Source of the DNA: Candidatus Cybelea sp.
Lineage (GTDB): Bacteria > Vulcanimicrobiota > Vulcanimicrobiia > Vulcanimicrobiales > Vulcanimicrobiaceae
NCBI GenBank assembly: GCA_036489315.1
Contig: DASXFZ010000047.1
Location: 62,001 to 126,000 of the forward strand
Reading direction: 5' to 3'
Length of the DNA: 64,000 nucleotides
The notes under the pieces are model-generated. The model did no database searches, had not been told where the DNA came from, and was given only the letters and a program-made list of their open reading frames with translations. The translations under genes were made by a program, and so were the position numbers. Each line of letters opens with the position of its first letter. The stretch's first letter is position 1. Shown in pieces: positions 1-64,000 of the stretch.

Positions 1-1
1 G

Positions 2-358
2 CTGCGGTACGAAACGATCGTCGGGGAGCGCGGACATAAACTCTCCGGCGGCGAGCGCCAGCGCCTCGCCATCGCCCGCGTACTGTTGAAGGATCCGAGG
101 ATTCTGATTCTCGACGAAGCGACGAGCTCGCTCGATTACGAGAACGAAGCCGCGATTCAGAAGGCGTTGGAGGTCGCGATGCGCGGGCGCACGAGCTTGG
201 TAATCGCGCACCGTCTGTCGACGGTGCTGGCCGCCGACATCATCTTCGTCGTCGATAACGGGCGCATCGTAGAACAAGGCCGCCACGCGACGTTGCTGGC
301 GCGCGGCGGCCTCTATGCTCGCCTCTATCGAACGCAGTTCGCCGGTATATCGGCGTAA
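2..358 (+). CDS. ABC transporter ATP-binding/permease protein, C-terminal fragment
   Basis: The window opens inside this gene; only the last 118 codons are present. They hold the end of a nucleotide-binding domain: the ABC signature [13 protein letters not shown], a Walker [13 protein letters not shown] and the switch histidine region VIAHRLST. The DEATSSLD and H-loop wording is typical of ABC-B type exporters (MsbA/LmrA-like), in which a membrane domain is fused upstream; that part lies outside the window, so substrate cannot be judged. The protein ends normally at TAA. Confidence 0.93.
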
Positions 359-372
359 CCGGCCGCCGAAAT

Positions 373-618
373 CTATTCGGCGGCTTGGATTCCGAGGTTG
401 ACTTCGTTGATGGCTTGTTTAACGAGGTTGATCGCGTTTACGCGATGCCCGCTCTTATTCGCCTGAGCGGAATTGAGCTCGTTGAGCGCGGTTTCCAGAT
501 CATGCTTCGCGTTGACCATGTGGGTCTGGACCGCGAGGGCCGTCCCGGCGCCGATGACGCCGAAGAAGATCGCACAGAGCAGGAAGAGCGCCGCGAATCT
601 CGTTTTTGAAAGCGTCAT
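373..618 (-). CDS. Small exported/membrane-anchored protein of unknown function
   Basis: An 81-residue protein with an N-terminal hydrophobic segment (about residues 8-30, LFLLCAIFFGVIGAGTALAV) that is a signal peptide or single membrane anchor, followed by a polar, helix-prone region rich in Asn, Ala and Glu. Its ATG lies 2 bases after the stop of the gene at 621-974, so the two form a short operon. I do not recognise the family. The C-terminal heptad-like pattern suggests a small helical periplasmic domain, which is inference. Confidence 0.7.
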   Translation of the reverse strand: MTLSKTRFAALFLLCAIFFGVIGAGTALAVQTHMVNAKHDLETALNELNSAQANKSGHRVNAINLVKQAINEVNLGIQAAE

Positions 619-620
619 TG

Positions 621-974
621 CTACGGGGCGCTTCCCATTGAAGACTTGAGCGAGGCTTTGAACTTTGCTTGCTGATCGGGCGTCATCACGCCGTAGATGC
701 CCTTGAGCAGCTGCTCCTTAGCCGATTTCTTTGTCGCTGCGTCGGCGTTGGCCGTCTGCTGCTGATACTGCTCGATCATCGGCTTGATCTTCAGCTTCTG
801 CCGCGGCGAAAGGCCGGCCGCCTGAATCGCGTTTTTTACAGCCGTCTGGACCTGCTGCGAGTTTGGCTGGCTCGCCTGGGCAACGACCAAGCCCGTATTG
901 TTGTGGGTGGAAGCGGCGGCCGGGGCTATCGCCGCCGAGAATAACAATGCCGCAAGAAATCCGAATGTGCGCAT
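621..974 (-). CDS. Exported helical protein, possibly Spy/CpxP-like
   Basis: A 117-residue protein with a clear Sec signal peptide (MRTFGFLAALLFSAAIAPAAAS). The mature part is helical and Gln/Lys-rich and contains LSPRQKLKIKPMIEQY and MTPDQQAKFKASL, reminiscent of the LTxxQ-type motifs of periplasmic Spy/CpxP proteins. The match is by motif only, so the family is tentative. It is the first gene of a two-gene operon with the 81-residue exported protein at 373-618. A likely ribosome-binding site (AGGAG) sits just upstream of the ATG. Confidence 0.7.
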   Translation of the reverse strand: MRTFGFLAALLFSAAIAPAAASTHNNTGLVVAQASQPNSQQVQTAVKNAIQAAGLSPRQKLKIKPMIEQYQQQTANADAATKKSAKEQLLKGIYGVMTPDQQAKFKASLKSSMGSAP

Positions 975-1013
975 AGTGCTCCTTTAGTAGGAAAGGGTGG
1001 TTGCTGCGGATTT

Positions 1014-1691
1014 CTAGGCGGGCGGCCGCAAGCCTGGCAAATCCATGATCATCGGCTCGACAGGAACGTGCAGCGCCGGCTCGGTTGCCGCCTGGATCTC
1101 TTCGACGCTGACTCCCGGCGCCAGCTCGCGCAGGATCAAGCCTTCCGCGCCGACGTCGATCGTGCCGAGGTCGGTGATGATGCGGTTGACGACGCGCCGC
1201 CCGGTCAGGGGGAGCGAGCACTCGCGCACGATCTTGTGCGCGTTGCCCTTCGCAACGTGCTCCATCATCACGATGACGCGCTTTGCGCCATGAACCAAGT
1301 CCATCGCCCCGCCCATTCCCTTGACCATCTTGCCCGGGATCATCCAGTTCGCGAGATCGCCGCGCTCCGAGACCTGCATCGCGCCGAGCACCGCGAGATC
1401 GATGTGTCCGCCGCGAATCATTCCGAAGGAGAGCGACGAATCGAAAAACGACGCGCCCGGCAGAACGGTCACCGTCTCCTTGCCGGCGTTGATCAAATCG
1501 GCGTCCTCCTGCCCTTCGTACGGATAGGGGCCCATGCCGAGGATACCGTTCTCACTCTGCAGCGTCACCGTTACGTCCGACGGCACGTAGTTTGGAACGA
1601 GCGTCGGCAGGCCGATGCCGAGGTTCACATATTGCCCGTCGCGCAGTTCTTGCGCCACGCGCGCAGCAAGCTGCGTCCTCGTTAATGCCAT
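1014..1691 (-). CDS. scoB: 3-oxoacid CoA-transferase, subunit B
   Basis: The 225-residue sequence fits the beta subunit of succinyl-CoA:3-ketoacid (or acetoacetate) CoA-transferases in length and motifs: [13 protein letters not shown] near the N-terminus, and [12 protein letters not shown], in which the Glu is the family's catalytic residue that carries the CoA thioester. The enzyme moves CoA between succinyl-CoA and a 3-oxoacid in the cytoplasm. The ATG follows the stop of scoA by 6 bases, so the subunits are co-transcribed. The acyl donor and acceptor cannot be read from sequence. Confidence 0.93.
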
Positions 1692-1697
1692 GCCGAA

Positions 1698-2480
1698 CTA
1701 CCCCGTGTCACCCTGAGCCTGTCGAAGGGCTGTCGAAGGACGGGTGGTCACGCGTTCGATGCGCTTGCCTTGCGCCCCGACGTGCACGATGCGCTGCACG
1801 AAGACGCCCGGCAGGTGGACGCTCTCCGGGTCGAGCGCACCGGGCTCGACCAGCTCCTCGACTTCCGCAATCGTAGTTTTGCCGGCCATCGCGCAGAGCG
1901 GATTGAAATTGCGCGTCGACTTGTGGAAGATCAAGTTGCCGGCACGATCGGCGATCGAGGCACGCACCAGTGCGTAGTCGCAGACGATTCCGGCTTCGAG
2001 CACGTACTCGCGGCCATTGAAGACGCGCGTCTCCTTTTTCGGCGAAGCGACCGCCGTGCTGCCATCGGCGTTGTACCGCCAGGGTAACCCTCCGTCGGCG
2101 ATCAGCGTGCCGTCTCCGGCCGGGGTGAAGAAGGCCGGAATGCCGCATCCGCCGGCCCGCAAGCGTTCCGCGAGCGTTCCCTGCGGCACCAGCTCGACCT
2201 CGAGCTCGCCGCTGAGATACTGCCGCTCGAACTCGCGGTTCTCTCCGACATACGAGCCGGTCGTCCGCCGAATTCGCCGGTTATCGAGCAACACGCCGAG
2301 GCCCCAGCCGTCCACGCCGCAGTTATTCGAGACGGTGATTAAATCGGCGGCGCCCTGCTCGAGCAATGCCTCGATCAGGTTGTGCGGGATGCCGTTAAGC
2401 CCGAAGCCGCCGACCGCGATCGAAGCGCCGCTGGGAATGTCGGCGACCGCCTCGGCGCAGGAGGTGTAGACCTTCTCCAT
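1698..2480 (-). CDS. scoA: 3-oxoacid CoA-transferase, subunit A
   Basis: A 260-residue alpha subunit. The N-terminal half has the CoA-binding [17 protein letters not shown] glycine-rich motif and [15 protein letters not shown]; it ends with the usual [19 protein letters not shown] region. It is the first gene of scoA-scoB; AGGGCGGA precedes the ATG. An oddity is the extreme C-terminus (about residues 247-260, ending [10 protein letters not shown]), which is translated from the interspersed repeat at 1706-1740. The natural end of the protein was therefore probably extended or replaced by the repeat. Confidence 0.93.
1706..1740. repeat. Interspersed short repeat, copy 1 (inside the scoA 3' end)
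   Basis: Reads TGTCACCCTGAGCC then TGTCGAAGGG on the plus strand, followed by a second partial unit CTGTCGAAGGA. The same 24-base unit (on the other strand CCCTTCGACA..GCTCAGGGTGACA) recurs at 17507, 42764 and, in partial or expanded form, at 31567 and 50814. Here it is translated as the last residues of ScoA. Confidence 0.85.
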
Positions 2481-2527
2481 TCCGCCCTAATGCGCCGACG
2501 GAACGGGCGCCGCCTTCGTGGAACCTA

Positions 2528-3700
2528 GTGAGCCTTATGGCTACAGCACCGATCGATATTGCAGCAAACGAAGAAGAGGCGATGATCCTCGCCATGGTGC
2601 GCGAGCTGGTCGCCGAGAAGGTGGCCCCGCGCGCCGCCGAGATCGACGCAACCGGCGAGTTTCCGTGGGACGTAAAAGCGCTCTTCGCGCAAAACGATCT
2701 TTTGGGGATTCCGATTCCAGCGGAGTACGGAGGCCTCGGAGGCACGTTCGTCACCTACGTTAAGGTCGTCGAAGAGATCGCCAAGGCGTGCGCGTCGAGC
2801 GCGCTGATCGTCGCGGTGCAGGAGCTCGGCATGCTGCCGATCATGATCGGCGGCAGCGAAGAACAAAAGCGCCGTTTCCTCCCGAAGATCGCGTCGGGCG
2901 AACACCTCGTCTGCTACGCGCTCACCGAAGTCTCGAGCGGCTCCGACGCGCTAGGCTCGATGCGCACGCGCGCGGAGAAGCGGGGCGATAACTACGTGCT
3001 CAACGGCCAGAAGATTTGGATAACCAACGGCAGCGTGGCCGACGTCGTTTGCGTCTTTGCCGTTACCGACCCGGCGGCGGGTTCGCGCGGCGTCACCGCG
3101 TTCGTCGTCGAGAAAGGGGCGCCCGGCTTTACCGTAGGGAAGCTGGAGAAAAAGATGGGGATCCGTGGCTCACCGACCGTCGAGCTGATCTTCTCCGATT
3201 GCGAAGTGCCCGCAGCCAACCGTCTCGGCGAAGAAGGCGAGGGATTCAAGATCGCGATGAAGGTGCTCGACAAGTCGCGTCCTGGCATCGCGGCACAGGC
3301 GCTCGGCATCGCTGCCGGCGCGCTCGACTACGCAACCAACTACGCAAAGGAACGCATCGCATTCGGCAAGCCGATCGGCCAGCATCAAGGCGTCGGTTTC
3401 ATGCTCGCCGACATGAAGACCGAGGTCGAAGCGGCACGGCTAACGCTCTACGAGGCCGCGCGGCGGTGCGACGCGGGTGGACCGGACGTGACGCTCTGGG
3501 CGGCGATGGCGAAGCTCAAGTGCGGTGACGTCGCGATGTCGGTCTCAACCGATGCCGTGCAGGTGCTCGGCGGTTTCGGCTACTCCGTCGACTACCCGGT
3601 GGAGCGGATGATGCGCGACGCGAAGATCACCCAGATCTACGAAGGGACTCAGCAGATCCAGCGCCTGGTAATCGCGCGTAACCTCGTCGGGAGGGCATAG
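2528..3700 (+). CDS. Acyl-CoA dehydrogenase
   Basis: A 390-residue flavoprotein of the acyl-CoA dehydrogenase family, which oxidises acyl-CoA to 2-enoyl-CoA and passes electrons to ETF. Seen: the FAD/substrate signature CYALTEVSSGSDALGS, the middle beta-domain, and YEGTQQIQRLVIARNL at the C-terminus, where the Glu is the expected catalytic base of short/medium-chain enzymes. GTG at 2528 is used here; an ATG at 2537 would shorten it by 3 residues. It is divergent from scoAB across 47 bases and ends 4 bases before the phosphoesterase. Together with ScoAB it suggests fatty acid or branched-chain acyl-CoA oxidation. Confidence 0.95.
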   Translation: MSLMATAPIDIAANEEEAMILAMVRELVAEKVAPRAAEIDATGEFPWDVKALFAQNDLLGIPIPAEYGGLGGTFVTYVKVVEEIAKACASSALIVAVQELGMLPIMIGGSEEQKRRFLPKIASGEHLVCYALTEVSSGSDALGSMRTRAEKRGDNYVLNGQKIWITNGSVADVVCVFAVTDPAAGSRGVTAFVVEKGAPGFTVGKLEKKMGIRGSPTVELIFSDCEVPAANRLGEEGEGFKIAMKVLDKSRPGIAAQALGIAAGALDYATNYAKERIAFGKPIGQHQGVGFMLADMKTEVEAARLTLYEAARRCDAGGPDVTLWAAMAKLKCGDVAMSVSTDAVQVLGGFGYSVDYPVERMMRDAKITQIYEGTQQIQRLVIARNLVGRA

Positions 3701-3704
3701 CGTC

Positions 3705-5069
3705 TTGCGGCGCGCGCTCCTTTTCGCGCTCGTGCTCGCCGGGGGATGCAACTATACTTCGCCTTTATCGACGGGCGCGCATAGTTACGATATACCGCCC
3801 GCGACACAGGCCGCCGTCAAACCGAACGGCCTCACGAAAGGGAAGGTCTCGCACGTCGTGATCATCGTGCAAGAGAATCGCACGCCCGATAATCTGTTCC
3901 AAGGCCTCAAAGGCGCCGACATTCAGTCCTACGCACTCAACTCGGCGGGACAGAAGGTTGCCTTACAGCCCGTCTCGCTCAAGGCTCCCTACGACGTCGA
4001 CCACGAGCACCGCGCCTACGCGATCGAAAGCGACAGCGGCGCGATGAACGGCTTTAACCTCGAACACTCGTCGACGTGCAAGAGGCCCACGGGCTGCCCG
4101 AAAATCGACGTGGCGGCGTATGGCTACGTGCCGAGTAAGGAGACTGGGCCGTACTTCGCGATGGCACGCCAGTATGCGTTCGGCGACCATATGTTCCAGA
4201 CCAATGAAGGGCCGAGCTTTCCCGCGCACCAGTATCTGATCAGCGGAACGTCGACGGTCACGCAGAGCTCCACGCTGCGCGCCGCCGAGAATCCGTTTAC
4301 GCCGCAGCAGAAGTACACGGGCGGGTGCGATTCGCCCGCTGGATCGCTCGCACTGCTGATCGACGCCAATGGCGAGGAGCTGCAGGAGACCTATCCGTGC
4401 TACGACCGTACGACGCTGATGGACCTGATCGCCGGCAAGGGTCTGACGTGGCGTTACTACGAGTGGAAGACCGGCCCCGGGCTCTGGAACGCACCCGACG
4501 CGATCCGCCATCTGCAGCAGAGCTCGCAGTTTAAATCGGAAGTCGTAGCGCCGCCGTCGCAGGTGATTACGGATATTTCCAATGGGCAGCTCGCTTCGGT
4601 CGTGTGGGTGACGCCGACGGCCAGAGCCTCCGATCACGCGAACATCACCAATGGGACTGGACCCTCATGGGTCGCCTCGGTCGTCAATGCGGTCGGCGAA
4701 AGCCGTTACTGGGACAACACGGTCATCTTCGTCGTCTGGGACGATTGGGGCGGCTGGACCGATCACGTTTCGCCGCCGGTCTACAACTCATACGAGCTCG
4801 GCTTTCGCGTGCCGGTGATCGTCATCTCGCCTTACAGTAAAAAAGGCTACATTTCGCGCGTTCAGCATGAGTTCGGCAGCATCCTGAAGTTCACCGAAGA
4901 GGCCTTCGATCTGGGATCGCTCGGGTCGACCGACGTGCGCTCGGACGATTTCGCCGATTGCTTCCAGTTCGCGCACAAACCGCGCGCGTTCAAGAAGATT
5001 CCCGCACCGCTTGGAGCCGCCTATTTCTTGCACGAACCGGTGGGTAACGAGCCTCCCGACGACGACTAG
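3705..5069 (+). CDS. Lipoprotein of the phosphoesterase family (acid phosphatase/phospholipase C type), paralogue 1
   Basis: A 454-residue protein beginning at TTG, with GGGAGGG about 10 bases upstream at the end of the acyl-CoA dehydrogenase gene. The N-terminus is a lipoprotein signal with lipobox LAGGC. The catalytic fold is the phosphoesterase (AcpA/PLC) family: [31 protein letters not shown], the metal-site motif WDDWGGWTDHV and GFRVPVIVISPYSKKG near the C-terminus. It should hydrolyse phosphate esters outside the cytoplasmic membrane; the substrate is unknown. It is one of three paralogues in this window (12163, 48414). Its TAG stop overlaps the convergent stop of the next gene by 4 bases. 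Confidence 0.9.
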   Translation: MRRALLFALVLAGGCNYTSPLSTGAHSYDIPPATQAAVKPNGLTKGKVSHVVIIVQENRTPDNLFQGLKGADIQSYALNSAGQKVALQPVSLKAPYDVDHEHRAYAIESDSGAMNGFNLEHSSTCKRPTGCPKIDVAAYGYVPSKETGPYFAMARQYAFGDHMFQTNEGPSFPAHQYLISGTSTVTQSSTLRAAENPFTPQQKYTGGCDSPAGSLALLIDANGEELQETYPCYDRTTLMDLIAGKGLTWRYYEWKTGPGLWNAPDAIRHLQQSSQFKSEVVAPPSQVITDISNGQLASVVWVTPTARASDHANITNGTGPSWVASVVNAVGESRYWDNTVIFVVWDDWGGWTDHVSPPVYNSYELGFRVPVIVISPYSKKGYISRVQHEFGSILKFTEEAFDLGSLGSTDVRSDDFADCFQFAHKPRAFKKIPAPLGAAYFLHEPVGNEPPDDD

Positions 5070-7552
5070 AGCTCTAAAGCGACGGCGACCGCTCCGTCTT
5101 CGGTCCATTCCGCGCCCAGCGCGGTGACCGCTTCGTATTTATCGCCGAGCTGCGCGCGCAGCGCATCGACCATTCGCTCGTACTCTTGCTGCTCGGTGTG
5201 CTCGCGGCCGGCCTCGAGCGCGATGAGCCGGCTATCGACATAACCGAGCAGCATCGCCGCGCGCTCGCAGCTGACCCTCTCGCGCCGTCCGTGCTCGGGC
5301 TGCAGTGCGCCGATTGCGGCGATGTGCTGCAGAATGTAGACCGTCAGCACGGTCAGCTTGAACTCCCTGGCAATAACGAGCGCCTCCGCCGCGTGAGCGC
5401 GAGCGTCGTCAAAGCAATCCATCACGACGAGATATGCCGCCATGTTGCAGAGGTCGATCGCGACGGAGCGGCGATTGTGCCACGCTTCGTGGCCCGCCCT
5501 TGCTTCTTCGGCCCGCTGCAGCGCCGCCGCCGTATCGCCGGCAGCAAACTCGATCTCGGCGAGATTTCCGGCGATCGAGGCCGCCGGGCGCTCGAGATTG
5601 AGGGCGACGTAATACGTCAGCGCCTCCGCGTAGCTTAAGCGTGCGCCTTCGACGTCGCCGCAGCGCGAGCGCAGCGTGCCGAGATCGCCGAGCACGACGG
5701 CCTGCAGGCGCCGGACGTCGAGACGCTGCGAATCCTCCAGGGCCGCCTGTAAGAACGCCTCTGCCTCGGAGGTGCGCCCCAGCGCTCCCGCGGCGACGCC
5801 CGCTGCCTGTCGCGCGCGCGCCATGTGCAACTCGTCGAGAGATCCCAGCGTCAGCGCGCGTTCCGCGGCTTTGAAGGAGGCCGCGTACTCGCCCAACGCG
5901 CTGCACAACGAAGCGTCGGCAATGTATAGGAGGGCAGAGGTCTGCGCCAAGACGCTCTCGCCAAGCTCAGAGAGCGCCAGCCGAACCCAGTTGCGGCCTT
6001 CGACTGGAGCGATTGAGTACCAAGCGCGCGCGAGCGCACCGGCAATCTCGCATCCAGTCTGCACGTCCTGCTGTTCGACCAGCGCCCAGCCGAGCGCAGC
6101 GCGGCAGTTGTCGAGCTCGGCATTGGCATCGCGCAGCCACGTACGCTCGTCGGCCGCGTACCAGTCTCGATCGAGCCGCTGCGCAACGCGCAGGCAGCTG
6201 CGCGCGTGGCGTTTCGCGATCGCTTCACGTTCGCCGCGCCGGGTGAGCTTATCGAGCGCGAACTGCCGGGTGGCCTCCAGCATGTGGTAGCGCGCTTCGC
6301 CCCGCGAGAAATCCACCATGATCATCGACTGCGCGATCAGCGCAGAGAGCAGCTCCAGGATGTCGTCGCCTGCGAGCATTCCGTCGGCGCACACCGTCGT
6401 CGCCGTGTCCAAGCTAAAGCTGCTGGCGAATATCGCGAGACGGTCGAAGAGCAAGCGCGCCTGCGAGGAGAGCAGCACGTAACTCCACTCGATCACCGCG
6501 CGCATCGTTTGATGGCGCGGCAGTGCTGCGTGATCGCTCGGAGTCAGCAGATCGAAGATCCGGTCGAGCCTTTCGGAAATCTGCCAGGGGGAAAGAACGG
6601 TCGCGCGCGCGGCCGCCAGCTCGATCGCGAGCGGCAGACCGTCCAGCCGCCGGCAGATATCGATGATCGGTGCGACGTTCTCGCCGGTCACCATAAAGCG
6701 CGCATCCGCCGCGCGAACGCGGTCGACGAACAGCGCGATCGCTCCATACTTCATCGCCTCGCCGGGCGCGACCAACTTCTCCTCGGGCACGGAGAGCGAG
6801 GGCAAGCGATAGATGCGCTCGCCCGTGATCTTCAGCGCCTCCCGGCTGGTCGTCAGGAACGTTACCTTCGTGCACTCCCGCAGGATCGAGCCCGCGACGC
6901 GGCGCGCTTGATCGATGACGTGCTCGCAGTTGTCCAAGACGAGCAAGAGCTGCTTCTGCGAAAGGTGCGAAAGCAGCGTCGTCAGCAACGGCGTCTTTGG
7001 CGACTCCTGAATACCGAGCGCGTTAGCCAGTGCGTGCGCGACGAGATCGGGATCGTTGAGCGGTGCGAGCTCGACGAACCAAACACCGTGGGAAAAATCG
7101 TTGGCGAGCTGGGCCGCAACTTCAATCGCGACCCTCGTCTTGCCGGCGCCGCCGGTTCCGACGACGCTGACGATTGGCGAACTCATGACGAGCCGGCGTA
7201 TCTCCGCCACGACGTCGTCGCGCCCCAGGAACGAGGTCAGCTGCCTCGGCAGGTTGTGGCTGGGAGTGATTTCTTGTTCTTGCAGGCGCAGCCCGCGCGC
7301 GCGCCGTGCCGATTCTTCGAGCGCCGTACGCGCTTCGGGCGGCAGCCGCAGCGCCTCGGCGAGGCGCTCGAGCGTTTTCGGGTACGGAACCTTGCGATAG
7401 CCGCGTTCGAGCGCGCTGACGGCTTGCACGCTAACCAACGCGCGATCCGCGAGCATCTGCTGCGAAAGGCCGGCCTGCACCCGAAAGTTTTTGAGCAGCG
7501 ATGCCAGCTCGAGTGCAGCCGACCTTTCGTCAGAAGCGGCCTTTGATTCCAC
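5066..7552 (-). CDS. XRE-type HTH / NB-ARC (STAND) ATPase / TPR transcriptional regulator
   Basis: An 828-residue cytoplasmic regulator with three parts. Residues about 14-70 form a Cro/XRE helix-turn-helix (LSQQMLADRALVSVQAVSALERG). Residues about 100-420 are a STAND NTPase starting NLPRQLTSFLGRDD, with Walker A VGTGGAGKTRVA (about 131-142), Walker B LLLVLDNCEHV (about 203) and RLDGLPLAIELAAAR. The remainder is helical, with TPR-like repeats. This layout is that of signal-integrating activators of the AfsR/LuxR-like group with a ligand- or partner-sensing repeat domain. It is a lone gene, and its effector and targets are unknown. Its stop shares CTAG with the convergent phosphoesterase gene. 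Confidence 0.9.
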   Translation of the reverse strand: MESKAASDERSAALELASLLKNFRVQAGLSQQMLADRALVSVQAVSALERGYRKVPYPKTLERLAEALRLPPEARTALEESARRARGLRLQEQEITPSHNLPRQLTSFLGRDDVVAEIRRLVMSSPIVSVVGTGGAGKTRVAIEVAAQLANDFSHGVWFVELAPLNDPDLVAHALANALGIQESPKTPLLTTLLSHLSQKQLLLVLDNCEHVIDQARRVAGSILRECTKVTFLTTSREALKITGERIYRLPSLSVPEEKLVAPGEAMKYGAIALFVDRVRAADARFMVTGENVAPIIDICRRLDGLPLAIELAAARATVLSPWQISERLDRIFDLLTPSDHAALPRHQTMRAVIEWSYVLLSSQARLLFDRLAIFASSFSLDTATTVCADGMLAGDDILELLSALIAQSMIMVDFSRGEARYHMLEATRQFALDKLTRRGEREAIAKRHARSCLRVAQRLDRDWYAADERTWLRDANAELDNCRAALGWALVEQQDVQTGCEIAGALARAWYSIAPVEGRNWVRLALSELGESVLAQTSALLYIADASLCSALGEYAASFKAAERALTLGSLDELHMARARQAAGVAAGALGRTSEAEAFLQAALEDSQRLDVRRLQAVVLGDLGTLRSRCGDVEGARLSYAEALTYYVALNLERPAASIAGNLAEIEFAAGDTAAALQRAEEARAGHEAWHNRRSVAIDLCNMAAYLVVMDCFDDARAHAAEALVIAREFKLTVLTVYILQHIAAIGALQPEHGRRERVSCERAAMLLGYVDSRLIALEAGREHTEQQEYERMVDALRAQLGDKYEAVTALGAEWTEDGAVAVALEL

Positions 7553-7590
7553 CGAGAAAGGCCTTCGTGCCGCTCGGCGTCAGGTCTTTG

Positions 7591-8607
7591 CTACAGCGGT
7601 TCCGGCGCAACTCCAAACGGCGGGCTGCTCGAACCGCCCACGCTCAACGTGCAGGTGATCGACCCCTTCTTGTTCTGACCGCGTTTCTTGCCGGGGGTTA
7701 CCGGAATACCGCAGATGTAGCCGTCAAGATCCGCTACCCACAGGTCCTTACCGTGGTGATCGAAATTCATGTTGAGCGGCTCTTCGATATCGGGCTGCGA
7801 ACCGGACGGACCGCCGACGACGTACTGCCGGCACTTCGACGTCTTCTGACAGCGGTAGATCGTCTTGGCTTCGGTATCGATGTAGTAGAGGTTGCCGGAC
7901 TGGTCGAACGCCAGGCCGCCCGCCAGCCGCAGCCCGCTCACGAGCAGCGTTCCGGGTTCGTTGCAGCCGGTAAACTCCACGATCGAGCCGCCCGAGGCAG
8001 CATTGAAACTCCAGTAGCAGTTGCCCTGATGGTCGACGGCGACGCCCATTCCCTCGACGCTCGCGGCACCAAAGGTGAGAACGCGGTTCGGCGTAACGTG
8101 GCGGCTCACGTAGACGCTGACGCTTCCGGTCGCGCCGCTGGTCGTGCTCTTGTTCGATACGGCCACGAGGTTGCGGTCCGGCGCGAGCGCGACGTTGACC
8201 GGAAGTTCGTTATAATCGGTAAGCGACGAGGTGGGGCCCTTGAGCTTCGCCTTCCTGGATTGGTAAACGAGTACGTTGCTGCCGCCCTCGTTGGCGACGT
8301 AGAGCCAGCCGTTTTGCGTCGTCATCGCGCCCTGAGGTTCCGAGAGGCCCGGGACGTTCTCGAGGAAGTTTAAATTGAGACCGCTCTGGCCTTGGCGCTG
8401 GTAAACGCTGACGTCGTCACCGTACATTTGGGTCGTGTAGACCACACCTCCGCCCGATTTCTTGTGGAGCGCGCGTGACAACTCGGCCCGAGCCATTGTG
8501 CCCGACGTTGCGGGAAGGCTCGAGCTAAAGCCGTTGCTGCACCCGCCCAGCAGAGCAACCAATGCGAGCGCGCCAATCTGTAAACGGCCGATTTTACGAA
8601 AAGGCAT
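7591..8607 (-). CDS. Lipoprotein with NHL/SMP-30-like beta-propeller repeats
   Basis: A 338-residue lipoprotein: positively charged start, hydrophobic stretch and lipobox LLGGC (about residue 22). The mature part has repeated short beta-strand units with D-x-x-G-N-L-Y/W patterns (VDHQGNCYWSF, FDQSGNLYYID, FDHHGKDLWVADLDG), as in NHL or SMP-30-type propellers. The start at 8607 is chosen because GTGGAGACC precedes its ATG; an ATG at 8628 would add 7 residues with no good ribosome-binding site. The function is not known. Such propeller lipoproteins usually bind ligands or proteins at the cell surface. Confidence 0.75.
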   Translation of the reverse strand: MPFRKIGRLQIGALALVALLGGCSNGFSSSLPATSGTMARAELSRALHKKSGGGVVYTTQMYGDDVSVYQRQGQSGLNLNFLENVPGLSEPQGAMTTQNGWLYVANEGGSNVLVYQSRKAKLKGPTSSLTDYNELPVNVALAPDRNLVAVSNKSTTSGATGSVSVYVSRHVTPNRVLTFGAASVEGMGVAVDHQGNCYWSFNAASGGSIVEFTGCNEPGTLLVSGLRLAGGLAFDQSGNLYYIDTEAKTIYRCQKTSKCRQYVVGGPSGSQPDIEEPLNMNFDHHGKDLWVADLDGYICGIPVTPGKKRGQNKKGSITCTLSVGGSSSPPFGVAPEPL

Positions 8608-8665
8608 GGTCTCCACTCTTTCCAACATCTGCGATTTTGTCCCTAGAGGGGATATCCCACCGCAG

Positions 8666-8715
8666 AAAAAACGTGCCCGCCTCGCATCCTCCGAGAACGA
8701 TGCGAGACGAGCACG
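8666..8715 (-). terminator. Rho-independent terminator
   Basis: On the minus strand a 16-bp stem (CGTGCTCGTCTCGCAT pairing with ATGCGAGGCGGGCACG, two G-U pairs) with a 12-base loop is followed directly by TTTTTT. It lies 18 bases past the stop of the secreted protein at 8734-9195, whose transcript it should end, and insulates the propeller lipoprotein downstream. Confidence 0.88.
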
Positions 8716-8733
8716 TCGCGAAGCTCCGTACGA

Positions 8734-9195
8734 CTAGATGGAGTTTGTGATATCGAGATCGGCCCAGCCGACGGTCTTGCCCTTCTTATTGTTGAAAGAG
8801 AAGGTCGCCGTGCATGAACCGGCCGTCGCGCCGGGCATAACGCTCCAACCGTCGCCCGAACCTTGGGTAACGGTCGCGATGCCCGAAGCGCCGCCGCAGT
8901 TGTCGTTCTCGCCGAGCGTGCCCTTCTTGCTCTTGGGGTTACGAACCGTGACGGTCTGCGGAGCGTAGTTCGACGCTGTGAAGTCGACGCTGCAAGGCGT
9001 CACGCGCACGCCGCCGTGCGCCGAACAGTGTCCCTTGACGTCCGGATTGACGATCGAATGGACCGACGAAGAGCCGCCGACGGCCGCTGCCGGATTAACC
9101 GCCTGCGATCCGCTGCAACCGGCGAGCGTTGCGGCCGCCACCGCAGCAATCATGCCGGCCGGCAGCAGCCGGGGGTAAGACCGAGTATGTAGCAA
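8734..9195 (-). CDS. Small lipoprotein of unknown function
   Basis: A 153-residue protein starting at TTG with GAGGAG 10 bases upstream. The signal peptide ends in lipobox LAGC. The mature region is Gly/Ser/Asn-rich with beta-strand character (PQTVTVRNPKSKKGTLGENDNC, WSVMPGATAGSCTATFSF), consistent with an immunoglobulin-like or choice-of-anchor type fold, and has several cysteines that could form disulfides outside the membrane. I do not recognise the family. It has its own strong terminator (8666-8715). Confidence 0.72.
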   Translation of the reverse strand: MLHTRSYPRLLPAGMIAAVAAATLAGCSGSQAVNPAAAVGGSSSVHSIVNPDVKGHCSAHGGVRVTPCSVDFTASNYAPQTVTVRNPKSKKGTLGENDNCGGASGIATVTQGSGDGWSVMPGATAGSCTATFSFNNKKGKTVGWADLDITNSI

Positions 9196-9223
9196 GTTTT
9201 TATTCTCCTCGATTGTAGAGTAA

Positions 9224-9256
9224 CGTGAGGGGCCCTCTTAGGACGGGCCCCTCACG
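9224..9256 (-). terminator. Perfect 12-bp hairpin, possible terminator of the S9 peptidase transcript
   Basis: CGTGAGGGGCCC (9224-9235) is fully complementary to GGGCCCCTCACG (9245-9256) with a 9-base loop. It lies between the S9 peptidase stop (9317) and the next gene's TTG start (9195). There is no U-tract after the stem on either strand, so it may be a Rho-assisted terminator or an RNA-stabilising 3' hairpin. Confidence 0.5.
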
Positions 9257-9316
9257 ACCACGCACGAGGATGTTATCACCCCACAAACGGCTTGAAACCA
9301 TGCAGTACCCAGTGTG

Positions 9317-11356
9317 TCACGAACTGTGTGAGTAAGTGGAGAACGGGGAAAAGAGCGCTCGCCAGAAGGCGAGCATCCTCGTGAAAACCGACCGCTGCTG
9401 CGGCAGACCGGCGATCGAGTGCGTCTTGCGCGGATACGGATAAAACTGAACTCGCGTCTCGTGTGCAAGTATGAAGCGCTGCAAGAGGGCCATGGTGTTA
9501 GCCATATGGACGTTGTCGTCGGAGGTGCCGTGCTGGATCAGGAGGGGGCCGTGAAGGTGCCCGGCGGCCGGCAGGACCGAGCTCTTTTCGTACGCGGCGC
9601 GGTTTTCCGCCGGCAACCCCATATAGCGTTCGGTGTAGATCGTGTCGTAGAGGTGCCAATCCGTCACCGGCGCGACGGCAGCGCCGGCCGCAAAGAGCCC
9701 GCTATGCGTCAACGCGTAGCAGGTCTCGTAGCCGCCGAAGCTCCAGCCCCAGATGCCGATGCGCCGCGAATCAACGTAGGCCAACGACTTGAGATATTTT
9801 GCGCCGATCTCCTGACCGAGCAGCGAGCCCGGCCCGAAATTATGAAAGAGCAGCCGGACGTTGTCGTCGCTGTCGACCTGCGACGCGGGCCCATCAATTG
9901 AAAAAACGATGAACCCTTCGCGCGCCAAAAGCTGATCGTAGAGGCCGGTGAAACGGTCCGCTGTAGTGGGCGCATCCGGACCGCCGTAGACATACATGAC
10001 CACCGGCCACTTCTTGGCGGGGTCGAAGCCCGGCGGATCGATCTCGAAGGCGTCGAGCCGGCCGTACGCCGAGGGCACCTGCAGCATTCGCGCCGGCAGC
10101 AGCGCGGCTTTGAGCGAAGCGTTTTCGGCAACCAGATTCTTCGCCGGGCCCGACGGGATCTCGCCCAGATCCATCCGCGGCGGATCGTTGAGACCGCTAA
10201 AGCGATCGACGAACCGATTAAAGGCAGGCGAAGGCACGGTTTGATGCCATCCGCGCTGCGGCGTCAGGTTCGCAACGGCACCTTGAAGGGATATGGCAAG
10301 CAGCGACTGGTCGCGGCGAGTCGGATAGGCGGCGGCAACGTAGGCCGTGCCGTCTTTGCCGGCCCCGTAGATCTCCGAGACGCGATACTCGCCGCTGAGC
10401 TTGCGGAACGATCCGTCGGCGCCGCGCAAATAGACGCCGGCGGCCCGGCGGCGATCGAGCAGCCAGATCGAGCGGCCGGCGGAGATCCAGAAGGGCAGCG
10501 GCTGCACGTCGACCCACGTCGGGGATGTTTGGCGGTAGAGCTGAGTCGGATCACCGCGGGCTGCGCGCCACAGTTCGACACGCATCGCGCGTTGCCGGCG
10601 GTCCAATAGCTCGGCTTCCAGCAGCTCGCGGTGTGGAACCCAGTCGAAGTTGGCCAGATACTCATCGCGCGCTGCTGCGTCGTAAACGAGGCGGCTCGTT
10701 GCCGTTGAGGCACTAACGACGCGCAGCGTAACTCGCGGGTTCGCTTCGCCGGCGAGCGGATAGCGTTCGTGCGCGACTCGATTGTTGACGGTGAGAAAAT
10801 CGACGATCGGAAAGTTCGTGACGCGCCGTTCGTCCATCGTGAGATAGGCGATCTCGCTGCCGTCGGGCGACCAGCGAAAACCATGATCGATGCCGAGCTC
10901 CTCGGGATAGACCCAGTCGAGCGAGCCGTTAAGCAGCTTGTCCGGTATGCCGCCGCGCGTCAGCCGCCGCGTCGTTACGCTGCGCCCGACCGCGGCGACG
11001 TAGAGATCGGCCTCGTGCGAATAGGCGAGCTCGTCCCCGTGCGGCGCCCACTGCGCTTCGTCCACGTCCTGCGCGATCTTGCGCGGGCGCGGGTTTACGG
11101 CGCCGGCCGCATAGAGATCGCCGGCCGCCAAGAGGGCGACGCGTTTTCCGTCGGGCGACCAGCCGGCCACCTCGGGCGTCCGCGCGAATGTTTTACTGCG
11201 CAGCCAAACGCGCGTCGTGCCGGCGGCGACGTCGTAGACGAGCAGCGCGAGATTTTCATTTGGATCCTGGCTGCGTGCGACGTAGAGGAAGCGCCGGCCG
11301 TCGGGCGACCACGAGACGCGGTCGATCATTCGGCCCCCACGGCGGCTCCTTCGCAA
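9317..11356 (-). CDS. Prolyl oligopeptidase family serine peptidase (S9, dipeptidyl peptidase IV-like), 5' end frameshifted
   Basis: The readable part (679 residues from a TTG) has an N-terminal beta-propeller (repeated WSPDG motifs: VSWSPDGRRF, GWSPDGKRV, RWSPDGSEIAYL) and a C-terminal alpha/beta-hydrolase domain. The catalytic triad is visible: Ser about 539 in GWSFGGY, the Asp pair in HGTSDDNVH (about 613) and His about 646 in PRKTHSIAG. It should release N-terminal dipeptides from peptides. The probable true start is at 11393 in another frame (LPPPAITIDSVFAKEPPWG), 2 bases after the nth stop. A run of five C at 11334-11338 separates the two frames; deleting one base joins them. No signal peptide is seen. 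Confidence 0.88.
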   Translation of the reverse strand: MRRSRRGGRMIDRVSWSPDGRRFLYVARSQDPNENLALLVYDVAAGTTRVWLRSKTFARTPEVAGWSPDGKRVALLAAGDLYAAGAVNPRPRKIAQDVDEAQWAPHGDELAYSHEADLYVAAVGRSVTTRRLTRGGIPDKLLNGSLDWVYPEELGIDHGFRWSPDGSEIAYLTMDERRVTNFPIVDFLTVNNRVAHERYPLAGEANPRVTLRVVSASTATSRLVYDAAARDEYLANFDWVPHRELLEAELLDRRQRAMRVELWRAARGDPTQLYRQTSPTWVDVQPLPFWISAGRSIWLLDRRRAAGVYLRGADGSFRKLSGEYRVSEIYGAGKDGTAYVAAAYPTRRDQSLLAISLQGAVANLTPQRGWHQTVPSPAFNRFVDRFSGLNDPPRMDLGEIPSGPAKNLVAENASLKAALLPARMLQVPSAYGRLDAFEIDPPGFDPAKKWPVVMYVYGGPDAPTTADRFTGLYDQLLAREGFIVFSIDGPASQVDSDDNVRLLFHNFGPGSLLGQEIGAKYLKSLAYVDSRRIGIWGWSFGGYETCYALTHSGLFAAGAAVAPVTDWHLYDTIYTERYMGLPAENRAAYEKSSVLPAAGHLHGPLLIQHGTSDDNVHMANTMALLQRFILAHETRVQFYPYPRKTHSIAGLPQQRSVFTRMLAFWRALFSPFSTYSHSS

Positions 11357-11395
11357 AGACCGAATCGATCGTGATTGCGGGCGGGGGCAGCATCT

Positions 11396-12121
11396 TCAGC
11401 GCGGCAGCGAGCGGATGCGCTTGATGATCCGCGGCGTGGGACACAGGGTGTTGACCGGACACTCAGGGCAGCGCGGTGTCGGTGCCTTGCAGATCTGGCG
11501 ACCGTGCAGAATCAGCCAGTGCGACGCATCGCCCCACTTATTCTTAGGGACCAGGCTCGTGACGTCTTCTTCTACCTGCCGCGGCGTCGTCCCGAGCGTG
11601 AGCCCCAGGCGATGCGAGACGCGAAAGACGTGCGTGTCGACGGCCAGCGCCGCTTCGTGAAACGCCGCGGCCATCACCACGCTCGCGGTCTTGCGCCCGA
11701 CCCCCGCCAGGGATTCGAGCGCTTCGCGGTCGTGCGGCACGCGGCCGCCGAAACGTTCGACCAGATCGCGCGCGCAGGCGACGATGTTCTTGCTCTTCAT
11801 CCGGAAGAAGCCCGTCGACTTGATGATGCGCTCGACGTCGGCGAGATCGGCGCGGGCCAGCTTCTCGGGCGTCGGGTACTTCTCAAAGAGCGCCGGGGTC
11901 GTCATGTTCACCCGCACATCGGTCGTCTGCGCGGAGAGAATTACCGCGATCAACAGCTCGAAATCGCTGCCGTATTCGAGCGCGGTCACCGCCTGCGGAT
12001 AGGTCCGCTCCAAAATCGCCAGCTCTTCGAGCGCGACCTTACGCGTAACTTTCTTCGCCGGAAACGGAATGCGCGGCACCGCCATTCTTTCTTTTAAATT
12101 CGCGTTAAGTCCCTTGAGCAT
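11396..12121 (-). CDS. nth: Endonuclease III (DNA glycosylase/AP lyase)
   Basis: A 241-residue HhH-GPD protein. It shows the helix-hairpin-helix [12 protein letters not shown], which includes the Lys of the lyase reaction, the catalytic Asp in [13 protein letters not shown], and the [4Fe-4S] motif C-x6-C-x2-C-x5-C ([17 protein letters not shown]) at the C-terminus. It removes oxidised pyrimidines from DNA and nicks the abasic site. ATG at 12121 is used; a second ATG 12 codons in is possible. The S9 peptidase gene follows almost at once, so the two may be co-transcribed. Confidence 0.96.
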
Positions 12122-12162
12122 GCGCGGCAGGAGTTCGCGACTCGCTGCGAACCTCTCGCACG

Positions 12163-13539
12163 ATGCACGCCGCGAGCAAACTCACGCTACTCGCAGTCGC
12201 GGCGGTCGCCGGGTGCGCGCCCGGTTCGCCGGTTGTACAAACGGCCTATCCGCGCGCCGCTCGCGCCGGAGAGGCCCTGCGGCGCGACGCCTTTCCGGGT
12301 TTGGGCAAGATCTTGCACGTTGTCATCATCATTCAGGAGAATCGCTCGGTCGACAACCTGTTTGCATTTTTGCCGGGCGCCAACACCCAATCCTACGGTT
12401 ACAACTCACTTGGGCAGCAGGTCGCTCTGATCCCGGAGCCGCTGACCGCGCCCTACGACTTGGGGCACAAGCACAGGTCTTGGCTGACCGACTACAATTC
12501 GGGAGGCATGAACGGCTGGGACCAAGAGGCCGTCGCCTGCAAAGTCCCCAGCTCCTGTCCTCCTAAAAACGTTGCCGCTTATGCATACGTGCCGCAATCG
12601 GAAGTTGCACCCTACTACACAATGGCCGAGACGTACGCCTTCGCCGACGATCTCTTCGAGACCAATCAAGGCCCGAGTTTTCCCGCACATCAGTATCTCG
12701 TGAGTGGAACATCGACGATCGCCGACCGTTCGACGCTGCGCGCTTCGGAGAACCCGCACACCCTGGAAGGTAAATCGACCGGCGGATGCGACTCTCCGCC
12801 GGGCTCGCTCGTAACGCTGATCGACGATGCGGGGCACGAAGACCAATCGGCCTATCCGTGCTTCGAGCGCAAGTCCCTGATGGAGAGCCTGGATGACGCC
12901 GGCATCAGCTGGCGCTATTACGAAGCGCACACCGGTGCCGGATTCTGGAAGGCGGTCGACGCAATCGAACCGATCTGGCTCGACAAGGCGCTCTTCCACG
13001 GTAACGTCGTCGCGCCGTCGGCGCAGATTCTCAACGATATCGCCAACCGGCAGCTCGCGAGCGTATCGTGGGTGACGCCGAGCGCCGCAGCCTCCGATCA
13101 CGCGGTCTTTACCGACGGCTCGGGCCCGTCGTGGGTCTCTTCGGTCGTCAACGCCGTTGGAAAATCCTCGTACTGGAAGTCGACGGCGATCTTCGTCCTC
13201 TGGGACGATTGGGGCGGCTGGTACGATCACGTTGCGCCATATGCGATCTACGATTCGTACGAGGTTGGCTTTCGCGTACCGCTGATCGTCATCTCGCCCT
13301 ATGCGCGCCCAGGGTTCATCTCGCACCGGGTGCACGAGTTCGGCAGCATCTTGAAGTTCGTCGAGCGCAGCTTCGGTCTGCCCTCGCTGCACACGACCGA
13401 CTTGCGTTCCGACGACCTCGTCGATTGTTTCGACTTCGGCGGAAGCCCGCGAACATTCAAGGCGATCGCGGCTCCGTTGGGGGCCAAGTATTTCTTGCGC
13501 CAAGCGGAGTCGATGCAGGACCCCGACGACGACTTTTAG
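12163..13539 (+). CDS. Lipoprotein of the phosphoesterase family, paralogue 2
   Basis: A 458-residue close relative of the protein at 3705: the same lipoprotein start (lipobox VAGC), [61 protein letters not shown] and [20 protein letters not shown]. The order and spacing of motifs are the same along the whole length, indicating a duplication. It is expected to act as an exported phosphomonoesterase or phospholipase C; the substrate is unknown. It stands alone on the plus strand, divergent from nth, and runs toward mutY with a 12-base gap. Confidence 0.9.
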
Positions 13540-13551
13540 GGTTATTGCCCC

Positions 13552-14481
13552 TCACTCGTGCAGCGCGACGCCGCCCGCGTCGCTCGAAATGAGCCCGTCG
13601 CGTTCGAGCGCTGCGACGACCTCCCGCAGCTCGGCGCTGCTGCGGCCCGGCAGTTGGGACTGCATTGCGAGCGTGAGGTCGAGCAGGGAGATGCGTTGCC
13701 CAGCCGGCAACGCCCGCAGCTGGTCGATGATCCGCCCCCGCGCATAGCGCCGGCTCTGTTCGAAGGGAATCGCCTCCTGCGCAGGCGCGCGCCTCGCGTT
13801 CGCCGCTCGCGCCAGCTCGAGCGCGGTTGCGTCGAGCGGCGCGGCACGGCAATCGCCGCGCAGCGGGCAGCGCAGACACTTCGGCGCTCGTGCCGTGCAG
13901 AGCAACGCTCCCAGATCCATCAACGCCGAGTTCCAATCGTGGGCGCGATCGCGCGGCACGAGCGAGCGCGCGCGCTCGTCGAGCTGCGCGGCGGCCGCCG
14001 CGCGCGGATGTTCGATTCCGAAGAAAAGCCGGTGGACGATGCGCCGGACGTTCGTATCGACGGGCGCGTCGTCGAGGTTGAACGCAAAGGTGCGAATCGC
14101 TGCGAGCGTGTACGGTCCCACGCCCGGCAGAGATCGCAAGGCCGCCGCGCCGCTAGGCAGTGCCCCGCCGTGGTCGTCGACGACCGCACGTGCAAGGCGG
14201 TGTAAGCGAACGGCCCGCGAGTTGTAGCCGAGTCCCTTCCACTCGCGCAAAACATCGGCCAGCGGCGCGTTGGCGAGCGAGGCGAAGTCTGGGAAGCGTT
14301 CGACGAAGGCTTCGAACCTCGGCACGACGCGGTCGACCTGCGTCTGAGCGAGCATGAACTCGCTCACGAGCGTGCGGTAGGGGCTGCGCACCGTTCGCCA
14401 GGGCAGCGACGCGCGGCCGTGGTCGCCAAACCACCGCAAAAGTCGCATCCGGAGCCCCGCCGCCGAGGCCGTCGTCGCCAT
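13552..14481 (-). CDS. mutY: A/G-specific adenine glycosylase
   Basis: The 309-residue reading from ATG 14481 is MutY: LPWR near residue 28, the catalytic Glu (about 41) in SEFMLAQTQVDRV, GLGYNSRAVRLHRLAR, helix-hairpin-helix LPGVGPYTLAAIRTFAF, the Asp in APVDTNVRRIVHRLF, and the [4Fe-4S] motif CTARAPKCLRCPLRGDC. It removes adenine opposite 8-oxoguanine. It is shorter than the E. coli enzyme (about 350) because the C-terminal NUDIX-like 8-oxoG recognition domain is absent or replaced by a short winged-helix-like tail. The frame continues open upstream, but that part is the antisense of lpdA. Confidence 0.93.
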   Translation of the reverse strand: MATTASAAGLRMRLLRWFGDHGRASLPWRTVRSPYRTLVSEFMLAQTQVDRVVPRFEAFVERFPDFASLANAPLADVLREWKGLGYNSRAVRLHRLARAVVDDHGGALPSGAAALRSLPGVGPYTLAAIRTFAFNLDDAPVDTNVRRIVHRLFFGIEHPRAAAAAQLDERARSLVPRDRAHDWNSALMDLGALLCTARAPKCLRCPLRGDCRAAPLDATALELARAANARRAPAQEAIPFEQSRRYARGRIIDQLRALPAGQRISLLDLTLAMQSQLPGRSSAELREVVAALERDGLISSDAGGVALHE

Positions 14482-14541
14482 GGTTGCCTGCGCTTCGCCG
14501 TTTTTGTGGGGAACGCTCCCATTTGGGCGAAGCCATAGGTC

Positions 14542-15986
14542 ATGAGTACGCCACGTCAATTTGATGCCGTCGTCATCGGTGCCGGCCCCGGCGGCTACCA
14601 CGTTGCGATTCGGCTCGGACAGCTGGGCAAGAAGGTTCTCTGCGTCGACCGCGACGAGATCGGCGGCGTTTGTTTGAACTGGGGATGCATCCCGACAAAA
14701 GCGCTGCTTCACGTCGGCGAAGTCATCCGCCACATCGAACGCGCCGATGCGCTCGGTTTGACGGTCGCGAAGCCCGAAGTCAGCCCGCAAGGCGTCGCGA
14801 AGTTCAAAAACGAGGTCGTCGCCGCGAACGTCGGCGGCGTCAAGACGCTTTTCAAAGCCAACGGGGTCGAGTTCGTTCGTGGTGAGGCTTCCTTTACGTC
14901 GCCGACTGAGATCGTCGTCAAACGCGACGGCGGTCAAAGCGAGAGCGTAAAAGCCGAATACGTCGTCGTCGCGACCGGCTCCGCGCCGGTAGACGTGAAG
15001 GCGTGGCCGCGCGACGGCAAAGTCGTGATCAACTCCGACGACGCCGTCAAGCTCGAGCGGGTCCCCAAGAAGCTGCTCGTCATCGGCGGCGGCGTGATCG
15101 GCCTGGAGTTTGCGACGGTCTACGGCCGCTTGGGCGCGGAGGTTCTGGTCGTCGAAATGATGCCGCAGATTCTCACCGGCACCGATCTCGAAATCGGCAA
15201 GACGCTCGGACGCATCCTCAAAAAGCAGGGCATCGAGATCATGCTGAACACGAAGGTCATCGCGCTGGAACGCAAAGGCGATACGGTGAAAGCGACGTTC
15301 AACGGCGAAGGCACGAACGGCAAAGACGAGACGCGCGAGTTCGATATGGCGCTCGTAGCCGTCGGCAGGCGTCCGGTTACCGATAACCTCAATCTCGCCG
15401 CGGCCGGGCTCTCGACCGACGACAAAGGCTTCCTCGCGACCGATCAGCAGCAGCGAACGAAGGTGCGCAGCGTCTTCGCGATCGGCGACGTTACCGGCGC
15501 GCCGCTGCTCGCGCATCGCGCGATGAAACAGGGCGTGGTGGCGGCGGAGGTGATCTCCGGCGACAAGTCCGCCGCCTTCGATCCGGTCGCCGTTCCGAAC
15601 TGCGTCTACACCGATCCCGAAGTCGCGACGGTCGGCCTCTCCGAAGAAGAGGCGAAAGCCGCCGGCCACGAGGTCCGCATCGGAAAGTTCCCGCTCGCGG
15701 CGAGCGGCCGCGCGCGGACGATGAACGAGAGCGAAGGTTTGCTCAAGCTCGTCGGCGACGCGAAGAGCGATCTGCTCTTGGGGATGCACATCGTCGCGCC
15801 GCAGGCCGAGTCGCTGATCGGCGAAGGCGTCATCGCGCTCGAGATGGGCGCGACGCTCGAAGACGTGGGGCTCTCGGTGCACCCGCACCCGACGCTGACC
15901 GAAGGCATCATGGATGCCGCCGAAGCCTCGCACGGCAAAGCGATTCACATCGTCAATCCCAAGCCGAAGACACCGGTGGCCGCAAG

Positions 15987-15990
<4 letters not shown>
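14542..15990 (+). CDS. lpdA: Dihydrolipoyl dehydrogenase
   Basis: A 482-residue pyridine nucleotide-disulfide oxidoreductase. It has the FAD motif VVIGAGPGGYHVAIRLGQLG, the redox pair C44/C49 in GGVCLNWGCIPTK, the NAD motif VIGGGVIGLEFATVYGRLG, the ATGSAP and AIGDV motifs, and the C-terminal HPHPTLTE containing the catalytic His-Glu pair. It reoxidises dihydrolipoamide of 2-oxoacid dehydrogenase or glycine cleavage complexes in the cytoplasm. Its TGA overlaps the GTG of lipB, so it heads a lipoate operon lpdA-lipB-lipA that pairs cofactor synthesis with a cofactor-using enzyme. Confidence 0.96.
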
Positions 15991-16642
<652 letters not shown>

Positions 16643-16646
<4 letters not shown>

Positions 16647-17506
16647 TCCAGGTCGATTTGGTGAGGAAGCCGTCGTGGCTGCGGGTCTCGCTGCCGAGCG
16701 GACCCGACTACGAGCGCGTGAAGGCGCGGGTCAACGAGCTGTCGCTTCATACGGTCTGCAAGGAAGCAGCCTGCCCGAACATGGCGGAGTGCTGGGGCGC
16801 CGGGACCGCAACGATCATGATTCTAGGCGACCTCTGCACCCGCGGCTGCCGGTTCTGCAACGTAAAGACGGGCAACCCGCGCGGTGAGGTCGACTGGCTG
16901 GAGCCGGTCCGCGTCGCCGAAGCCGTGCGCGACCTCGGCTGGAAGTACCTGGTCGTTACCGCGGTCGATCGCGACGATCTCGCCGACGGCGGCGCGCTGA
17001 TCTTCGCCAACACCGTGCGCGCCATCCACGAGCGCGTGCCGGGGGCGCGCGTCGAGATCCTCAGCGGCGACTACCGCGGCGACCTACGAGCCGTCGACAT
17101 CGTCGTCGACGCCAAGCCCGACGTCTTCGCGCACAATCTCGAGACGGTCCGGCGCCTCACGCCGCACGTACGCGACAAGCGCGCGAGCTACGATCAATCG
17201 CTGCGCGTCCTCGCGCACGTCAAATCGAAGGCCCCCGAACGCTACACGAAGACCTCGATCATGATCGGGCTCGGCGAACGGCTCGACGAGATCGAGACCG
17301 CGATGGACGATGCGCGCGGGGCCGGCGTCGACATCTTCACGATCGGCCAGTACCTGCAGCCGTCGAAGAAACATCTTCCGGTCGTCGAGTTCGTAACGCC
17401 GGAGGTCTTCAAGCAACTAGGCGATCTGGGCGCGAGCAAGGGTTTCCACCAGGTCGTCTCGAGCCCGCTCTCGCGTAGCTCGTATCACGCAGAACAAGCA
17501 TTCTAA
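16643..17506 (+). CDS. lipA: Lipoyl synthase
   Basis: A 287-residue radical SAM enzyme inserting two sulfurs into octanoyl groups. The auxiliary cluster cysteines are in CKEAACPNMAEC (C39, C44, C50), the radical SAM triad in CTRGCRFC (C65, C69, C72), and RSSYHAE near the end carries the Ser ligand of the auxiliary cluster. The GTG at 16643, overlapping the lipB stop and preceded by GAGGAG, is the right start; longer readings run inside lipB. The stop is followed at once by a copy of the interspersed repeat (17507-17530). Confidence 0.96.
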
Positions 17507-17530
17507 CCCTTCGACGGGCTCAGGGTGACA
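17507..17530. repeat. Interspersed short repeat, copy 2 (after lipA)
   Basis: A full 24-base copy, CCCTTCGACGGG then CTCAGGGTGACA, starting at the base after the lipA TAA. It differs from copy 4 by a few internal bases. It lies in the 77-base gap before the RND permease and contains no obvious terminator. Confidence 0.88.
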
Positions 17531-17583
17531 ATGTTACAACGAGGCGCAACCGTCCGTAATCGCCCCTGGTTGGTACGGCTAGC

Positions 17584-20500
17584 GTGACGAAGGTATTCCT
17601 AACCCGGCCGGTCCTGGCGGCGGTCTGCTCCTTAATCATTCTGATCGGCGGCCTGGTGGTAATGCCCACCCTGCCGCTGGCTCAGTACCCGCAGATCGCA
17701 CCACCCGTGGTCACGATCACAGCGTCGTACGTGGGCGCGGCTCCGGAGGCCGTCGAGGCGCAGGTCACAACGCCGCTCGAGCAGGCTGTCAACACGGTGC
17801 AAGGGCTGCGGTACATCAGCTCGCAGAGCACGCAGGGCGTCTCGACGATCACGTGTACCTTCACGCTCGAAACCGATCTCGACATCGCCGCCGCCGACGT
17901 GCAGAACTCGGTGCAGTCGGCGATCGGCCAGCTGCCCCAGACCGTCCAGCAAGTCGGCGTTCAGGTCACCAAGAACTCCGGCTCGTTCGTCATGGGCATC
18001 GCCCTCACGTCGTCCTCCGCGAAGTACGATACGCTCTTCTTGAGCAACTACGCGCAGCTCAACATCGTCAACGATCTCTCGCGCACCCCCGGCGTCTCGC
18101 AGGTCCGCATCTTCGGCCAGCGCCAGTACGCGATGCGCATCTGGGTCAATCCGATCAAGCTCGCGGCGCAGGGCCTCGACGCCGGCGACGTGGTCACCGC
18201 GCTGCAGGAGCAGAACGCCGAAGTGGCCACGGGCAGCATCGGCTCGACGCCGGAGTCGAAGAATCAGCCCTACACGTATACTGTCAACGCGCTGACGCAG
18301 CTTTCGACCCCTGACCAGTTCGCGAACATCATCCTGCGCTCGAATCCCAACGGCGGCTACACGCGCCTGGGCGACGTCGCGCGGGTGGAGCTGGGCGCGG
18401 TCGACTACAGCACCTCGCTGCGCTTCACCGGCAACAGCAACGTCGTCGGCCTGGGCGTGCTGCAGTACCCGACGGCCAACGCACTCCAGGTCTCCAAGGG
18501 CGTGCTCGCCGAGATGGAGCAGCTCTCGAAGCAGTTCCCGTCGGGCATCCACTACACCGTGGCCTTCAATACGACCGACTTCGTCGCCGAATCGGTGAAA
18601 GAAGTCGTGACGACGCTGCTCCTTTCGATTCTGCTCGTCGTCCTCGTCATCTACGTTTTCTTGCAGAATCCGAAGTCGACGATGATCCCGGCGGTGACGA
18701 TCCCCGTCTCGCTGATCGGCACCTTCTTCGTCATGAAGATCTTCGGCTTCACGATCAATACGATCACTTTATTCGGGCTAACCCTGGCGACGGGACTGGT
18801 AGTCGACGACGCGATCGTCGTCATCGAGAACATCGCGCGCCACATCGAGTTGAACAAGGGGCGCCAGAGCGGCATTGCCAGCGCCGCGCAGGCGATGCGC
18901 GAAATCCAGAGCGCGGTCGTGGCCTCCTCGCTCGTTCTACTGGCGGTGTTTATTCCGGTGGCCTTCTTCCCGGGCACCACGGGCCTGCTGTACAAGCAGT
19001 TTGCGCTGACAATCGCCGCTGCCATCACGATCTCCCTTTTCCAAGCCTTGACGCTCGCGCCGGTGATGTCGGCGCGCCTGCTCACCGGCGACGTCGAGTC
19101 GAAATTCATCTTCTTCCGCTGGTTCAACGCCGGGCTAGCGCGCTTCCGGCGCTGGTACGCGGGCGAGCTGCCGAGGGCGATTCGCTACCGCTGGCCGGTG
19201 ATGGGCGTCTTTGCGCTCGCACTCGTAGCCACGCTCTTCATGTTCGTGAAGACGCCGACCGGCTTCATTCCCAGCGAAGACCAAGGCTACTTTATCGTGC
19301 TGGTTCAGGCTCCTGAAGGTACGTCGCTCGCCGGCGAGACGGCGATCTCCGAAAAGGCCGAAGCGATTATCCGCGCCGAGCCGCAAGTGAAGTACCTCTT
19401 CGATATCGGCGGCTTCAGCTTCACCGGCGCCGCACCCAACCGCGGCATCATGTTCTGCCTGCTCAAGCCGTGGAGCCAGCGCAAAGGCCCGGGCGACGGA
19501 ATCGACGCCGTCATCGGCCGCATCAACTTCGCCTTCTTCAAACAGATTCCGCAGGCCCAGCTCTACGCGCTCAATCCGCCGGCGATCAACGGCGTCGGCA
19601 GCTTCGGCGGCTTCCAGTTTGAGCTCGAGGACCGCGGCAACGCGGGGCTTCCCGTCCTGATGAAGACCTCGTATGCCATGATGGGCGCGGCCGCGCAGGA
19701 TCCGCGCCTGCAGAACGTCTTCACGCAGTTCCGCATCAACTCGCCGCAAGTACAGTTGAACATCGACCGCAACAAGGCAAAAGCGATCGGCATCTCGCTG
19801 ACCGACATCTTCGATACGCTCGAGGTTCAGCTTGCCTCGCTCTACGTCAACAACTTCACGTATCTCAACCGGTCGTGGCAGGTAGACGTGCAGGCCGAGG
19901 AACCGTACCGCAACCGCGTCTCGTCCCTGCAGAATCTCTACGTCAGCTCCGGATCGGCAGCAAACAATATTCCGACCGGCACGAATCCCTTTGCAACCGC
20001 ACCGCCGGGTGCCGCGACGACCAGTACCAATGCAACGGGTACGGTCATGACGCCGCTGAGCACGCTGGTGCAGATGAAGCAGGTGCTCTCCGCGCCGGTC
20101 ATCACGCACTATAACCTCTACCGAAACGTCGAACTCAACGGCAACAACGCGCCCGGACACGGCTCGGGTGAAGCGATCACCGCGATGGAGCAGATTGCAC
20201 AAAAAGTCATGCCGGCCGGAATGAGCTTCGAGTGGTCGGGCCTGCAGCTCGACGAGATCGCGGCGGGGAGCTTGAGCACGATCATCTTTGCGCTGGGCCT
20301 CGTCTTCGTCTTCCTGGTGCTCTCGGCCCAGTACGAGAGCTTCATCGATCCCCTCGTCGTGCTGCTCGCCGTCCCCGCGGCATTGCTGGGCGCGCTCGGA
20401 TTCATGAACTTCCGTCATCTTCCGATCCCCTTCTTGTCCGATGCAAACCTCGCGCAGGACGCCTACGCGCAGGTCGGCTACGTCATGCTGATCGGGCTTG

Positions 20501-20889
20501 CGAGCAAGAGCGCAATTCTAATCGTGGAGTTTGCCAATCAGCAGTTGCGCGAAGGCGCGACCGTCGTGCAGGCCGCACTGCGCGCCGCGCAAACGCGGTT
20601 GCGTCCGATTCTGATGACCTCCATCGCTTTTATCATCGCCGTCGTGCCGCTGGTCTTTGCTACCGGCGCCGGCAGCGCCGCGCGCCATTCACTGGGCACG
20701 GTGGTTTTCGGCGGCATGTTGGTTTCGACGTTCCTCAATCTCGCGATTACGCCGGTGCTCTACGTCATCATCAAATCATTGGAGCTGCGCGGAAAACCAG
20801 CCAGGCGTAACGGACAATCGCGCGACGGCGAGCCGCACACCGAACAAACCGAAAAGGATTTGCAATCGTTTAGCCCAACCTCCGGCTAA
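17584..20889 (+). CDS. RND-family efflux permease (HAE1/AcrB-like)
   Basis: The 1101-residue protein matches AcrB/MexB-type inner-membrane pumps: an N-terminal TM helix after MTKVFLTRPVLAAVCSL, the porter domain, LAQYPQIAPPVVTITASYVGA, the proton-relay Asp pair in TM4 (GLVVDDAIVVIENIARHIE), a second porter domain, and VGYVMLIGLASKSAILIVEFANQ in the C-terminal half. It expels hydrophobic compounds using the proton gradient. Start is GTG with no clear Shine-Dalgarno sequence. No membrane-fusion protein or TolC-like gene adjoins it; downstream is a probable outer-membrane protein instead, so partners are encoded elsewhere. Confidence 0.95.
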   Translation: MTKVFLTRPVLAAVCSLIILIGGLVVMPTLPLAQYPQIAPPVVTITASYVGAAPEAVEAQVTTPLEQAVNTVQGLRYISSQSTQGVSTITCTFTLETDLDIAAADVQNSVQSAIGQLPQTVQQVGVQVTKNSGSFVMGIALTSSSAKYDTLFLSNYAQLNIVNDLSRTPGVSQVRIFGQRQYAMRIWVNPIKLAAQGLDAGDVVTALQEQNAEVATGSIGSTPESKNQPYTYTVNALTQLSTPDQFANIILRSNPNGGYTRLGDVARVELGAVDYSTSLRFTGNSNVVGLGVLQYPTANALQVSKGVLAEMEQLSKQFPSGIHYTVAFNTTDFVAESVKEVVTTLLLSILLVVLVIYVFLQNPKSTMIPAVTIPVSLIGTFFVMKIFGFTINTITLFGLTLATGLVVDDAIVVIENIARHIELNKGRQSGIASAAQAMREIQSAVVASSLVLLAVFIPVAFFPGTTGLLYKQFALTIAAAITISLFQALTLAPVMSARLLTGDVESKFIFFRWFNAGLARFRRWYAGELPRAIRYRWPVMGVFALALVATLFMFVKTPTGFIPSEDQGYFIVLVQAPEGTSLAGETAISEKAEAIIRAEPQVKYLFDIGGFSFTGAAPNRGIMFCLLKPWSQRKGPGDGIDAVIGRINFAFFKQIPQAQLYALNPPAINGVGSFGGFQFELEDRGNAGLPVLMKTSYAMMGAAAQDPRLQNVFTQFRINSPQVQLNIDRNKAKAIGISLTDIFDTLEVQLASLYVNNFTYLNRSWQVDVQAEEPYRNRVSSLQNLYVSSGSAANNIPTGTNPFATAPPGAATTSTNATGTVMTPLSTLVQMKQVLSAPVITHYNLYRNVELNGNNAPGHGSGEAITAMEQIAQKVMPAGMSFEWSGLQLDEIAAGSLSTIIFALGLVFVFLVLSAQYESFIDPLVVLLAVPAALLGALGFMNFRHLPIPFLSDANLAQDAYAQVGYVMLIGLASKSAILIVEFANQQLREGATVVQAALRAAQTRLRPILMTSIAFIIAVVPLVFATGAGSAARHSLGTVVFGGMLVSTFLNLAITPVLYVIIKSLELRGKPARRNGQSRDGEPHTEQTEKDLQSFSPTSG

Positions 20890-20945
20890 AACGCCCGATA
20901 CGCAAAAATACCGTTGCTATCGGAGATTTCTCGAGAGGTGCTTGC

Positions 20946-22169
20946 ATGCTCGGTCGTTCTCTTCGCTGGGTCGCCGCAGCGTTAACCGCGGTTTCTTTTG
21001 CCGCCATAGCGTCACCGGCTTTCGCCGACGGCACCCCCGACGTGTACGAACAATCGATTCTTCCCGGTGCGAACACCGCGATTAAGAACTTTCTGAACTC
21101 GCAGAAGAAGCCGGAAGTGACGCGCCGTCAAGCTACCTCAGCTTCACCCAGCGTCGCGCAGGCGCCGCCGGTGCAGCAGCAGCCGCTGGGCCCGGTGGTC
21201 GCGCTGCCGCAGGGTCTGACGTGGACGGCCGACATCTCGTCGGCATACCCCTGGGGCAATATCGGAACCTACGGAAAAGGCTGGCTGATGGGCGGCTACG
21301 ACCTTGCCGCCGGTTACGGTTTCAACTGGTCGACGCGTTTGGTTGCCAGCATGTTCCAGCTGCAGCACTATCCGTATGGATTCAACAGCGGCTTAACACC
21401 GGTCTATCTCGCGGGCTTCCAAAATCCGGTCGGATGCGCCGATCTCAGCAACGGCCCGGCCTGCGGCCCGGGCACCGGCCGCAACATCAACGTGCGCACG
21501 AAAGACACGTTCGGGGTCTTCATGCTCGAAAAACTTTTCACGATAAAATCCGACAAGCTGCCGGGGCCGGTACCGATCGTCATCTCGCCGACGTACGTTG
21601 CGCGCGGCGGCCAGATCGGCTTCTCTCCGAACAACAACGACGTGGTGCCGATTACGTACAACCTGCCGGACGGTCCGGTGGAGACGATCCCGGTTCGAAG
21701 CGCGCAATACTACGCCGTCGCGATCACCTTGCCGTTTCTGAAAACGCCGAAGATGTTCGGTACCTTGACGGTCGCGCCCCAGTGGCTGGTTCACACCGCC
21801 GGTGCGAACTCCGGCAATTCGATGCAGCTGCCGCAGGTGCTCTACCTCGAATACACCCCTACGAAGATGACGACGTTCTTCGTCGAACCGCAGAGCGCCC
21901 GCGATTATCTTCCGACCGATCCCTATCCGGAGCATCTCTTCGCGTACTTCCTCGGCGTCCAGCAACGGATCACAAAGTACGCGTTCGTCTCGGCGGTGCT
22001 CAACTCGGGCAACCCGACGAACATGGGCCCGGACGGCATCATCGGCATCAAGTGTTTGACGGTCCAGCAGGCGATCAACAACGCCTGCGGACTCGCCGTC
22101 GGCGGCCTGAAAGCGACCCAAATACAGCTGCAGTTCGGCATGGGCTCGCCGACGTATTTCCCGTTATAA
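20946..22169 (+). CDS. Secreted, probably outer-membrane, protein of unknown function
   Basis: A 407-residue protein with a Sec signal peptide ending SPAFADG, a polar linker (about residues 25-80, Pro/Gln-rich), then a beta-rich domain with alternating aromatic/hydrophobic strands (WTADISSAYPWGNIGTYG, GYDLAAGYGFNWSTRLVASMFQLQHYPYGF, TTFFVEPQSARDYLP). It looks like a small outer-membrane barrel, but the C-terminus does not end in an aromatic residue, and I cannot name a family. GAGAGGTG precedes the ATG. It lies 56 bases after the RND permease and 18 before the SGNH hydrolase. Confidence 0.7.
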   Translation: MLGRSLRWVAAALTAVSFAAIASPAFADGTPDVYEQSILPGANTAIKNFLNSQKKPEVTRRQATSASPSVAQAPPVQQQPLGPVVALPQGLTWTADISSAYPWGNIGTYGKGWLMGGYDLAAGYGFNWSTRLVASMFQLQHYPYGFNSGLTPVYLAGFQNPVGCADLSNGPACGPGTGRNINVRTKDTFGVFMLEKLFTIKSDKLPGPVPIVISPTYVARGGQIGFSPNNNDVVPITYNLPDGPVETIPVRSAQYYAVAITLPFLKTPKMFGTLTVAPQWLVHTAGANSGNSMQLPQVLYLEYTPTKMTTFFVEPQSARDYLPTDPYPEHLFAYFLGVQQRITKYAFVSAVLNSGNPTNMGPDGIIGIKCLTVQQAINNACGLAVGGLKATQIQLQFGMGSPTYFPL

Positions 22170-22187
22170 CCCTCGGAGGTTGGGGCG

Positions 22188-23825
22188 ATGAAGATTTGGT
22201 TTAGAAGCATTCTTGCAACGACGGCGCTCGCCGCAGTCGCCGCCTGCGGCGGAGGCGGCGGGGCTACGTCTCCGTCGTTCGTGCCGCCGGGCCAGACCCA
22301 CGTCAAGCCGGGGCCTGACGTGATTTCGAATATCGTCGGCGTCGGCGATAGCCTGACGGCCGGCTATCAATCCGACGGCTTTCTTGGCGCGACGGGCGTG
22401 ACCGCTGGTGGGGTGCCAGTACCCCCGAATCAGGAGAACGGCTGGTGGTCATTGCTCTACGAACAGGCCTCCGGCAAGCCGCTCGATACGGCGGTGACGC
22501 AGATGTACGATCCGTCGACGAGCCCGCTGCCGCTGATCAAAGGGCCGGGACTCGACAATCAGATCATAAACCCGAATAACGGGTTCTTTCCGATCGCCTC
22601 CTCGAAGACCGGGGACGTTTGCAGCGATAACAACGGCTTCAACAACGCGGGCTACCATCTCAAAGGCGTGGCACGCGTCCGCATGGATCCGACCTCGGCC
22701 AACGTTCGCAACGTCGGCGTTCCCGGGTTGACCCTACATGAAGCCAACGTGCTGCACGCGCCGCAGAGCAATACTTGTAAGGAGCTGCCCGGCATTCCGG
22801 GATTGCTCAACATGGTCGTCGCCGAGGAATCGGGTACGTTCTGGCCGGTGCTCGGCACCTATGCGAAGATGCACGATCTTACCGACGTCAACGCCGCTGC
22901 CAGCCGCCACCCGACGCTCGCAACCGTTTGGCTTGGTGCCAACGACGTGCTCAAATATATGGGCAGCGGCGGGCGATTCGTCGGCGGCGATCGTAATGCG
23001 GCGCAGGCGGAAGGCGACCTGCGGCAGTCAATCGGAACGCTGCAGCACGCCGGCGCAAAAGTCGCCGTCGCGAATCTTCCCGACATCCTCTTAGCGGGCT
23101 ACTTCGAGCGCGTTTCGATTCCGCAAAAGCTGACGGAGTGCCGGATTCGTTCCTACGTTTCGTGCCTCTTCTACTGGTACCGCTTTCCAAATTCGCTCGT
23201 CACGGCGATCGCAACGAAGTATCACCTCACGACGCCGGGGGGATGCACGCCCGCGTCCACCACGAAGCCGTGCGGGTACTTAACCATTCCGGCCGTGGCC
23301 GCGATCGTTCAAACCTACGCCTCCGCGGGCGTCGTACCAAATTTGGACTGCACCGTTCCAGCACCGAACTGCAAAGGCGCACCGGGCAACGGATTGGGAC
23401 AGAACTACATCACGCCGGAGTTCGCCGGCAGAATTCAGTCGCTTGAAAACGCGATTAACCAGGGTATCGATCATGCGGCCAGTGCGCAGCACGTGCCGCT
23501 TGTCGACGTTCAGGCTATCTTCTCAGGGCTAGCGAGCGGCAATCCCTCAAACCCGTACTTCAAGCTTGCGGCTTCGATCAATCCAAAGGACCACTGCTGT
23601 ACGCTCGGCTACCTCTTCGGTATCACGAGCTTCGACGGGCTCCATCCCTCGAATACCGGATACGCGCTAATCGCTTTCGAGTTCATCAATGCGATCAACA
23701 AGGCTTACGGTACGCACATTCCCCAAGTTGATGTCGGCGCCGCCTATGCCGGCACTCGGTGTTCGAACACGAAGTACTGCTTCCCCGACCCGTATGCTCC
23801 CCCGAACGACCTGACGCCGCCGTAA
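22188..23825 (+). CDS. SGNH/GDSL-hydrolase lipoprotein
   Basis: A 545-residue lipoprotein (lipobox AAC followed by GGGGG) with GGAGG before the ATG. The SGNH blocks are all visible: block I GVGDSLTAGYQ with the nucleophile Ser, the block III Asn in WLGANDVLKY, and block V Asp and His in SFDGLHPSNTGY. The enzyme should be an esterase or lipase acting on lipid or O-acyl esters outside the cytoplasmic membrane. It is longer than minimal SGNH esterases because of insertions between blocks I and III. It follows the putative outer-membrane protein in the same operon-like run. Confidence 0.9.
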   Translation: MKIWFRSILATTALAAVAACGGGGGATSPSFVPPGQTHVKPGPDVISNIVGVGDSLTAGYQSDGFLGATGVTAGGVPVPPNQENGWWSLLYEQASGKPLDTAVTQMYDPSTSPLPLIKGPGLDNQIINPNNGFFPIASSKTGDVCSDNNGFNNAGYHLKGVARVRMDPTSANVRNVGVPGLTLHEANVLHAPQSNTCKELPGIPGLLNMVVAEESGTFWPVLGTYAKMHDLTDVNAAASRHPTLATVWLGANDVLKYMGSGGRFVGGDRNAAQAEGDLRQSIGTLQHAGAKVAVANLPDILLAGYFERVSIPQKLTECRIRSYVSCLFYWYRFPNSLVTAIATKYHLTTPGGCTPASTTKPCGYLTIPAVAAIVQTYASAGVVPNLDCTVPAPNCKGAPGNGLGQNYITPEFAGRIQSLENAINQGIDHAASAQHVPLVDVQAIFSGLASGNPSNPYFKLAASINPKDHCCTLGYLFGITSFDGLHPSNTGYALIAFEFINAINKAYGTHIPQVDVGAAYAGTRCSNTKYCFPDPYAPPNDLTPP

Positions 23826-23831
23826 ACAGCA

Positions 23832-25754
23832 TTGCTGGCCTGGCTGCGCGAACTCGCGGAGACGGTCGGCAGCTTCGATCGCTCGGCGCTCGAGCCGGGC
23901 TACGCGCTGCGCTGCACCGCCGGTGTCGCGATTCCCTTGATCGTTGCGGCCCTGCTCGGCAAACCGGCTCTGGGCGTGCCGGCTGCGGTCGGCGCCTTCA
24001 TCGCGGGATTCACGTCGCTGCAAGGTGTGTATCGGACGCGTTTGCAGGCGATGCTGATTGCAGCGCTGGGCATGGCGCTCGGAAGCTTTATCGGTGCTCT
24101 GTCGGCGAGCTCGACGCCAGGCGTGATCGCCGCGACGGCGGTCGCAGCGTACGCCTGCGCGACGGTTGGGCAGATCGGGCCGGTCGCCGCAACCGTCGCG
24201 CTCAACTCGTTCGTCGTCTTCGTCCTCTTCTCGAGCCAAGCGCTGGGCGCGGAGGCCGCACTGTTGCAGGCGGCACTCGTCCTCGCCGGCGGCCTCATTC
24301 AGGCGCTGCTGCTGCTGGCCTCTTGGCCGACGGCGCACCTCGACGTCGAGCGCCTAGCGCTCGCCGACGTCTATGAAGACCTCGCTTCGTATGCACGCGA
24401 CATCGCCGCGCATCGGCGCGCGCTTCCGCCCCTGACTCCATTCGCAACGGCGCGCCAAGTGATCGCCGATCCGCAGCCCTTCGCGCGTTCGGCCGAGCGG
24501 GCGCGCTTCAATCGGCTGCTCGAAGATTCCGAGAGTATTCGCAAGCGCCTCGCCGCACACGCGACGACCAACGAGCTGCCGGGCGGCGTCGTCGCCGAAC
24601 TGGACGCGATTGCGGCAACGCTTCGCGGCAAGGCACGGAACGCTCCGGCAGACGCCGGTGAAGCGCTCGGCGATCTCGCCGAAGACCTGCACGACGCGCG
24701 TTTGGCGGCAGAGATGATTTCGAGCGGCCGCCTCTCGCATCTTCCGTTGATTTCGCGCCCCAAGCCCGGCCCGTACGTCGACAATCACATCGACTGGCTC
24801 GGCCGCGCCTCGCTGCGCTTCTCCGTCGTACTGGCCGTCGCGATGGTGGTGGGCCGGCAGTTCTCCGTGGATCGCGGCTACTGGATTCCGATGACTTCCG
24901 CGATGGTGCTGAAGCCCGATTTTCAGACGACGTTCGTGCGCGGCGTGGGCCGCATCGCCGGGACGCTCGTCGGTGCCGTCGTCGCGACGCTGGTGCTCGC
25001 GCTGGTTCGCGGCCACACCCCGTTCGAGATCGCGGGCATCCTCATCGCGGCTGCCGCGGCGTATCTGACGTTTAGTCCGAACTACGCGCTCTTCACCGTC
25101 GCGATTACTTCGTTTGTCGTGCTGGTGCTGAGCATGCGCGGGCTGCCCGGCACGACGACCATCGACGTTCGAGTCCTCGACACACTCGCCGGCGGCGCGC
25201 TCGCGATGGTCGGGTATCTCGTCATGCCGACCTGGGAGCACCGCCGCACGCGGCAACTGCTCGCCGATCTGCTCGACGCCCAGCGATCCCTGTTGGTCGC
25301 GATCCTCTTCGCGTACGGCTCCCCCACCGACGCCGCGCACGAGGAGATCGAACGGGCGCGGACCGCCGTGTGGAAGGCGCGCACGACCGCCGAAGCGTCG
25401 ATCGATCGAACGCGCCACGAACCGCATCGGCCGCACTCGATCTCGGTGGGACGCGCGCTGCGCATCCTCTCGGTGACGCAGCGTCTTGGGCTCTCCATGC
25501 TGGCCCTCGAAAGCGGGCTCGATCTGCCGATAACGCAGCCTCAAGCGCACGCCCTAGCCGCCTTCGCAGAAGCCGCCGGCGAACGAACGGCCGAACTCGC
25601 CGCTGCACTGCGCGTCTCGCGCCGCATGCACCGCGACGATCGTCTCAAGGACGCACTTTCACGGGTCGATGCGCCGCCGTTCGTTGTCGATCGCCTGCGG
25701 GCGTACGTCGATTCGTTGACGCGGCTCTCGCGTTTGGTGGGCGCCTATCGCTAG
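23832..25754 (+). CDS. FUSC-family inner-membrane transporter
   Basis: A 640-residue membrane protein with two hydrophobic blocks of about 5-6 helices each (residues about 25-160 and 325-450), separated and followed by cytoplasmic helical regions. The second block (ASLRFSVVLAVAMVVGRQFS, YWIPMTSAMVLKPDFQTTFVRGVGRIAGTLVGAV) is the FUSC/AaeB-YccS type domain associated with export of aromatic carboxylic acids or similar compounds. Start is TTG, 6 bases after the SGNH stop. With the RND pump upstream, this looks like an export/envelope cluster. The stop shares CTAG with convergent gdhA. Confidence 0.87.
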   Translation: MLAWLRELAETVGSFDRSALEPGYALRCTAGVAIPLIVAALLGKPALGVPAAVGAFIAGFTSLQGVYRTRLQAMLIAALGMALGSFIGALSASSTPGVIAATAVAAYACATVGQIGPVAATVALNSFVVFVLFSSQALGAEAALLQAALVLAGGLIQALLLLASWPTAHLDVERLALADVYEDLASYARDIAAHRRALPPLTPFATARQVIADPQPFARSAERARFNRLLEDSESIRKRLAAHATTNELPGGVVAELDAIAATLRGKARNAPADAGEALGDLAEDLHDARLAAEMISSGRLSHLPLISRPKPGPYVDNHIDWLGRASLRFSVVLAVAMVVGRQFSVDRGYWIPMTSAMVLKPDFQTTFVRGVGRIAGTLVGAVVATLVLALVRGHTPFEIAGILIAAAAAYLTFSPNYALFTVAITSFVVLVLSMRGLPGTTTIDVRVLDTLAGGALAMVGYLVMPTWEHRRTRQLLADLLDAQRSLLVAILFAYGSPTDAAHEEIERARTAVWKARTTAEASIDRTRHEPHRPHSISVGRALRILSVTQRLGLSMLALESGLDLPITQPQAHALAAFAEAAGERTAELAAALRVSRRMHRDDRLKDALSRVDAPPFVVDRLRAYVDSLTRLSRLVGAYR

Positions 25755-27025
25755 GCGTAGATTCCGCGCAGCAGCGAGGCCTTGACGACGCGGTCGATGG
25801 CCAGCGTGTAGGCGGCGGTACGCAGCGTCGCATGGCGCGAGTTCGCGATTGCGCGGATCGCGTGCAGGTTCGAGAGCAAGAAATCTTCGAGCTTCTCGTT
25901 GACCTCGGATTCCTTCCAGAAATACCCGGCGCGATCCTGAGCCCATTCGAAGTACGAAACCGTGACGCCGCCGGCGTTGGCCATGATGTCGGGAATGACG
26001 ATGATGCCCTTTTCACGGAAGATGCGGTCGCCCTCGGGCGTCGTCGGGCCGTTCGCGCCCTCGACGATGAGCTTCGCTTGTACCTTCGAAGCCGTCTCCG
26101 CGGTGAAGACCTTCTCGAGCGCGGCCGGAACGAGCACGTCGCACGGCATCGCGAGCAGCTCCGCGTTGCTGATCTTCTCGCCGCCCTTGAAGCCCTCGAG
26201 CGTTCCGTATTTTTGCGTGTGCTCCATCGCGCCGACGACGAAGATGCCGGCCTCGTTGTAATAGGCGCCGGTAACGTCGGAGATGCCGACGACCTTGCAG
26301 CCGCGATCTTCGAAGAGTTTGGCCGCATAGCGGCCGACGTTGCCGAAGCCTTGAATCGCGATCGTCGCCTTATCCGGACGCAGACCCATCTCGGCCATCT
26401 CGTCGAGCGCGCATATGGTCACGCCTCGGCCGGTCGCTTCGACTCGCCCGCGGGAGCCGCCGATCTCGAGCGGCTTGCCGGTCACGACTCCCGGCATGTT
26501 TTGGCGCACGTGCATCGAGTAGGTGTCCATGAACCACGCCATGACCTGCGGCGTCGTGTTGACGTCGGGCGCCGGCACGTCCTTATCGGGGCCGACGACC
26601 TCGACGAGCTCAGCGGCGTAGCGGCGGGTGATACGCTCGAGTTCGTTTTGCGAGAGCGTCGCCGGATCGCAGGTGACGCCGCCTTTACCACCCCCGAACG
26701 GAAGGTCGACCACCGCGCACTTCCACGTCATCCAAAATGCGAGCGCCGTGACCTCGTCCAGGGTCACACCCGGATGGTAGCGGATGCCGCCTTTTGCCGG
26801 GCCTCGCGCGAAATTGTACTGCACGCGATAGCCGGTGTAGACCTCGAACTCACCGGAGTCGCGCTGGAAAGGAATCGAGAAGATGATCTGCCGCGAAGGG
26901 TGGGTGAGGATGCGGCGCATTCCGCCATCGAGTTCGAGCAGGTCGGCCGCTTCGTTGAAGTATGCGATCGCATCGCCGAAAACGGAGACGTCGCGCACCG
27001 AGGTCTCGCGCAGAGCAGTGGTCAT
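25751..27025 (-). CDS. gdhA: Glu/Leu/Phe/Val dehydrogenase (probably glutamate dehydrogenase)
   Basis: A 424-residue hexameric-type enzyme interconverting glutamate and 2-oxoglutarate. Seen: KGGIRYHPGV and the catalytic Lys region AVVDLPFGGGKGGV, PAPDVNTTPQVMAWFMDTYS with the catalytic Asp, and the Rossmann motif IQGFGNVGRYAAKLFEDRG. Length fits the about 420-residue bacterial and archaeal GDH class rather than leucine dehydrogenase (about 360). AAAGG lies before the ATG. It is a single gene with its stop overlapping the FUSC gene. Confidence 0.94.
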   Translation of the reverse strand: MTTALRETSVRDVSVFGDAIAYFNEAADLLELDGGMRRILTHPSRQIIFSIPFQRDSGEFEVYTGYRVQYNFARGPAKGGIRYHPGVTLDEVTALAFWMTWKCAVVDLPFGGGKGGVTCDPATLSQNELERITRRYAAELVEVVGPDKDVPAPDVNTTPQVMAWFMDTYSMHVRQNMPGVVTGKPLEIGGSRGRVEATGRGVTICALDEMAEMGLRPDKATIAIQGFGNVGRYAAKLFEDRGCKVVGISDVTGAYYNEAGIFVVGAMEHTQKYGTLEGFKGGEKISNAELLAMPCDVLVPAALEKVFTAETASKVQAKLIVEGANGPTTPEGDRIFREKGIIVIPDIMANAGGVTVSYFEWAQDRAGYFWKESEVNEKLEDFLLSNLHAIRAIANSRHATLRTAAYTLAIDRVVKASLLRGIYA

Positions 27026-27072
27026 ACTTTACCTTTCATATTTGCGCTCCCGAGCCCCTTGCGCGATTGCTG

Positions 27073-28167
27073 CTACACGTTGAATCGAAAATTGACGACG
27101 TCGCCCTCTTGCATGACGTAATCCCGGCCCTCGCTGCGGACGCGCCCAGCAGCGCGCAGCGCCTCCATCGTCTGGTACTGCACGTAATCGTCGTACGAGA
27201 TGATCTCGGCCCGAATGAAGCCTCGCTCGATGTCGCTGTGAATCGTTCCAGCCGCCTGAGGCGCCTTCGTCCCCTTGCGAATCGGCCAAGCTCGCGCCTC
27301 CTTCTCTCCGGCCGTCAGGAACGTCATGAGCCCCAGCAGCTCGTAGGTCTGGGCCGCGAGCTCGTCGAGGCCGCTGCGCTCGATGCCCAGTTCGCCCCGG
27401 AATTCGGCCGCCTCGTCCTCAGAGAGCCCGGCAAGCTCAGCCTCGACCTTGCCGCTCAGGACGACCGTGCGGCCCCTTTCCTCAAGTGCGATCGCCCGCA
27501 CGATCTCGACGTTGGCCGAATCGCGCCCGATCTGGCCCTCCTCGACGTTGGCGACGAAGAGCACCGGCTTTGCGGTCAGCAGGAATGAGTCGGCCGCCAC
27601 CTGCGCTTCGAGCGAGTCGGGCGCGAAGGAGCGAGCCGGGCGCGCCTCCTCCAGAGCCTCGGTGAGGCGCTGGGCGGCCGCAAGATACTCGCGCAGCTTG
27701 GGATCGGCGCGCACCTCGCGCTCGATCTTCCCAAGCCGCTTCCGCATCGTTGCAAGGTCGGCGAGAGCCAACTCGATCCCGATGATCTCGCAGTCCCGCC
27801 GCGGATCGATCGCGCCTTCGACGTGCGTGATCTCGTCGTCCTCAAAACAGCGCACGACCATCGCGATCGCGTTGGTCTCGCGAATGTGGCTCAGGAAGGC
27901 GTTGCCGAGCCCCTCGCCGGAGCTGGCGCCGCGCACCAAGCCGGCGATGTCGACGAAGCGTACGGTCGCCGGGACGACGCGCGCGGCGTTCGTGAGGCGT
28001 TGCAGGACCGCCAAGCGCGGGTCGGGCACTGCGACCTCTCCCACATTCGGCTCGATCGTTGCGAACGGATAATTTGCCGCAAGGGCCTGGGCCGATCGCG
28101 TAAGCGCATTAAAGATTGTGGATTTGCCGACGTTGGGCAAGCCGACGATGCCGCAGGAAAGTGCCAT
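27073..28167 (-). CDS. ychF: Redox-regulated ATPase YchF (Obg-family P-loop protein)
   Basis: A 364-residue protein. P-loop GIVGLPNVGKSTIFNALT, switch FVDIAGLVRGASSGEGLGNAFL, the altered G4 motif FVANVEE (giving ATP preference), a coiled-coil insertion with KRLGKIEREV, and a C-terminal TGS domain (TIHSDIERGFIRAEIISYDDY). YchF binds ribosomes and influences translation and oxidative stress responses. The ATG at 28167 gives the family's usual N-terminus (MALSCGIVG); a TTG 10 codons upstream is open but unlikely. It is divergent from the DUF151 gene across 62 bases. Confidence 0.95.
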   Translation of the reverse strand: MALSCGIVGLPNVGKSTIFNALTRSAQALAANYPFATIEPNVGEVAVPDPRLAVLQRLTNAARVVPATVRFVDIAGLVRGASSGEGLGNAFLSHIRETNAIAMVVRCFEDDEITHVEGAIDPRRDCEIIGIELALADLATMRKRLGKIEREVRADPKLREYLAAAQRLTEALEEARPARSFAPDSLEAQVAADSFLLTAKPVLFVANVEEGQIGRDSANVEIVRAIALEERGRTVVLSGKVEAELAGLSEDEAAEFRGELGIERSGLDELAAQTYELLGLMTFLTAGEKEARAWPIRKGTKAPQAAGTIHSDIERGFIRAEIISYDDYVQYQTMEALRAAGRVRSEGRDYVMQEGDVVNFRFNV

Positions 28168-28229
28168 ACTCGAGGCCGCGGGTTCGCTGGCCGGCAAGAA
28201 ATTCCGGCGGAAGTGTCGGATAGGTCGAC

Positions 28230-28706
28230 ATGCGCCAAATGAAGGTCGACAAGCTCGGAATCGACCTCCTCACCCACGACCCGGTTGTCATCCTCAAGGA
28301 CATGGACGGCTCTCACTACCTCCCGATACTGATCGGCCCATTCGAAGCAACGGCGATCGCGCTGGCACTGGAAGGCGCACCGGTTCCCCGCCCGCTCTCG
28401 CACGACCTGATGCGCAACATCCTCGAGGGACTCAACGCGAACCTCGAGCAGGTCGTCATTCACGACATCAAAGAGTCGACGTTCTTCGCCAAACTCGTCG
28501 TGCGTACGAACGGCGAACTGCAGGAGATCGACGCACGCCCCTCCGACGGCATCGCGCTTGCATTGCGCGTCCCCGCTCCGATCTTCGTCTCCGACAAGAT
28601 CGTCCTTGAAGAAGCGACCTCGGAGAAAAAGACGGTGAACGAAACCGAAGTGGCGCGCTTTAAGAAATTTCTCGAAGACCTAAAGCCTTCCGACTTCAAC
28701 CGCTGA
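28230..28706 (+). CDS. Bifunctional nuclease family protein (DUF151)
   Basis: A 158-residue single-domain protein matching the DUF151/BFN family: the N-terminal half has DPVVILKDMDGSHYLPILIGPFEATAIALALEG, followed by RPLSHDLMRNIL and the strongly conserved DARPSDGIALALRVPAPIFV. Family members have nuclease activity in plants and are structurally known from Thermotoga; the bacterial role is unclear. GGATAGG precedes the ATG at 28230; an ATG 3 codons later is possible. Confidence 0.9.
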   Translation: MRQMKVDKLGIDLLTHDPVVILKDMDGSHYLPILIGPFEATAIALALEGAPVPRPLSHDLMRNILEGLNANLEQVVIHDIKESTFFAKLVVRTNGELQEIDARPSDGIALALRVPAPIFVSDKIVLEEATSEKKTVNETEVARFKKFLEDLKPSDFNR

Positions 28707-28722
28707 GGCACTGCTTAGGAGC

Positions 28723-29919
28723 CTAGAGTTCGAACGTTCTCCAGTCGTACGAGCTGAAGCCGTTGGCCACGTCCTCCCAGCCGATACGGTAGGCGTTGTA
28801 GATGCCGTCGGTGTCGTCGAAGCCGACGACGGCGACCGGCAGCGTCTTTTTCGGTCGGATGTAACGAAGGCTGGTGGCGGGGACGTTCTCGATGAAGGCT
28901 TCCAAGAGAGCGTTGTTCTGCGTCGCCGTCGCGCGCTGCGCGGGCGAGAGCCGCGCGAAGGCGCTCTTCCCGAGCGATTGGAAGTACGAGTTGCGCATCT
29001 CCATCTCGAAGATCTTGCGCTGCATCGTCCCGTACGCGGCAAAAGCGATCTCGACCGCGTCGTCGTAGCTTTCCTCCGGCTCAAACGGGGGATCGAGTAA
29101 GACGATGTCCGCGCCCTGCGCCACCGCGTGCGCGATTCCGACCGGCGAGTTACTCGCGACGCCGCCGTCGCAGTACGCGTTCAACGTGCCGTCGGGTCCC
29201 GGCATCGAAACGGGATCGAAGGCGATCGGAATCGCGATCGAGGCGAAGAGTGCGCGGTGTAAAATGTCGGGCGTCGCCTCCCGTACGATGGTTTGCTCTC
29301 CTAGAAGGGCGTGCAGCGCATGCGTGACCCGTGCCGGAAGCTCTTTGCGGGCTTGCGGGCGGACATAAAAGTATTCCGGACGCTGATGCGTCAAGTTCGT
29401 TACGGCCCAGATCAGCGGCGCGACCAGCGGCGTCGAGGGATCGACGTGGCTCGAGATCCAGTCGTAAGCGGGATCAGTCTGCAACACGGCGCGCTGATTG
29501 CGCACGAGGCCGGTTAGACTAACGACGGAGGCGACACGATTGAGGACGCCGCTCTCCGGATCGCGCAGCGACGCGTACTGCGGCTTTGGACGGAGGACGT
29601 TATCTCTGCTGACGGTGAACCACAGCTCCTGCAGCTTCGTGTACTGAGCGGCGGCGACCATCCACCCGTTGAGCGCACCGATCGACGTTCCGCAGACGAC
29701 TTCATAGGGCGCGAGCGGCTGTCCGTCGCTCACGTGCTGCTGCGCGACGAGGGCTCCGACGATGCCGGCCTCATAGGCGCCGCGCGCGCCTCCGCCGCTG
29801 AAGACGAGCGCGCGTTGCAGGGGCCGAACCGGAGTTTCTACTTCAGGCGATGCGCCCAGCAGCGCCGGGGCGACGGCCGACGCTCCGGCGGCAAGCAGAA
29901 ACCGGCGTCGATCGATCAT
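28723..29919 (-). CDS. Patatin-like phospholipase
   Basis: A 398-residue serine lipase of the patatin/RssA type. The oxyanion motif SGGGARGAYEAGIVGAL, nucleophile GTSIGALNG and the Asp of the dyad in CDGGVASNSPVG are present. The N-terminus, DRRRFLLAAGASAVAPALLGAS, looks like a twin-arginine (Tat) signal, so it is probably exported folded. It should release fatty acids from phospholipids. A single gene; the 136 bases upstream separate it from divergent mtnP and contain a small palindrome AGCTATTAGCT (29926-29936). Confidence 0.9.
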   Translation of the reverse strand: MIDRRRFLLAAGASAVAPALLGASPEVETPVRPLQRALVFSGGGARGAYEAGIVGALVAQQHVSDGQPLAPYEVVCGTSIGALNGWMVAAAQYTKLQELWFTVSRDNVLRPKPQYASLRDPESGVLNRVASVVSLTGLVRNQRAVLQTDPAYDWISSHVDPSTPLVAPLIWAVTNLTHQRPEYFYVRPQARKELPARVTHALHALLGEQTIVREATPDILHRALFASIAIPIAFDPVSMPGPDGTLNAYCDGGVASNSPVGIAHAVAQGADIVLLDPPFEPEESYDDAVEIAFAAYGTMQRKIFEMEMRNSYFQSLGKSAFARLSPAQRATATQNNALLEAFIENVPATSLRYIRPKKTLPVAVVGFDDTDGIYNAYRIGWEDVANGFSSYDWRTFEL

Positions 29920-30055
29920 GTTACAAGCTATTAGCTAAAACGCTCCGATTCCATTTGGCGCGCGGGCTCGCACGCCTCAGCGAACTTCTCGGCATTTAAA
30001 ACGTGGTGGACTTGGGCCGGCATGACTGCCGGGGCTGGGCTAGAACAAGGCGCGC

Positions 30056-30853
30056 ATGAGCGACGAATTGCACGCCGAGATCGGCGTTTTTGGCGGGTCC
30101 GGCTTCTATTCGCTGATCGAAAACGCGCACGAAACCTGGGTAGAGACGCCGTTCGGCGCGCCTAGCGACCGGGTCGCGCTCGGAGAGGTCGCGGGAAGGC
30201 GCGTCGCATTCCTGCCGCGCCACGGTAAGGACCACCGCTTTCCGCCGCAGGCAATCAACTACCGCGCGAACATGTTTGCGATGAAGGAGCTGGGCGTGAA
30301 ATGGATCGTCGGTCCGACCGCCTGCGGCTCCTTGCTCGAAAGCGTCAAGCCCGGGTCGATGGTCGTGGCCGATCAGCTCGTCGATCGCACGAACGGCCGC
30401 AAAGATACTTTCTTTGACGGCCCGATCACGACGCACGTGAGCTTCGCCGATCCGTATTGCCCGACGCTGCGTCCGATCGCAATCGACGCGCTGCGCTCGC
30501 TCGAGATCGAAACGCACGACCGCGGCACGGTCGTCGTTATCCAAGGGCCGCGCTTTTCGACGCGCAGTGAGTCGAAGTGGTTTCAGAGCCAAGGCTGGGA
30601 AGTCATTAACATGACGCAGTACCCGGAAGCCTACCTGGCACGCGAACTCGAGATGTGTTACGTCAACATCTCGCTGATCACCGACTACGACGTCGGGCTC
30701 GAGGGCATGACGGCCGTCTCACACCACGAGGTCATTGAAGTCTTCAAACGCAATAACGACCGCGTTCGCAACGCGATCGGCCGCATCATCGAAAAGATTC
30801 CGATCGGCGCCGACTGCTCGTGCCGGCACGCGCTCGAAGGCGCGCGCTTTTAA
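30056..30853 (+). CDS. mtnP: S-methyl-5'-thioadenosine phosphorylase
   Basis: The 265-residue protein fits MTA/purine nucleoside phosphorylase family 2: FGGSGFYSL at the N-terminus, the phosphate-binding PRHGKDHRFPPQAINYRANM, GPTACGSL, PRFSTRSESKWF and NMTQYPEAYLARELEMCY. It splits methylthioadenosine, a by-product of polyamine synthesis, into adenine and methylthioribose-1-phosphate. That fits with a basic amino acid decarboxylase gene nearby, although polyamine synthase genes are not in the window. The membrane protein gene follows after 4 bases. Confidence 0.94.
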   Translation: MSDELHAEIGVFGGSGFYSLIENAHETWVETPFGAPSDRVALGEVAGRRVAFLPRHGKDHRFPPQAINYRANMFAMKELGVKWIVGPTACGSLLESVKPGSMVVADQLVDRTNGRKDTFFDGPITTHVSFADPYCPTLRPIAIDALRSLEIETHDRGTVVVIQGPRFSTRSESKWFQSQGWEVINMTQYPEAYLARELEMCYVNISLITDYDVGLEGMTAVSHHEVIEVFKRNNDRVRNAIGRIIEKIPIGADCSCRHALEGARF

Positions 30854-30857
30854 GCCG

Positions 30858-31562
30858 ATGCGCTTGAGGAGCGTCGATTTCGCGATGTACGCGCGGGCCA
30901 TCCCGCAGCTGCTGCGCCACCCGTCCGTCTTCGTTATGCCGCTGCTGGCGGCCGTCGTCGATATTTTGATCGAGCAGATCTCGCCCTACTTCACCGAACC
31001 GGTCGGCGGTCTGGGGCTCTTCGTCTTCCAGATCGTCACGCAGCTGCTCTACGGTTTCTGCTTCGGCGTGGCGGTAATCGGCGCGAACAATGTCTGGCGC
31101 GGCCGGCGCGCGACCTTCGACGAAGCCTGGGAGGAGGGGCGGCAAAAGGCCGGCGGGATCCTCATCGCCGCGATCGGTTTCTACTTCTTGCTGTGGGCCG
31201 CGCAGTACATCGGAGAGTTTCTCGGCGGCGGAATCGTCGGAGTCGTCCTGCAGCTCGTCGTCGCGTTTTTCTTGATTTACACGATCCCCGCCGCGGCCAT
31301 CGGCGGCATGCCCGGCAACCTCGCAATCGGCGCGTCGTTCCGTGCGGTCCGCGAAAATCTGCTCGGCGCAGGCATCTTGGCCGTCGTTTTCATCGCGCTT
31401 TGGACCCTGGTTCCCAGCTTCGTCATCACCCGCTTTGCCTCGGGGCTCAACGTCATCGAATATCAGCTGACGTTTGCGGCCGTGCGCGCGATCGTTCTCG
31501 CCTATCTCGCCTTCCCGTTTGCCAAACAGTACGACGACGTCGCCTTCCGCGGCTTTTGGTAG
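30858..31562 (+). CDS. Membrane protein of unknown function
   Basis: A 234-residue integral membrane protein with about six hydrophobic segments, among them VFVMPLLAAVVDILI, GLFVFQIVTQLLYGFCFGVAVIGA, ILIAAIGFYFLLWAAQYIGEFL and FAAVRAIVLAYLAFPFA. A cytoplasmic loop with RGRRATFDEAWEEGRQKAG recalls the DUF4013/YesL-like bacterial membrane proteins, but I cannot assign it firmly. The start is the ATG at 30858, 4 bases after mtnP; longer readings run inside mtnP. It is convergent with holB. Confidence 0.75.
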   Translation: MRLRSVDFAMYARAIPQLLRHPSVFVMPLLAAVVDILIEQISPYFTEPVGGLGLFVFQIVTQLLYGFCFGVAVIGANNVWRGRRATFDEAWEEGRQKAGGILIAAIGFYFLLWAAQYIGEFLGGGIVGVVLQLVVAFFLIYTIPAAAIGGMPGNLAIGASFRAVRENLLGAGILAVVFIALWTLVPSFVITRFASGLNVIEYQLTFAAVRAIVLAYLAFPFAKQYDDVAFRGFW

Positions 31563-31566
31563 GGGC

Positions 31567-31579
31567 GCTCAGGGTGACA
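31567..31579. repeat. Interspersed short repeat, half copy (supplies the holB stop)
   Basis: GCTCAGGGTGACA, the right half of the repeat. Read on the minus strand it gives TGTCACCCTGA, encoding the last Ser-Pro and the TGA stop of holB. It occupies most of the 6-base intergenic gap plus the end of holB. Confidence 0.7.
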
Positions 31580-32573
31580 ACGAGCTAAGGGCCATGCGAA
31601 GGAGTTCGCCGACCATCGCGGGCGGGACGTTCGTCTGGGCGAGGCGCTGCGCTTCATCGAGCCTAACGAGCAGCGCTGCGGCTTGTTTTCCTCCGATCGG
31701 CTCTAGCGCGCGCAGGCGTTTCTCTTGATCGAGGGAGACGAGCGCGACGCCGTCGCCCGAACTCGTAACGATCCAGTCCCGCACGAGCGTCTTCACCGTT
31801 TCAATGCCTTCGTCGAGCGTCTCGCGGCTCGCCCAAACGCTCTGCGGCGCTTTCCCCCGCAGCGTCTCGAAGAACCAGCCGATGACGGTCGCGCGCAGCG
31901 ATTCGTCTTCGCCGCCGAGCGCCGCGACGGCGCGCGTCACGCTTCCGCCCCCAAGCGACGCACCAAGCTTCGCATCGGCGGCAGCGTAGTGCATCCTCGT
32001 GAGAATCTCGGCGACCTCCGCGGTCGAGAGGCGGGGAAAGCGCAGCTCGATGACCCGCGACCGGATCGTCGGCAAAAGGCTTTCGGGTGCGGGCGTGGTG
32101 AGGAGCATAACGACGCCCGGCGGGGGCTCTTCGAGAAATTTCAACAGCGCGTTAGCCGCCGCCGGCGAGGCAAACTCAACGTTGCCAAGGAGCAGCACGC
32201 GCATGCCGCCGCCGTACGACTGCATCGAGAGCTGCCGGACCAGGTCGCGGGCGTGGAGTTCGTCGCCTTCGTAAAAGCCCATCGCGACGTCACGCTCGCC
32301 GATCTTCAGTGCGCCGACGTGCTCGAGGAAATCGGGATGGCGCGCGTGGGAGGCTGCAAAGAGCGCGCACGTGGAGCAGGTACCGTCATAGCCGAGCACG
32401 GCATCTTTCGGTGCCAGGCAGAGCAGCGATTGCGCCAAGCGGCGCGCGAAGGTCTTCTTCCCAACGCCGCTCGGCCCGGAGAAAAGGTATGCGTGTGCGA
32501 TCTTGTCGCGCGTGAGCGCGTCGAAATAGCGCCTCGGCCCTTGCGCCCCTATAACGTCGAAATGAAGCTCCAC
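31569..32573 (-). CDS. holB: DNA polymerase III delta' subunit
   Basis: A 334-residue AAA+ clamp-loader subunit. Walker A-like FSGPSGVGKKTFARRLAQSLLC, a zinc-finger region (CSTC), the Walker B/sensor region MRVLLLGNVEFASPAAANALLKFLEEPPPGVVMLLTT and the LPTIRSRVIELRFPRLS SRC-type motif. It helps load the beta clamp on DNA. It overlaps tmk by 25 bases, the common tmk-holB pairing, and ends the long biotin/replication operon. Its last codons come from the interspersed repeat. Confidence 0.94.
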   Translation of the reverse strand: MELHFDVIGAQGPRRYFDALTRDKIAHAYLFSGPSGVGKKTFARRLAQSLLCLAPKDAVLGYDGTCSTCALFAASHARHPDFLEHVGALKIGERDVAMGFYEGDELHARDLVRQLSMQSYGGGMRVLLLGNVEFASPAAANALLKFLEEPPPGVVMLLTTPAPESLLPTIRSRVIELRFPRLSTAEVAEILTRMHYAAADAKLGASLGGGSVTRAVAALGGEDESLRATVIGWFFETLRGKAPQSVWASRETLDEGIETVKTLVRDWIVTSSGDGVALVSLDQEKRLRALEPIGGKQAAALLVRLDEAQRLAQTNVPPAMVGELLRMALSSLSP

Positions 32574-33148
32574 GCCACGTCCAAGAGGGTCTCGACCGGC
32601 TGCGTCGCATCGAGCTTGCGAAATCTCGGCGACTTCGCCAGTACGAGATAGCCTTGGCGCACGCGCTCGTGAAACGCGGCGTCCTCGCTCTCGATACGGT
32701 CGAGCTGGTAGGATCGCTCGGCCATTCGTTTGCGCGCGAGATCGACGGGAAGGTCGAGCAGAAAGACGAGATCGGCCTCCAGCTTCCCGGTCGCTTCGTC
32801 ACATAGGCGCTGCAGCGCTGCCAGATCGAAGCCGCGGCCGTACCCCTGATACGCGAGCGTCGATGAAATAAAGCGGTCGCAGAGTAAGAGCCGGCCCGCG
32901 TCGAGCGCGGGGCGAATCACCTCCGCAACGTGTTGCGCTCGGGCTGCGTTGACCAGCAGCGCCTCGGTGAGCGGTTTGATGTTCAAGGTTCGGTCGAGGA
33001 AAATCGTACGGATCGCATCGCCGGTCGCCGTCCCACCCGGTTCGCGCGTAATGACGACGTCGCGCCCGTCCATCCGCAAACGTTCGACGAGCCCGCGCAG
33101 CAGCGTGCTCTTTCCGCTGCCTTCAATCCCTTCGACAACGATAAACAT
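32549..33148 (-). CDS. tmk: Thymidylate kinase
   Basis: A 199-residue dTMP kinase making dTDP. P-loop VVEGIEGSGKSTLL, the DR-x motif region LLCDRFISSTLAYQGYGRG, TREPGGT and a short LID-like segment AERSYQLDRIE. It lies between the R3H ATPase gene (18-base gap) and holB (25-base overlap). Confidence 0.95.
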   Translation of the reverse strand: MFIVVEGIEGSGKSTLLRGLVERLRMDGRDVVITREPGGTATGDAIRTIFLDRTLNIKPLTEALLVNAARAQHVAEVIRPALDAGRLLLCDRFISSTLAYQGYGRGFDLAALQRLCDEATGKLEADLVFLLDLPVDLARKRMAERSYQLDRIESEDAAFHERVRQGYLVLAKSPRFRKLDATQPVETLLDVAWSFISTL

Positions 33149-33166
33149 CGTGACGCGTTAGGTTTG

Positions 33167-34711
33167 CTACGAGGCTTCGGCGATTTTGAAGATCCGGACG
33201 CGCCGGTTGGGCTCGAGGCCGGTGCTGCGCGACTGGAGGCGGTAGCGCTCGGCGAGCTGGTGCTGCATGCGCCGAATGTACGACGTCTGCGGCGAGAGTT
33301 CGATCGCCTTGCTCGTCAACAGCACCTGGTAGATCGCCTCTTCCGCTTCGCGCAAGGCGATCTCTTCGTTGTCGATCGAGCCGAGATTAAAGACGTCGCG
33401 CAGCGCCGTCTGAATCTGCGTCGTCGTGTTCGTTTTGATCGAGTAAATCGGGACGTTGTCGGAGGCGATCTGCTTGAGCTTGGGTTGCTCCTTACGCTCG
33501 AGGGTTTTGAGCGTCAGGACGACGTCGGCGTCGTCCCAGTTCCGGGCGATCGACGCGTGGACGCGCAGGTTCGCGATCGCGCGCTCGATTTTATTGCGCG
33601 AGACGCCGTAGGGGAAGATCGAAAGCGGGCGGTCTTCGCTCTCGTTATCGTGATGGTGATCGTAAGCGTCGGTGAGGCGCGGCATCGATTCGGTATCGGC
33701 CTCCTGAACGACCGTCACTTCACCGCTGGCCGTGCGCTGGCGAATCTCGGGCTGCGGCTGGTAACCGCGCAGCAGCGCGTCGATGACCTCGGCGACGTTC
33801 TTGTGAATCGCCATGCGATCGCGGTCGTGGATCTCGATGACGATGTCGAAGGTCGGGGGCGCCTTGCGCTCGAGGACGGTCTTGCGCGTGCCGCGGCGAC
33901 GGGCTTCTTCATCGGAGAGCGTGACCGCGCTGATACCGCCGACCAGATCGGAAAGCGTCGGGTTCATCAGCAGGTTTTCCAGCGTCTGGCCGTGGGCCGT
34001 GCCGATCAGCGTCACGCCGCGTTCGGCGATCGTGCGCGCTGCGCCCGCCTCTGCCTCGGTGCCGATCTCGTCGATTACGATGACCTCGGGCATGTGATTC
34101 TCGACCGCCTCGATCATCACCGCGTGCTGCAGCGCCGGATCGGCGACCTGCATGCGGCGCGCGAGGCCGATCCCAGGATGCGGAATGTCGCTGTCGCCCG
34201 CGATTTCGTTGGAGGTATCGACGATGACGACGCGCTTGCGCTCCTCGGAGAGCACGCGCGCGCACTCGCGCAGCATCGTCGTTTTGCCGACGCCGGGTTT
34301 ACCGAGCAAACAGATCGATTGCCCGCCGCGCAGGACGTCGACCAAAATATCGATCGTTCCGTAGACCGCGCGCCCGACGCGACAGGTCAGCCCGACGATC
34401 TTGCCGGTGCGGTTGCGAATCGCGCTGATGCGGTGCAGCGTTTGCTCGATTCCCGCGCGATTGTCGGCGCCGAACGGCGAGATGCGCGAGCAGACGTGCG
34501 CGATATCTTCGTGGCTTACCGGAACGTCGGTAAGGTAAATGAAGTCGTTTTCGAAGCGAGCCTCCGGCGGGCGCCCTAAATCGAGAACGACCTCGATGAT
34601 GTCTTCGAGGTTGCGAAGCCGAACGAGCGCTTGCCGAATGGTGAGCGGGAAGATGTCGAGGAGTTGGGAGAGCTCCCAACTAGGCGAAACTGAATGAACC
34701 CTGACCGCCAC
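33167..34711 (-). CDS. R3H-domain AAA ATPase (SpoIIIAA/Ycf45-like)
   Basis: A 514-residue protein whose N-terminal half resembles SpoIIIAA and plastid/cyanobacterial Ycf45: ILVDVLRGGQSICLLGKPGVGKTTMLRECARVL (Walker A), VVIVDTSNEIAGDSDIPHPGIG, and MPEVIVIDEIGTEAEA (Walker B). A long linker follows, then an R3H domain (Arg-x3-His in RRMQHQLAERY) near the C-terminus, expected to bind single-stranded nucleic acid. Its role outside spore formers is not established. The start is GTG. It lies 30 bases downstream of the decarboxylase and 18 upstream of tmk, a neighbourhood that links it to DNA or nucleotide metabolism. Confidence 0.88.
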   Translation of the reverse strand: MAVRVHSVSPSWELSQLLDIFPLTIRQALVRLRNLEDIIEVVLDLGRPPEARFENDFIYLTDVPVSHEDIAHVCSRISPFGADNRAGIEQTLHRISAIRNRTGKIVGLTCRVGRAVYGTIDILVDVLRGGQSICLLGKPGVGKTTMLRECARVLSEERKRVVIVDTSNEIAGDSDIPHPGIGLARRMQVADPALQHAVMIEAVENHMPEVIVIDEIGTEAEAGAARTIAERGVTLIGTAHGQTLENLLMNPTLSDLVGGISAVTLSDEEARRRGTRKTVLERKAPPTFDIVIEIHDRDRMAIHKNVAEVIDALLRGYQPQPEIRQRTASGEVTVVQEADTESMPRLTDAYDHHHDNESEDRPLSIFPYGVSRNKIERAIANLRVHASIARNWDDADVVLTLKTLERKEQPKLKQIASDNVPIYSIKTNTTTQIQTALRDVFNLGSIDNEEIALREAEEAIYQVLLTSKAIELSPQTSYIRRMQHQLAERYRLQSRSTGLEPNRRVRIFKIAEAS

Positions 34712-34741
34712 TTGCTCGATACGGTTAGCCGAGGTGCGGGG

Positions 34742-36232
34742 TCACTCCTTCACCACGCGGATGACGCGCAGCTCGCCGTCGTGCGGGCCCTGTATGCGCA
34801 CGCCGGCCTTGAGTTCCAACCGCACGTAATTGATGATTTCCTGCGTGATCTCTTCGCCCGGTGCGATCACGGGAATGCCGGGCGGATACGGCGTCAGGGT
34901 CTCGGCGCAGATCCGCCCCTGTGACTCGCGAAACTTCACGAACTCCGCCTCGGCCAGGAACGCTTCGCGCGGCAGCATCCGCATCGGCGGAACCGCAGGC
35001 AGCCGAAACGTCCCGCGCCGCAGACGCTCCTCCAGGATGCCCGAGGGCGCGAACATGTCGATCGGGCGGTCGTCGCGCGCCATCTCTTCGAAGGCTAAGA
35101 TAAAGCGCTCCGCCGCATCGCGCGTCGTACCGATCGTAAAAAGCGCGACGACGTTGAAGAGATCGGCCAGCTCGACCTGAATGTTATAGCGACGGCGCAG
35201 AATGCTCGACGCCTCGTAGCCCGTATAGCCCAGCCCTTTCACCGTAACGACGATCTTCGTCGGGTCGAGATCGAAGACGCCGTTGCGCCCCTGTATCTCC
35301 TCACCGAAGCAGTAGATGCCTGGGATTTCGTTCAACCGCGCCCGCGTCTCTTCCGCGAGCTCGATCGTGCGCGAGAGCAGGGCCGCTCCCTCGGTCGCCA
35401 TCTGCTTGCGTGCGACGTCGAGCGAGGCCACCATGGGCAGATTCGGTGACGTCGATAAGAACATCTTAAGAACGCTTTCGAGCCGGTCGATCGCGACGCG
35501 CTCGCCTCGGTGATGCAGCATCGCGCATTGCGAGAACGACGAGAGCATTTTGTGCGTCGAGTTGATGCAGAGATCTGCGCCGGCGGCGGTCGCCGAGAGC
35601 GGGAGCGCCGGATGGAAGTGAAAGTGCGGTCCCCACGCCTCGTCGACGAGCAGTACTTTGCCCGCATCGTGGACGATTCGCTCGATCGCGGCGAGATCGG
35701 CGGCGACGCCGTAGTACGTGGGCGATACGAGATAGACGGCGGTGAGGTCGGGGTGCTCTTCGAGCGCCCGGGCCACCGTCGCCGGCGTCACGCAGTGGTC
35801 GACGCGCAGTTCCTCGTCGACTTCCGGCGCCATATAGATCGGCTGCGCGCCGCTCATCACGAGGCCCCCGAGCATCGACTTATGAGAGTTGCGCGGGACG
35901 GCGATCTTCTCGCCGGGGTTGAGCGCCGCCATCATCATGCACTGATTGCCGCTGGTCGACCCATTGATCAAAAAGAAGGTGTGATCGGCGCCCCACGCCT
36001 GAGCGGCAAGCTCCTGCGCTTCCTTGATCGATTCGGTCGGCTGGAGCAAGTCATCGATGCCGGGCATCGGCGTCAGGTCGATCGCGCAGATGTTATCGCC
36101 GACGAACTCGCGGAAAGCGAGGTCCATGCCGATGCCCTGAATGTGTCCGGGCGTGTGAAACGGGATGACGCCCGCATCCACGTAATCGAGCAGCGCTTGG
36201 AAGTAGGGCGCGCGGGTCTGATCGAGGGCCAC
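34742..36232 (-). CDS. Orn/Lys/Arg decarboxylase (PLP-dependent)
   Basis: A 496-residue fold-type I PLP enzyme starting at GTG 36232. Seen: PFHTPGHIQG, FLINGSTSGNQCMMMAALNPGEK, the PLP-aspartate region VLLVDEAWGPHFHFHPALP, and the Schiff-base Lys in INSTHKMLSSFSQCAMLH. The C-terminal domain has TPYPPGIPVIAPGEEI. It lacks the N-terminal wing domain of inducible CadA/AdiA and has the size of the Bacillus-type SpeA/YaaO group, so arginine or lysine decarboxylation for polyamine synthesis is likely. Substrate choice cannot be settled. The open frame upstream is antisense or out-of-frame sequence within bioB. Confidence 0.92.
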   Translation of the reverse strand: MALDQTRAPYFQALLDYVDAGVIPFHTPGHIQGIGMDLAFREFVGDNICAIDLTPMPGIDDLLQPTESIKEAQELAAQAWGADHTFFLINGSTSGNQCMMMAALNPGEKIAVPRNSHKSMLGGLVMSGAQPIYMAPEVDEELRVDHCVTPATVARALEEHPDLTAVYLVSPTYYGVAADLAAIERIVHDAGKVLLVDEAWGPHFHFHPALPLSATAAGADLCINSTHKMLSSFSQCAMLHHRGERVAIDRLESVLKMFLSTSPNLPMVASLDVARKQMATEGAALLSRTIELAEETRARLNEIPGIYCFGEEIQGRNGVFDLDPTKIVVTVKGLGYTGYEASSILRRRYNIQVELADLFNVVALFTIGTTRDAAERFILAFEEMARDDRPIDMFAPSGILEERLRRGTFRLPAVPPMRMLPREAFLAEAEFVKFRESQGRICAETLTPYPPGIPVIAPGEEITQEIINYVRLELKAGVRIQGPHDGELRVIRVVKE

Positions 36233-36246
36233 GTTTGCGCTCGGCG

Positions 36247-37230
36247 CTACGCGAGGACTTCGAAGCCGAGCCGATCGAGCATCGCGAAGTCGTCGGCGTC
36301 GCTGCGGCCTTCCGTGGTGAGGTAGTTGCCCAAAACGATCCCGCTCGCGCCGCTGCGCATGCCGACGTCCTGTAAGGCTTTGAGCGTCACTTCGCGGCCG
36401 CCCGCGAAACGAACGAGCGCGTTGGGGAGCGCGAGGCGCGCCATCGCGACGAAGCGCAACGCCTCGACCGGATCGAGCAGCGGGCGCAGAGCGAAGGGCG
36501 TTCCGGGCCGCGGATTGAGAAAGTTGATCGGCACCTCTTGCGGCGACAGCTCCTGCAGGGCGATCAGAAAGTCGATGCGGTCGGCGATGTCTTCGCCCAT
36601 CCCGATGATCCCGCCGCAGCACAGCTCCAAATTCCGCTGCTTGACGCGCACACACGTCTCCCAGCGCTCGTCGTAGGTATGCGTCGTGCAGACTTGCGGA
36701 AAGTAGCGGCGCGAGCTCTCGAGATTGTGATTGACTTTGTCGACGCCGGCCTGCGCAAGACGCTCGATTTGCGCGCCGCTGAGAATTCCAAGGGAAACGG
36801 CCACCGTCAAGGGCAGCTCGCGCTTGATGCGCACCACCGCTTCGCAGACGCGCGCCAACAGCCGCTCCGACGGCCCGCGGACGGCGACGACAATGCAGAA
36901 CTCGCCGGCGCCGCGGGTCTGCGCCTCGTGCGCGGCGGCGACGAATTCCTCGACGCTGGAAAGCCGTTCGGGCTCGACGCCGGTCGCGTAGCGGGCGCTC
37001 TGCGAGCAGAAGTTGCAGTCCTCCGAACATCCGCCTCGCTTAGCGTTATAGAGCACTTCGACCGCGATGCCGCTGCCGCAGTAGCGCGAGCGGACGTCGT
37101 CGGCCAGCGCGAGCAGTTCCGGAACGTGCTCGGACGGGAGCTCCGCCAGCCGGCGCAGCAGCTCGGCGCGCGCGGGCTGCTCGCGCTCGAGCAGCTCGGT
37201 GCGCGCCCGTTCGATCGTGTGGTGGGTCAT
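36247..37230 (-). CDS. bioB: Biotin synthase
   Basis: A 327-residue radical SAM enzyme converting dethiobiotin to biotin. The SAM cluster cysteines are C68, C72 and C75 in CSEDCNFCSQS; further family blocks include HNLESSRRYFPQVCTTHTYDERW, CCGGIIGMGE with the [2Fe-2S] cysteines, and INFLNPRPGTPF. The gene lies 1 base after bioD and 14 before the decarboxylase. Confidence 0.96.
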   Translation of the reverse strand: MTHHTIERARTELLEREQPARAELLRRLAELPSEHVPELLALADDVRSRYCGSGIAVEVLYNAKRGGCSEDCNFCSQSARYATGVEPERLSSVEEFVAAAHEAQTRGAGEFCIVVAVRGPSERLLARVCEAVVRIKRELPLTVAVSLGILSGAQIERLAQAGVDKVNHNLESSRRYFPQVCTTHTYDERWETCVRVKQRNLELCCGGIIGMGEDIADRIDFLIALQELSPQEVPINFLNPRPGTPFALRPLLDPVEALRFVAMARLALPNALVRFAGGREVTLKALQDVGMRSGASGIVLGNYLTTEGRSDADDFAMLDRLGFEVLA

Positions 37231-37231
37231 C

Positions 37232-37888
37232 TCAGCGTTCTTGGTTCACCAGTGGTGCGAAAAGCTTTGCTCCGGCTTCGACCGACTCGGCCTCCTCCGG
37301 GGCACTCGCCAAAATCCCGAGTACGCGCACGTTCTCCTGCAACGCGCGCAGCACGTCGGAGCGATACGCCTCGCCGGCGGGCCCCCAGCGTTCGACGAGT
37401 ACCGCGCCCGCTACCGAAAGCGCGAGCTCCCGGCAGAGGCGCAGGGTGAGCAGCGCGTGACTCAGGCAGCCGAGCCGCAGACCGATCGCCACGATCGTCT
37501 CCAGATGCGCCAGCGCCGCGACGTCGCCCAGATGCTCGCCGGCATTGAGCGGCGCCATAATACCGCCGGCCCCTTCGACGACGAGCGCACCATCGAGCCC
37601 GTCGAGCGCCTCGGCCAGGGCACGCGCCGCGAGCGGCTCGCGCCCCTGCGCCAGCGCTGCCGACCATGGATCGGCGGCCTTTTCGTAGCGCGCGATCTCG
37701 ATGCAGGCAACACCGGAAAGCCGCGCAGCGCGCTGCGCGTCGCCTTCTTCGAGCGGGCCCAGCCCCGTCTGCACGGGCTTGACGATCACCGGATTTTTGC
37801 CGCCGCGCGCGAGCGCCAGCGCGAGCGATGCGGCGACGCGCGTCTTCCCAACGTCGGTATCGGTGCCGGTTACGAAGTAGCGATGCAC
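37232..37888 (-). CDS. bioD: Dethiobiotin synthetase
   Basis: A 218-residue ATP-dependent carboxylase closing the ureido ring of biotin. The N-terminal P-loop is FVTGTDTDVGKTRVAASLALAL; the Lys in VIVKPVQTG and the EGAGGIMAPL motif are typical. Its start overlaps the end of bioF by 19 bases. Confidence 0.95.
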   Translation of the reverse strand: MHRYFVTGTDTDVGKTRVAASLALALARGGKNPVIVKPVQTGLGPLEEGDAQRAARLSGVACIEIARYEKAADPWSAALAQGREPLAARALAEALDGLDGALVVEGAGGIMAPLNAGEHLGDVAALAHLETIVAIGLRLGCLSHALLTLRLCRELALSVAGAVLVERWGPAGEAYRSDVLRALQENVRVLGILASAPEEAESVEAGAKLFAPLVNQER

Positions 37889-38949
37889 CGTTGCAGCTCG
37901 GCAGCGAGCAGATCGACCTGCTCGAGCGTGTGATCCGCGCGTAGCGTTACGCGCAGGCGCGATGTGCCCGGCGGCACGGTCGGCGGCCGGATCGCCGGAA
38001 CAAATATGCGGCGTTCCAAGAGCCGCTGTGAAATGCGCAGCGCGCGCGCTTCCTCGCCCAGGGGGATGGGAACGATTGGACCCTCGCCCGCGATGCCCAA
38101 CGCGAGACGCAGCCGCTCGGCATTGGCGTTCAGCCGCGTGCGGCGATCCTCCGCGCCGCGCGTCAGGTGCAGCGCAATGCGCGCCGCGAGCGCTAGCGCC
38201 GGCGGCAGTGCGGTATCGAAGATGAAGCTGCGCGCCCGGTTGACGAACAGATCGATCGTCACGGCCGGTCCCGCAACGAAGCCCCCCAGAGTACCGAGCG
38301 CCTTCGAGAGCGTGCCGAGGATCAGCACGCGCGGATCCGCCAGATTTCGCGCGACGCCTGCCCCTTGCGGGCCGGCGACGCCGAGCGCGTGCGCTTCATC
38401 GAAGAGCAGCACATCCGGCTCGCGCAGTTGCCGGAGCAGCGCGGCGGCGTCGATCGTGTCGCCATCCATCCCAAAGAGCGTCTCGCTGACCACGAGCGCC
38501 GATTCGCCCGCAGGCAGCTGCGGCAGCGTCGCGTGCTCGTAGGGTACGCGCGGTCTGCTCGAAAGCCGCGCTCCGTCGATCAGCGACGCGTGGTTCGCGC
38601 GGTCGGAGTAGATCGACGCCACGAGCTTCGCAAGCACCGGAATCGCGCCGATGCCTGCGAGGTAGCCCGACGAAAAAAGCAGCGCCCGTTCGCGCCCGAG
38701 CCACGCCGCGAGCTCCTCCTCGAGCAACGAAAGCTCGCGATTACGCCCGGCCAGAAGCCGCGCACCGCCCGAGCCGGCGCGCTTCGCGTGCTTGAGCGCC
38801 TCGAGGACCTGCGGCTCTTCGGCCATCCCGAGGTAATCGTTCGAAGAGAAGTCGATAACGTCGGCCAGCCGGCGAAGCGGCAGCTCGCGATACCGATGTT
38901 CTTCGCGGATCTTCTGCAGCGCGTCCTCGACTCGATCGAGGTAGCTCAC
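37870..38949 (-). CDS. bioF: 8-amino-7-oxononanoate synthase
   Basis: A 359-residue alpha-oxoamine synthase condensing pimeloyl thioester and alanine. Seen: DFSSNDYLGMAEEPQV, GSGGARLLAGRNREL, FSSGYLAGIGAIPVL, the PLP-Asp in VLLFDEAHALGVAGPQGAG, and the Schiff-base Lys in LGTLSKALGTLGG. The GTG at 38949 overlaps the bioA TGA (GTGA) and gives the usual length; longer readings run into bioA. Confidence 0.94.
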   Translation of the reverse strand: MSYLDRVEDALQKIREEHRYRELPLRRLADVIDFSSNDYLGMAEEPQVLEALKHAKRAGSGGARLLAGRNRELSLLEEELAAWLGRERALLFSSGYLAGIGAIPVLAKLVASIYSDRANHASLIDGARLSSRPRVPYEHATLPQLPAGESALVVSETLFGMDGDTIDAAALLRQLREPDVLLFDEAHALGVAGPQGAGVARNLADPRVLILGTLSKALGTLGGFVAGPAVTIDLFVNRARSFIFDTALPPALALAARIALHLTRGAEDRRTRLNANAERLRLALGIAGEGPIVPIPLGEEARALRISQRLLERRIFVPAIRPPTVPPGTSRLRVTLRADHTLEQVDLLAAELQRCIATS

Positions 38950-40124
38950 GGCAGTGCGTTGCTCAATGCATCGAAGAACGAGTGAACCTCGTCGCCGGTT
39001 GCGCACAGCGGCGGAACGAACTGAATGACGTTGCCGATCGGGCGCGTGAATTGCCCCGCTTCGTAGAGTGCATCGGCGACCGGCCAGGCGCTCGACGCAA
39101 GCTCGACGCCGATCATCGTCCCGGCCTGCCGCGCCTCGCGCACGTGGGGATGCAAGCCGAGCGTTTCCAGGCGCAAACCGGCGGCGCGCGCTATGCTTGC
39201 GGCGCGGGCCAAGGTCCGCTCCTCTTCAAAGAGGTCGAGCGAAGCGAGCGCCGCAGCACAGGCGATCGGATTGCCGGCGTACGAATGACCGTGAAAGAAG
39301 TGGACGTATTCCCCGGGCTCGCCAAGAAACGCCTGATAGACTTCCCGGCGCACGAGCGTCGCCGAAAGCGCCAGCGTGCCGCCGCTCAAGCCTTTGCCGA
39401 CGCAGACGATATCGGGGTGTAGCGGCGTCTGTTCGAAGGCGAACATCGTCCCCGTCCGCCCGAAGCCGGTAGCGACCTCGTCGCAGATGACCAGCGTCCG
39501 CGCCTCGCGCAGCTCGTCGTAGATCGCGCTCGGAACCAGACGCATTCCCGAGGCCGCCTGCACGAGCGGCTCGAGGATGACCGCCGCCACGTCGTCCCCC
39601 TGCGCCGCGCCGCTTTCGAAGCCCCGCGCTTCGAACGTCAGGCTGCCAAAGCGCGACTTGAAGAGCGCGATATCCGAGACGCTCATCGCGCCGGCCGTAT
39701 CGCCGTGATACGCATCGCCCAGCCGAACGAAACGCGTGCGCTGCGGTTCGCCCTTGTTCTGCCAATACGCCAGCGCCATCTTCAGCGCCGCTTCGACTGC
39801 GCTGGCGCCGTCGCCGCCGAAGAACGCGTAGTCCATTCCCGCAAGCGTGCAGAGACGCTCGGCGAGCCGTTCGGCGACGGGATTGCTCGCACCCAGCAGC
39901 GTTGCATGATCGAGGTGTGCGGCTTGCGTCGCGATCGCGTCGACGATACGCGGATGGCAATGGCCGTGTATCGTCGTCCAAATTGAACTGACCGCGTCGA
40001 AGACGCGCCGGCCCTGCGCATCCCAAAGCCGCGAGCCGAGCCCGCGGACGAAACGGTGCGGACGCCGTTCGAAATCCCGCATTTGGGTGAACGGCAGCCA
40101 CAGATGAGAAGCCTCCGCCACCAA
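38946..40124 (-). CDS. bioA: Adenosylmethionine-8-amino-7-oxononanoate aminotransferase
   Basis: A 392-residue class III aminotransferase making 7,8-diaminononanoate. LWLPFTQM at the start is the BioA hallmark; GHCHPRIVDAI, AFFGGDGASAVEAALKMAL, DAYHGDTAGAMSVSD, ICDEVATGFGRTGTMFAFE and the Lys in CVGKGLSGGTLALSATL follow. It begins at TTG 40124 or the next codon, GTG 40121; both are spaced to the upstream GCGGA. It is preceded by 1 base after the conserved protein at 40126-40731. No bioC, bioH or bioW is nearby, so the pimeloyl step lies elsewhere. Confidence 0.95.
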   Translation of the reverse strand: MVAEASHLWLPFTQMRDFERRPHRFVRGLGSRLWDAQGRRVFDAVSSIWTTIHGHCHPRIVDAIATQAAHLDHATLLGASNPVAERLAERLCTLAGMDYAFFGGDGASAVEAALKMALAYWQNKGEPQRTRFVRLGDAYHGDTAGAMSVSDIALFKSRFGSLTFEARGFESGAAQGDDVAAVILEPLVQAASGMRLVPSAIYDELREARTLVICDEVATGFGRTGTMFAFEQTPLHPDIVCVGKGLSGGTLALSATLVRREVYQAFLGEPGEYVHFFHGHSYAGNPIACAAALASLDLFEEERTLARAASIARAAGLRLETLGLHPHVREARQAGTMIGVELASSAWPVADALYEAGQFTRPIGNVIQFVPPLCATGDEVHSFFDALSNALP

Positions 40125-40125
40125 A

Positions 40126-40731
40126 CTATTCCGCGCTGGAGTGAATTGTTGGACGATAGCCCGCCGCCAGGACCTCGACGATCGCGTGCGGCGTCAGCAC
40201 CTCGACCTCGCCGCGTTGCGCGCGCGCGACGCGCCTTGTATAGCCTGCATCGGACCATTCGAACAACGAGTCGCCCCACACGAGATGCGGCCGGCCTTCC
40301 CAAACGGCGTACGCACCGTCGGGCAGCGAGGCAAGCGCGGCGCGATACGTGCGCTTCTTCTTCCCGGCGAGACGATCGGCGTGCAGACGCAGATCCATCG
40401 AGTCGGCATCGTTGGGCGTCGCGATGCTCGCTTCCCAGAACGCGCGAAAACGGTTGAAGTCGGCGCGCCGGCACTCCGCGCACGGGCGATGACCGGCGCT
40501 CAGCCCGGCTGCTTCGTCGAGGAAGAAAAGCTCGGTGTAGCGGTGCGGCGTCATCACGCTGCGCTTGCGGCCGCGAAACTCGAGCTCGCACGCTATCCAG
40601 CGCTTCACCGCAAACGACCTGACGACTTGCCGCGAATCGTCGTGAAGAATTCCGCGGTTCCCCATCATCTGCCCGCGCCCCGGGAGCGCTACGACTTCGC
40701 CGTACGGCGTGACGCGATTCTGCAGCGGCAT
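40126..40731 (-). CDS. Conserved protein of unknown function, first gene of the biotin operon
   Basis: A 201-residue cytoplasmic protein from ATG 40731: PLQNRVTPYGEVVALPGRGQMMGNRG, then CELEFRGRKRSVMTPHRYTELFFLDEAAGLSAGHRPCAECRRADF. The HRPCAECRR segment could form half of a metal site. I recognise this as a widespread uncharacterised family but cannot give it a role. It stops 1 base before the bioA start, so it is most likely the operon leader. A longer open frame upstream overlaps the divergent gene and lacks a suitable start. Confidence 0.75.
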   Translation of the reverse strand: MPLQNRVTPYGEVVALPGRGQMMGNRGILHDDSRQVVRSFAVKRWIACELEFRGRKRSVMTPHRYTELFFLDEAAGLSAGHRPCAECRRADFNRFRAFWEASIATPNDADSMDLRLHADRLAGKKKRTYRAALASLPDGAYAVWEGRPHLVWGDSLFEWSDAGYTRRVARAQRGEVEVLTPHAIVEVLAAGYRPTIHSSAE

Positions 40732-40805
40732 GACAAGACGGCGCGTTCTCCTAGGATTGAACTCTTCCCGCGCCAAAGGTCGCTCGTGTAAAGGAGGGCC
40801 TATCC

Positions 40806-41282
40806 ATGGTTCGCTTATCGCTGTTGCTGGCTTTTGCTTTTGCCGGCTTCGCGCTTCCGCAGGGCGCCCGGGCAGACGCCGCAACGCCCCAGCTCCCCCC
40901 GCAGCCGGCGGTCCATCCCGCCGGCATCCCCGCCGGCGCCGTGCTCGTCTCGCCGTGCGTCGCAACCATGGGCGAGCACTGGATGAATCTCAAAGACGCG
41001 CCGATGGGCCCGATCTACGGCGTCTGGCAAGGAAAGCCGGTCTTCACGGAGATCATGGTCACCGTCGAGCAGCTCCAGCAAGGCTTCGCCTATGCGAACC
41101 TGCACGCGCTCCCGGGCTACACGATCGATCACATCGACTTCAAGTTCGAGCCGAAGGGCCACCCGGGTCTGCCGGTGCCGCACTACGACCTGCACGCGTA
41201 CTACGTCACGCCGGCCGTGCAAGCGACCATCTGTCCCGATGGGATTCCCGATCAGTCGATGAAGGCGATGAACCAGCCGTAG
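40806..41282 (+). CDS. Exported protein, possibly of the TTHB210-like/DUF5602 type
   Basis: A 158-residue protein with a Sec signal peptide (VRLSLLLAFAFAGFALPQGARA) and a very strong ribosome-binding site, AAAGGAGGG, 8 bases before the ATG. The mature part has MGEHWMNLKDAPMGPIYGVWQGKPVFTEIMVT, PGYTIDHIDFKFEPKGHPGLPVPHYDLHAYYV; the His-rich HYDLHAYYV may bind metal. The resemblance to DUF5602 proteins is from memory of the motif and should be tested. It is divergent from the biotin operon. Confidence 0.68.
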   Translation: MVRLSLLLAFAFAGFALPQGARADAATPQLPPQPAVHPAGIPAGAVLVSPCVATMGEHWMNLKDAPMGPIYGVWQGKPVFTEIMVTVEQLQQGFAYANLHALPGYTIDHIDFKFEPKGHPGLPVPHYDLHAYYVTPAVQATICPDGIPDQSMKAMNQP

Positions 41283-41302
41283 CCCGGTTCGGCGCCCGGA
41301 GC

Positions 41303-41833
41303 CTAGGTTTCGACTCGCTCCTCGATCGAGACGTTGTAGAGGAACAAGAACTTACCCCATTCGTCGGGCAGCGTGTTGCGTTTGATCTGAATCCAAGGAA
41401 TATATTTGGGCTGGCGCGGCTTGCGCTGCAGCGACATATTGGCTTCGCGCGGCGTACGGTTGTTCTTGCGGTTGTTGCAGCGCATGCAGGCGCAGACGAG
41501 ATTCTCCCAGGTCGACTCCCCGCCGCGGCTCTTGGGCGTAACGTGATCGACGGTCATCAGGCGCTCGCCGCGCAACCCGCAGTATTGGCACATGTGATCG
41601 TCGCGAATGAGCACGTTCTTCTTCGTCAGCGCGACCTTCTGCATCGGCCGGCGGATGTAGTACAGCATCCGGATGATCGAGGGCATCCGCATCGCGAGCG
41701 TGGGCGACGCGAGCATCCGCTCTCGGCCGTGCAGCATCTCCGCTTTTCCGGCGAAAAGCAGCTTGACGGCACGCTGAAAGCTGGTGACGTTGAGCGCTTC
41801 GTAGGTAAAGTTCAGCACGAGCACCTCGCTCAT
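41303..41833 (-). CDS. HNH endonuclease family protein
   Basis: A 176-residue protein. The N-terminal SEVLVLNFTYEALNVTSFQRAVKLLFAGKAEML and the central HNH domain CQYCGLRGERLMTVDHVTPKSRGGESTWENLVCACMRCNNRKNNRTPREA are typical of stand-alone bacterial HNH proteins: two CxxC zinc pairs flank the catalytic DHV..N..N pattern. Such genes are common housekeeping-like singletons of unknown biological role, not part of an evident restriction system here. Confidence 0.9.
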   Translation of the reverse strand: MSEVLVLNFTYEALNVTSFQRAVKLLFAGKAEMLHGRERMLASPTLAMRMPSIIRMLYYIRRPMQKVALTKKNVLIRDDHMCQYCGLRGERLMTVDHVTPKSRGGESTWENLVCACMRCNNRKNNRTPREANMSLQRKPRQPKYIPWIQIKRNTLPDEWGKFLFLYNVSIEERVET

Positions 41834-41869
41834 GCGATCGTTTTCCCGCGGGTATGAAGGCGAGGCATT

Positions 41870-42160
41870 TTAGGTGCCTCGCTGCCGGACGAACATCAAT
41901 CGCGTTTCGGTTAGCATTTGTGTTATTGCTAACCGCTGATCGGCAGGCAACCTTTCTTTGACCCGTTCGAAGGCAGCCGTTGCAACGTCGATCGCGACCT
42001 CGGCCGATTGATGGTCGGGCTGCCGCCCGCCTTCTTCGGTGAGATAAGCATGCGCCGCTAGGGCGAGCGTTGCGATCACCTCGCTGAGCAAAGGCTCGAC
42101 GGGCGGAATCTGCCCTTGAAATCCCCCCTGCATATCGGGAGGGGCGCTTCGGGTGGACAT
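41870..42160 (-). CDS. Small DUF1844-like protein
   Basis: A 96-residue soluble protein. PLLSEVIATLALAAHAYLTEEGG, then AEVAIDVATAAFERVKERLPADQRLAITQMLTETRLMFVRQ, a helical pattern resembling DUF1844 proteins. The role is unknown. It lies 12 bases downstream of pdxT and is probably in the pdxS-pdxT transcript. Confidence 0.68.
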   Translation of the reverse strand: MSTRSAPPDMQGGFQGQIPPVEPLLSEVIATLALAAHAYLTEEGGRQPDHQSAEVAIDVATAAFERVKERLPADQRLAITQMLTETRLMFVRQRGT

Positions 42161-42172
42161 CCCTTTCCGGAG

Positions 42173-42769
42173 TTAAGCGGCTGCTGAGGGCTTCCCTTGC
42201 TGACCGGACATTCCGAGGAAGTATTGATGAATGCGCGGGTCGCGGGTGAGTTCGGGATGGAAGGCGGTGGCCAGTACGTTGCCTTCACGTACCATAATGC
42301 CGTGACCGTCGCGCTCGGCGAGCAACTCGACCGTCGGGCCGTATCGCTCGATCCACGGCGCCCGAATGAAGACACCGGGAAACGGCTCGCTGCCGAGCGC
42401 GGGAATCTGGAGCGGAATTTCCGCGGAATCGTTTTGCCGGCCGAATGCGTTGCGCCGCACGGTGATGTCGATGAGGTCGAGCGTCGGCTGAGCGGCGCCG
42501 GCGACGTCGCGCGCGGCGACGATCATTCCCATGCAGGTTCCCCACAGCGGCATGCCGGCGTGCGTGCGCTCGACGATCGGCCGCCCGAGCCCCGAGCGTT
42601 CGAGCAGCTTCATCACCGTCGTCGACTCGCCGCCGGGAACGATCAGCGCATCGACGCGCGCGAGGTCGGCAGGCGTTTTGACGGCAAGGGGCCGCGCCCC
42701 GGCGCGTTCCAGCGCCGCGCAGTGCTCGACGACGTCACCCTGCAGCGCAAGCACACCTGTGGTTGTCAT
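42173..42769 (-). CDS. pdxT: Pyridoxal 5'-phosphate synthase glutaminase subunit
   Basis: A 198-residue class I glutaminase that supplies ammonia to PdxS. The oxyanion motif PGGESTT, nucleophile C79 in WGTCMGM and the His-Glu pair in FHPELT are present. The ATG at 42769 lies inside a copy of the interspersed repeat, which fills the entire gap after pdxS; the repeat's CTCAGG is the only Shine-Dalgarno-like sequence. Confidence 0.95.
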   Translation of the reverse strand: MTTTGVLALQGDVVEHCAALERAGARPLAVKTPADLARVDALIVPGGESTTVMKLLERSGLGRPIVERTHAGMPLWGTCMGMIVAARDVAGAAQPTLDLIDITVRRNAFGRQNDSAEIPLQIPALGSEPFPGVFIRAPWIERYGPTVELLAERDGHGIMVREGNVLATAFHPELTRDPRIHQYFLGMSGQQGKPSAAA

Positions 42770-42787
42770 CCTGAGCTTGTCGAAGGG
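42764..42787. repeat. Interspersed short repeat, copy 4 (between pdxS and pdxT)
   Basis: On the minus strand CCCTTCGACAAG then CTCAGGATGACA, a full 24-base copy. It begins at the base after the pdxS TAG, and its ATG is the start codon of pdxT. Confidence 0.9.
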
Positions 42788-43675
42788 CTAATTGCCACGC
42801 GGTGCCATCAGCTCGGCTTCACTCAACTGACGCACGTCGAGGCCTGGCATAGCCTCCGATTGCCCAAGCGAGCGGCACGCGTCAAGCACGACGGACGGAT
42901 CGTTGAAATGGGTTGTGGCGTTGACGATCGCGCGAGCGAAACGCTTGGGATCCTTCGATTTGAAGATGCCGCTTCCGACGAAGATGCCTTCCGCGCCGAG
43001 CTGCATCATCAATGCGGCGTCGGCGGGCGTGGCGACGCCGCCGGCGCAAAAAAGAACGACCGGGAGCTTCCCGTTCTGCGCGATCTCGGTCACCAGCTCG
43101 TAGGGCGCGCCGAGATCTCGCGCTCGCGCGACGAGCTCTTCCTTCGGCGCGACGCTCAGCTCGCGGATCGAATCGCCGATCGCACGCATGTGCCGGACGG
43201 CTTCAACGATGTTGCCGCTGCCGGCTTCGCCCTTGCTGCGAATCATTGCCGCGCCTTCGGCGATCCGCCGCAACGCTTCACCCAGGTCGCGCGCCCCGCA
43301 GACGAACGGCGTCGTGAACAGATGCTTGTCGACGTGATACTTGTCGTCGGCGGGCGTGAGCACTTCCGACTCGTCGATGTAGTCGACGCCGAGCTGCTGC
43401 AGCACTTGCGCTTCGGCGAAGTGACCGATGCGTACTTTGGCCATGACGGGAATGGTAACGGCATCCATGATGCCGCGGATCAGGTCGATTGCGCTCATGC
43501 GGGCGACGCCGCCGGCCGCCCGGATATCGGCGGGAATTCGTTCGAGCGCCATCACCGCGACCGCGCCGGCTTCTTGCGCGATTGCCGCGTGTTCGGGGGT
43601 GACGACGTCCATAATAACGCCGCCTTTGAGCATCTGCGCGAGCCCGCGCTTAACCGTTACCGTTCCTTTTTCCAT
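42788..43675 (-). CDS. pdxS: Pyridoxal 5'-phosphate synthase subunit PdxS
   Basis: A 295-residue (beta/alpha)8 enzyme making PLP from ribose 5-phosphate, glyceraldehyde 3-phosphate and ammonia. Seen: [52 protein letters not shown] with an active-site Lys, [31 protein letters not shown] and [13 protein letters not shown]. The ATG at 43675 matches the family N-terminus ([12 protein letters not shown]). It and pdxT form the DXP-independent vitamin B6 pathway, useful for the many PLP enzymes nearby (BioA, BioF, the decarboxylase). Confidence 0.96.
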
Positions 43676-43722
43676 CGCACTATCATAACAGCCGCACCCA
43701 GCCAAAACGTTGAGGAAAGCCG

Positions 43723-44184
43723 CTAACGAGGAGGCGGTGGGCTGGGACTCTCCGGGCCGGAGGCCTCCGGCGCCGGCGTAATTAGGCCGCCCGATGGGAG
43801 AGGTTGGGCCTCCTCTTTGAGGACGGGCAGCGGCTTCTGCCGCCAGATCGGAATGTTCGGATTGATCGTCGCCGTGGGGATCGGGGTGGGCGTCGGCGGA
43901 GGCTTGGGAGTCGCGGGAATCGCCGTCGGGACCGGCTGGGGCGGTACGCGAGGGTCGGGGAAGCGCGGGTCCCCCGCGGCCGAGAGCGCCTGCGAGCGTT
44001 TCCAGTCGGGACCGTACGGCTGCGGCGAGGTATCCGCGCCGGTCGGAAGCGGGGTGGGGATCACCGAATTCAGTTGGGTTTGCGTGGCCTGCTGCATGAC
44101 GCGGTCGCCCATCCGCTGGCCGATCACGACGGCCAGGAGCAAGACCGCAGCGCCGACGGCCAGGACGATCGTGGGGAACTTCAC
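43723..44184 (-). CDS. Membrane-anchored proline-rich protein of unknown function
   Basis: A 153-residue protein: one N-terminal TM helix ([18 protein letters not shown]) and a long Pro/Thr-rich, low-complexity extracytoplasmic tail ([20 protein letters not shown]). Start GTG overlaps the TGA of the glycosidase gene (GTGA), so the two are coupled. The tail may span or bind the cell wall; this is inference. Confidence 0.65.
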
Positions 44185-46625
44185 GCGCGGACGAGCGGCC
44201 GAACGACGTCGAGCTTCGCGGCGCGAGCCTTCCGGTCGCTCGGCTTACCGATGAGGTGCACCTCGCGTAGTTCGCCGGCGGCCATGTCGACGCGAGCCGT
44301 GTGCCCGCGAAACTCGATCAGCACGTTGCGCGAACGGTCGAAGTGGTTTCCAACGAAGATCCGCACCGCTCCCTCGTCGTCCTCGAAGGCGATCGCCCCG
44401 ACCTCGACCGGCGACGTGGTGACCTCGTCGCTGACGTCGCGCCCGGCGTAGATGCACTTGAAGGGCTCTTCGGCCGAGAGCTCGGGCATGTTGCCGTAGA
44501 TCGTATCGCTGCGCAGATCGACGACGTACGTGCAGCGCCGGCCGCCCCAGTGCACGCGTGCGGCGGCGACCCACTGCCACTCCTTGGGGCGAAGCGGCGA
44601 GAGATGGGGCCGCCCGCTCGTGCGATAACCGTTCAAACCGCCGACCGTTTCGGCAACGGCCCACAGATACTTTGCGCCGGTCCACGGCGAGAGATACATG
44701 CCCCGGTTGCTCAGCGATCCGCCGTCGAACCACTCCGCGAACTCGCCCGGCACGGTGTTTCGCGGGCTGCCGCCCTCCATCGCCGCGTAGGTCATCGTGA
44801 GGTAGCGCACCGCGTCGTCGATGAGATCGTTGCGGGCGAGCGCGACGGCGTACCACAGCGTCAGGTCGGGCCAGATCCCGCCAAGCAGCCCGAATCCGTA
44901 CGACGGAAAGTACCAAGCGTCGGCGGTGGAGATCGTGCGCAGCCCGACCGGAGTCACGAAATCGGCCTCCTGCAGCCGCTTAAGAATCACACGGCGCTGC
45001 TCCCGGTCGGCGATCCCGAAGAGCACCGGGAAGACTTCGTCGGCGGTAAAGTTATCTTGATAGTTGCCGTCTTGATCGTAGTTGAGCACGAAAGCGCCGG
45101 TATCGTCGTTGAACAGATAGTCCATCATCGCCGCGCGCATGTGCTGCGCTTCGCTGCTGTATTTCTCCCAGTGGTCGTGATCGCCGACGACCGCGCAGAG
45201 CATCGCCGCCGCCTCGAGCGCGTAAACGCACTCGGCATTGATCTCGGTGACCGCCCCGTCGAGCGTGTAGTAGGGGATGATGTTGCGCCACGAGGAGATC
45301 CCGTGCAGGTCGACGCCCTTCGCGCGGCAGACGACCAGGCCGTGGTCGTCGCGCTGCGAGAGCATATAGTCGGTGAGCCGCACGACCAGCGCCACGTGTT
45401 TGCGAACCCACTCGTCGTCGAGCGTCGCGTTGTAGTGGTGCAGCATCGCGATTAGATGCAGCGGCGTATCGTCGTTGACGTTGAGATCGTAGTCGGTCTT
45501 GTAGCCGCTGACACCGCGCACGTACTCGATCATCAATCCCGAGTCTTCGGCCGCCTCGTTGAAGACCTCGAGTGCGTTGCGGCTGAAATCCGGCCAAAAG
45601 TAGTCGAAGCCGTGGACGAACCACGACGTGTCGCGCGAGACGAGGATATCCGACGGCGGCGAGTTCGTCGAGCCCCATCCGTGCGGATACTCCTTGACGA
45701 CGCGCAGCATATTCGCCTTCGCCCAGACGACGCCGCGGCTGATCTCCGGCGAGGGCGTAAGGAAACGAGCGTCATCGAGACGCTCGCCGAAATAGCCCTG
45801 CGTGTCGTGCAGCGCCTTCGGATCGGCGAGCAGCGCTTCGAGCACGGGACGGCTCTTCTCGGTTCCGGCCTTGTGGTAAACGACCGCCAACCGCAGCGAC
45901 TCGCGCGCCCCGGCCGCCACCGTGACGCGATACTCGAAAGCGCCGAAGATCCGCCGGCTCACGAGCTCTGCCTCCGCCGGCGTCACGTCGTCGACGGTGG
46001 CCCCCGAACTGCCCTTGACGAGCGTCGCTCGGCGCATCGACTCCAGGAGCACCTGTTCGCGCAGCGAGAGCTGGACGGCGACCGGGGGACGCGAGCCGCC
46101 CCACCAGCGCTCGCCCCCGGTTTCGAGATTGCGCGAGCAGATCAAGCGCCCGTCGTTCCAGGCGCGTACCTCGTGTTCGGGCTCGCCGTAGAAGCGCTGG
46201 CCGACGAGCATCGCCCAGGGAAAGATCGCGACGTCCATCTCCGCGGCGCCCGGATTGTAAAGCGTAACGTCGACCACGAAGGAGACGGCTCGTTCGAACG
46301 CCGGGCCGTGCGGAACGTAGAAGGCTTCGGTAACGTGCAGGCGGTGGTCGAGCGTGAACTCGGAGATCTGCGCGTACGGGAGAAAGGTGAGCTCGCGCTC
46401 GATCTGGTGCGGAAAGAACGTCCGGTCGGAGATGCGATAGGCGATGTGATGGGTGCCGAAGATGATCTGATCGGTATCGGCGTCCCAGAGCCCGCGTACG
46501 CCGCCCTTGGCAGTCGATTGCGCGTACGTCTTATAGTTTCCGAGCAGCAGCCCGTACGGGGTCTCGGATTCATTGAGGACGTAGGCGCAAAACTCGTTGC
46601 GTTGCGCGTCGTAACTCGAGCCCAT
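44181..46625 (-). CDS. Six-hairpin (alpha/alpha) glycosidase-like protein
   Basis: An 814-residue, probably cytoplasmic protein without a signal peptide. An N-terminal beta-sandwich region (about 1-270) is followed by an (alpha/alpha)6-barrel region (about 290-640) with [70 protein letters not shown], and [31 protein letters not shown]. This fits glucoamylase/GH63/amylo-glucosidase-like enzymes acting on alpha-glucosides, but no exact family can be named. A candidate catalytic acid is the Glu in NAEC or GEFAEW. It is coupled with the proline-rich membrane protein. Confidence 0.8.
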
Positions 46626-46693
46626 CTCCTTCTTCCTACTGCGGCACCCGTCGCAAAGGCGCCTCCTCGCGCGACGGCCAACGACAACGCGGA

Positions 46694-47548
46694 TTGAAAG
46701 CGCCCGCGAAAATCAACCTGACGCTCGAAGTGCTCGCCCGGCGCAGCGACGGGTACCACGGCGTTCGCAGTGTGATGGTGCCGCTCGACTTGGCCGACGA
46801 GCTGGCCTTTGAGCCGGCTTCGGCCTTCAGCTTCGATTGCGACCGCCGCGAGCTCGCCGACGAGCGCAATCTCGCCGTGAGGGCGCTTGAGAGCGCGTGC
46901 GGCTCGCTGCCGCCGGTGCGCATGCTTTTGTCGAAGCGGATTCCGGTGGAGGCCGGCCTCGGCGGCGGCTCGAGCGACGCGGCCGCCGTGCTGCGTGCGG
47001 CGATGAGCGGTGCCTTCGGCCCAGCGCCGCCGCACGATTGGCTGAGGCTCGCGCGCGGGCTCGGCTCCGATGTTCCCTTCTTTCTCGCGGGAACGGCCGC
47101 GCTGGTCGAAGGCACGGGCGAGCGCGTCACGCCGGCCGGAGCCATTGCGCGGTGGCATGTCCTGATCGTCAAGCCTCCGGTCGCCGTATCGACGGCGCAG
47201 GCGTATCGCGAGCTCGACGCGCACGAGCGGCCGCAGCGCCCGCGCCGCGGCAGCGTCTCGATCGCGATGCTCGAAGCGCTTCAGCGCGCCGATTTCGCCG
47301 CCGTCGAACGACTGTTGCAAAACGATTTTCACGAGGTGACCGCGGCGCGGACGCCGCAGATCGCCGCCGCTATCGAGGCGCTGCGCGCCGCCGGCGCGAG
47401 CAACGCGCTGCTCGCCGGATCGGGCTCGTGCGTGTTCACGCTCGCGGAAGGAAACGCCATCGTCGAGCAGATCGCGCAGCGCCTTTTGCTCCCGCCGGCG
47501 TTTGAACGAATCGTTACGCGCTTTGCATCGACACCACAGTGGCGATGA
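46694..47548 (+). CDS. ispE: 4-diphosphocytidyl-2-C-methyl-D-erythritol kinase
   Basis: A 284-residue GHMP kinase of the MEP isoprenoid pathway. APAKINLTLEVLARRSDGYHGVRSVMVPL, the ATP loop PVEAGLGGGSSDAAAVLRA and DVPFFLAGTAALVEGTGE are diagnostic. The start is TTG at 46694 with only weak GCGGA upstream; no better start is in frame. Its TGA overlaps the ATG of the next gene (ATGA). Isoprenoid synthesis by the MEP route fits a bacterium with this many envelope proteins. Confidence 0.94.
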   Translation: MKAPAKINLTLEVLARRSDGYHGVRSVMVPLDLADELAFEPASAFSFDCDRRELADERNLAVRALESACGSLPPVRMLLSKRIPVEAGLGGGSSDAAAVLRAAMSGAFGPAPPHDWLRLARGLGSDVPFFLAGTAALVEGTGERVTPAGAIARWHVLIVKPPVAVSTAQAYRELDAHERPQRPRRGSVSIAMLEALQRADFAAVERLLQNDFHEVTAARTPQIAAAIEALRAAGASNALLAGSGSCVFTLAEGNAIVEQIAQRLLLPPAFERIVTRFASTPQWR

Positions 47549-48297
47549 ACGCCGTCGTTCTCGCCGGCGGACCGCTCGACGACGTCGCGAGGCTGCAGCC
47601 CGGCGCGCCGAACAAGGCCTTCGTCGACATCTGCGGGACGACGCTGGTCGGGCGCGTCGTCGACGCCTTGCGCGCCAGTACGGCGATCGGACGTATCGCA
47701 GTCGTCACCCCGGTGAGCGAGTGGGGAAATCCGGATCTGCGCGCGGCCGACGACTTTCGCGCCGACGGAGTGCGCATTCGCGACAGCCTGCGCAACGGGC
47801 TCGAGGGCTTTGCTCCCGACCAAGCCGTGCTCGTCGCCACCTCCGATCTGCCGATTCTCAGCGTCGCGGCGGTCAACGATTTCGTCGACCGTTCGGCTGC
47901 CCTCGGCGCCGACGTCACCTACGGCTGCGTGGAAAAGCAGGTGCATCTGCAGCGCTATCCGAGCGTTCCGCACACCTGGGCGCGCATGCGCGACGGCACC
48001 TTCTGCGGAGCGGGGCTGGCGGCAATCAAGCCGCGCGCGCTGCCGCTGCTCGAACGCTTCATCGAAGATCTCGGCGCCGCACGCAAGCATCCGTTCAAGC
48101 TGGCGTCGCTCTTCGGTTGGGATATGCTGGCCCGCTTTGCGATCGGACGGCTCTCGATCGCGCAAGCCGAAGCGCGTGCCTCGCGCATTCTCGGTGCTCC
48201 GGTGCGCGCGCTCGTCTCGCCCTACCCCGAGACCGGCGTAAACGTCGACCGTGTCAGCGACGTCGCGCTCGCGCGTGAGTTGGTGCGCACGGGCTGA
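47545..48297 (+). CDS. Nucleotidyltransferase family protein (MobA/NTP-transferase fold)
   Basis: A 250-residue protein coupled to ispE by ATGA. It begins MNAVVLAGGPLDD and has KAFVDICGTTLVGRVVDAL, LVATSDLPILSVAAVNDFV (the metal-binding Asp), and VNVDRVSD near the end, all of the NTP-transferase fold used by MobA, IspD and sugar nucleotidyltransferases. The substrate is not clear. It is not IspD by motif, so an association with the MEP pathway rests on position only. Confidence 0.82.
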   Translation: MNAVVLAGGPLDDVARLQPGAPNKAFVDICGTTLVGRVVDALRASTAIGRIAVVTPVSEWGNPDLRAADDFRADGVRIRDSLRNGLEGFAPDQAVLVATSDLPILSVAAVNDFVDRSAALGADVTYGCVEKQVHLQRYPSVPHTWARMRDGTFCGAGLAAIKPRALPLLERFIEDLGAARKHPFKLASLFGWDMLARFAIGRLSIAQAEARASRILGAPVRALVSPYPETGVNVDRVSDVALARELVRTG

Positions 48298-48413
48298 ACT
48301 CGATTAAGGTCCCGTTATCGTTCTTACGACAACGTTAATACTGCAGACAAATCGGCGAGCAAAGCTAGAGGAATAGCTCGGTCGCGCACGCTAGAGGCTC
48401 GCCGGGAAACGCG

Positions 48414-49859
48414 ATGCTTCAAACCACGCCCGCACGCCGGCCGCTCTTCTTTATCGCAGTTGCGCTTCTGCTCGCAGGATGCAGGGGCCCAAATGCTGCG
48501 CCGGCAATTCCGGCGGCTAGCCTGAGCCGCTCCCCGGTGGCGCGGCATGCCGGCGGAATCGACAAGATCCAGCACGTCGTGATCGTAGTCCAAGAGAATC
48601 GCAGCTTCAATAATCTCTTCTACGGGTTTCCCGGCGCGAAGACCGTGACGTACGGATTAGATTCGAAGAATCAGAAAATTACTTTGAAGCCGGTCGGCTT
48701 GGCGACCTCGTGGGACATCGAGCACAGTTCCGGCGGCTATTACGCCGCCTGCAACGGCACCGGTAAGATCCCCGGTACGCACTGCCGGATGAACGGCTTC
48801 GATAAGGAGACGTGGACCTGTCCCAAAACCGGCAAGAATCGATGCCCGATCGAATATCCGCCTTACAGCTACGTGCCGCACGACGAATCCGCGCCCTACT
48901 TTTCGATGGCAAAGCAGTACGTGCTTGCCGATCAGATGTACGCTTCCAACTTCGATTCGAGCAGCTACGTTTCGCATCAGTACATTATCTCCGGACAAGC
49001 CGGTATGACGACCGACTATCCGGGCGTAAACTGGGGTTGCCCCGGCGGCAAAACCGACACGATCTGGACGCTCAAGGCGGACCCGCCGCGAGCCTACGAC
49101 AAAAAAGTGACGGACTGTTTTAACTACCGGACCGTCGGCGACGAGCTGGACGACGCCGGCGGCAGCTGGGCCTTCTACGCAACGCCGCTCGGCAAGGTCG
49201 GCCCGGGCGGCACGACCTGCGGAAGCGGCTTGAAAAGCAACAGCTACGTCCAGGGCGGAATTTGGAGCTCCTACCAAGCCGTTAAACACATCTGCTACGG
49301 CCCAGACTGGGATCGGGACGTCTTCTATCCGCCGCAGCAGTTCCTAACGGACGTGAGCAACGGGCAGCTGCGCGACGTCACGTGGATCACGCCATACTGC
49401 AAGAACTCCGATCACCCGGGATGCAGCTCCGATACGGGGCCTTCGTGGGTAACGTCGGTCGTCAACGCGGTCGGCACCTCGAAGTTCTGGAAATCGACCG
49501 TCATCTTCATCTTCTGGGACGACTACGGGGGGTTCTACGATCCCGAGGCGCCGACTTATAAAGATTACGATGGCTTGGGTATACGAATTCCCTTGCTTAT
49601 TATCTCGCCGTACGCAAAGAAGGGCTGGGTTTCGCACGTTCATTACGAGCACGGCAGCATTCTTAAGTTCATCGAAGACCGCTTCCACCTCGCACCGCTC
49701 GCCGAGAGCGATAAGCGTGCGGCGTCGCTGACAAAACCGGGCTTAGACTGCTTCGACTTCTCGAAGCCGCCGCGCGAGTTCGTACCGATTCAATCGAAGT
49801 ACGATACGAACTTCTTCGTACATCAGACGCCCGACTACCGGCCGCCCGACACGGACTAG
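48414..49859 (+). CDS. Lipoprotein of the phosphoesterase family, paralogue 3
   Basis: A 481-residue lipoprotein (lipobox LLAGC) with the same motifs as the proteins at 3705 and 12163 but more diverged: QHVVIVVQENRSFNNLFYGFPG, SSSYVSHQYIISGQ, WDDYGGFYDPEAP, and GIRIPLLIISPYAKKGWVSHVHYEHGSILKF. It carries additional cysteine-containing inserts (TCGSGLKSN, YCKNSDHPGCSS). Probably exported phosphatase or phospholipase C. It is a single gene; 116 bases precede it, with a possible TTAATACT -10-like sequence near 48334 that I cannot confirm. Confidence 0.9.
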   Translation: MLQTTPARRPLFFIAVALLLAGCRGPNAAPAIPAASLSRSPVARHAGGIDKIQHVVIVVQENRSFNNLFYGFPGAKTVTYGLDSKNQKITLKPVGLATSWDIEHSSGGYYAACNGTGKIPGTHCRMNGFDKETWTCPKTGKNRCPIEYPPYSYVPHDESAPYFSMAKQYVLADQMYASNFDSSSYVSHQYIISGQAGMTTDYPGVNWGCPGGKTDTIWTLKADPPRAYDKKVTDCFNYRTVGDELDDAGGSWAFYATPLGKVGPGGTTCGSGLKSNSYVQGGIWSSYQAVKHICYGPDWDRDVFYPPQQFLTDVSNGQLRDVTWITPYCKNSDHPGCSSDTGPSWVTSVVNAVGTSKFWKSTVIFIFWDDYGGFYDPEAPTYKDYDGLGIRIPLLIISPYAKKGWVSHVHYEHGSILKFIEDRFHLAPLAESDKRAASLTKPGLDCFDFSKPPREFVPIQSKYDTNFFVHQTPDYRPPDTD

Positions 49860-49878
49860 TCCCTCTGCCGCAGCCCGC

Positions 49879-50445
49879 CTAGATCGGCGTTCGCCAGCGC
49901 TTAAAGAGCTCGTTGGCGATGCCGAACTGGTCGAGCGCCTTGCCGACGGTGTGGGCGATGATATCGTCCACGCTCTGCGGATTGGCATACATCGCCGGAA
50001 TCGGCGGGAGGATCACGGCGCCGATCTCCGCCAGCTGGGCGAGCGTGCGGAGGTGCCCGAGGTGCAGCGGCGTCTCGCGAATCACCAGCACCAGCCTGCG
50101 TTTTTCTTTTAAACAGACGTCCGCAGCGCGGACGAGCAGGTTAGCGTTCATCGAATAGGCGATCGCGCTCGCGCTCTTCATCGAGCACGGGATCACGAGC
50201 ATGCCGTCGGTGAGGAACGAACCGCTCGAGATTGCGGCGGCGAGGTCGTCGTCGCGGTGCACGACGTCGGCAAGGGCGTCGAAGTCTTCGCCGTTCATCT
50301 CGGTTTCGAGTTCGATCGTTCGGCGAGCCGCGGCGGTCAGCACGAGGTGCGTCTCGATGCCGCCGATCGAACGCAGCGCCTGCAGCACCATGTAGCCATA
50401 AAGACTGCCGCTCGCTCCGCTGATGCCGACAATGATCCGCCGCAT
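49879..50445 (-). CDS. ubiX: UbiX-family flavin prenyltransferase
   Basis: A 188-residue protein making prenylated FMN for UbiD-type decarboxylases. IIVGISGASGSLYGYMVLQAL at the N-terminus, IPCSMKSASAIAYSMNANLLVRAADVCLKEKRRLVLVIRETPLHLGHLRTL and PPIPAMYANPQSVDDII are the family blocks. No ubiD gene lies in the window. It is divergent from the nuclease gene at 50505 across 59 bases. Confidence 0.95.
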   Translation of the reverse strand: MRRIIVGISGASGSLYGYMVLQALRSIGGIETHLVLTAAARRTIELETEMNGEDFDALADVVHRDDDLAAAISSGSFLTDGMLVIPCSMKSASAIAYSMNANLLVRAADVCLKEKRRLVLVIRETPLHLGHLRTLAQLAEIGAVILPPIPAMYANPQSVDDIIAHTVGKALDQFGIANELFKRWRTPI

Positions 50446-50504
50446 CGGAAGGCCGTTATACGTCGCATGCAGGGGCGCCTGGTGGGAACTGTAACTTCAG
50501 CAAA

Positions 50505-51773
50505 GTGTTCATTGACGATGCCGAGCGCTGGCATCGGACCGGCGAAGAGGCACTCCTCCTGCGGATGATTCGCTCGACGTGCTCGGGCGTGCCGCACGAT
50601 ATCGGCGCCGCCTACGCGACGCTGGCCTCACGGACGGGAAACCTGCTCGACGCGATCGACCGCGGTGCCCTCGCACTGCCCGCACCCGAACGGGACGGTG
50701 TCCTGCGTTTTGCGTCGCGCGCGCGGCGGGTCCGCGCGCTGCCCGACGATCTGGACTCTGCGACGTTACGAACGGCGGTCGCCGAGGCGTTTGAGATGCG
50801 CGCTTCGCAAACACCCTTCGACAAGCCCTTCGACACGGCTGCGGGTGACACAGATGGCGGAGCTCAGGGTGACACTGATAGGGAGTTTGAGCTAGCCGAG
50901 GCGGTTGTGCCGGAACCAGCTTGCGGCGTTGCGGGGTGGCAGAAGCACTTCAGCGCCTCGGCACTCAACGCGTACGCGGAGTGCGCGCGCAAGTGGTTTT
51001 ATCGCTACGCGTGCGCGGCTGTCGAAGATGAAGGTTCATCTGCTTCCGCCTACGGCACCGCCTTTCACCTCGCGCTCGAAGATTTTCACGGCGAGTTTGC
51101 GCGCCCGCGCGCCACGGAACGCTCGGCGATGCGCCGGCGAATGCGCGACTACGTTGCGTGGGCGTTCGAGCGCAACCGCACCGATTTCGGAACGCGCGTC
51201 GAGTTCGAGCTTGCGGTCCGCCGGGCGCAGCGAACGGCGCTGCGGTACATCGAGTGGCTGCTGGCCGAGGAGGCGCAGGCACCCTTCGAGGTGCTCGGGC
51301 GTGAGGTTCCGGCGAGTCTCGAGCTCGAGGGGCGGCCCTTCGTCGGGTTCATCGATCGCTTGGATCGCGACGATCGCTCCGGCGCCATCGGCGTCGTCGA
51401 TTACAAGACGGGCAGCATCGCTACGAGCCCCGCGGAGTACGCGGAAAAGGTGCGCCGCTTCGAGGATTTTCAGCTTCCTTTCTACTATTGGGCGCGCACG
51501 GCCGCGGGCGACCGCGTCGCCAAGCTGATGCTGATCCCGCTCAAAGACGCGCTCCTGGACGTCAAACCGATCGTCGTGGAGGTCGGCAAGACGATCCGTC
51601 TCGACGAACTCGAGCGCTCGAAGGCAAAGATGATCGAACTGAGCGGCCACCTCTCGTCGGGAAAGGTCGCTCACTTCAACACCGCGCCGACCCCGTCGCC
51701 GTGCACCTTCTGCTGCTACGCAACGGCGTGTACGAAAAAGCCGTTTCCTGAAGCCGCGCGTTTCGGAAGTTGA
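50505..51773 (+). CDS. AddB-like [4Fe-4S] PD-(D/E)XK nuclease
   Basis: A 422-residue RecB-family nuclease starting at GTG. The nuclease core has GTAFHLALEDF (motif I His), FIDRLDRD, the DYKTG motif in GVVDYKTG, and QLPFYYWA. Four cysteines, C160 in YAECARKWFYRY and three in CTFCCYATAC (C-x2-C-x5-C), match the iron-sulfur staple of AddB/Cas4 nucleases. The N-terminal about 100 residues resemble the tail of an AddB subunit; the usual helicase-like remainder is missing. Residues about 104-124 are translated from interspersed repeats. The stop overlaps the next gene (TTGA), so nuclease and helicase form one operon. Confidence 0.88.
   Translation: MFIDDAERWHRTGEEALLLRMIRSTCSGVPHDIGAAYATLASRTGNLLDAIDRGALALPAPERDGVLRFASRARRVRALPDDLDSATLRTAVAEAFEMRASQTPFDKPFDTAAGDTDGGAQGDTDREFELAEAVVPEPACGVAGWQKHFSASALNAYAECARKWFYRYACAAVEDEGSSASAYGTAFHLALEDFHGEFARPRATERSAMRRRMRDYVAWAFERNRTDFGTRVEFELAVRRAQRTALRYIEWLLAEEAQAPFEVLGREVPASLELEGRPFVGFIDRLDRDDRSGAIGVVDYKTGSIATSPAEYAEKVRRFEDFQLPFYYWARTAAGDRVAKLMLIPLKDALLDVKPIVVEVGKTIRLDELERSKAKMIELSGHLSSGKVAHFNTAPTPSPCTFCCYATACTKKPFPEAARFGS
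50814..50874. repeat. Interspersed repeat, composite copy inside the nuclease gene
   Basis: Two left halves, CCCTTCGACAAG and CCCTTCGACACGG, then GGGTGACA, a spacer and a right half GCTCAGGGTGACA. It stays in frame (61 bases with adjoining bases) and encodes a Gly/Asp-rich linker between the N-terminal region and the nuclease domain. Confidence 0.75.
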
Positions 51774-53839
51774 TCGCGCTCGACCTAACGCAAGAGCAGC
51801 GCGCCGCCGTCGAAGGGCCGCTCGACGCCTGTTTCGCGATCGTAGGCGCCGCGGGTACCGGCAAAAGCACTGCGCTCGCGCAGCGGCGCGAGCGCGTGCG
51901 TGCGCTTCACCCCGGCGCGCAGCCGCTGATAGTTTCCGCGCCGCGCGCGCTGGGCGAGTATGCGGCCGAGCTGCTGCGCGCGAGCGGTCGCGAGATCGCA
52001 CTCGTCGACGACGTCGAAGCGGAGCTGCTCTTCACGCAGGCCTGCGAGCCGCTCTTCGAGCTCCAGTGGGAAGAGTTTGCGGCCGATCGGCTCGATCCCG
52101 AGGTTCCGGGGCTGCGTTCGCCGTCGCGCTTCCTGCGCTCGGCCTTTCGCTTGATTCGGCGGCTCGGCGACGCCGACACCAGCCCGGCTTCGTTCCTGGC
52201 CGCCGCGCTCACCGGGGCGACCGAGTTTTACGCAAATCCACCGAACTTCGCCGATCCCTCGCTGCTGATCGCGACCAAGAACACCTACCACGATTCGCTC
52301 GACGTGGCAGCGGCAGAGCTCGCGCGCCAGTATCGCCGCGAGATCGATCTCGCTAAAATTCTCGCCCGTCTCTACGAAGACTACCAGCGTCTGGTTGCAG
52401 CCTCCGGACGGATGACGGGGCGCGACGCCGTTGCCGCGGCGGCCGCGATGCTGCGTGAAGACGCAGCGTTGGCCCAGCGGCTGCGAGAACGCTGCCGGTT
52501 CGCCTTCGTCGACGACGCGCAGGAGCTCACCGAAGCCGATCTGGCGCTCTTGCGCGCGATCTTCGGGGAAAGGCTGGCCGGGGTAACGCTCTGCGGCGAC
52601 CCGGCCCCCTCGGTATCGACGGTGCGCCGCACGCAGCCGCAAGCAGTCTTCGCGCTCGGCGCTTCGCGCGTGAAGCTGCAGGAACTGAGGCGTTCTCCGC
52701 GCGTCGAGCTGCACCGTCCGCCGTCCGCCGGCGAGGAGGCTTCCTTCATCGCCGATCGTGTCGCGGCGTGGATCGGAGAGGGCGTCAGCCCCGAGCGGAT
52801 CGCGGTGATCTTTCGTTCCGTGCGCACCGTCGAGCAGTACGAAGCCGCGCTGCTCGATCGCAACATTCCGGTGCTGATCTCAGGCGACGTCAACCTCTTT
52901 ACCGACCGGCGCGCGCTCGACGCGCTCGCGCCGCTGTGGAACGTCCACGATCCGTTTCGCCATGAGTGGCTGCTGCGGACGCTCGAAGGGCCGGCGCTGG
53001 GTCTTTGCGATGCGTCGCTGCAGCTTCTTTGCGCGGAGCCCAGCGATCCGCAGCGTCCGCTCTTTGCCTTCGACGACGAGCCCGCTCCCACGACGCGCAC
53101 GAGCCGCTGGAACCCCAAGCGCGATCTGCGCTTGGGGTGGAACGTTATTCGTGGCGAACAGGACGCGGCGCTCTCCGAGGACGCGCTGACTCGCGTCCAG
53201 CGTTTTCGCCGGCTGCGCGAAGGCTGGCTCGAAATCATGGAATCGCAACACTTCGAAGTGTTCGCGCGCGCCGTCTGGCGCGACGCGCTCGCGCGCGAGG
53301 GCGATCCGGGATCGGCGCGGGCTCGAAGCCAAGCGATGCTGCTGCAGCGCCTCCTCGAGCGACTGCGTGAGTTTACCGCGGAGCATCCCGAGGCACGCGT
53401 AGCCGAGATCCTGGCCTACGCGCAGCAGCGAATGGAAAGCGACCTCGAGAGCTGCGAAGCCGCCGATCCGCGCGGAGCGGGGCGAGGCTTCGTGCAGATG
53501 CTCAGCGTCGAAGCGGCGCAAGGTCTGGAATTCGACCACGTCGTGGTGGGCAACGTTCGTCCCGGCTCGTTTCCGCTCTGGTATGCTCCGGAAGCCTTTC
53601 TCTTCAGTCCGCGGCTTGGCATGATTCCTAAAGAGAACGCGGGTGAGGCTCAGGCATCGCGGACCGCTAAGTTCACTTACTACATGTTTCGCACGAAGGC
53701 CGTGCAGCGATACAACGAACGGGAGCGCCGGGCGCTGCACTACGCGATGCGCCGCGCGCGCCAGAGCGCACTGGTCACCGCGTGGGGTACGCCGACGCGC
53801 GGGATCACCGCGCCCGAGCTGCTCGAAGAGCTGCGCTGA
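51770..53839 (+). CDS. UvrD/Rep-like superfamily 1 helicase
   Basis: A 689-residue SF1A helicase. Q-motif LTQEQRAAV, Walker A IVGAAGTGKSTALAQ, motif II FAFVDDAQELTEADLALL (DDAQ in place of DExQ), and the C-terminal VQMLSVEAAQGLEFDHVVVGNVRPGSFP (motif V) and RALHYAMRRARQSALVTAWG (motif VI). It is shorter than AddA (about 1200) and has no nuclease domain. Starts at TTG overlapping the nuclease stop. The pair probably acts together in double-strand end processing, as AddAB or AdnAB do; that is inference. Confidence 0.88.
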   Translation: MIALDLTQEQRAAVEGPLDACFAIVGAAGTGKSTALAQRRERVRALHPGAQPLIVSAPRALGEYAAELLRASGREIALVDDVEAELLFTQACEPLFELQWEEFAADRLDPEVPGLRSPSRFLRSAFRLIRRLGDADTSPASFLAAALTGATEFYANPPNFADPSLLIATKNTYHDSLDVAAAELARQYRREIDLAKILARLYEDYQRLVAASGRMTGRDAVAAAAAMLREDAALAQRLRERCRFAFVDDAQELTEADLALLRAIFGERLAGVTLCGDPAPSVSTVRRTQPQAVFALGASRVKLQELRRSPRVELHRPPSAGEEASFIADRVAAWIGEGVSPERIAVIFRSVRTVEQYEAALLDRNIPVLISGDVNLFTDRRALDALAPLWNVHDPFRHEWLLRTLEGPALGLCDASLQLLCAEPSDPQRPLFAFDDEPAPTTRTSRWNPKRDLRLGWNVIRGEQDAALSEDALTRVQRFRRLREGWLEIMESQHFEVFARAVWRDALAREGDPGSARARSQAMLLQRLLERLREFTAEHPEARVAEILAYAQQRMESDLESCEAADPRGAGRGFVQMLSVEAAQGLEFDHVVVGNVRPGSFPLWYAPEAFLFSPRLGMIPKENAGEAQASRTAKFTYYMFRTKAVQRYNERERRALHYAMRRARQSALVTAWGTPTRGITAPELLEELR

Positions 53840-53843
53840 CGGC

Positions 53844-54803
53844 GTGCGTCTCAAAGAGATTTCGCCCGAGCACTACGCGCGCGACGTCCTGCCGCTGACC
53901 TTTCCGCTCTGGGCCGGACGGCGCGACTTCGAGCTCTACGTCGACCAAACGCTCGAGATCGCGCGCGGTGCGTATGGGCGTCGCCACTATCGCACGCTCG
54001 GACTCTACGATGGTAAGACGCTGCTCGCGTCGTTCAAGCGCTACGAGCGCGAGCTGCACGACGGCGACCGGCGCCTGCGCGCAATCGGCTTCGGTGCCGT
54101 CTATACGCCCGAACAGTTTCGCGGGCGTGGCTACGCCAGCGTGATGATGGCGGCCGAGCTGGACCGCGCGCGTGACGCGGGCTACGATCTAGCCTACCTT
54201 TTTTCGGATATTCGCCCGGAGTTCTACGCGACGTTCGGGTTCCGCGCGCTGCCGTCGCGCGAATGGACGCTGCGCGCGGACTTGCTGCCGGTTCGACGCA
54301 TCCACCCGGCGCCGTTGCGCGGCGACGATTGGAGCGGCGTGCGCCGCGTCTTCGCGGCCTGCGAGGCCGGGCGGCCGGCGGGCTTCACGCGCGGTCAGAG
54401 CGCGTGGGGCTGGATTGGGATGCGGATGCGTCATGGCTCGGAGCTTGCCGCCGGCCAGGCGTTCAATCTCGTGCTGCGGCGGCCGCGGGGCGTGCGCGCC
54501 TACGTGCTTGGCGCGCGCGCACCCGAGAAAGACGCGTATATTCTGGAGGAATACGGTTTCGCCGACGAGGCCTCCGCCGCGCTGATCCCCTCCCTGCTGC
54601 GCGCGGCTGCGGGCGATCTGCAGAGGATTACCGGCTGGCTGCCGCCCGGCGACTTTCGCGACCTGCTGCCGAGCGGTGCCCCGCGCAAGCGAACGCGCTC
54701 GATCTTCATGATCGCGCCGCTTCGGCAAGAGGGCCGCGAGCTGCTCGAGCGCGCGCTGGCGCGCAGAGGCGCGGAGTTCTGCTGGGCAACCGATCACATC
54801 TGA
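53844..54803 (+). CDS. GNAT-family N-acetyltransferase
   Basis: A 319-residue protein, GTG start 4 bases after the helicase stop. The GNAT acetyl-CoA motif is in GAVYTPEQFRGRGYASVMMAAELDRARDAGYDLAYLFSD, followed by PEFYATFGF. The second half (about 180-319) is a less conserved domain, so this may be of the two-domain Eis/SCP2-like type. Acceptor unknown. The same operon position suggests co-expression with the helicase/nuclease pair. Confidence 0.85.
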   Translation: MRLKEISPEHYARDVLPLTFPLWAGRRDFELYVDQTLEIARGAYGRRHYRTLGLYDGKTLLASFKRYERELHDGDRRLRAIGFGAVYTPEQFRGRGYASVMMAAELDRARDAGYDLAYLFSDIRPEFYATFGFRALPSREWTLRADLLPVRRIHPAPLRGDDWSGVRRVFAACEAGRPAGFTRGQSAWGWIGMRMRHGSELAAGQAFNLVLRRPRGVRAYVLGARAPEKDAYILEEYGFADEASAALIPSLLRAAAGDLQRITGWLPPGDFRDLLPSGAPRKRTRSIFMIAPLRQEGRELLERALARRGAEFCWATDHI

Positions 54804-54920
54804 GCACAACGGCGACCCTTAAGCGAGCAGCTTCTGAAGTTCGTTCCGCTCCAAGCGCCGAAGGACGCGGGGTTCTTTTCACGCGAACCTATGGCCGACC
54901 AACGTAATGGAGGCAAAGAG

Positions 54921-55085
54921 ATGGACGAGGACATTTCACCCGATGTAATTCCCGAGTCGCAGCGCCCGAGCGACCCCGCCGAGGCGGTACGCCGCGAACG
55001 GGAAAAATACGGAGAGGGAAGCATCAACCCCAATCGAGACGACCAGTGGGACGAACACCACGGTCAACCGGAGGATATCGTGTAG
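54921..55085 (+). CDS. Small acidic protein of unknown function
   Basis: A 54-residue, strongly acidic and polar protein without hydrophobic segments (DEDISPDVIPESQRPSDPAEA, REREKYGEGSINPNRDDQ), likely disordered. The ATG at 54921 is chosen because GGAGG lies 7 bases upstream; a 10-residue longer reading from 54891 has no such site. It ends 1 base before the DUF885 gene. Confidence 0.62.
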   Translation: MDEDISPDVIPESQRPSDPAEAVRREREKYGEGSINPNRDDQWDEHHGQPEDIV

Positions 55086-55086
55086 T

Positions 55087-56805
55087 TTGCGCATCATCAC
55101 GGCCACGCTTATCGCCCTGCTGATCGGCGCAGCCCCCACGGCGCAGAGCGCGGGCAACGCCGACGCCCAATACGAATCGCTCGCCAAAGCGTATTATGAC
55201 GGTTCGTTCCGCCTGAGCCCGATCGACGCCACCGCCGTCGGCGTTCACGATTACGATGATCAGATCGGCGATTTCTCCGCCGCGGGCATCGGCACGCAGC
55301 TCGAGAACGATCGCACCTACCTCGGCAAGCTCGCAACGATCGACCGCGCCACGCTTTCGCCCAGCGTCGCCGTCGACGCGACGCTGCTCGAGTACACGCT
55401 GCGCGACGACCTTCTCCTCAACGAGACGCTCGCGCAGTGGCGACACAATCCCGATGTCTATACGCAATCCGCCAGCGCCGCCGTCTTTACGGTAATGAGC
55501 AAGGATTACGCGCCGCTGGAAAAACGCCTCGGGTTTGCCGTTGCGCGAGAACGGTTGATTCCGGCGATGCTCAAAGACGGCGAGAAGAACGTTACGACCG
55601 TCGACGCGATCACCCAGCAGATTGCCGCCGAAGACGCGCAGGGCTCCGTCGATTTCTTCAAGACCTCGGTGCCGCAGGCGTTCGCCGAAGTCCACGACGC
55701 GACTCTGCAGTCCGAGCTGAAACGGGCTAACGCCGCCGCCGCAACCGCGATGGCGGCCTACGCGCGCTGGATCAAGACGATCAAGCCCAGCGGCACCTTT
55801 GCGATCGGCGCCGACGCGTATCGCAAGCGCTTGCTCTATGAAGACGCCGTCTCGATGCCGCTCGATCGGTACCTCTCCGTCGGCCGGCACGCACTCGAAC
55901 AGACCCGGGCGCAGTTCGTTGCGACGGCGCGCAAGATCAACCCGCACGCCACGCCGCTGCAGGTCTATCTCTCGATTACGAAGGTTCACCCGGCGCCCGG
56001 CGCGTTGCTTTCCACCGCGCAGAACGATCTCCTAAAACTTCGCGCCTTCATCGAGGCCAAGCAGATCGTCACGCTGCCGGCCAACGCAAACATCAAGGTA
56101 ATCGAGACGCCGCCGTTCGAGCGCGCGACGACCAGCGCGGCTGAAGATTCGCCGGGACCGCTCGAGACCGTCGCCACGCAGGCCTACTATTACGTGACGC
56201 CGGTCGACCCAACGTGGTCGGCGAAACAGAAAGAAGAGTTTCTCGCGCAGTTCAACGACTTCGAGTTTCCGATCATCTCGGCCCACGAAGTCTATCCGGG
56301 CCATTTCACCAACTTCTCTATCGACCGCGGCCTCGACCTCAGCCTCACCCGCAAGCTCTCGGTGAGCTCGGAGTTTGCCGAAGGCTGGGCGCATTACAGC
56401 GAACAGATGATGGTCGACCGGGGTTGGGGCAACGGCGATCCTCGCGTGCGGCTCGCGCAGCTCGACGAAGCGCTCCTGCGGGAATGCCGCTACGTCGTGG
56501 GCGTCAAACTGCACACGGCTGCGATGAGCCTCACGCAGGCCGAGCAGCTCTTTACCGATCGCTGCTTCCAGACGCACCAGGTTGCCGTCGAAGAGTCCTT
56601 ACGCGGTACGCAGGATCCGATGTACGGCTACTACACGCTCGGAAAACTCATGATCCTCAAGCTGCGAAGCGACTACAAAAAGAAGCTCGGCAGCGCCTAT
56701 ACGCTGGAGAAGTTCCACGACGAGCTGCTCTCGCGCGGAGATCCGCCGCTGCCGCTGCTGCGCCCCTTCATCTTGGGCGACAGCGACGACGGAAAGGCCC
56801 TTTAG
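55087..56805 (+). CDS. DUF885-family exported metallopeptidase-like protein
   Basis: A 572-residue protein with a signal peptide (IITATLIALLIGAAPTAQSA). The DUF885 hallmark HEVYPGH is in FPIISAHEVYPGHFTNF, followed downstream by SSEFAEGWAHYSEQMMVD, which supplies the third Glu ligand and a second His; these fit a zinc-dependent M3-like active site. YYVTPVDPTWS precedes it. Family members are extracytoplasmic peptidases of unclear substrate. TTG start, 1 base after the small acidic gene; no strong ribosome-binding site, so coupling is likely. Confidence 0.9.
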   Translation: MRIITATLIALLIGAAPTAQSAGNADAQYESLAKAYYDGSFRLSPIDATAVGVHDYDDQIGDFSAAGIGTQLENDRTYLGKLATIDRATLSPSVAVDATLLEYTLRDDLLLNETLAQWRHNPDVYTQSASAAVFTVMSKDYAPLEKRLGFAVARERLIPAMLKDGEKNVTTVDAITQQIAAEDAQGSVDFFKTSVPQAFAEVHDATLQSELKRANAAAATAMAAYARWIKTIKPSGTFAIGADAYRKRLLYEDAVSMPLDRYLSVGRHALEQTRAQFVATARKINPHATPLQVYLSITKVHPAPGALLSTAQNDLLKLRAFIEAKQIVTLPANANIKVIETPPFERATTSAAEDSPGPLETVATQAYYYVTPVDPTWSAKQKEEFLAQFNDFEFPIISAHEVYPGHFTNFSIDRGLDLSLTRKLSVSSEFAEGWAHYSEQMMVDRGWGNGDPRVRLAQLDEALLRECRYVVGVKLHTAAMSLTQAEQLFTDRCFQTHQVAVEESLRGTQDPMYGYYTLGKLMILKLRSDYKKKLGSAYTLEKFHDELLSRGDPPLPLLRPFILGDSDDGKAL

Positions 56806-56818
56806 GAGAAAGCGAATA

Positions 56819-57679
56819 TTACCTGACGCCTGAGGCGCGGCGGAGCGTCTCCGACGGCGTTTCGCCGAACGCCGTGCGGTAAGCCGCCGTAAAATGCCCC
56901 ATGTGCCAGAATCCCCACTCGGTCGCAACGTCGATGACGCGGCTGCGCGAACCCGCATCCAGAAGTGTTTCGCGAACCCGCATCAAGCGCAGCGCGCGCA
57001 AGAACGCCATCGGGCTCATTGAGGTTACTGCCGCAAAGGCGTTGATCAGCGAGCGCGGCCGCAGACCCGAAATGTTGCTCAGATCTTGCAGCGTCACCGC
57101 TTCGCCGCGCCGCGAGAACATATACGCCTGGCATTCGAGCACTGCTTTGATTCGGCGGCTGAGCGCGTGCGACGGCGTTAGCGCCTCCGCTTTACCACCG
57201 ACAATGGCCTCCACGAGCGGAAAGAGCCGGCACTCCAAAGGCGTCCCGGTGGATCCCCGCGCCGCAACGTGCATCGAAAGCAGTTCGCGCAAAAACGAGC
57301 GTAGCCGCCGCACGTGCGTGGTTCCGCGCCAGAGCGTCGGATGTCCCGAGGCCTGTTCCAACCGCGCCAGCATCCCGGACGCCTGCGGATATCGTCGCCG
57401 CAGTTCCGGCAGATCGAGTGTTAGCGTGAAGAAGCGCGCCGGCGCGGCCGCATAGGTCGCCACGTAACCCTGCGTCATCACGAGATCGTTTGGCCGGACC
57501 TCCAGGCCGTTCCAGCAGATCTTTGCGCCTCCGGAGCCGGAAATGCCGAGCAGCACGTTTCCCAGCGGAACGGATACCTCGCCCCGGCAGGCACCGGCGT
57601 AGAGGCGGTGGGCAACGCGAATCGGGCCGCGTTCGAGCAGACGCCGCTCGACGAATGGACCGCTGGTCACTGATGCCAC
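56819..57679 (-). CDS. AraC-family transcriptional regulator
   Basis: A 286-residue protein with an N-terminal sensing region (about 1-180; cupin-like, VSVPLGNVLLGISGSGG) and a C-terminal AraC double HTH: VTLQDLSNISGLRPRSLINAFAAVTSMSPMAFLRALRLMRVRETLL and VIDVATEWGFWHMGHFTAAYRTAFGETPSETLRR. Convergent with the DUF885 gene and divergent from the secreted protein at 57816, which may be a target; ligand unknown. Confidence 0.92.
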   Translation of the reverse strand: MASVTSGPFVERRLLERGPIRVAHRLYAGACRGEVSVPLGNVLLGISGSGGAKICWNGLEVRPNDLVMTQGYVATYAAAPARFFTLTLDLPELRRRYPQASGMLARLEQASGHPTLWRGTTHVRRLRSFLRELLSMHVAARGSTGTPLECRLFPLVEAIVGGKAEALTPSHALSRRIKAVLECQAYMFSRRGEAVTLQDLSNISGLRPRSLINAFAAVTSMSPMAFLRALRLMRVRETLLDAGSRSRVIDVATEWGFWHMGHFTAAYRTAFGETPSETLRRASGVR

Positions 57680-57815
57680 GCCTTCATGCGGATACCGCTA
57701 GAATAGGCGTTTCTTCTGAAGCGTTCCTGAAGCACCGAGAAGGGATTGTGAAGGCGAATAGGTGCAATAGTTTCTCAATCTCGTGTACTACAGTTACTCA
57801 GAGGAGGCTAAAAGA

Positions 57816-58490
57816 ATGAAACGTCTCGTTATTTCGCTCGTCTGCGGCGTTGCCGTCGCCGCGACCTCCATCGCGACGGGCTTGGCAAGCCCGCCGAGCG
57901 TTACCGGAACCTGGCAGGTCCAACAAACCGGTCTTAACGGAAACTCGACCACAACCGTTACGCTGCAGCAGTCTGGGACCGGTATCGTCGGCAACAACGC
58001 CAAGAACGGAAACGGTTTTACCGGATCGTTCGTCAACGACTCGCAGATCAACGGCAAGTGGCATGGTCCGAGCGGAGCCGGCTGGCTGACGGTTTATGTT
58101 AGTCCCAACGGCCACAGCTTTAACGGAACCTGGGGCTACAACGGCCGCGCCGCCAACGGCTCGTTCGTCGGAAATAAGGTGCTGCCGCCGTCGCCCGTCA
58201 CAGCCGCAGGTTCGTGGCACGTAAAGGGCGCGGGCGGTCCGGACGCGTTCATCGGAACGATGAAGTGCAGCCAATCGGGGCCCTCGGTGGTCTGCCATGC
58301 CGGCCCGATTCTGCTCAACGGCAAGTTCCGCACGAAGGACAAAGTAAGAGCGACCTGGACCGGACCGAACGGCTCCGGCTGGTTCTCGTTCTGGTTCAAT
58401 GACGACAACAACAGCTTCAACGGCGTGTGGGGTAACGGCGCCGACACGGCGCCGGCTGTCGGCCGCGTCGTGGGGCAGCGCGCGCTCTAA
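57816..58490 (+). CDS. Secreted protein with an internal domain duplication
   Basis: A 224-residue protein with signal peptide (LVISLVCGVAVAATSIATGLAS) and AGAGGAGG before the ATG at 57816. The mature part consists of two similar halves: GTWQVQQ...WHGPSGAGWLTVYVSPNGHSFNGTWGYNGR and GSWHVKG...WTGPNGSGWFSFWFNDDNNSFNGVWGNG. Each is rich in Gly, Asn and Trp and predicted to be all beta. The function is unknown. It is followed by a strong hairpin terminator. Confidence 0.78.
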   Translation: MKRLVISLVCGVAVAATSIATGLASPPSVTGTWQVQQTGLNGNSTTTVTLQQSGTGIVGNNAKNGNGFTGSFVNDSQINGKWHGPSGAGWLTVYVSPNGHSFNGTWGYNGRAANGSFVGNKVLPPSPVTAAGSWHVKGAGGPDAFIGTMKCSQSGPSVVCHAGPILLNGKFRTKDKVRATWTGPNGSGWFSFWFNDDNNSFNGVWGNGADTAPAVGRVVGQRAL

Positions 58491-58515
58491 AACGCGCTCG
58501 CCGATCTCAAAACGC

Positions 58516-58549
58516 GAAGGGTCTCCGCCAGAGAAGGCGGGGACCCTTC
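58516..58549. terminator. Bidirectional hairpin terminator
   Basis: GAAGGGTCTCCGCC (58516-58529) pairs with GGCGGGGACCCTTC (58536-58549), with one G-U pair and a 6-base loop. It is followed on plus by TTCATTTC and on minus by GCGTTTTG. It lies between the convergent stops of the genes at 57816-58490 and 58569-59123 and can end both transcripts. Confidence 0.82.
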
Positions 58550-58568
58550 TTCATTTCGCTACGCGGTG

Positions 58569-59123
58569 TTAGCTGCCGGACTTCTTGCAGGTGATGGTGG
58601 CCGGCGTCGATTTACCGGTCGAATCGACTACGGTATTGGCGTCGGAGGTCTCCGTCTCGCTTACCTTGGTTATCACGTCGGTAACGGTGCTGCCGTCGAG
58701 TCCTTTCCCGGTCAGGGTCATCGCGTTGCCGTTCCAGCCCGGCGAGGATTGCGTGAAGTACCCGCCGGTGCTATCGATGCCGGTGACAACCCACTGCTTG
58801 ATCGTGGGATCGTACGTCATATAGTTCGTGGCCGTGATCGTATACGTGCGATACTGGTCGAACGGAGGCGCCGTGTCTTGCGAGATCATCCAGGAGCCGT
58901 CGAGGCCGATCGTCGTCGTGTTGGTATCCGGACGCGATTTGCCGCGCAGCATCTGCGTGCAGTTCCAGGTTCCCGTTAGGAACATCATCGAAGAAAAATC
59001 GGTTTTTGCCGCAGGCACCGGGGTGAACGTGGGAGCCGGCTGCGCCGGCGCGACCGCCGGCACGAACACGAACGAAACGGCGAGCGCGACGGCGCCGAAA
59101 ACTAGCGAGGCGGGGTGCTTCAT
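58569..59123 (-). CDS. Secreted protein of unknown function (W-x-C beta-domain)
   Basis: A 184-residue exported protein; ATG 59123 with GGAAAGG 11 bases upstream, signal peptide ending VAPAQP. The mature part begins MMFLTGTWNCTQMLRGKSRP and continues with beta strands (YRTYTITATNYMTYDPTIKQWVVTGIDSTGG, NAMTLTGKG). This GTWNC start and lipocalin-like strand order resemble DUF1579-type or related beta-barrel proteins. It is convergent with the terminator and divergent from a related protein at 59319. A longer open frame upstream is antisense to that gene. Confidence 0.72.
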   Translation of the reverse strand: MKHPASLVFGAVALAVSFVFVPAVAPAQPAPTFTPVPAAKTDFSSMMFLTGTWNCTQMLRGKSRPDTNTTTIGLDGSWMISQDTAPPFDQYRTYTITATNYMTYDPTIKQWVVTGIDSTGGYFTQSSPGWNGNAMTLTGKGLDGSTVTDVITKVSETETSDANTVVDSTGKSTPATITCKKSGS

Positions 59124-59293
59124 TTCGACTGTGCCTTTCCAAGAGCTTCCCGCGCACCGCGGGGGTCCGGGAGATTTCAACGGCAGGCGGACGCTACCTT
59201 GAGACCTCAGGCCACTAAGCCGCAGGGCAGATCGATCGGAGGGGGTAGCCGGTGCGCGGCAAGATGGCGGATGGTCGCTCCCGCCGAAGGCTT

Positions 59294-59310
59294 CTCCCTC
59301 GGAAAGGGAG
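59294..59310 (+). promoter_or_regulatory. Small hairpin that can mask a ribosome-binding site
   Basis: CTCCCT (59294-59299) pairs with AGGGAG (59305-59310) around a 5-base loop. The right arm is part of the AGGGAGGG ribosome-binding site of the gene at 59319, so the fold could limit translation. This is visible pairing only; no regulator or ligand motif is recognised in the 195-base space. Confidence 0.4.
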
Positions 59311-59318
59311 GGACTCAG

Positions 59319-59804
59319 ATGAAGCAGGTTTTGGGATTCGCCGTCCTGGCGATGATGTTGAGCGCTCCGGCCGGCGCGCAGACGCCGATGGAGGCGATGC
59401 AGTACTACACGGGCTCCTGGTCGTGCACGGTCGGCAACGCGGGCGAGGCGCCGCAGAAAGCGATGGCGGTGTACACCTTGGAAAACGGCCTCATGACGGA
59501 GACGGTCAACGTGCCCCCTCAGGGCAAGTTGAAGTCGGCCTATCGCGCCAGCGCTGCGACGACCTACGATGCAAAGACGCACCGGTACGTCGAGACGTGG
59601 CTCGGCAATCAGGCGGATTGGTCGGTCAGCAGCATGGGAGCGATGTCGGGCAAGACCGAGCACTGGGCTGACACGCAAAACTCGACCGGCAAACTCGAGC
59701 ACACGATCGTGACGCGCACGAGCCAAAACCAGTTCGATTTCGAGAGCTATCCAACACTGATGAGCACGAAGGCCAACTTCAAAGGATCGTGCACGCGCGC
59801 GTGA
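59319..59804 (+). CDS. Secreted protein of unknown function, relative of the divergent gene
   Basis: A 161-residue exported protein from ATG 59319 with AGGGAGGG upstream; signal peptide ends AGAQT. The mature part, MQYYTGSWSCTVGNAGEAP, TVNVPPQGKLKSAYRASAATTYDAKTHRYVETWLG, has the same GxWxC start and strand pattern as the protein at 58569. Divergent paired secreted proteins of one fold suggest a tandem/inverted duplication. Ends 9 bases before the dinB stop on the other strand. Confidence 0.72.
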   Translation: MKQVLGFAVLAMMLSAPAGAQTPMEAMQYYTGSWSCTVGNAGEAPQKAMAVYTLENGLMTETVNVPPQGKLKSAYRASAATTYDAKTHRYVETWLGNQADWSVSSMGAMSGKTEHWADTQNSTGKLEHTIVTRTSQNQFDFESYPTLMSTKANFKGSCTRA

Positions 59805-59813
59805 TCGCGTAAT

Positions 59814-60875
59814 TCAGAAAAGGCTCGTTTGAACGGCGTCGCCTGGCGTAAGCGAGGCGACGCGCGTTCCCAGCAGGCGCACCGGCGTCCCCTCGAGGGC
59901 GGCGCGGCGCAGGCAGTGAACCGCGGCCCGAAAGATCCGGCGTGCGTCGCGGGTAGGCTCCGCCAGATGCGTTTGACGCCCGACGATCGTGAAGTCGCCG
60001 TGCTTCACCTTAATGGCGACCGTGCGCGCGCTGCAATCGTCGAGGCGTAACTTCTCGGCGAGCTCCTTCGCCTGTTCGCGCAGCAGCTCGATCAAGCGGC
60101 TCTCGTCGCGGACGTCGTATTCGAAGGTCTCTTCGGTAGAGATTGACTTCGTTTCGCGCTCCGGCTCGACGCGGCGCGGGTCGATTCCACGCGCCAGATC
60201 GCGTACCTCGCGCCACCAGGAGCCAAATAGTTCGTGCAGGCGCGCGTCGTCGAGCGCCGCGATCTGCCCGATCGTTGCGATGCCGTAAACGCTCAGGCGG
60301 GCCTGCGTTTTCGGGCCGATTCCCCAGAGACGGCCAACCGGCATTGGTGCGAGAAACGCCGCTTCTTCTCCCGGCGCAACCGCGAGCAGGCCGTCGGGCT
60401 TGCACGAGTCCGAGGCGATCTTCGCAATCATCTTTGCCGTTCCAACCCCGGCGCTCACCGTGAGCCCGGTCGTTTCGCGGACGCGCCGGCGAATCGTTGC
60501 CGCAAACTCACGCGCTCCGTCGAGCGTCGTCACGCCGACGGCGACGAACGCCTCGTCCATCGAAAGTCCCTCGACCTCGCGCCCGGCTTCGCGAAAGATC
60601 TCGAAGACTTCGCGCGAGACCCCGCGATACTTTTGCATCTCCGGACGGACGACGACCAGATCCGGGCAGGCTATGCGCGCTCTATAGAGCGGCATCGCCG
60701 AGCGCACGCCGAACGGGCGCGCCTCGTACGACGCCGTCAGCACGACGGCGCGGCGGCTCGAACCGGCGATCGCGACGGGTTTTCCGCGCAGCGAAGGATC
60801 GTCGCGGATCGCAACGCTCGCGTAGAACGCATCGATATCGAAGTGCGCGATAAAGGAGCGTTGCGGCCCGTTCAT
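59814..60875 (-). CDS. dinB: DNA polymerase IV (Y-family)
   Basis: A 353-residue translesion polymerase from ATG 60875, which overlaps the CGNR gene's TGA (ATGA). Seen: FIAHFDIDAFYASVAIRDDP with metal-binding Asp, YEARPFGVRSAMPLYRA, the SMDEAF motif with the second catalytic acidic pair (LSMDEAFVAVG), VSAGVGTAKMIAKIASDSCKPDGLL and the HhH region RLWGIGPKTQARL. A C-terminal little-finger domain follows, ending TSLF, which looks like a beta-clamp binding QTSLF peptide. It can copy damaged DNA and raise mutation. Confidence 0.95.
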   Translation of the reverse strand: MNGPQRSFIAHFDIDAFYASVAIRDDPSLRGKPVAIAGSSRRAVVLTASYEARPFGVRSAMPLYRARIACPDLVVVRPEMQKYRGVSREVFEIFREAGREVEGLSMDEAFVAVGVTTLDGAREFAATIRRRVRETTGLTVSAGVGTAKMIAKIASDSCKPDGLLAVAPGEEAAFLAPMPVGRLWGIGPKTQARLSVYGIATIGQIAALDDARLHELFGSWWREVRDLARGIDPRRVEPERETKSISTEETFEYDVRDESRLIELLREQAKELAEKLRLDDCSARTVAIKVKHGDFTIVGRQTHLAEPTRDARRIFRAAVHCLRRAALEGTPVRLLGTRVASLTPGDAVQTSLF

Positions 60876-61429
60876 GCGCTCTGGCTGCGCGCGCGCTCGC
60901 GGCGGCGCTGGGCCTTCGCTCGATTGCCGCAGGTGGCCATGCTGCACCAGGCGCGCGATCCGTTCTTCGTGTGATCGTAGTAGGCGAAGCGACAGCTTTG
61001 TTTTCGGCAGGCGCGCAGGCGCGACCACGTCTCGCGGACCTGCGCCTCGTAGACGACCGCCAAGAGCGAGGCGATCGGACCTTTATCTTCTTCGTGTGCG
61101 GGCAAGAGCTCGAGGCCGTGCTGAGGATCGACTGCCAGGCTCAAGCGCGTGCTGGCCATGAATGGGTTCAGCTCCCTCCAGGCGGCGGCGGCGTCCCCTT
61201 CCCCGTTGTTGGCAAAGAGCAGATCGCGCAGCGTTTCCCGGAAGGCGAGCAGCAGCTCGAGGTGGGCCTGGTTCGTGACCGGCGGCAGGCCGTAGCTCAG
61301 ACACCAGCCGCGCGCTCCCTCGAGCGAGCCAAGCTCGTCGGGGCCATTGGGGAGCTCGACCGTGTTCACGAAACGCCTGATTAGGTCGAGCGTTCCGGGG
61401 GCGCGATCCGATGGGGGTTGGGCGGGCAT
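60872..61429 (-). CDS. CGNR zinc-finger (ABATE domain) regulator-like protein
   Basis: A 185-residue protein: an N-terminal ABATE domain (GTLDLIRRFVNTVELP... RETLRDLLFA) and a C-terminal CGNR finger, CRKQSCRFAYYDHTKNGSRAWCSMATCGNRAKAQRRRERAR, probably nucleic-acid binding. ATG 61429 is chosen; a TTG at 61465 would start inside the palindrome at 61453-61468. Its stop overlaps dinB, making a two-gene operon. The upstream region holds the palindrome and a consensus promoter pointing the other way. Confidence 0.88.
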   Translation of the reverse strand: MPAQPPSDRAPGTLDLIRRFVNTVELPNGPDELGSLEGARGWCLSYGLPPVTNQAHLELLLAFRETLRDLLFANNGEGDAAAAWRELNPFMASTRLSLAVDPQHGLELLPAHEEDKGPIASLLAVVYEAQVRETWSRLRACRKQSCRFAYYDHTKNGSRAWCSMATCGNRAKAQRRRERARSQSA

Positions 61430-61452
61430 CACCGGAGCATAATCACCGTCAA

Positions 61453-61468
61453 AACTTGTTGACAAGTT
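61453..61468. promoter_or_regulatory. Palindromic operator candidate
   Basis: AACTTGTTGACAAGTT: perfect 7-base arms (AACTTGT/ACAAGTT) around TG. It contains the -35 hexamer TTGACA of the rightward promoter and sits 24-39 bases upstream of the CGNR ATG. This is where a dimeric repressor would block RNA polymerase. The cognate regulator is unknown; the CGNR protein itself is one candidate. Confidence 0.65.
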
Positions 61469-61487
61469 ACTGTCACCACCATATAAT
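61459..61487 (+). promoter_or_regulatory. Consensus sigma70-type promoter
   Basis: TTGACA (61459-61464), a 17-base spacer, and TATAAT (61482-61487): all twelve hexamer bases match the bacterial consensus. Transcription would start near 61494 and read toward the small ORF at 61527. A match this exact is unusual in a GC-rich window. Confidence 0.8.
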
Positions 61488-61526
61488 GATTGAAGGTTAC
61501 CATTTCGTCAAGAGGTTAAAAAAGAA

Positions 61527-61664
61527 ATGTTCCGCGATCCCGTTCGCAACGCCCCGCTCGTTTCCGATGTCAGCGACATCGATCTGCGCCTGAAAGTAGG
61601 CCGGGCCGATTCGATGCTCTTCCTGGAATCGAACCTGCGCTTGCCCCACCTGCGAGTCTCCTAG
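61527..61664 (+). CDS. Possible 45-residue protein under a consensus promoter
   Basis: ATG 61527 to TAG 61664 encodes a 45-residue peptide with no signal peptide (start MFRDPVRNAPLVSDVSDIDL; ends NLRLPHLRVS). It is preceded by an AT-rich leader with AGAGG about 10 bases upstream and lies about 33 bases from the predicted transcription start. It contains mixed acidic and Leu/Val residues with no family match. Alternatively the transcript is a leader or small RNA and this reading is chance. Confidence 0.42.
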   Translation: MFRDPVRNAPLVSDVSDIDLRLKVGRADSMLFLESNLRLPHLRVS

Positions 61665-61687
61665 CAGCTCGCTCGCTCTGCCTTCGT

Positions 61688-61723
61688 CCATGCGGCCGTT
61701 TGACGACTCGAACGGCCGCATGG
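61688..61723 (+). terminator. Perfect 13-bp hairpin after the small ORF
   Basis: CCATGCGGCCGTT (61688-61700) pairs exactly with AACGGCCGCATGG (61711-61723); the loop has 10 bases. It follows the small ORF by 23 bases. There is no clear U-tract (TATAGTT follows), so it may be a terminator without U-run, an RNA stabiliser or another element. The rest of the space to 61852 shows no gene that I can support. Confidence 0.5.
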
Positions 61724-61852
61724 TATAGTTCAGCGCGACGAACCAGGGTCGGTTCCCCGCCCGGCCCTAAGGAAGCGTCGGGTTGAGGCATTCGGCGCGA
61801 TCTACTCAGCATCTCGCCCGACTTCGCAGCATAACGCGAGGTAAGGAATATA

Positions 61853-63331
61853 GTGGATCACCGCAACATGGGTCTGACGGCCTGTGAATTTGGATTGCCC
61901 CGCCTTGGACCGTCGATCGTCAGGCGCCGAGCCCTGGAAGAGTGGCTCGCCCGCTTCAGAAACGTCCCCATTCGCTTCTTGGTCGCACCACCAGGCTTCG
62001 GTAAGACGGTCGCGCTGCTCGGCTATCTGCGCCACTGCGCGAGCAATGCCGTCTACTGCGCGCTTCCGGCCGGCGCCGACGGCGGCGCGGTCTGGAGTTA
62101 CGTGGGACACGCGCTCGGGAGCGAGCGCGAGTGCCGCTCGCACGTCGACGTCTTTCGCGCTCTCGCCCTGCGCGCGCCGCTGGAGATCGCGCTGGATTGC
62201 AAAGATGTACCCAGCGAAGACGGCGTCGCAGCGATCCTTATGCTGATGCAGCAGCTTCCCGACGAAGTTGGGCTGCTGATTGCCTGCCGCTCGCGCGTCG
62301 CCTTTCAAGTACGGCGCTTCGTCGACGAGGGCACGGCTGTGCTCTGCGATGCAGAGCGTCTGGCGTTCGACGCGGCGGAGATTCGCCACGTTGCCGAGAC
62401 CTGCGGCGTGCCGTTCACGCACGCCGGAGTCGCGCGACTGCTCGACGTGACCGACGGCTGGCCGCAAGTCGTCAGCGGAGCCGTGCGCAAAGCCTCCGAG
62501 GATAACTGCAGTCTCGCGCAAGCCTTCGAAAACTGGCGCGCCCGCCACGGCCATCTGTTCAACGAGTTCGTCGCCTGGACGCGTACGAACGTGGCCGAAC
62601 GCGAGGCCGATCTGCTGCTCAAAATCGTCAACGGCTCGCATCTCGAGCACTCCGAAGACCTCCAGCTGCTCGAGGAGCAGGGGCTCTTCGTCATCCACAC
62701 GGCCGACGGTTTTCGGCCGCTGCGCGCCCTTTCGCAGAGCCGCCTGTACAGCCGCTACTCCGTTACCCGCGCCGCCAAGCCGCTGCAGGTCAGTCTGCTC
62801 GGCTGGTTTGAGGCAACCGTCGACGGGCGCCCGATCGAGTGGATCCGCCGCCGCGACCGGCAAGTCTTTAAATACCTCGCGCTCCAGCCCAACGGCCGGG
62901 CCGCGCGCGCGCAGGTCGCCGCCGTCTTTTGGCCGGACGCACCGAGCGACTTGGCCGGCAAGAGCTTGCGCACGGCCTGCTCCAACATTCGCAAAGCGAT
63001 CGCCAAGATCGTCGGCTTCGATCAGCTAGACGCCTACTTCCGCGTCCGCGACGAGATCTCGCTCGATCTCGAAAACGTCATCGTCGACGTCAAGCGTTTT
63101 GCCGCTCACGCGGCCGACGGCGACGACCAGTACGCCCGCGGGCAACTGCGTTCCGCCGCCTCGCACTATCGCAACGCCATCGCGGTCCACCGCGGCGATC
63201 TGCTCATCGCCGACGTGCGCGAAGCGTGGGTCGCTCCGCTCGATGCGGAGCTAAAGCAGCGCTTTGCCGAGATCGGCCGCCGGCTCGCTGAAATCGGCGA
63301 AGCGAAAGCGTACGAGTTCGCCGCCGCTTAG
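61853..63331 (+). CDS. Regulator with N-terminal MalT-like NTPase and C-terminal SARP-type DNA-binding domain
   Basis: A 492-residue protein, GTG start with GAGGTAAGG 8 bases upstream. Residues about 15-260 hold a MalT/STAND-like P-loop domain (FLVAPPGFGKTVALLGYLRH, DEVGLLIACRSRVAF, VTDGWPQVVSGAV). Residues about 305-400 are an OmpR/SARP winged helix (VSLLGWFEATVDGRPIEWIRRRDRQVFKYLAL, FWPDAPSDLAGKSLRTACSNIRKAI), followed by a short BTAD-like helical tail. Classical SARPs carry the DNA-binding part at the N-terminus, so the order is inverted. Its targets are unknown. Its stop overlaps nfo (TTAG). Confidence 0.86.
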   Translation: MDHRNMGLTACEFGLPRLGPSIVRRRALEEWLARFRNVPIRFLVAPPGFGKTVALLGYLRHCASNAVYCALPAGADGGAVWSYVGHALGSERECRSHVDVFRALALRAPLEIALDCKDVPSEDGVAAILMLMQQLPDEVGLLIACRSRVAFQVRRFVDEGTAVLCDAERLAFDAAEIRHVAETCGVPFTHAGVARLLDVTDGWPQVVSGAVRKASEDNCSLAQAFENWRARHGHLFNEFVAWTRTNVAEREADLLLKIVNGSHLEHSEDLQLLEEQGLFVIHTADGFRPLRALSQSRLYSRYSVTRAAKPLQVSLLGWFEATVDGRPIEWIRRRDRQVFKYLALQPNGRAARAQVAAVFWPDAPSDLAGKSLRTACSNIRKAIAKIVGFDQLDAYFRVRDEISLDLENVIVDVKRFAAHAADGDDQYARGQLRSAASHYRNAIAVHRGDLLIADVREAWVAPLDAELKQRFAEIGRRLAEIGEAKAYEFAAA

Positions 63332-64000
63332 GAAACCTCGGCAGAAGCTTCGATCCCCTTGAGCATGACGCGGATCGTTTGCATGTTGCGCAGGTCGTCG
63401 CTATCGTCGCCAGGCGTCTCGAGGATCGCCGTCTTCTCGCGAAGCTCCGGGTGGGCGAGCAGCGCGCGAAAACCCTCGAAGCCGATATTCCCTTCGCCGA
63501 TGTGATAGTGGCGGTCGCGGCTCGCGCCCAGCGGCACTTGCGTATCGTTGAAATGGAACATCAGAAGCCGGTCGATGCCGATCTTGCTCTCGGCCTCCTC
63601 GATAAAACGGTCGACGCCCGCCTTCGAGTCGATCTCGTAGCCGGAGGCCCAAGCATGCGCCGTATCGAGGCAGACGCCGAGCTGCCGATGGCCGATCGTC
63701 TTCACGAACCCGCCGAGCTCGTCGAGCGTCCCGCCCGCGAGGCTGCCCGCGCCGGCGGAGTTCTCCAACACGAGATAGACGCCCGGCTCGATCGTCGCGA
63801 GCGCCGTTTCGAGCGCGCGGCAGATCGCCGAAAAGCCTTCCCGCCGATCGCGACTGCCGTACGATCCGAGATGCGTGTTGACGAAACGCATCCCGCCGCG
63901 CGCGGCAACTTCCAGATCGTGCTGCAGCAGCCGCAGGGAACCTTGCGAGATCTTCGGATCCGGGCTCGCGAGATTGATGAGGTACGGCGTGTGGATCGCG
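63328..64000 (-). CDS. nfo: Endonuclease IV (AP endonuclease), 5' part outside the window
   Basis: The last 224 residues of a TIM-barrel, zinc-dependent AP endonuclease; the gene runs off the right edge. Seen in order: TPYLINLASPDPKISQGSLRLLQHD, FVNTHLGSYG (His ligand), YLVLENSAGAGSLAGGTLDELG with Glu, GVCLDTAHAWASGYEI, LLMFHFNDTQVPLGASRDRHYHIGEGNIG with the Asp/His ligands, and ILETPGDD with Glu. It incises 5' to abasic sites, downstream of the Nth and MutY glycosylases also coded in this window. Confidence 0.94.
   Translation of the reverse strand, partial: AIHTPYLINLASPDPKISQGSLRLLQHDLEVAARGGMRFVNTHLGSYGSRDRREGFSAICRALETALATIEPGVYLVLENSAGAGSLAGGTLDELGGFVKTIGHRQLGVCLDTAHAWASGYEIDSKAGVDRFIEEAESKIGIDRLLMFHFNDTQVPLGASRDRHYHIGEGNIGFEGFRALLAHPELREKTAILETPGDDSDDLRNMQTIRVMLKGIEASAEVS

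Follow-up and report, generated by a model that had tools for sequence, protein, structure and literature searches.

Two overlapping genes and their products

The window (the whole stretch of 64,000 nucleotides that was analysed) comes from a contig of Candidatus Cybelea sp., a little-studied soil bacterium of a class within the Eremiobacterota. Two adjacent genes, called NUC and HEL here, lie on its forward strand and encode proteins of 422 and 689 amino acids (Table 1). The four bases that they share, already proposed in the original prediction as a point of translational coupling, have been confirmed in the sequence, and of the 74 distinct related loci with measurable spacing, 63 offer an in-frame HEL start exactly at -4; judged from this arrangement, the two genes are probably coupled in translation. 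Upstream of NUC, ubiX is divergently oriented, with its start 59 bases away. The order ubiX (divergent), NUC, HEL and a gene for a GNAT-like protein is kept by most loci in both the window's family (f1) and its sister family (f2), and in a third family (f3) NUC and HEL stay together without the ubiX and GNAT neighbours. The GNAT-like gene (53844-54803, roughly 320 aa), also noticed in the original prediction, is thus a conserved neighbour in two of the three families and possibly co-transcribed with the pair; no tie to the function of the pair was found, and the protein has no known link to repair.

Table 1. Position of NUC, HEL and their features in the window
Feature	Position	Strand	Evidence
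NUC, Fe-S PD-(D/E)XK nuclease (GTG to TGA), assigned to the AddB/AdnA side	50505..51773	+	PF12705, E=3.3e-33; Foldseek matches AddB, AdnA; nuclease tree
NUC aa 1-95, helical domain, probable 2B vestige	50505..50789	+	pLDDT 89-98; Foldseek vs D. radiodurans UvrD; weak profile match
NUC aa 100-147, linker, poorly conserved, mostly disordered	50802..50945	+	low pLDDT; dN/dS 0.16-1.76
NUC aa 148-409, nuclease domain (H188, D284, D299-Y300-K301, Q323; C160, C400, C403, C409)	50946..51731	+	residues invariant in 36 proteins; dN/dS 0.04-0.15
TTGA, NUC stop overlapping HEL start	51770..51773	+	sequence; start at -4 in 63/74 loci
HEL, SF1A motor without nuclease domain (TTG to TGA), assigned to the AdnB/AddA side	51770..53839	+	Pfam; AlphaFold model; TM-scores; motor tree
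HEL Walker A, GAAGTGKS, aa 26-33	51845..51868	+	G31 26/26, K32 25/26
HEL motif II, DDAQ, aa 248-251	52511..52522	+	D248 26/26; second residue D/E, 26/26
HEL R349, motif IV arginine	52814..52816	+	26/26
HEL R662, motif VI arginine	53753..53755	+	26/26

The NUC protein contains a single PD-(D/E)XK domain (PF12705) according to Pfam, and the four Fe-S cysteines and the nuclease residues of this domain show no variation across the 36 aligned NUC proteins, as expected of the AddB-type Fe-S nuclease that had been predicted. Its AlphaFold model (mean pLDDT 87.6) finds its best PDB matches by Foldseek in AddB (E=3.5e-8) and AdnA (3.2e-7), with Dna2 at 5e-4. No NCBIfam model scores above its cut-off, the best being TIGR03623 and the alphaproteobacterial AddB; the Cas4 model gives 9.2 bits at a cut-off of 65. 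The prediction that this nuclease is devoid of its helicase half holds in that NUC carries no motor, although it is not a bare nuclease, since its first 95 residues resemble subdomain 2B of UvrD. In Foldseek, NUC matches the UvrD of D. radiodurans over 97-99 columns (rmsd 3.1-3.6), which is the size of the N-terminal helical domain; the match was placed on this domain by size, as the output gives no residue ranges. A profile comparison also links the region weakly to the 2B stretch of B-side motors (E=1.7e-4, hhalign probability 50), and an hmmsearch for such a vestige in NUC returned nothing convincing. Size and profile match together suggest that the domain is probably a remnant of 2B.

In HEL, Pfam recognizes only domains of the UvrD family (UvrD_C, E=1.8e-15; UvrD-helicase, E=6.3e-12). 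The protein ends after motif VI and is followed by the GNAT gene, without the second nuclease present in AddA, which agrees with the proposal of a helicase lacking a nuclease. Besides the residues listed in Table 1, R316 is invariant in the 26 aligned proteins. In the same alignment most proteins have DDx(Q/H/E) at motif II in place of DExQ, and f2 and f3 show a degenerate motif III; some lineages may therefore possess a weak motor, and its strength may differ among them. The AlphaFold model of HEL (mean pLDDT 88.3) reaches its highest TM-score with AddA (up to 0.72), followed by AdnB (0.67) and UvrD (about 0.5). No NCBIfam model exceeds its cut-off here either; the best one, the UvrD/PcrA equivalog, gives 63.6 bits where 1144 are needed. 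A plain UvrD is ruled out by these TM-scores and by the motor tree described below, and the UvrD-type helicase of the original prediction is better described as a relative of the AdnB/AddA motor subunit.

Descent and distribution of the pair

The two halves have been placed in separate trees. In the tree of nuclease domains, the NUC proteins (support 100) join the first subunits of two-subunit systems and the AddB-like proteins (97), apart from the second subunits. In the motor tree, HEL is sister to the second-subunit, AdnB-like motors of the class (SH-aLRT 100), and this group excludes first subunits, AddA-like proteins and UvrD. The deeper order of both trees is uncertain, given the quick method by which they were built and the meeting of some long branches in the nuclease tree. 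The two trees thus trace NUC to the A side (AddB/AdnA), as its nuclease half, and HEL to the B side (AddA/AdnB), as its motor half. The kinship to large two-subunit helicase-nucleases that had been suspected is thereby supported, together with the structural matches, and the phylogenetic comparison with AddB and UvrD that had been recommended groups NUC with AddB/AdnA-side nucleases and HEL with B-side motors, not with UvrD.

The pair is nearly universal in the class. A search with NUC gave matches in 111 of 117 class genomes; the sole match in two of these (G008 and G016) is a large AdnA-like protein, which leaves NUC in 109 of the 117 genomes and in 47 of the 48 genera, with one genome (G035) represented by a short fragment only. 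HEL is located directly downstream of NUC in all pair loci with enough sequence. Among near relatives, dN/dS is 0.04-0.15 for the nuclease domain of NUC and 0.12-0.19 for HEL, and both genes are, by this measure, under purifying selection; the corresponding values are about 0.2-0.6 for the N-terminal domain of NUC and those of Table 1 for the linker. Outside the class, searches of further classes in the phylum found nothing but large AddB-like proteins or a lone nuclease, a set of 199 genomes from another phylum yielded no pair and one weak lone nuclease, and plasmids gave only distant UvrD matches. Over the range covered by these searches, the pair therefore appears restricted to the class. 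Two loci carry names from elsewhere. One (L128), recorded as Proteobacteria bacterium Centralia_MAG_155, has in its genome (G150) the same match coordinates as a class genome (G011), so that the record is probably a misnamed Eremiobacterota MAG; the other (L126), recorded as Bryobacterales bacterium bog_233, bears the terminal part of a HEL gene at the contig edge, in a genome otherwise without NUC, and is probably a misbinned Eremiobacterota contig.

The length of NUC is variable. Its open frames are extended at the N-terminus by about 200-300 aa or more in L037, L038 and L064 (genera g37 and g36) and in L050-L056 (f3), and these extensions show neither a Walker A motif nor NCBIfam matches. 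The open frames measure about 600-800 aa in f3, and the whole of NUC about 317 aa in f2. This range suggests a stepwise loss of the helicase half across lineages, read from length only and with uncertain starts in these GC-rich frames.

Full-size relatives of the pair also exist in the Eremiobacterota, as two-gene systems (L141 2965-9267, L145 2845-9032, L061 5294-11231 and others). The first protein (about 1000 aa) combines a Walker A motif and DE(F/L)Q with an Fe-S nuclease of the CxxCx5C pattern; the second (about 1070 aa) combines a Walker A motif and DE(F/Y)Q with a nuclease that lacks the CxxCx5C cysteines. These systems are referred to as AdnAB-like and not AddAB because the second protein scores 157 bits with AdnB and only 72 with AddA. 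They occur in f2, in the majority of f3 and, overall, in seven genomes of f1, and the small pair accompanies them almost everywhere. A survey published in 2019 found RecBCD, AddAB or AdnAB in 88% of bacterial genomes, and AdnAB in Actinobacteria only (PMC6452273). Three f3 genomes (G003:C13, G007:C96 and G009:C59; L137-L139) also carry an additional PF12705 nuclease, about 330-420 aa long and with no helicase gene beside it.

A candidate for end resection

The genome of the window is a draft, 95% complete, and what can be said about it rests on family searches. NUC is its sole PF12705 match, and its UvrD-family genes are HEL and one UvrD of 720 aa only. No AddAB, AdnAB or RecBCD, whose presence elsewhere in the genome was the first check proposed for the pair, is detectable by these PF12705 and UvrD-family searches; the PF12705 control search had matches in 12 of 14 named genomes. 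Among the 56 good-quality genomes of f1, 42 lack a second PF12705 match (including G104, assembled as a single contig), nine have one further match and five contain full AdnAB-like genes. RecJ (TIGR00644) was found in none of the 117 class genomes by a search whose control matched 13 of 14 genomes. The genome of the window encodes RecO and Ku.

The AddAB system offers a frame for interpreting these data. It unwinds DNA with a single motor. Of its two nucleases, that of AddB degrades the 5'-ended strand and that of AddA cuts the 3'-ended strand up to the encounter with Chi, which is recognised by the inactivated helicase domain of AddB (PMC4824097). On balance, and by a modest degree, NUC and HEL are probably a reduced helicase-nuclease of the AdnAB/AddAB type, with one motor and one nuclease, forming an end-resection complex that cuts the 5' strand without Chi control. 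The computations establish what the proteins contain (a complete Fe-S nuclease in NUC, a complete SF1A motor in HEL), where the halves come from, how well they are conserved and in which genomic setting they lie; we infer complex formation, strand polarity, Chi independence and a role in break repair. HEL would travel 3'-to-5' on the 3'-ended strand and unwind the broken DNA end, and NUC, bound to HEL, would cut the 5'-ended strand. The product would be a 3' single-strand tail for RecA, which is probably loaded via RecFOR, given the presence of RecO. Because both the 3'-strand nuclease of the AddA side and the Chi-scanning domain of AddB are missing, the tails would be recombinogenic from the start. 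As nearly all members of the class keep the pair, mostly without a full-size version, it may initiate DNA break repair in these bacteria. A stronger form of the proposal is put forward more tentatively and falls short of being probable: that the pair belongs to the AddAB/AdnAB/RecBCD superfamily as a natural form with a single motor and a single nuclease, fixed in a permanent "post-Chi" mode in which it unwinds ends and cuts the 5' strand only, and is the main resection enzyme of a class without detected RecJ and mostly without AddAB, AdnAB or RecBCD.

The co-occurrence with full AdnAB-like genes in several lineages indicates that the pair may have a separate job and is not a simple replacement everywhere. 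For the same reason, the two proteins might cooperate on another substrate (stalled forks, flaps, gaps or incoming DNA) and leave breaks to a different enzyme; eukaryotic Dna2, in which one motor and one Fe-S nuclease are also combined, acts on flaps and forks besides breaks. This alternative is considered rather unlikely, however, as most f1 genomes harbor no further candidate of the superfamily and no RecJ was detected in the class. Still less probable is that NUC and HEL are separate enzymes that share an operon and work alone or with other partners. Nucleases of the PF12705 type do occur without a helicase neighbour in other lineages, but adjacency and gene order of the pair are kept in all three families, even in different surroundings, and the trees derive its halves from subunits that are partners of each other. 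An anti-phage or CRISPR-related module, similar to Gabija or Cas4, is very improbable: PADLOC reports weak matches (GajB to HEL, 4.7e-12; Cas4 to NUC, 1.5e-5), but only at superfamily level, and the fixed syntenic core locus across the class differs from the patchy spread usual for defence genes. Finally, NUC and HEL each correspond to no more than a portion of a large subunit, yet fragments of a frameshifted or decayed AddB or AddA, an outcome named beforehand as fatal to the original prediction, have a negligible probability, being refuted by synteny with intact flanking genes, by the same gene limits in dozens of species (including that of the single-contig G104) and by conservation and dN/dS values that denote purifying selection.

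Comparison with known helicase-nucleases

The reduced resection complex favoured here can be set beside several known systems. The AdnAB of mycobacteria (PDB 6PPJ, 6PPR, 9NP6) is likewise encoded by two adjacent genes, NUC resembles the nuclease fold of AdnA and HEL the motor of AdnB, and the full-size relatives within the class show AdnAB-like motifs in both subunits. However, each AdnAB subunit has both a motor and a nuclease, whereas NUC has no motor (a probable 2B piece remains) and HEL no nuclease. The AddAB of Bacillus subtilis (PDB 3U44, 4CEJ) shares with the pair one working motor and an AddB-type Fe-S nuclease, and AddA is the top structural match of HEL; but the pair lacks the AddA nuclease and nearly all of the AddB Chi scanner, of which about 95 residues resembling 2B are left, and the sizes are about 1166 and 1232 aa in AddAB against 422 and 689 aa. 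The division of activities that had set the pair apart from the AddAB and AdnAB fusions in the original prediction is borne out by Pfam and the models. RecBCD belongs to the same functional class, and HEL is related to the RecB motor, although RecBCD works with two motors, one nuclease and the RecC scanner, and its nuclease is on the same chain as a motor.

Other systems are similar in architecture or gene arrangement. Eukaryotic Dna2 joins one motor of the SF1 type to one RecB-like Fe-S nuclease, but does so in a single chain and with another motor type, and the likeness, which includes the Foldseek match to NUC, is architectural and does not imply close kinship. In another class of the same phylum, a TIGR03623 protein, also an AddB-like Fe-S nuclease, adjoins an AddA-like helicase; those proteins, unlike the pair, are full-size (about 900 and 1180 aa) and the second has its own nuclease. 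Gabija likewise places a UvrD-like helicase gene (gajB) next to a nuclease gene (gajA), but GajA is a TOPRIM protein where NUC is a PD-(D/E)XK nuclease, GajB matches are weak and no GajA match is listed for NUC. No description of a split or minimal AddAB-like pair was found in the literature searched, whose reach excluded most subscription papers.

The pair suggests a way for recombinational repair to begin in a class that has no detected RecJ and mostly none of the known resection complexes; as a small two-protein system it also lends itself to biochemistry. If it resects without Chi control, it would also bear on the open question of why bacteria regulate resection by Chi (PMC4824097). Counted in motors and nucleases, RecBCD has two and one, AddAB one and two, and AdnAB two and two; the pair, with one of each on separate subunits, would represent the missing and smallest combination.
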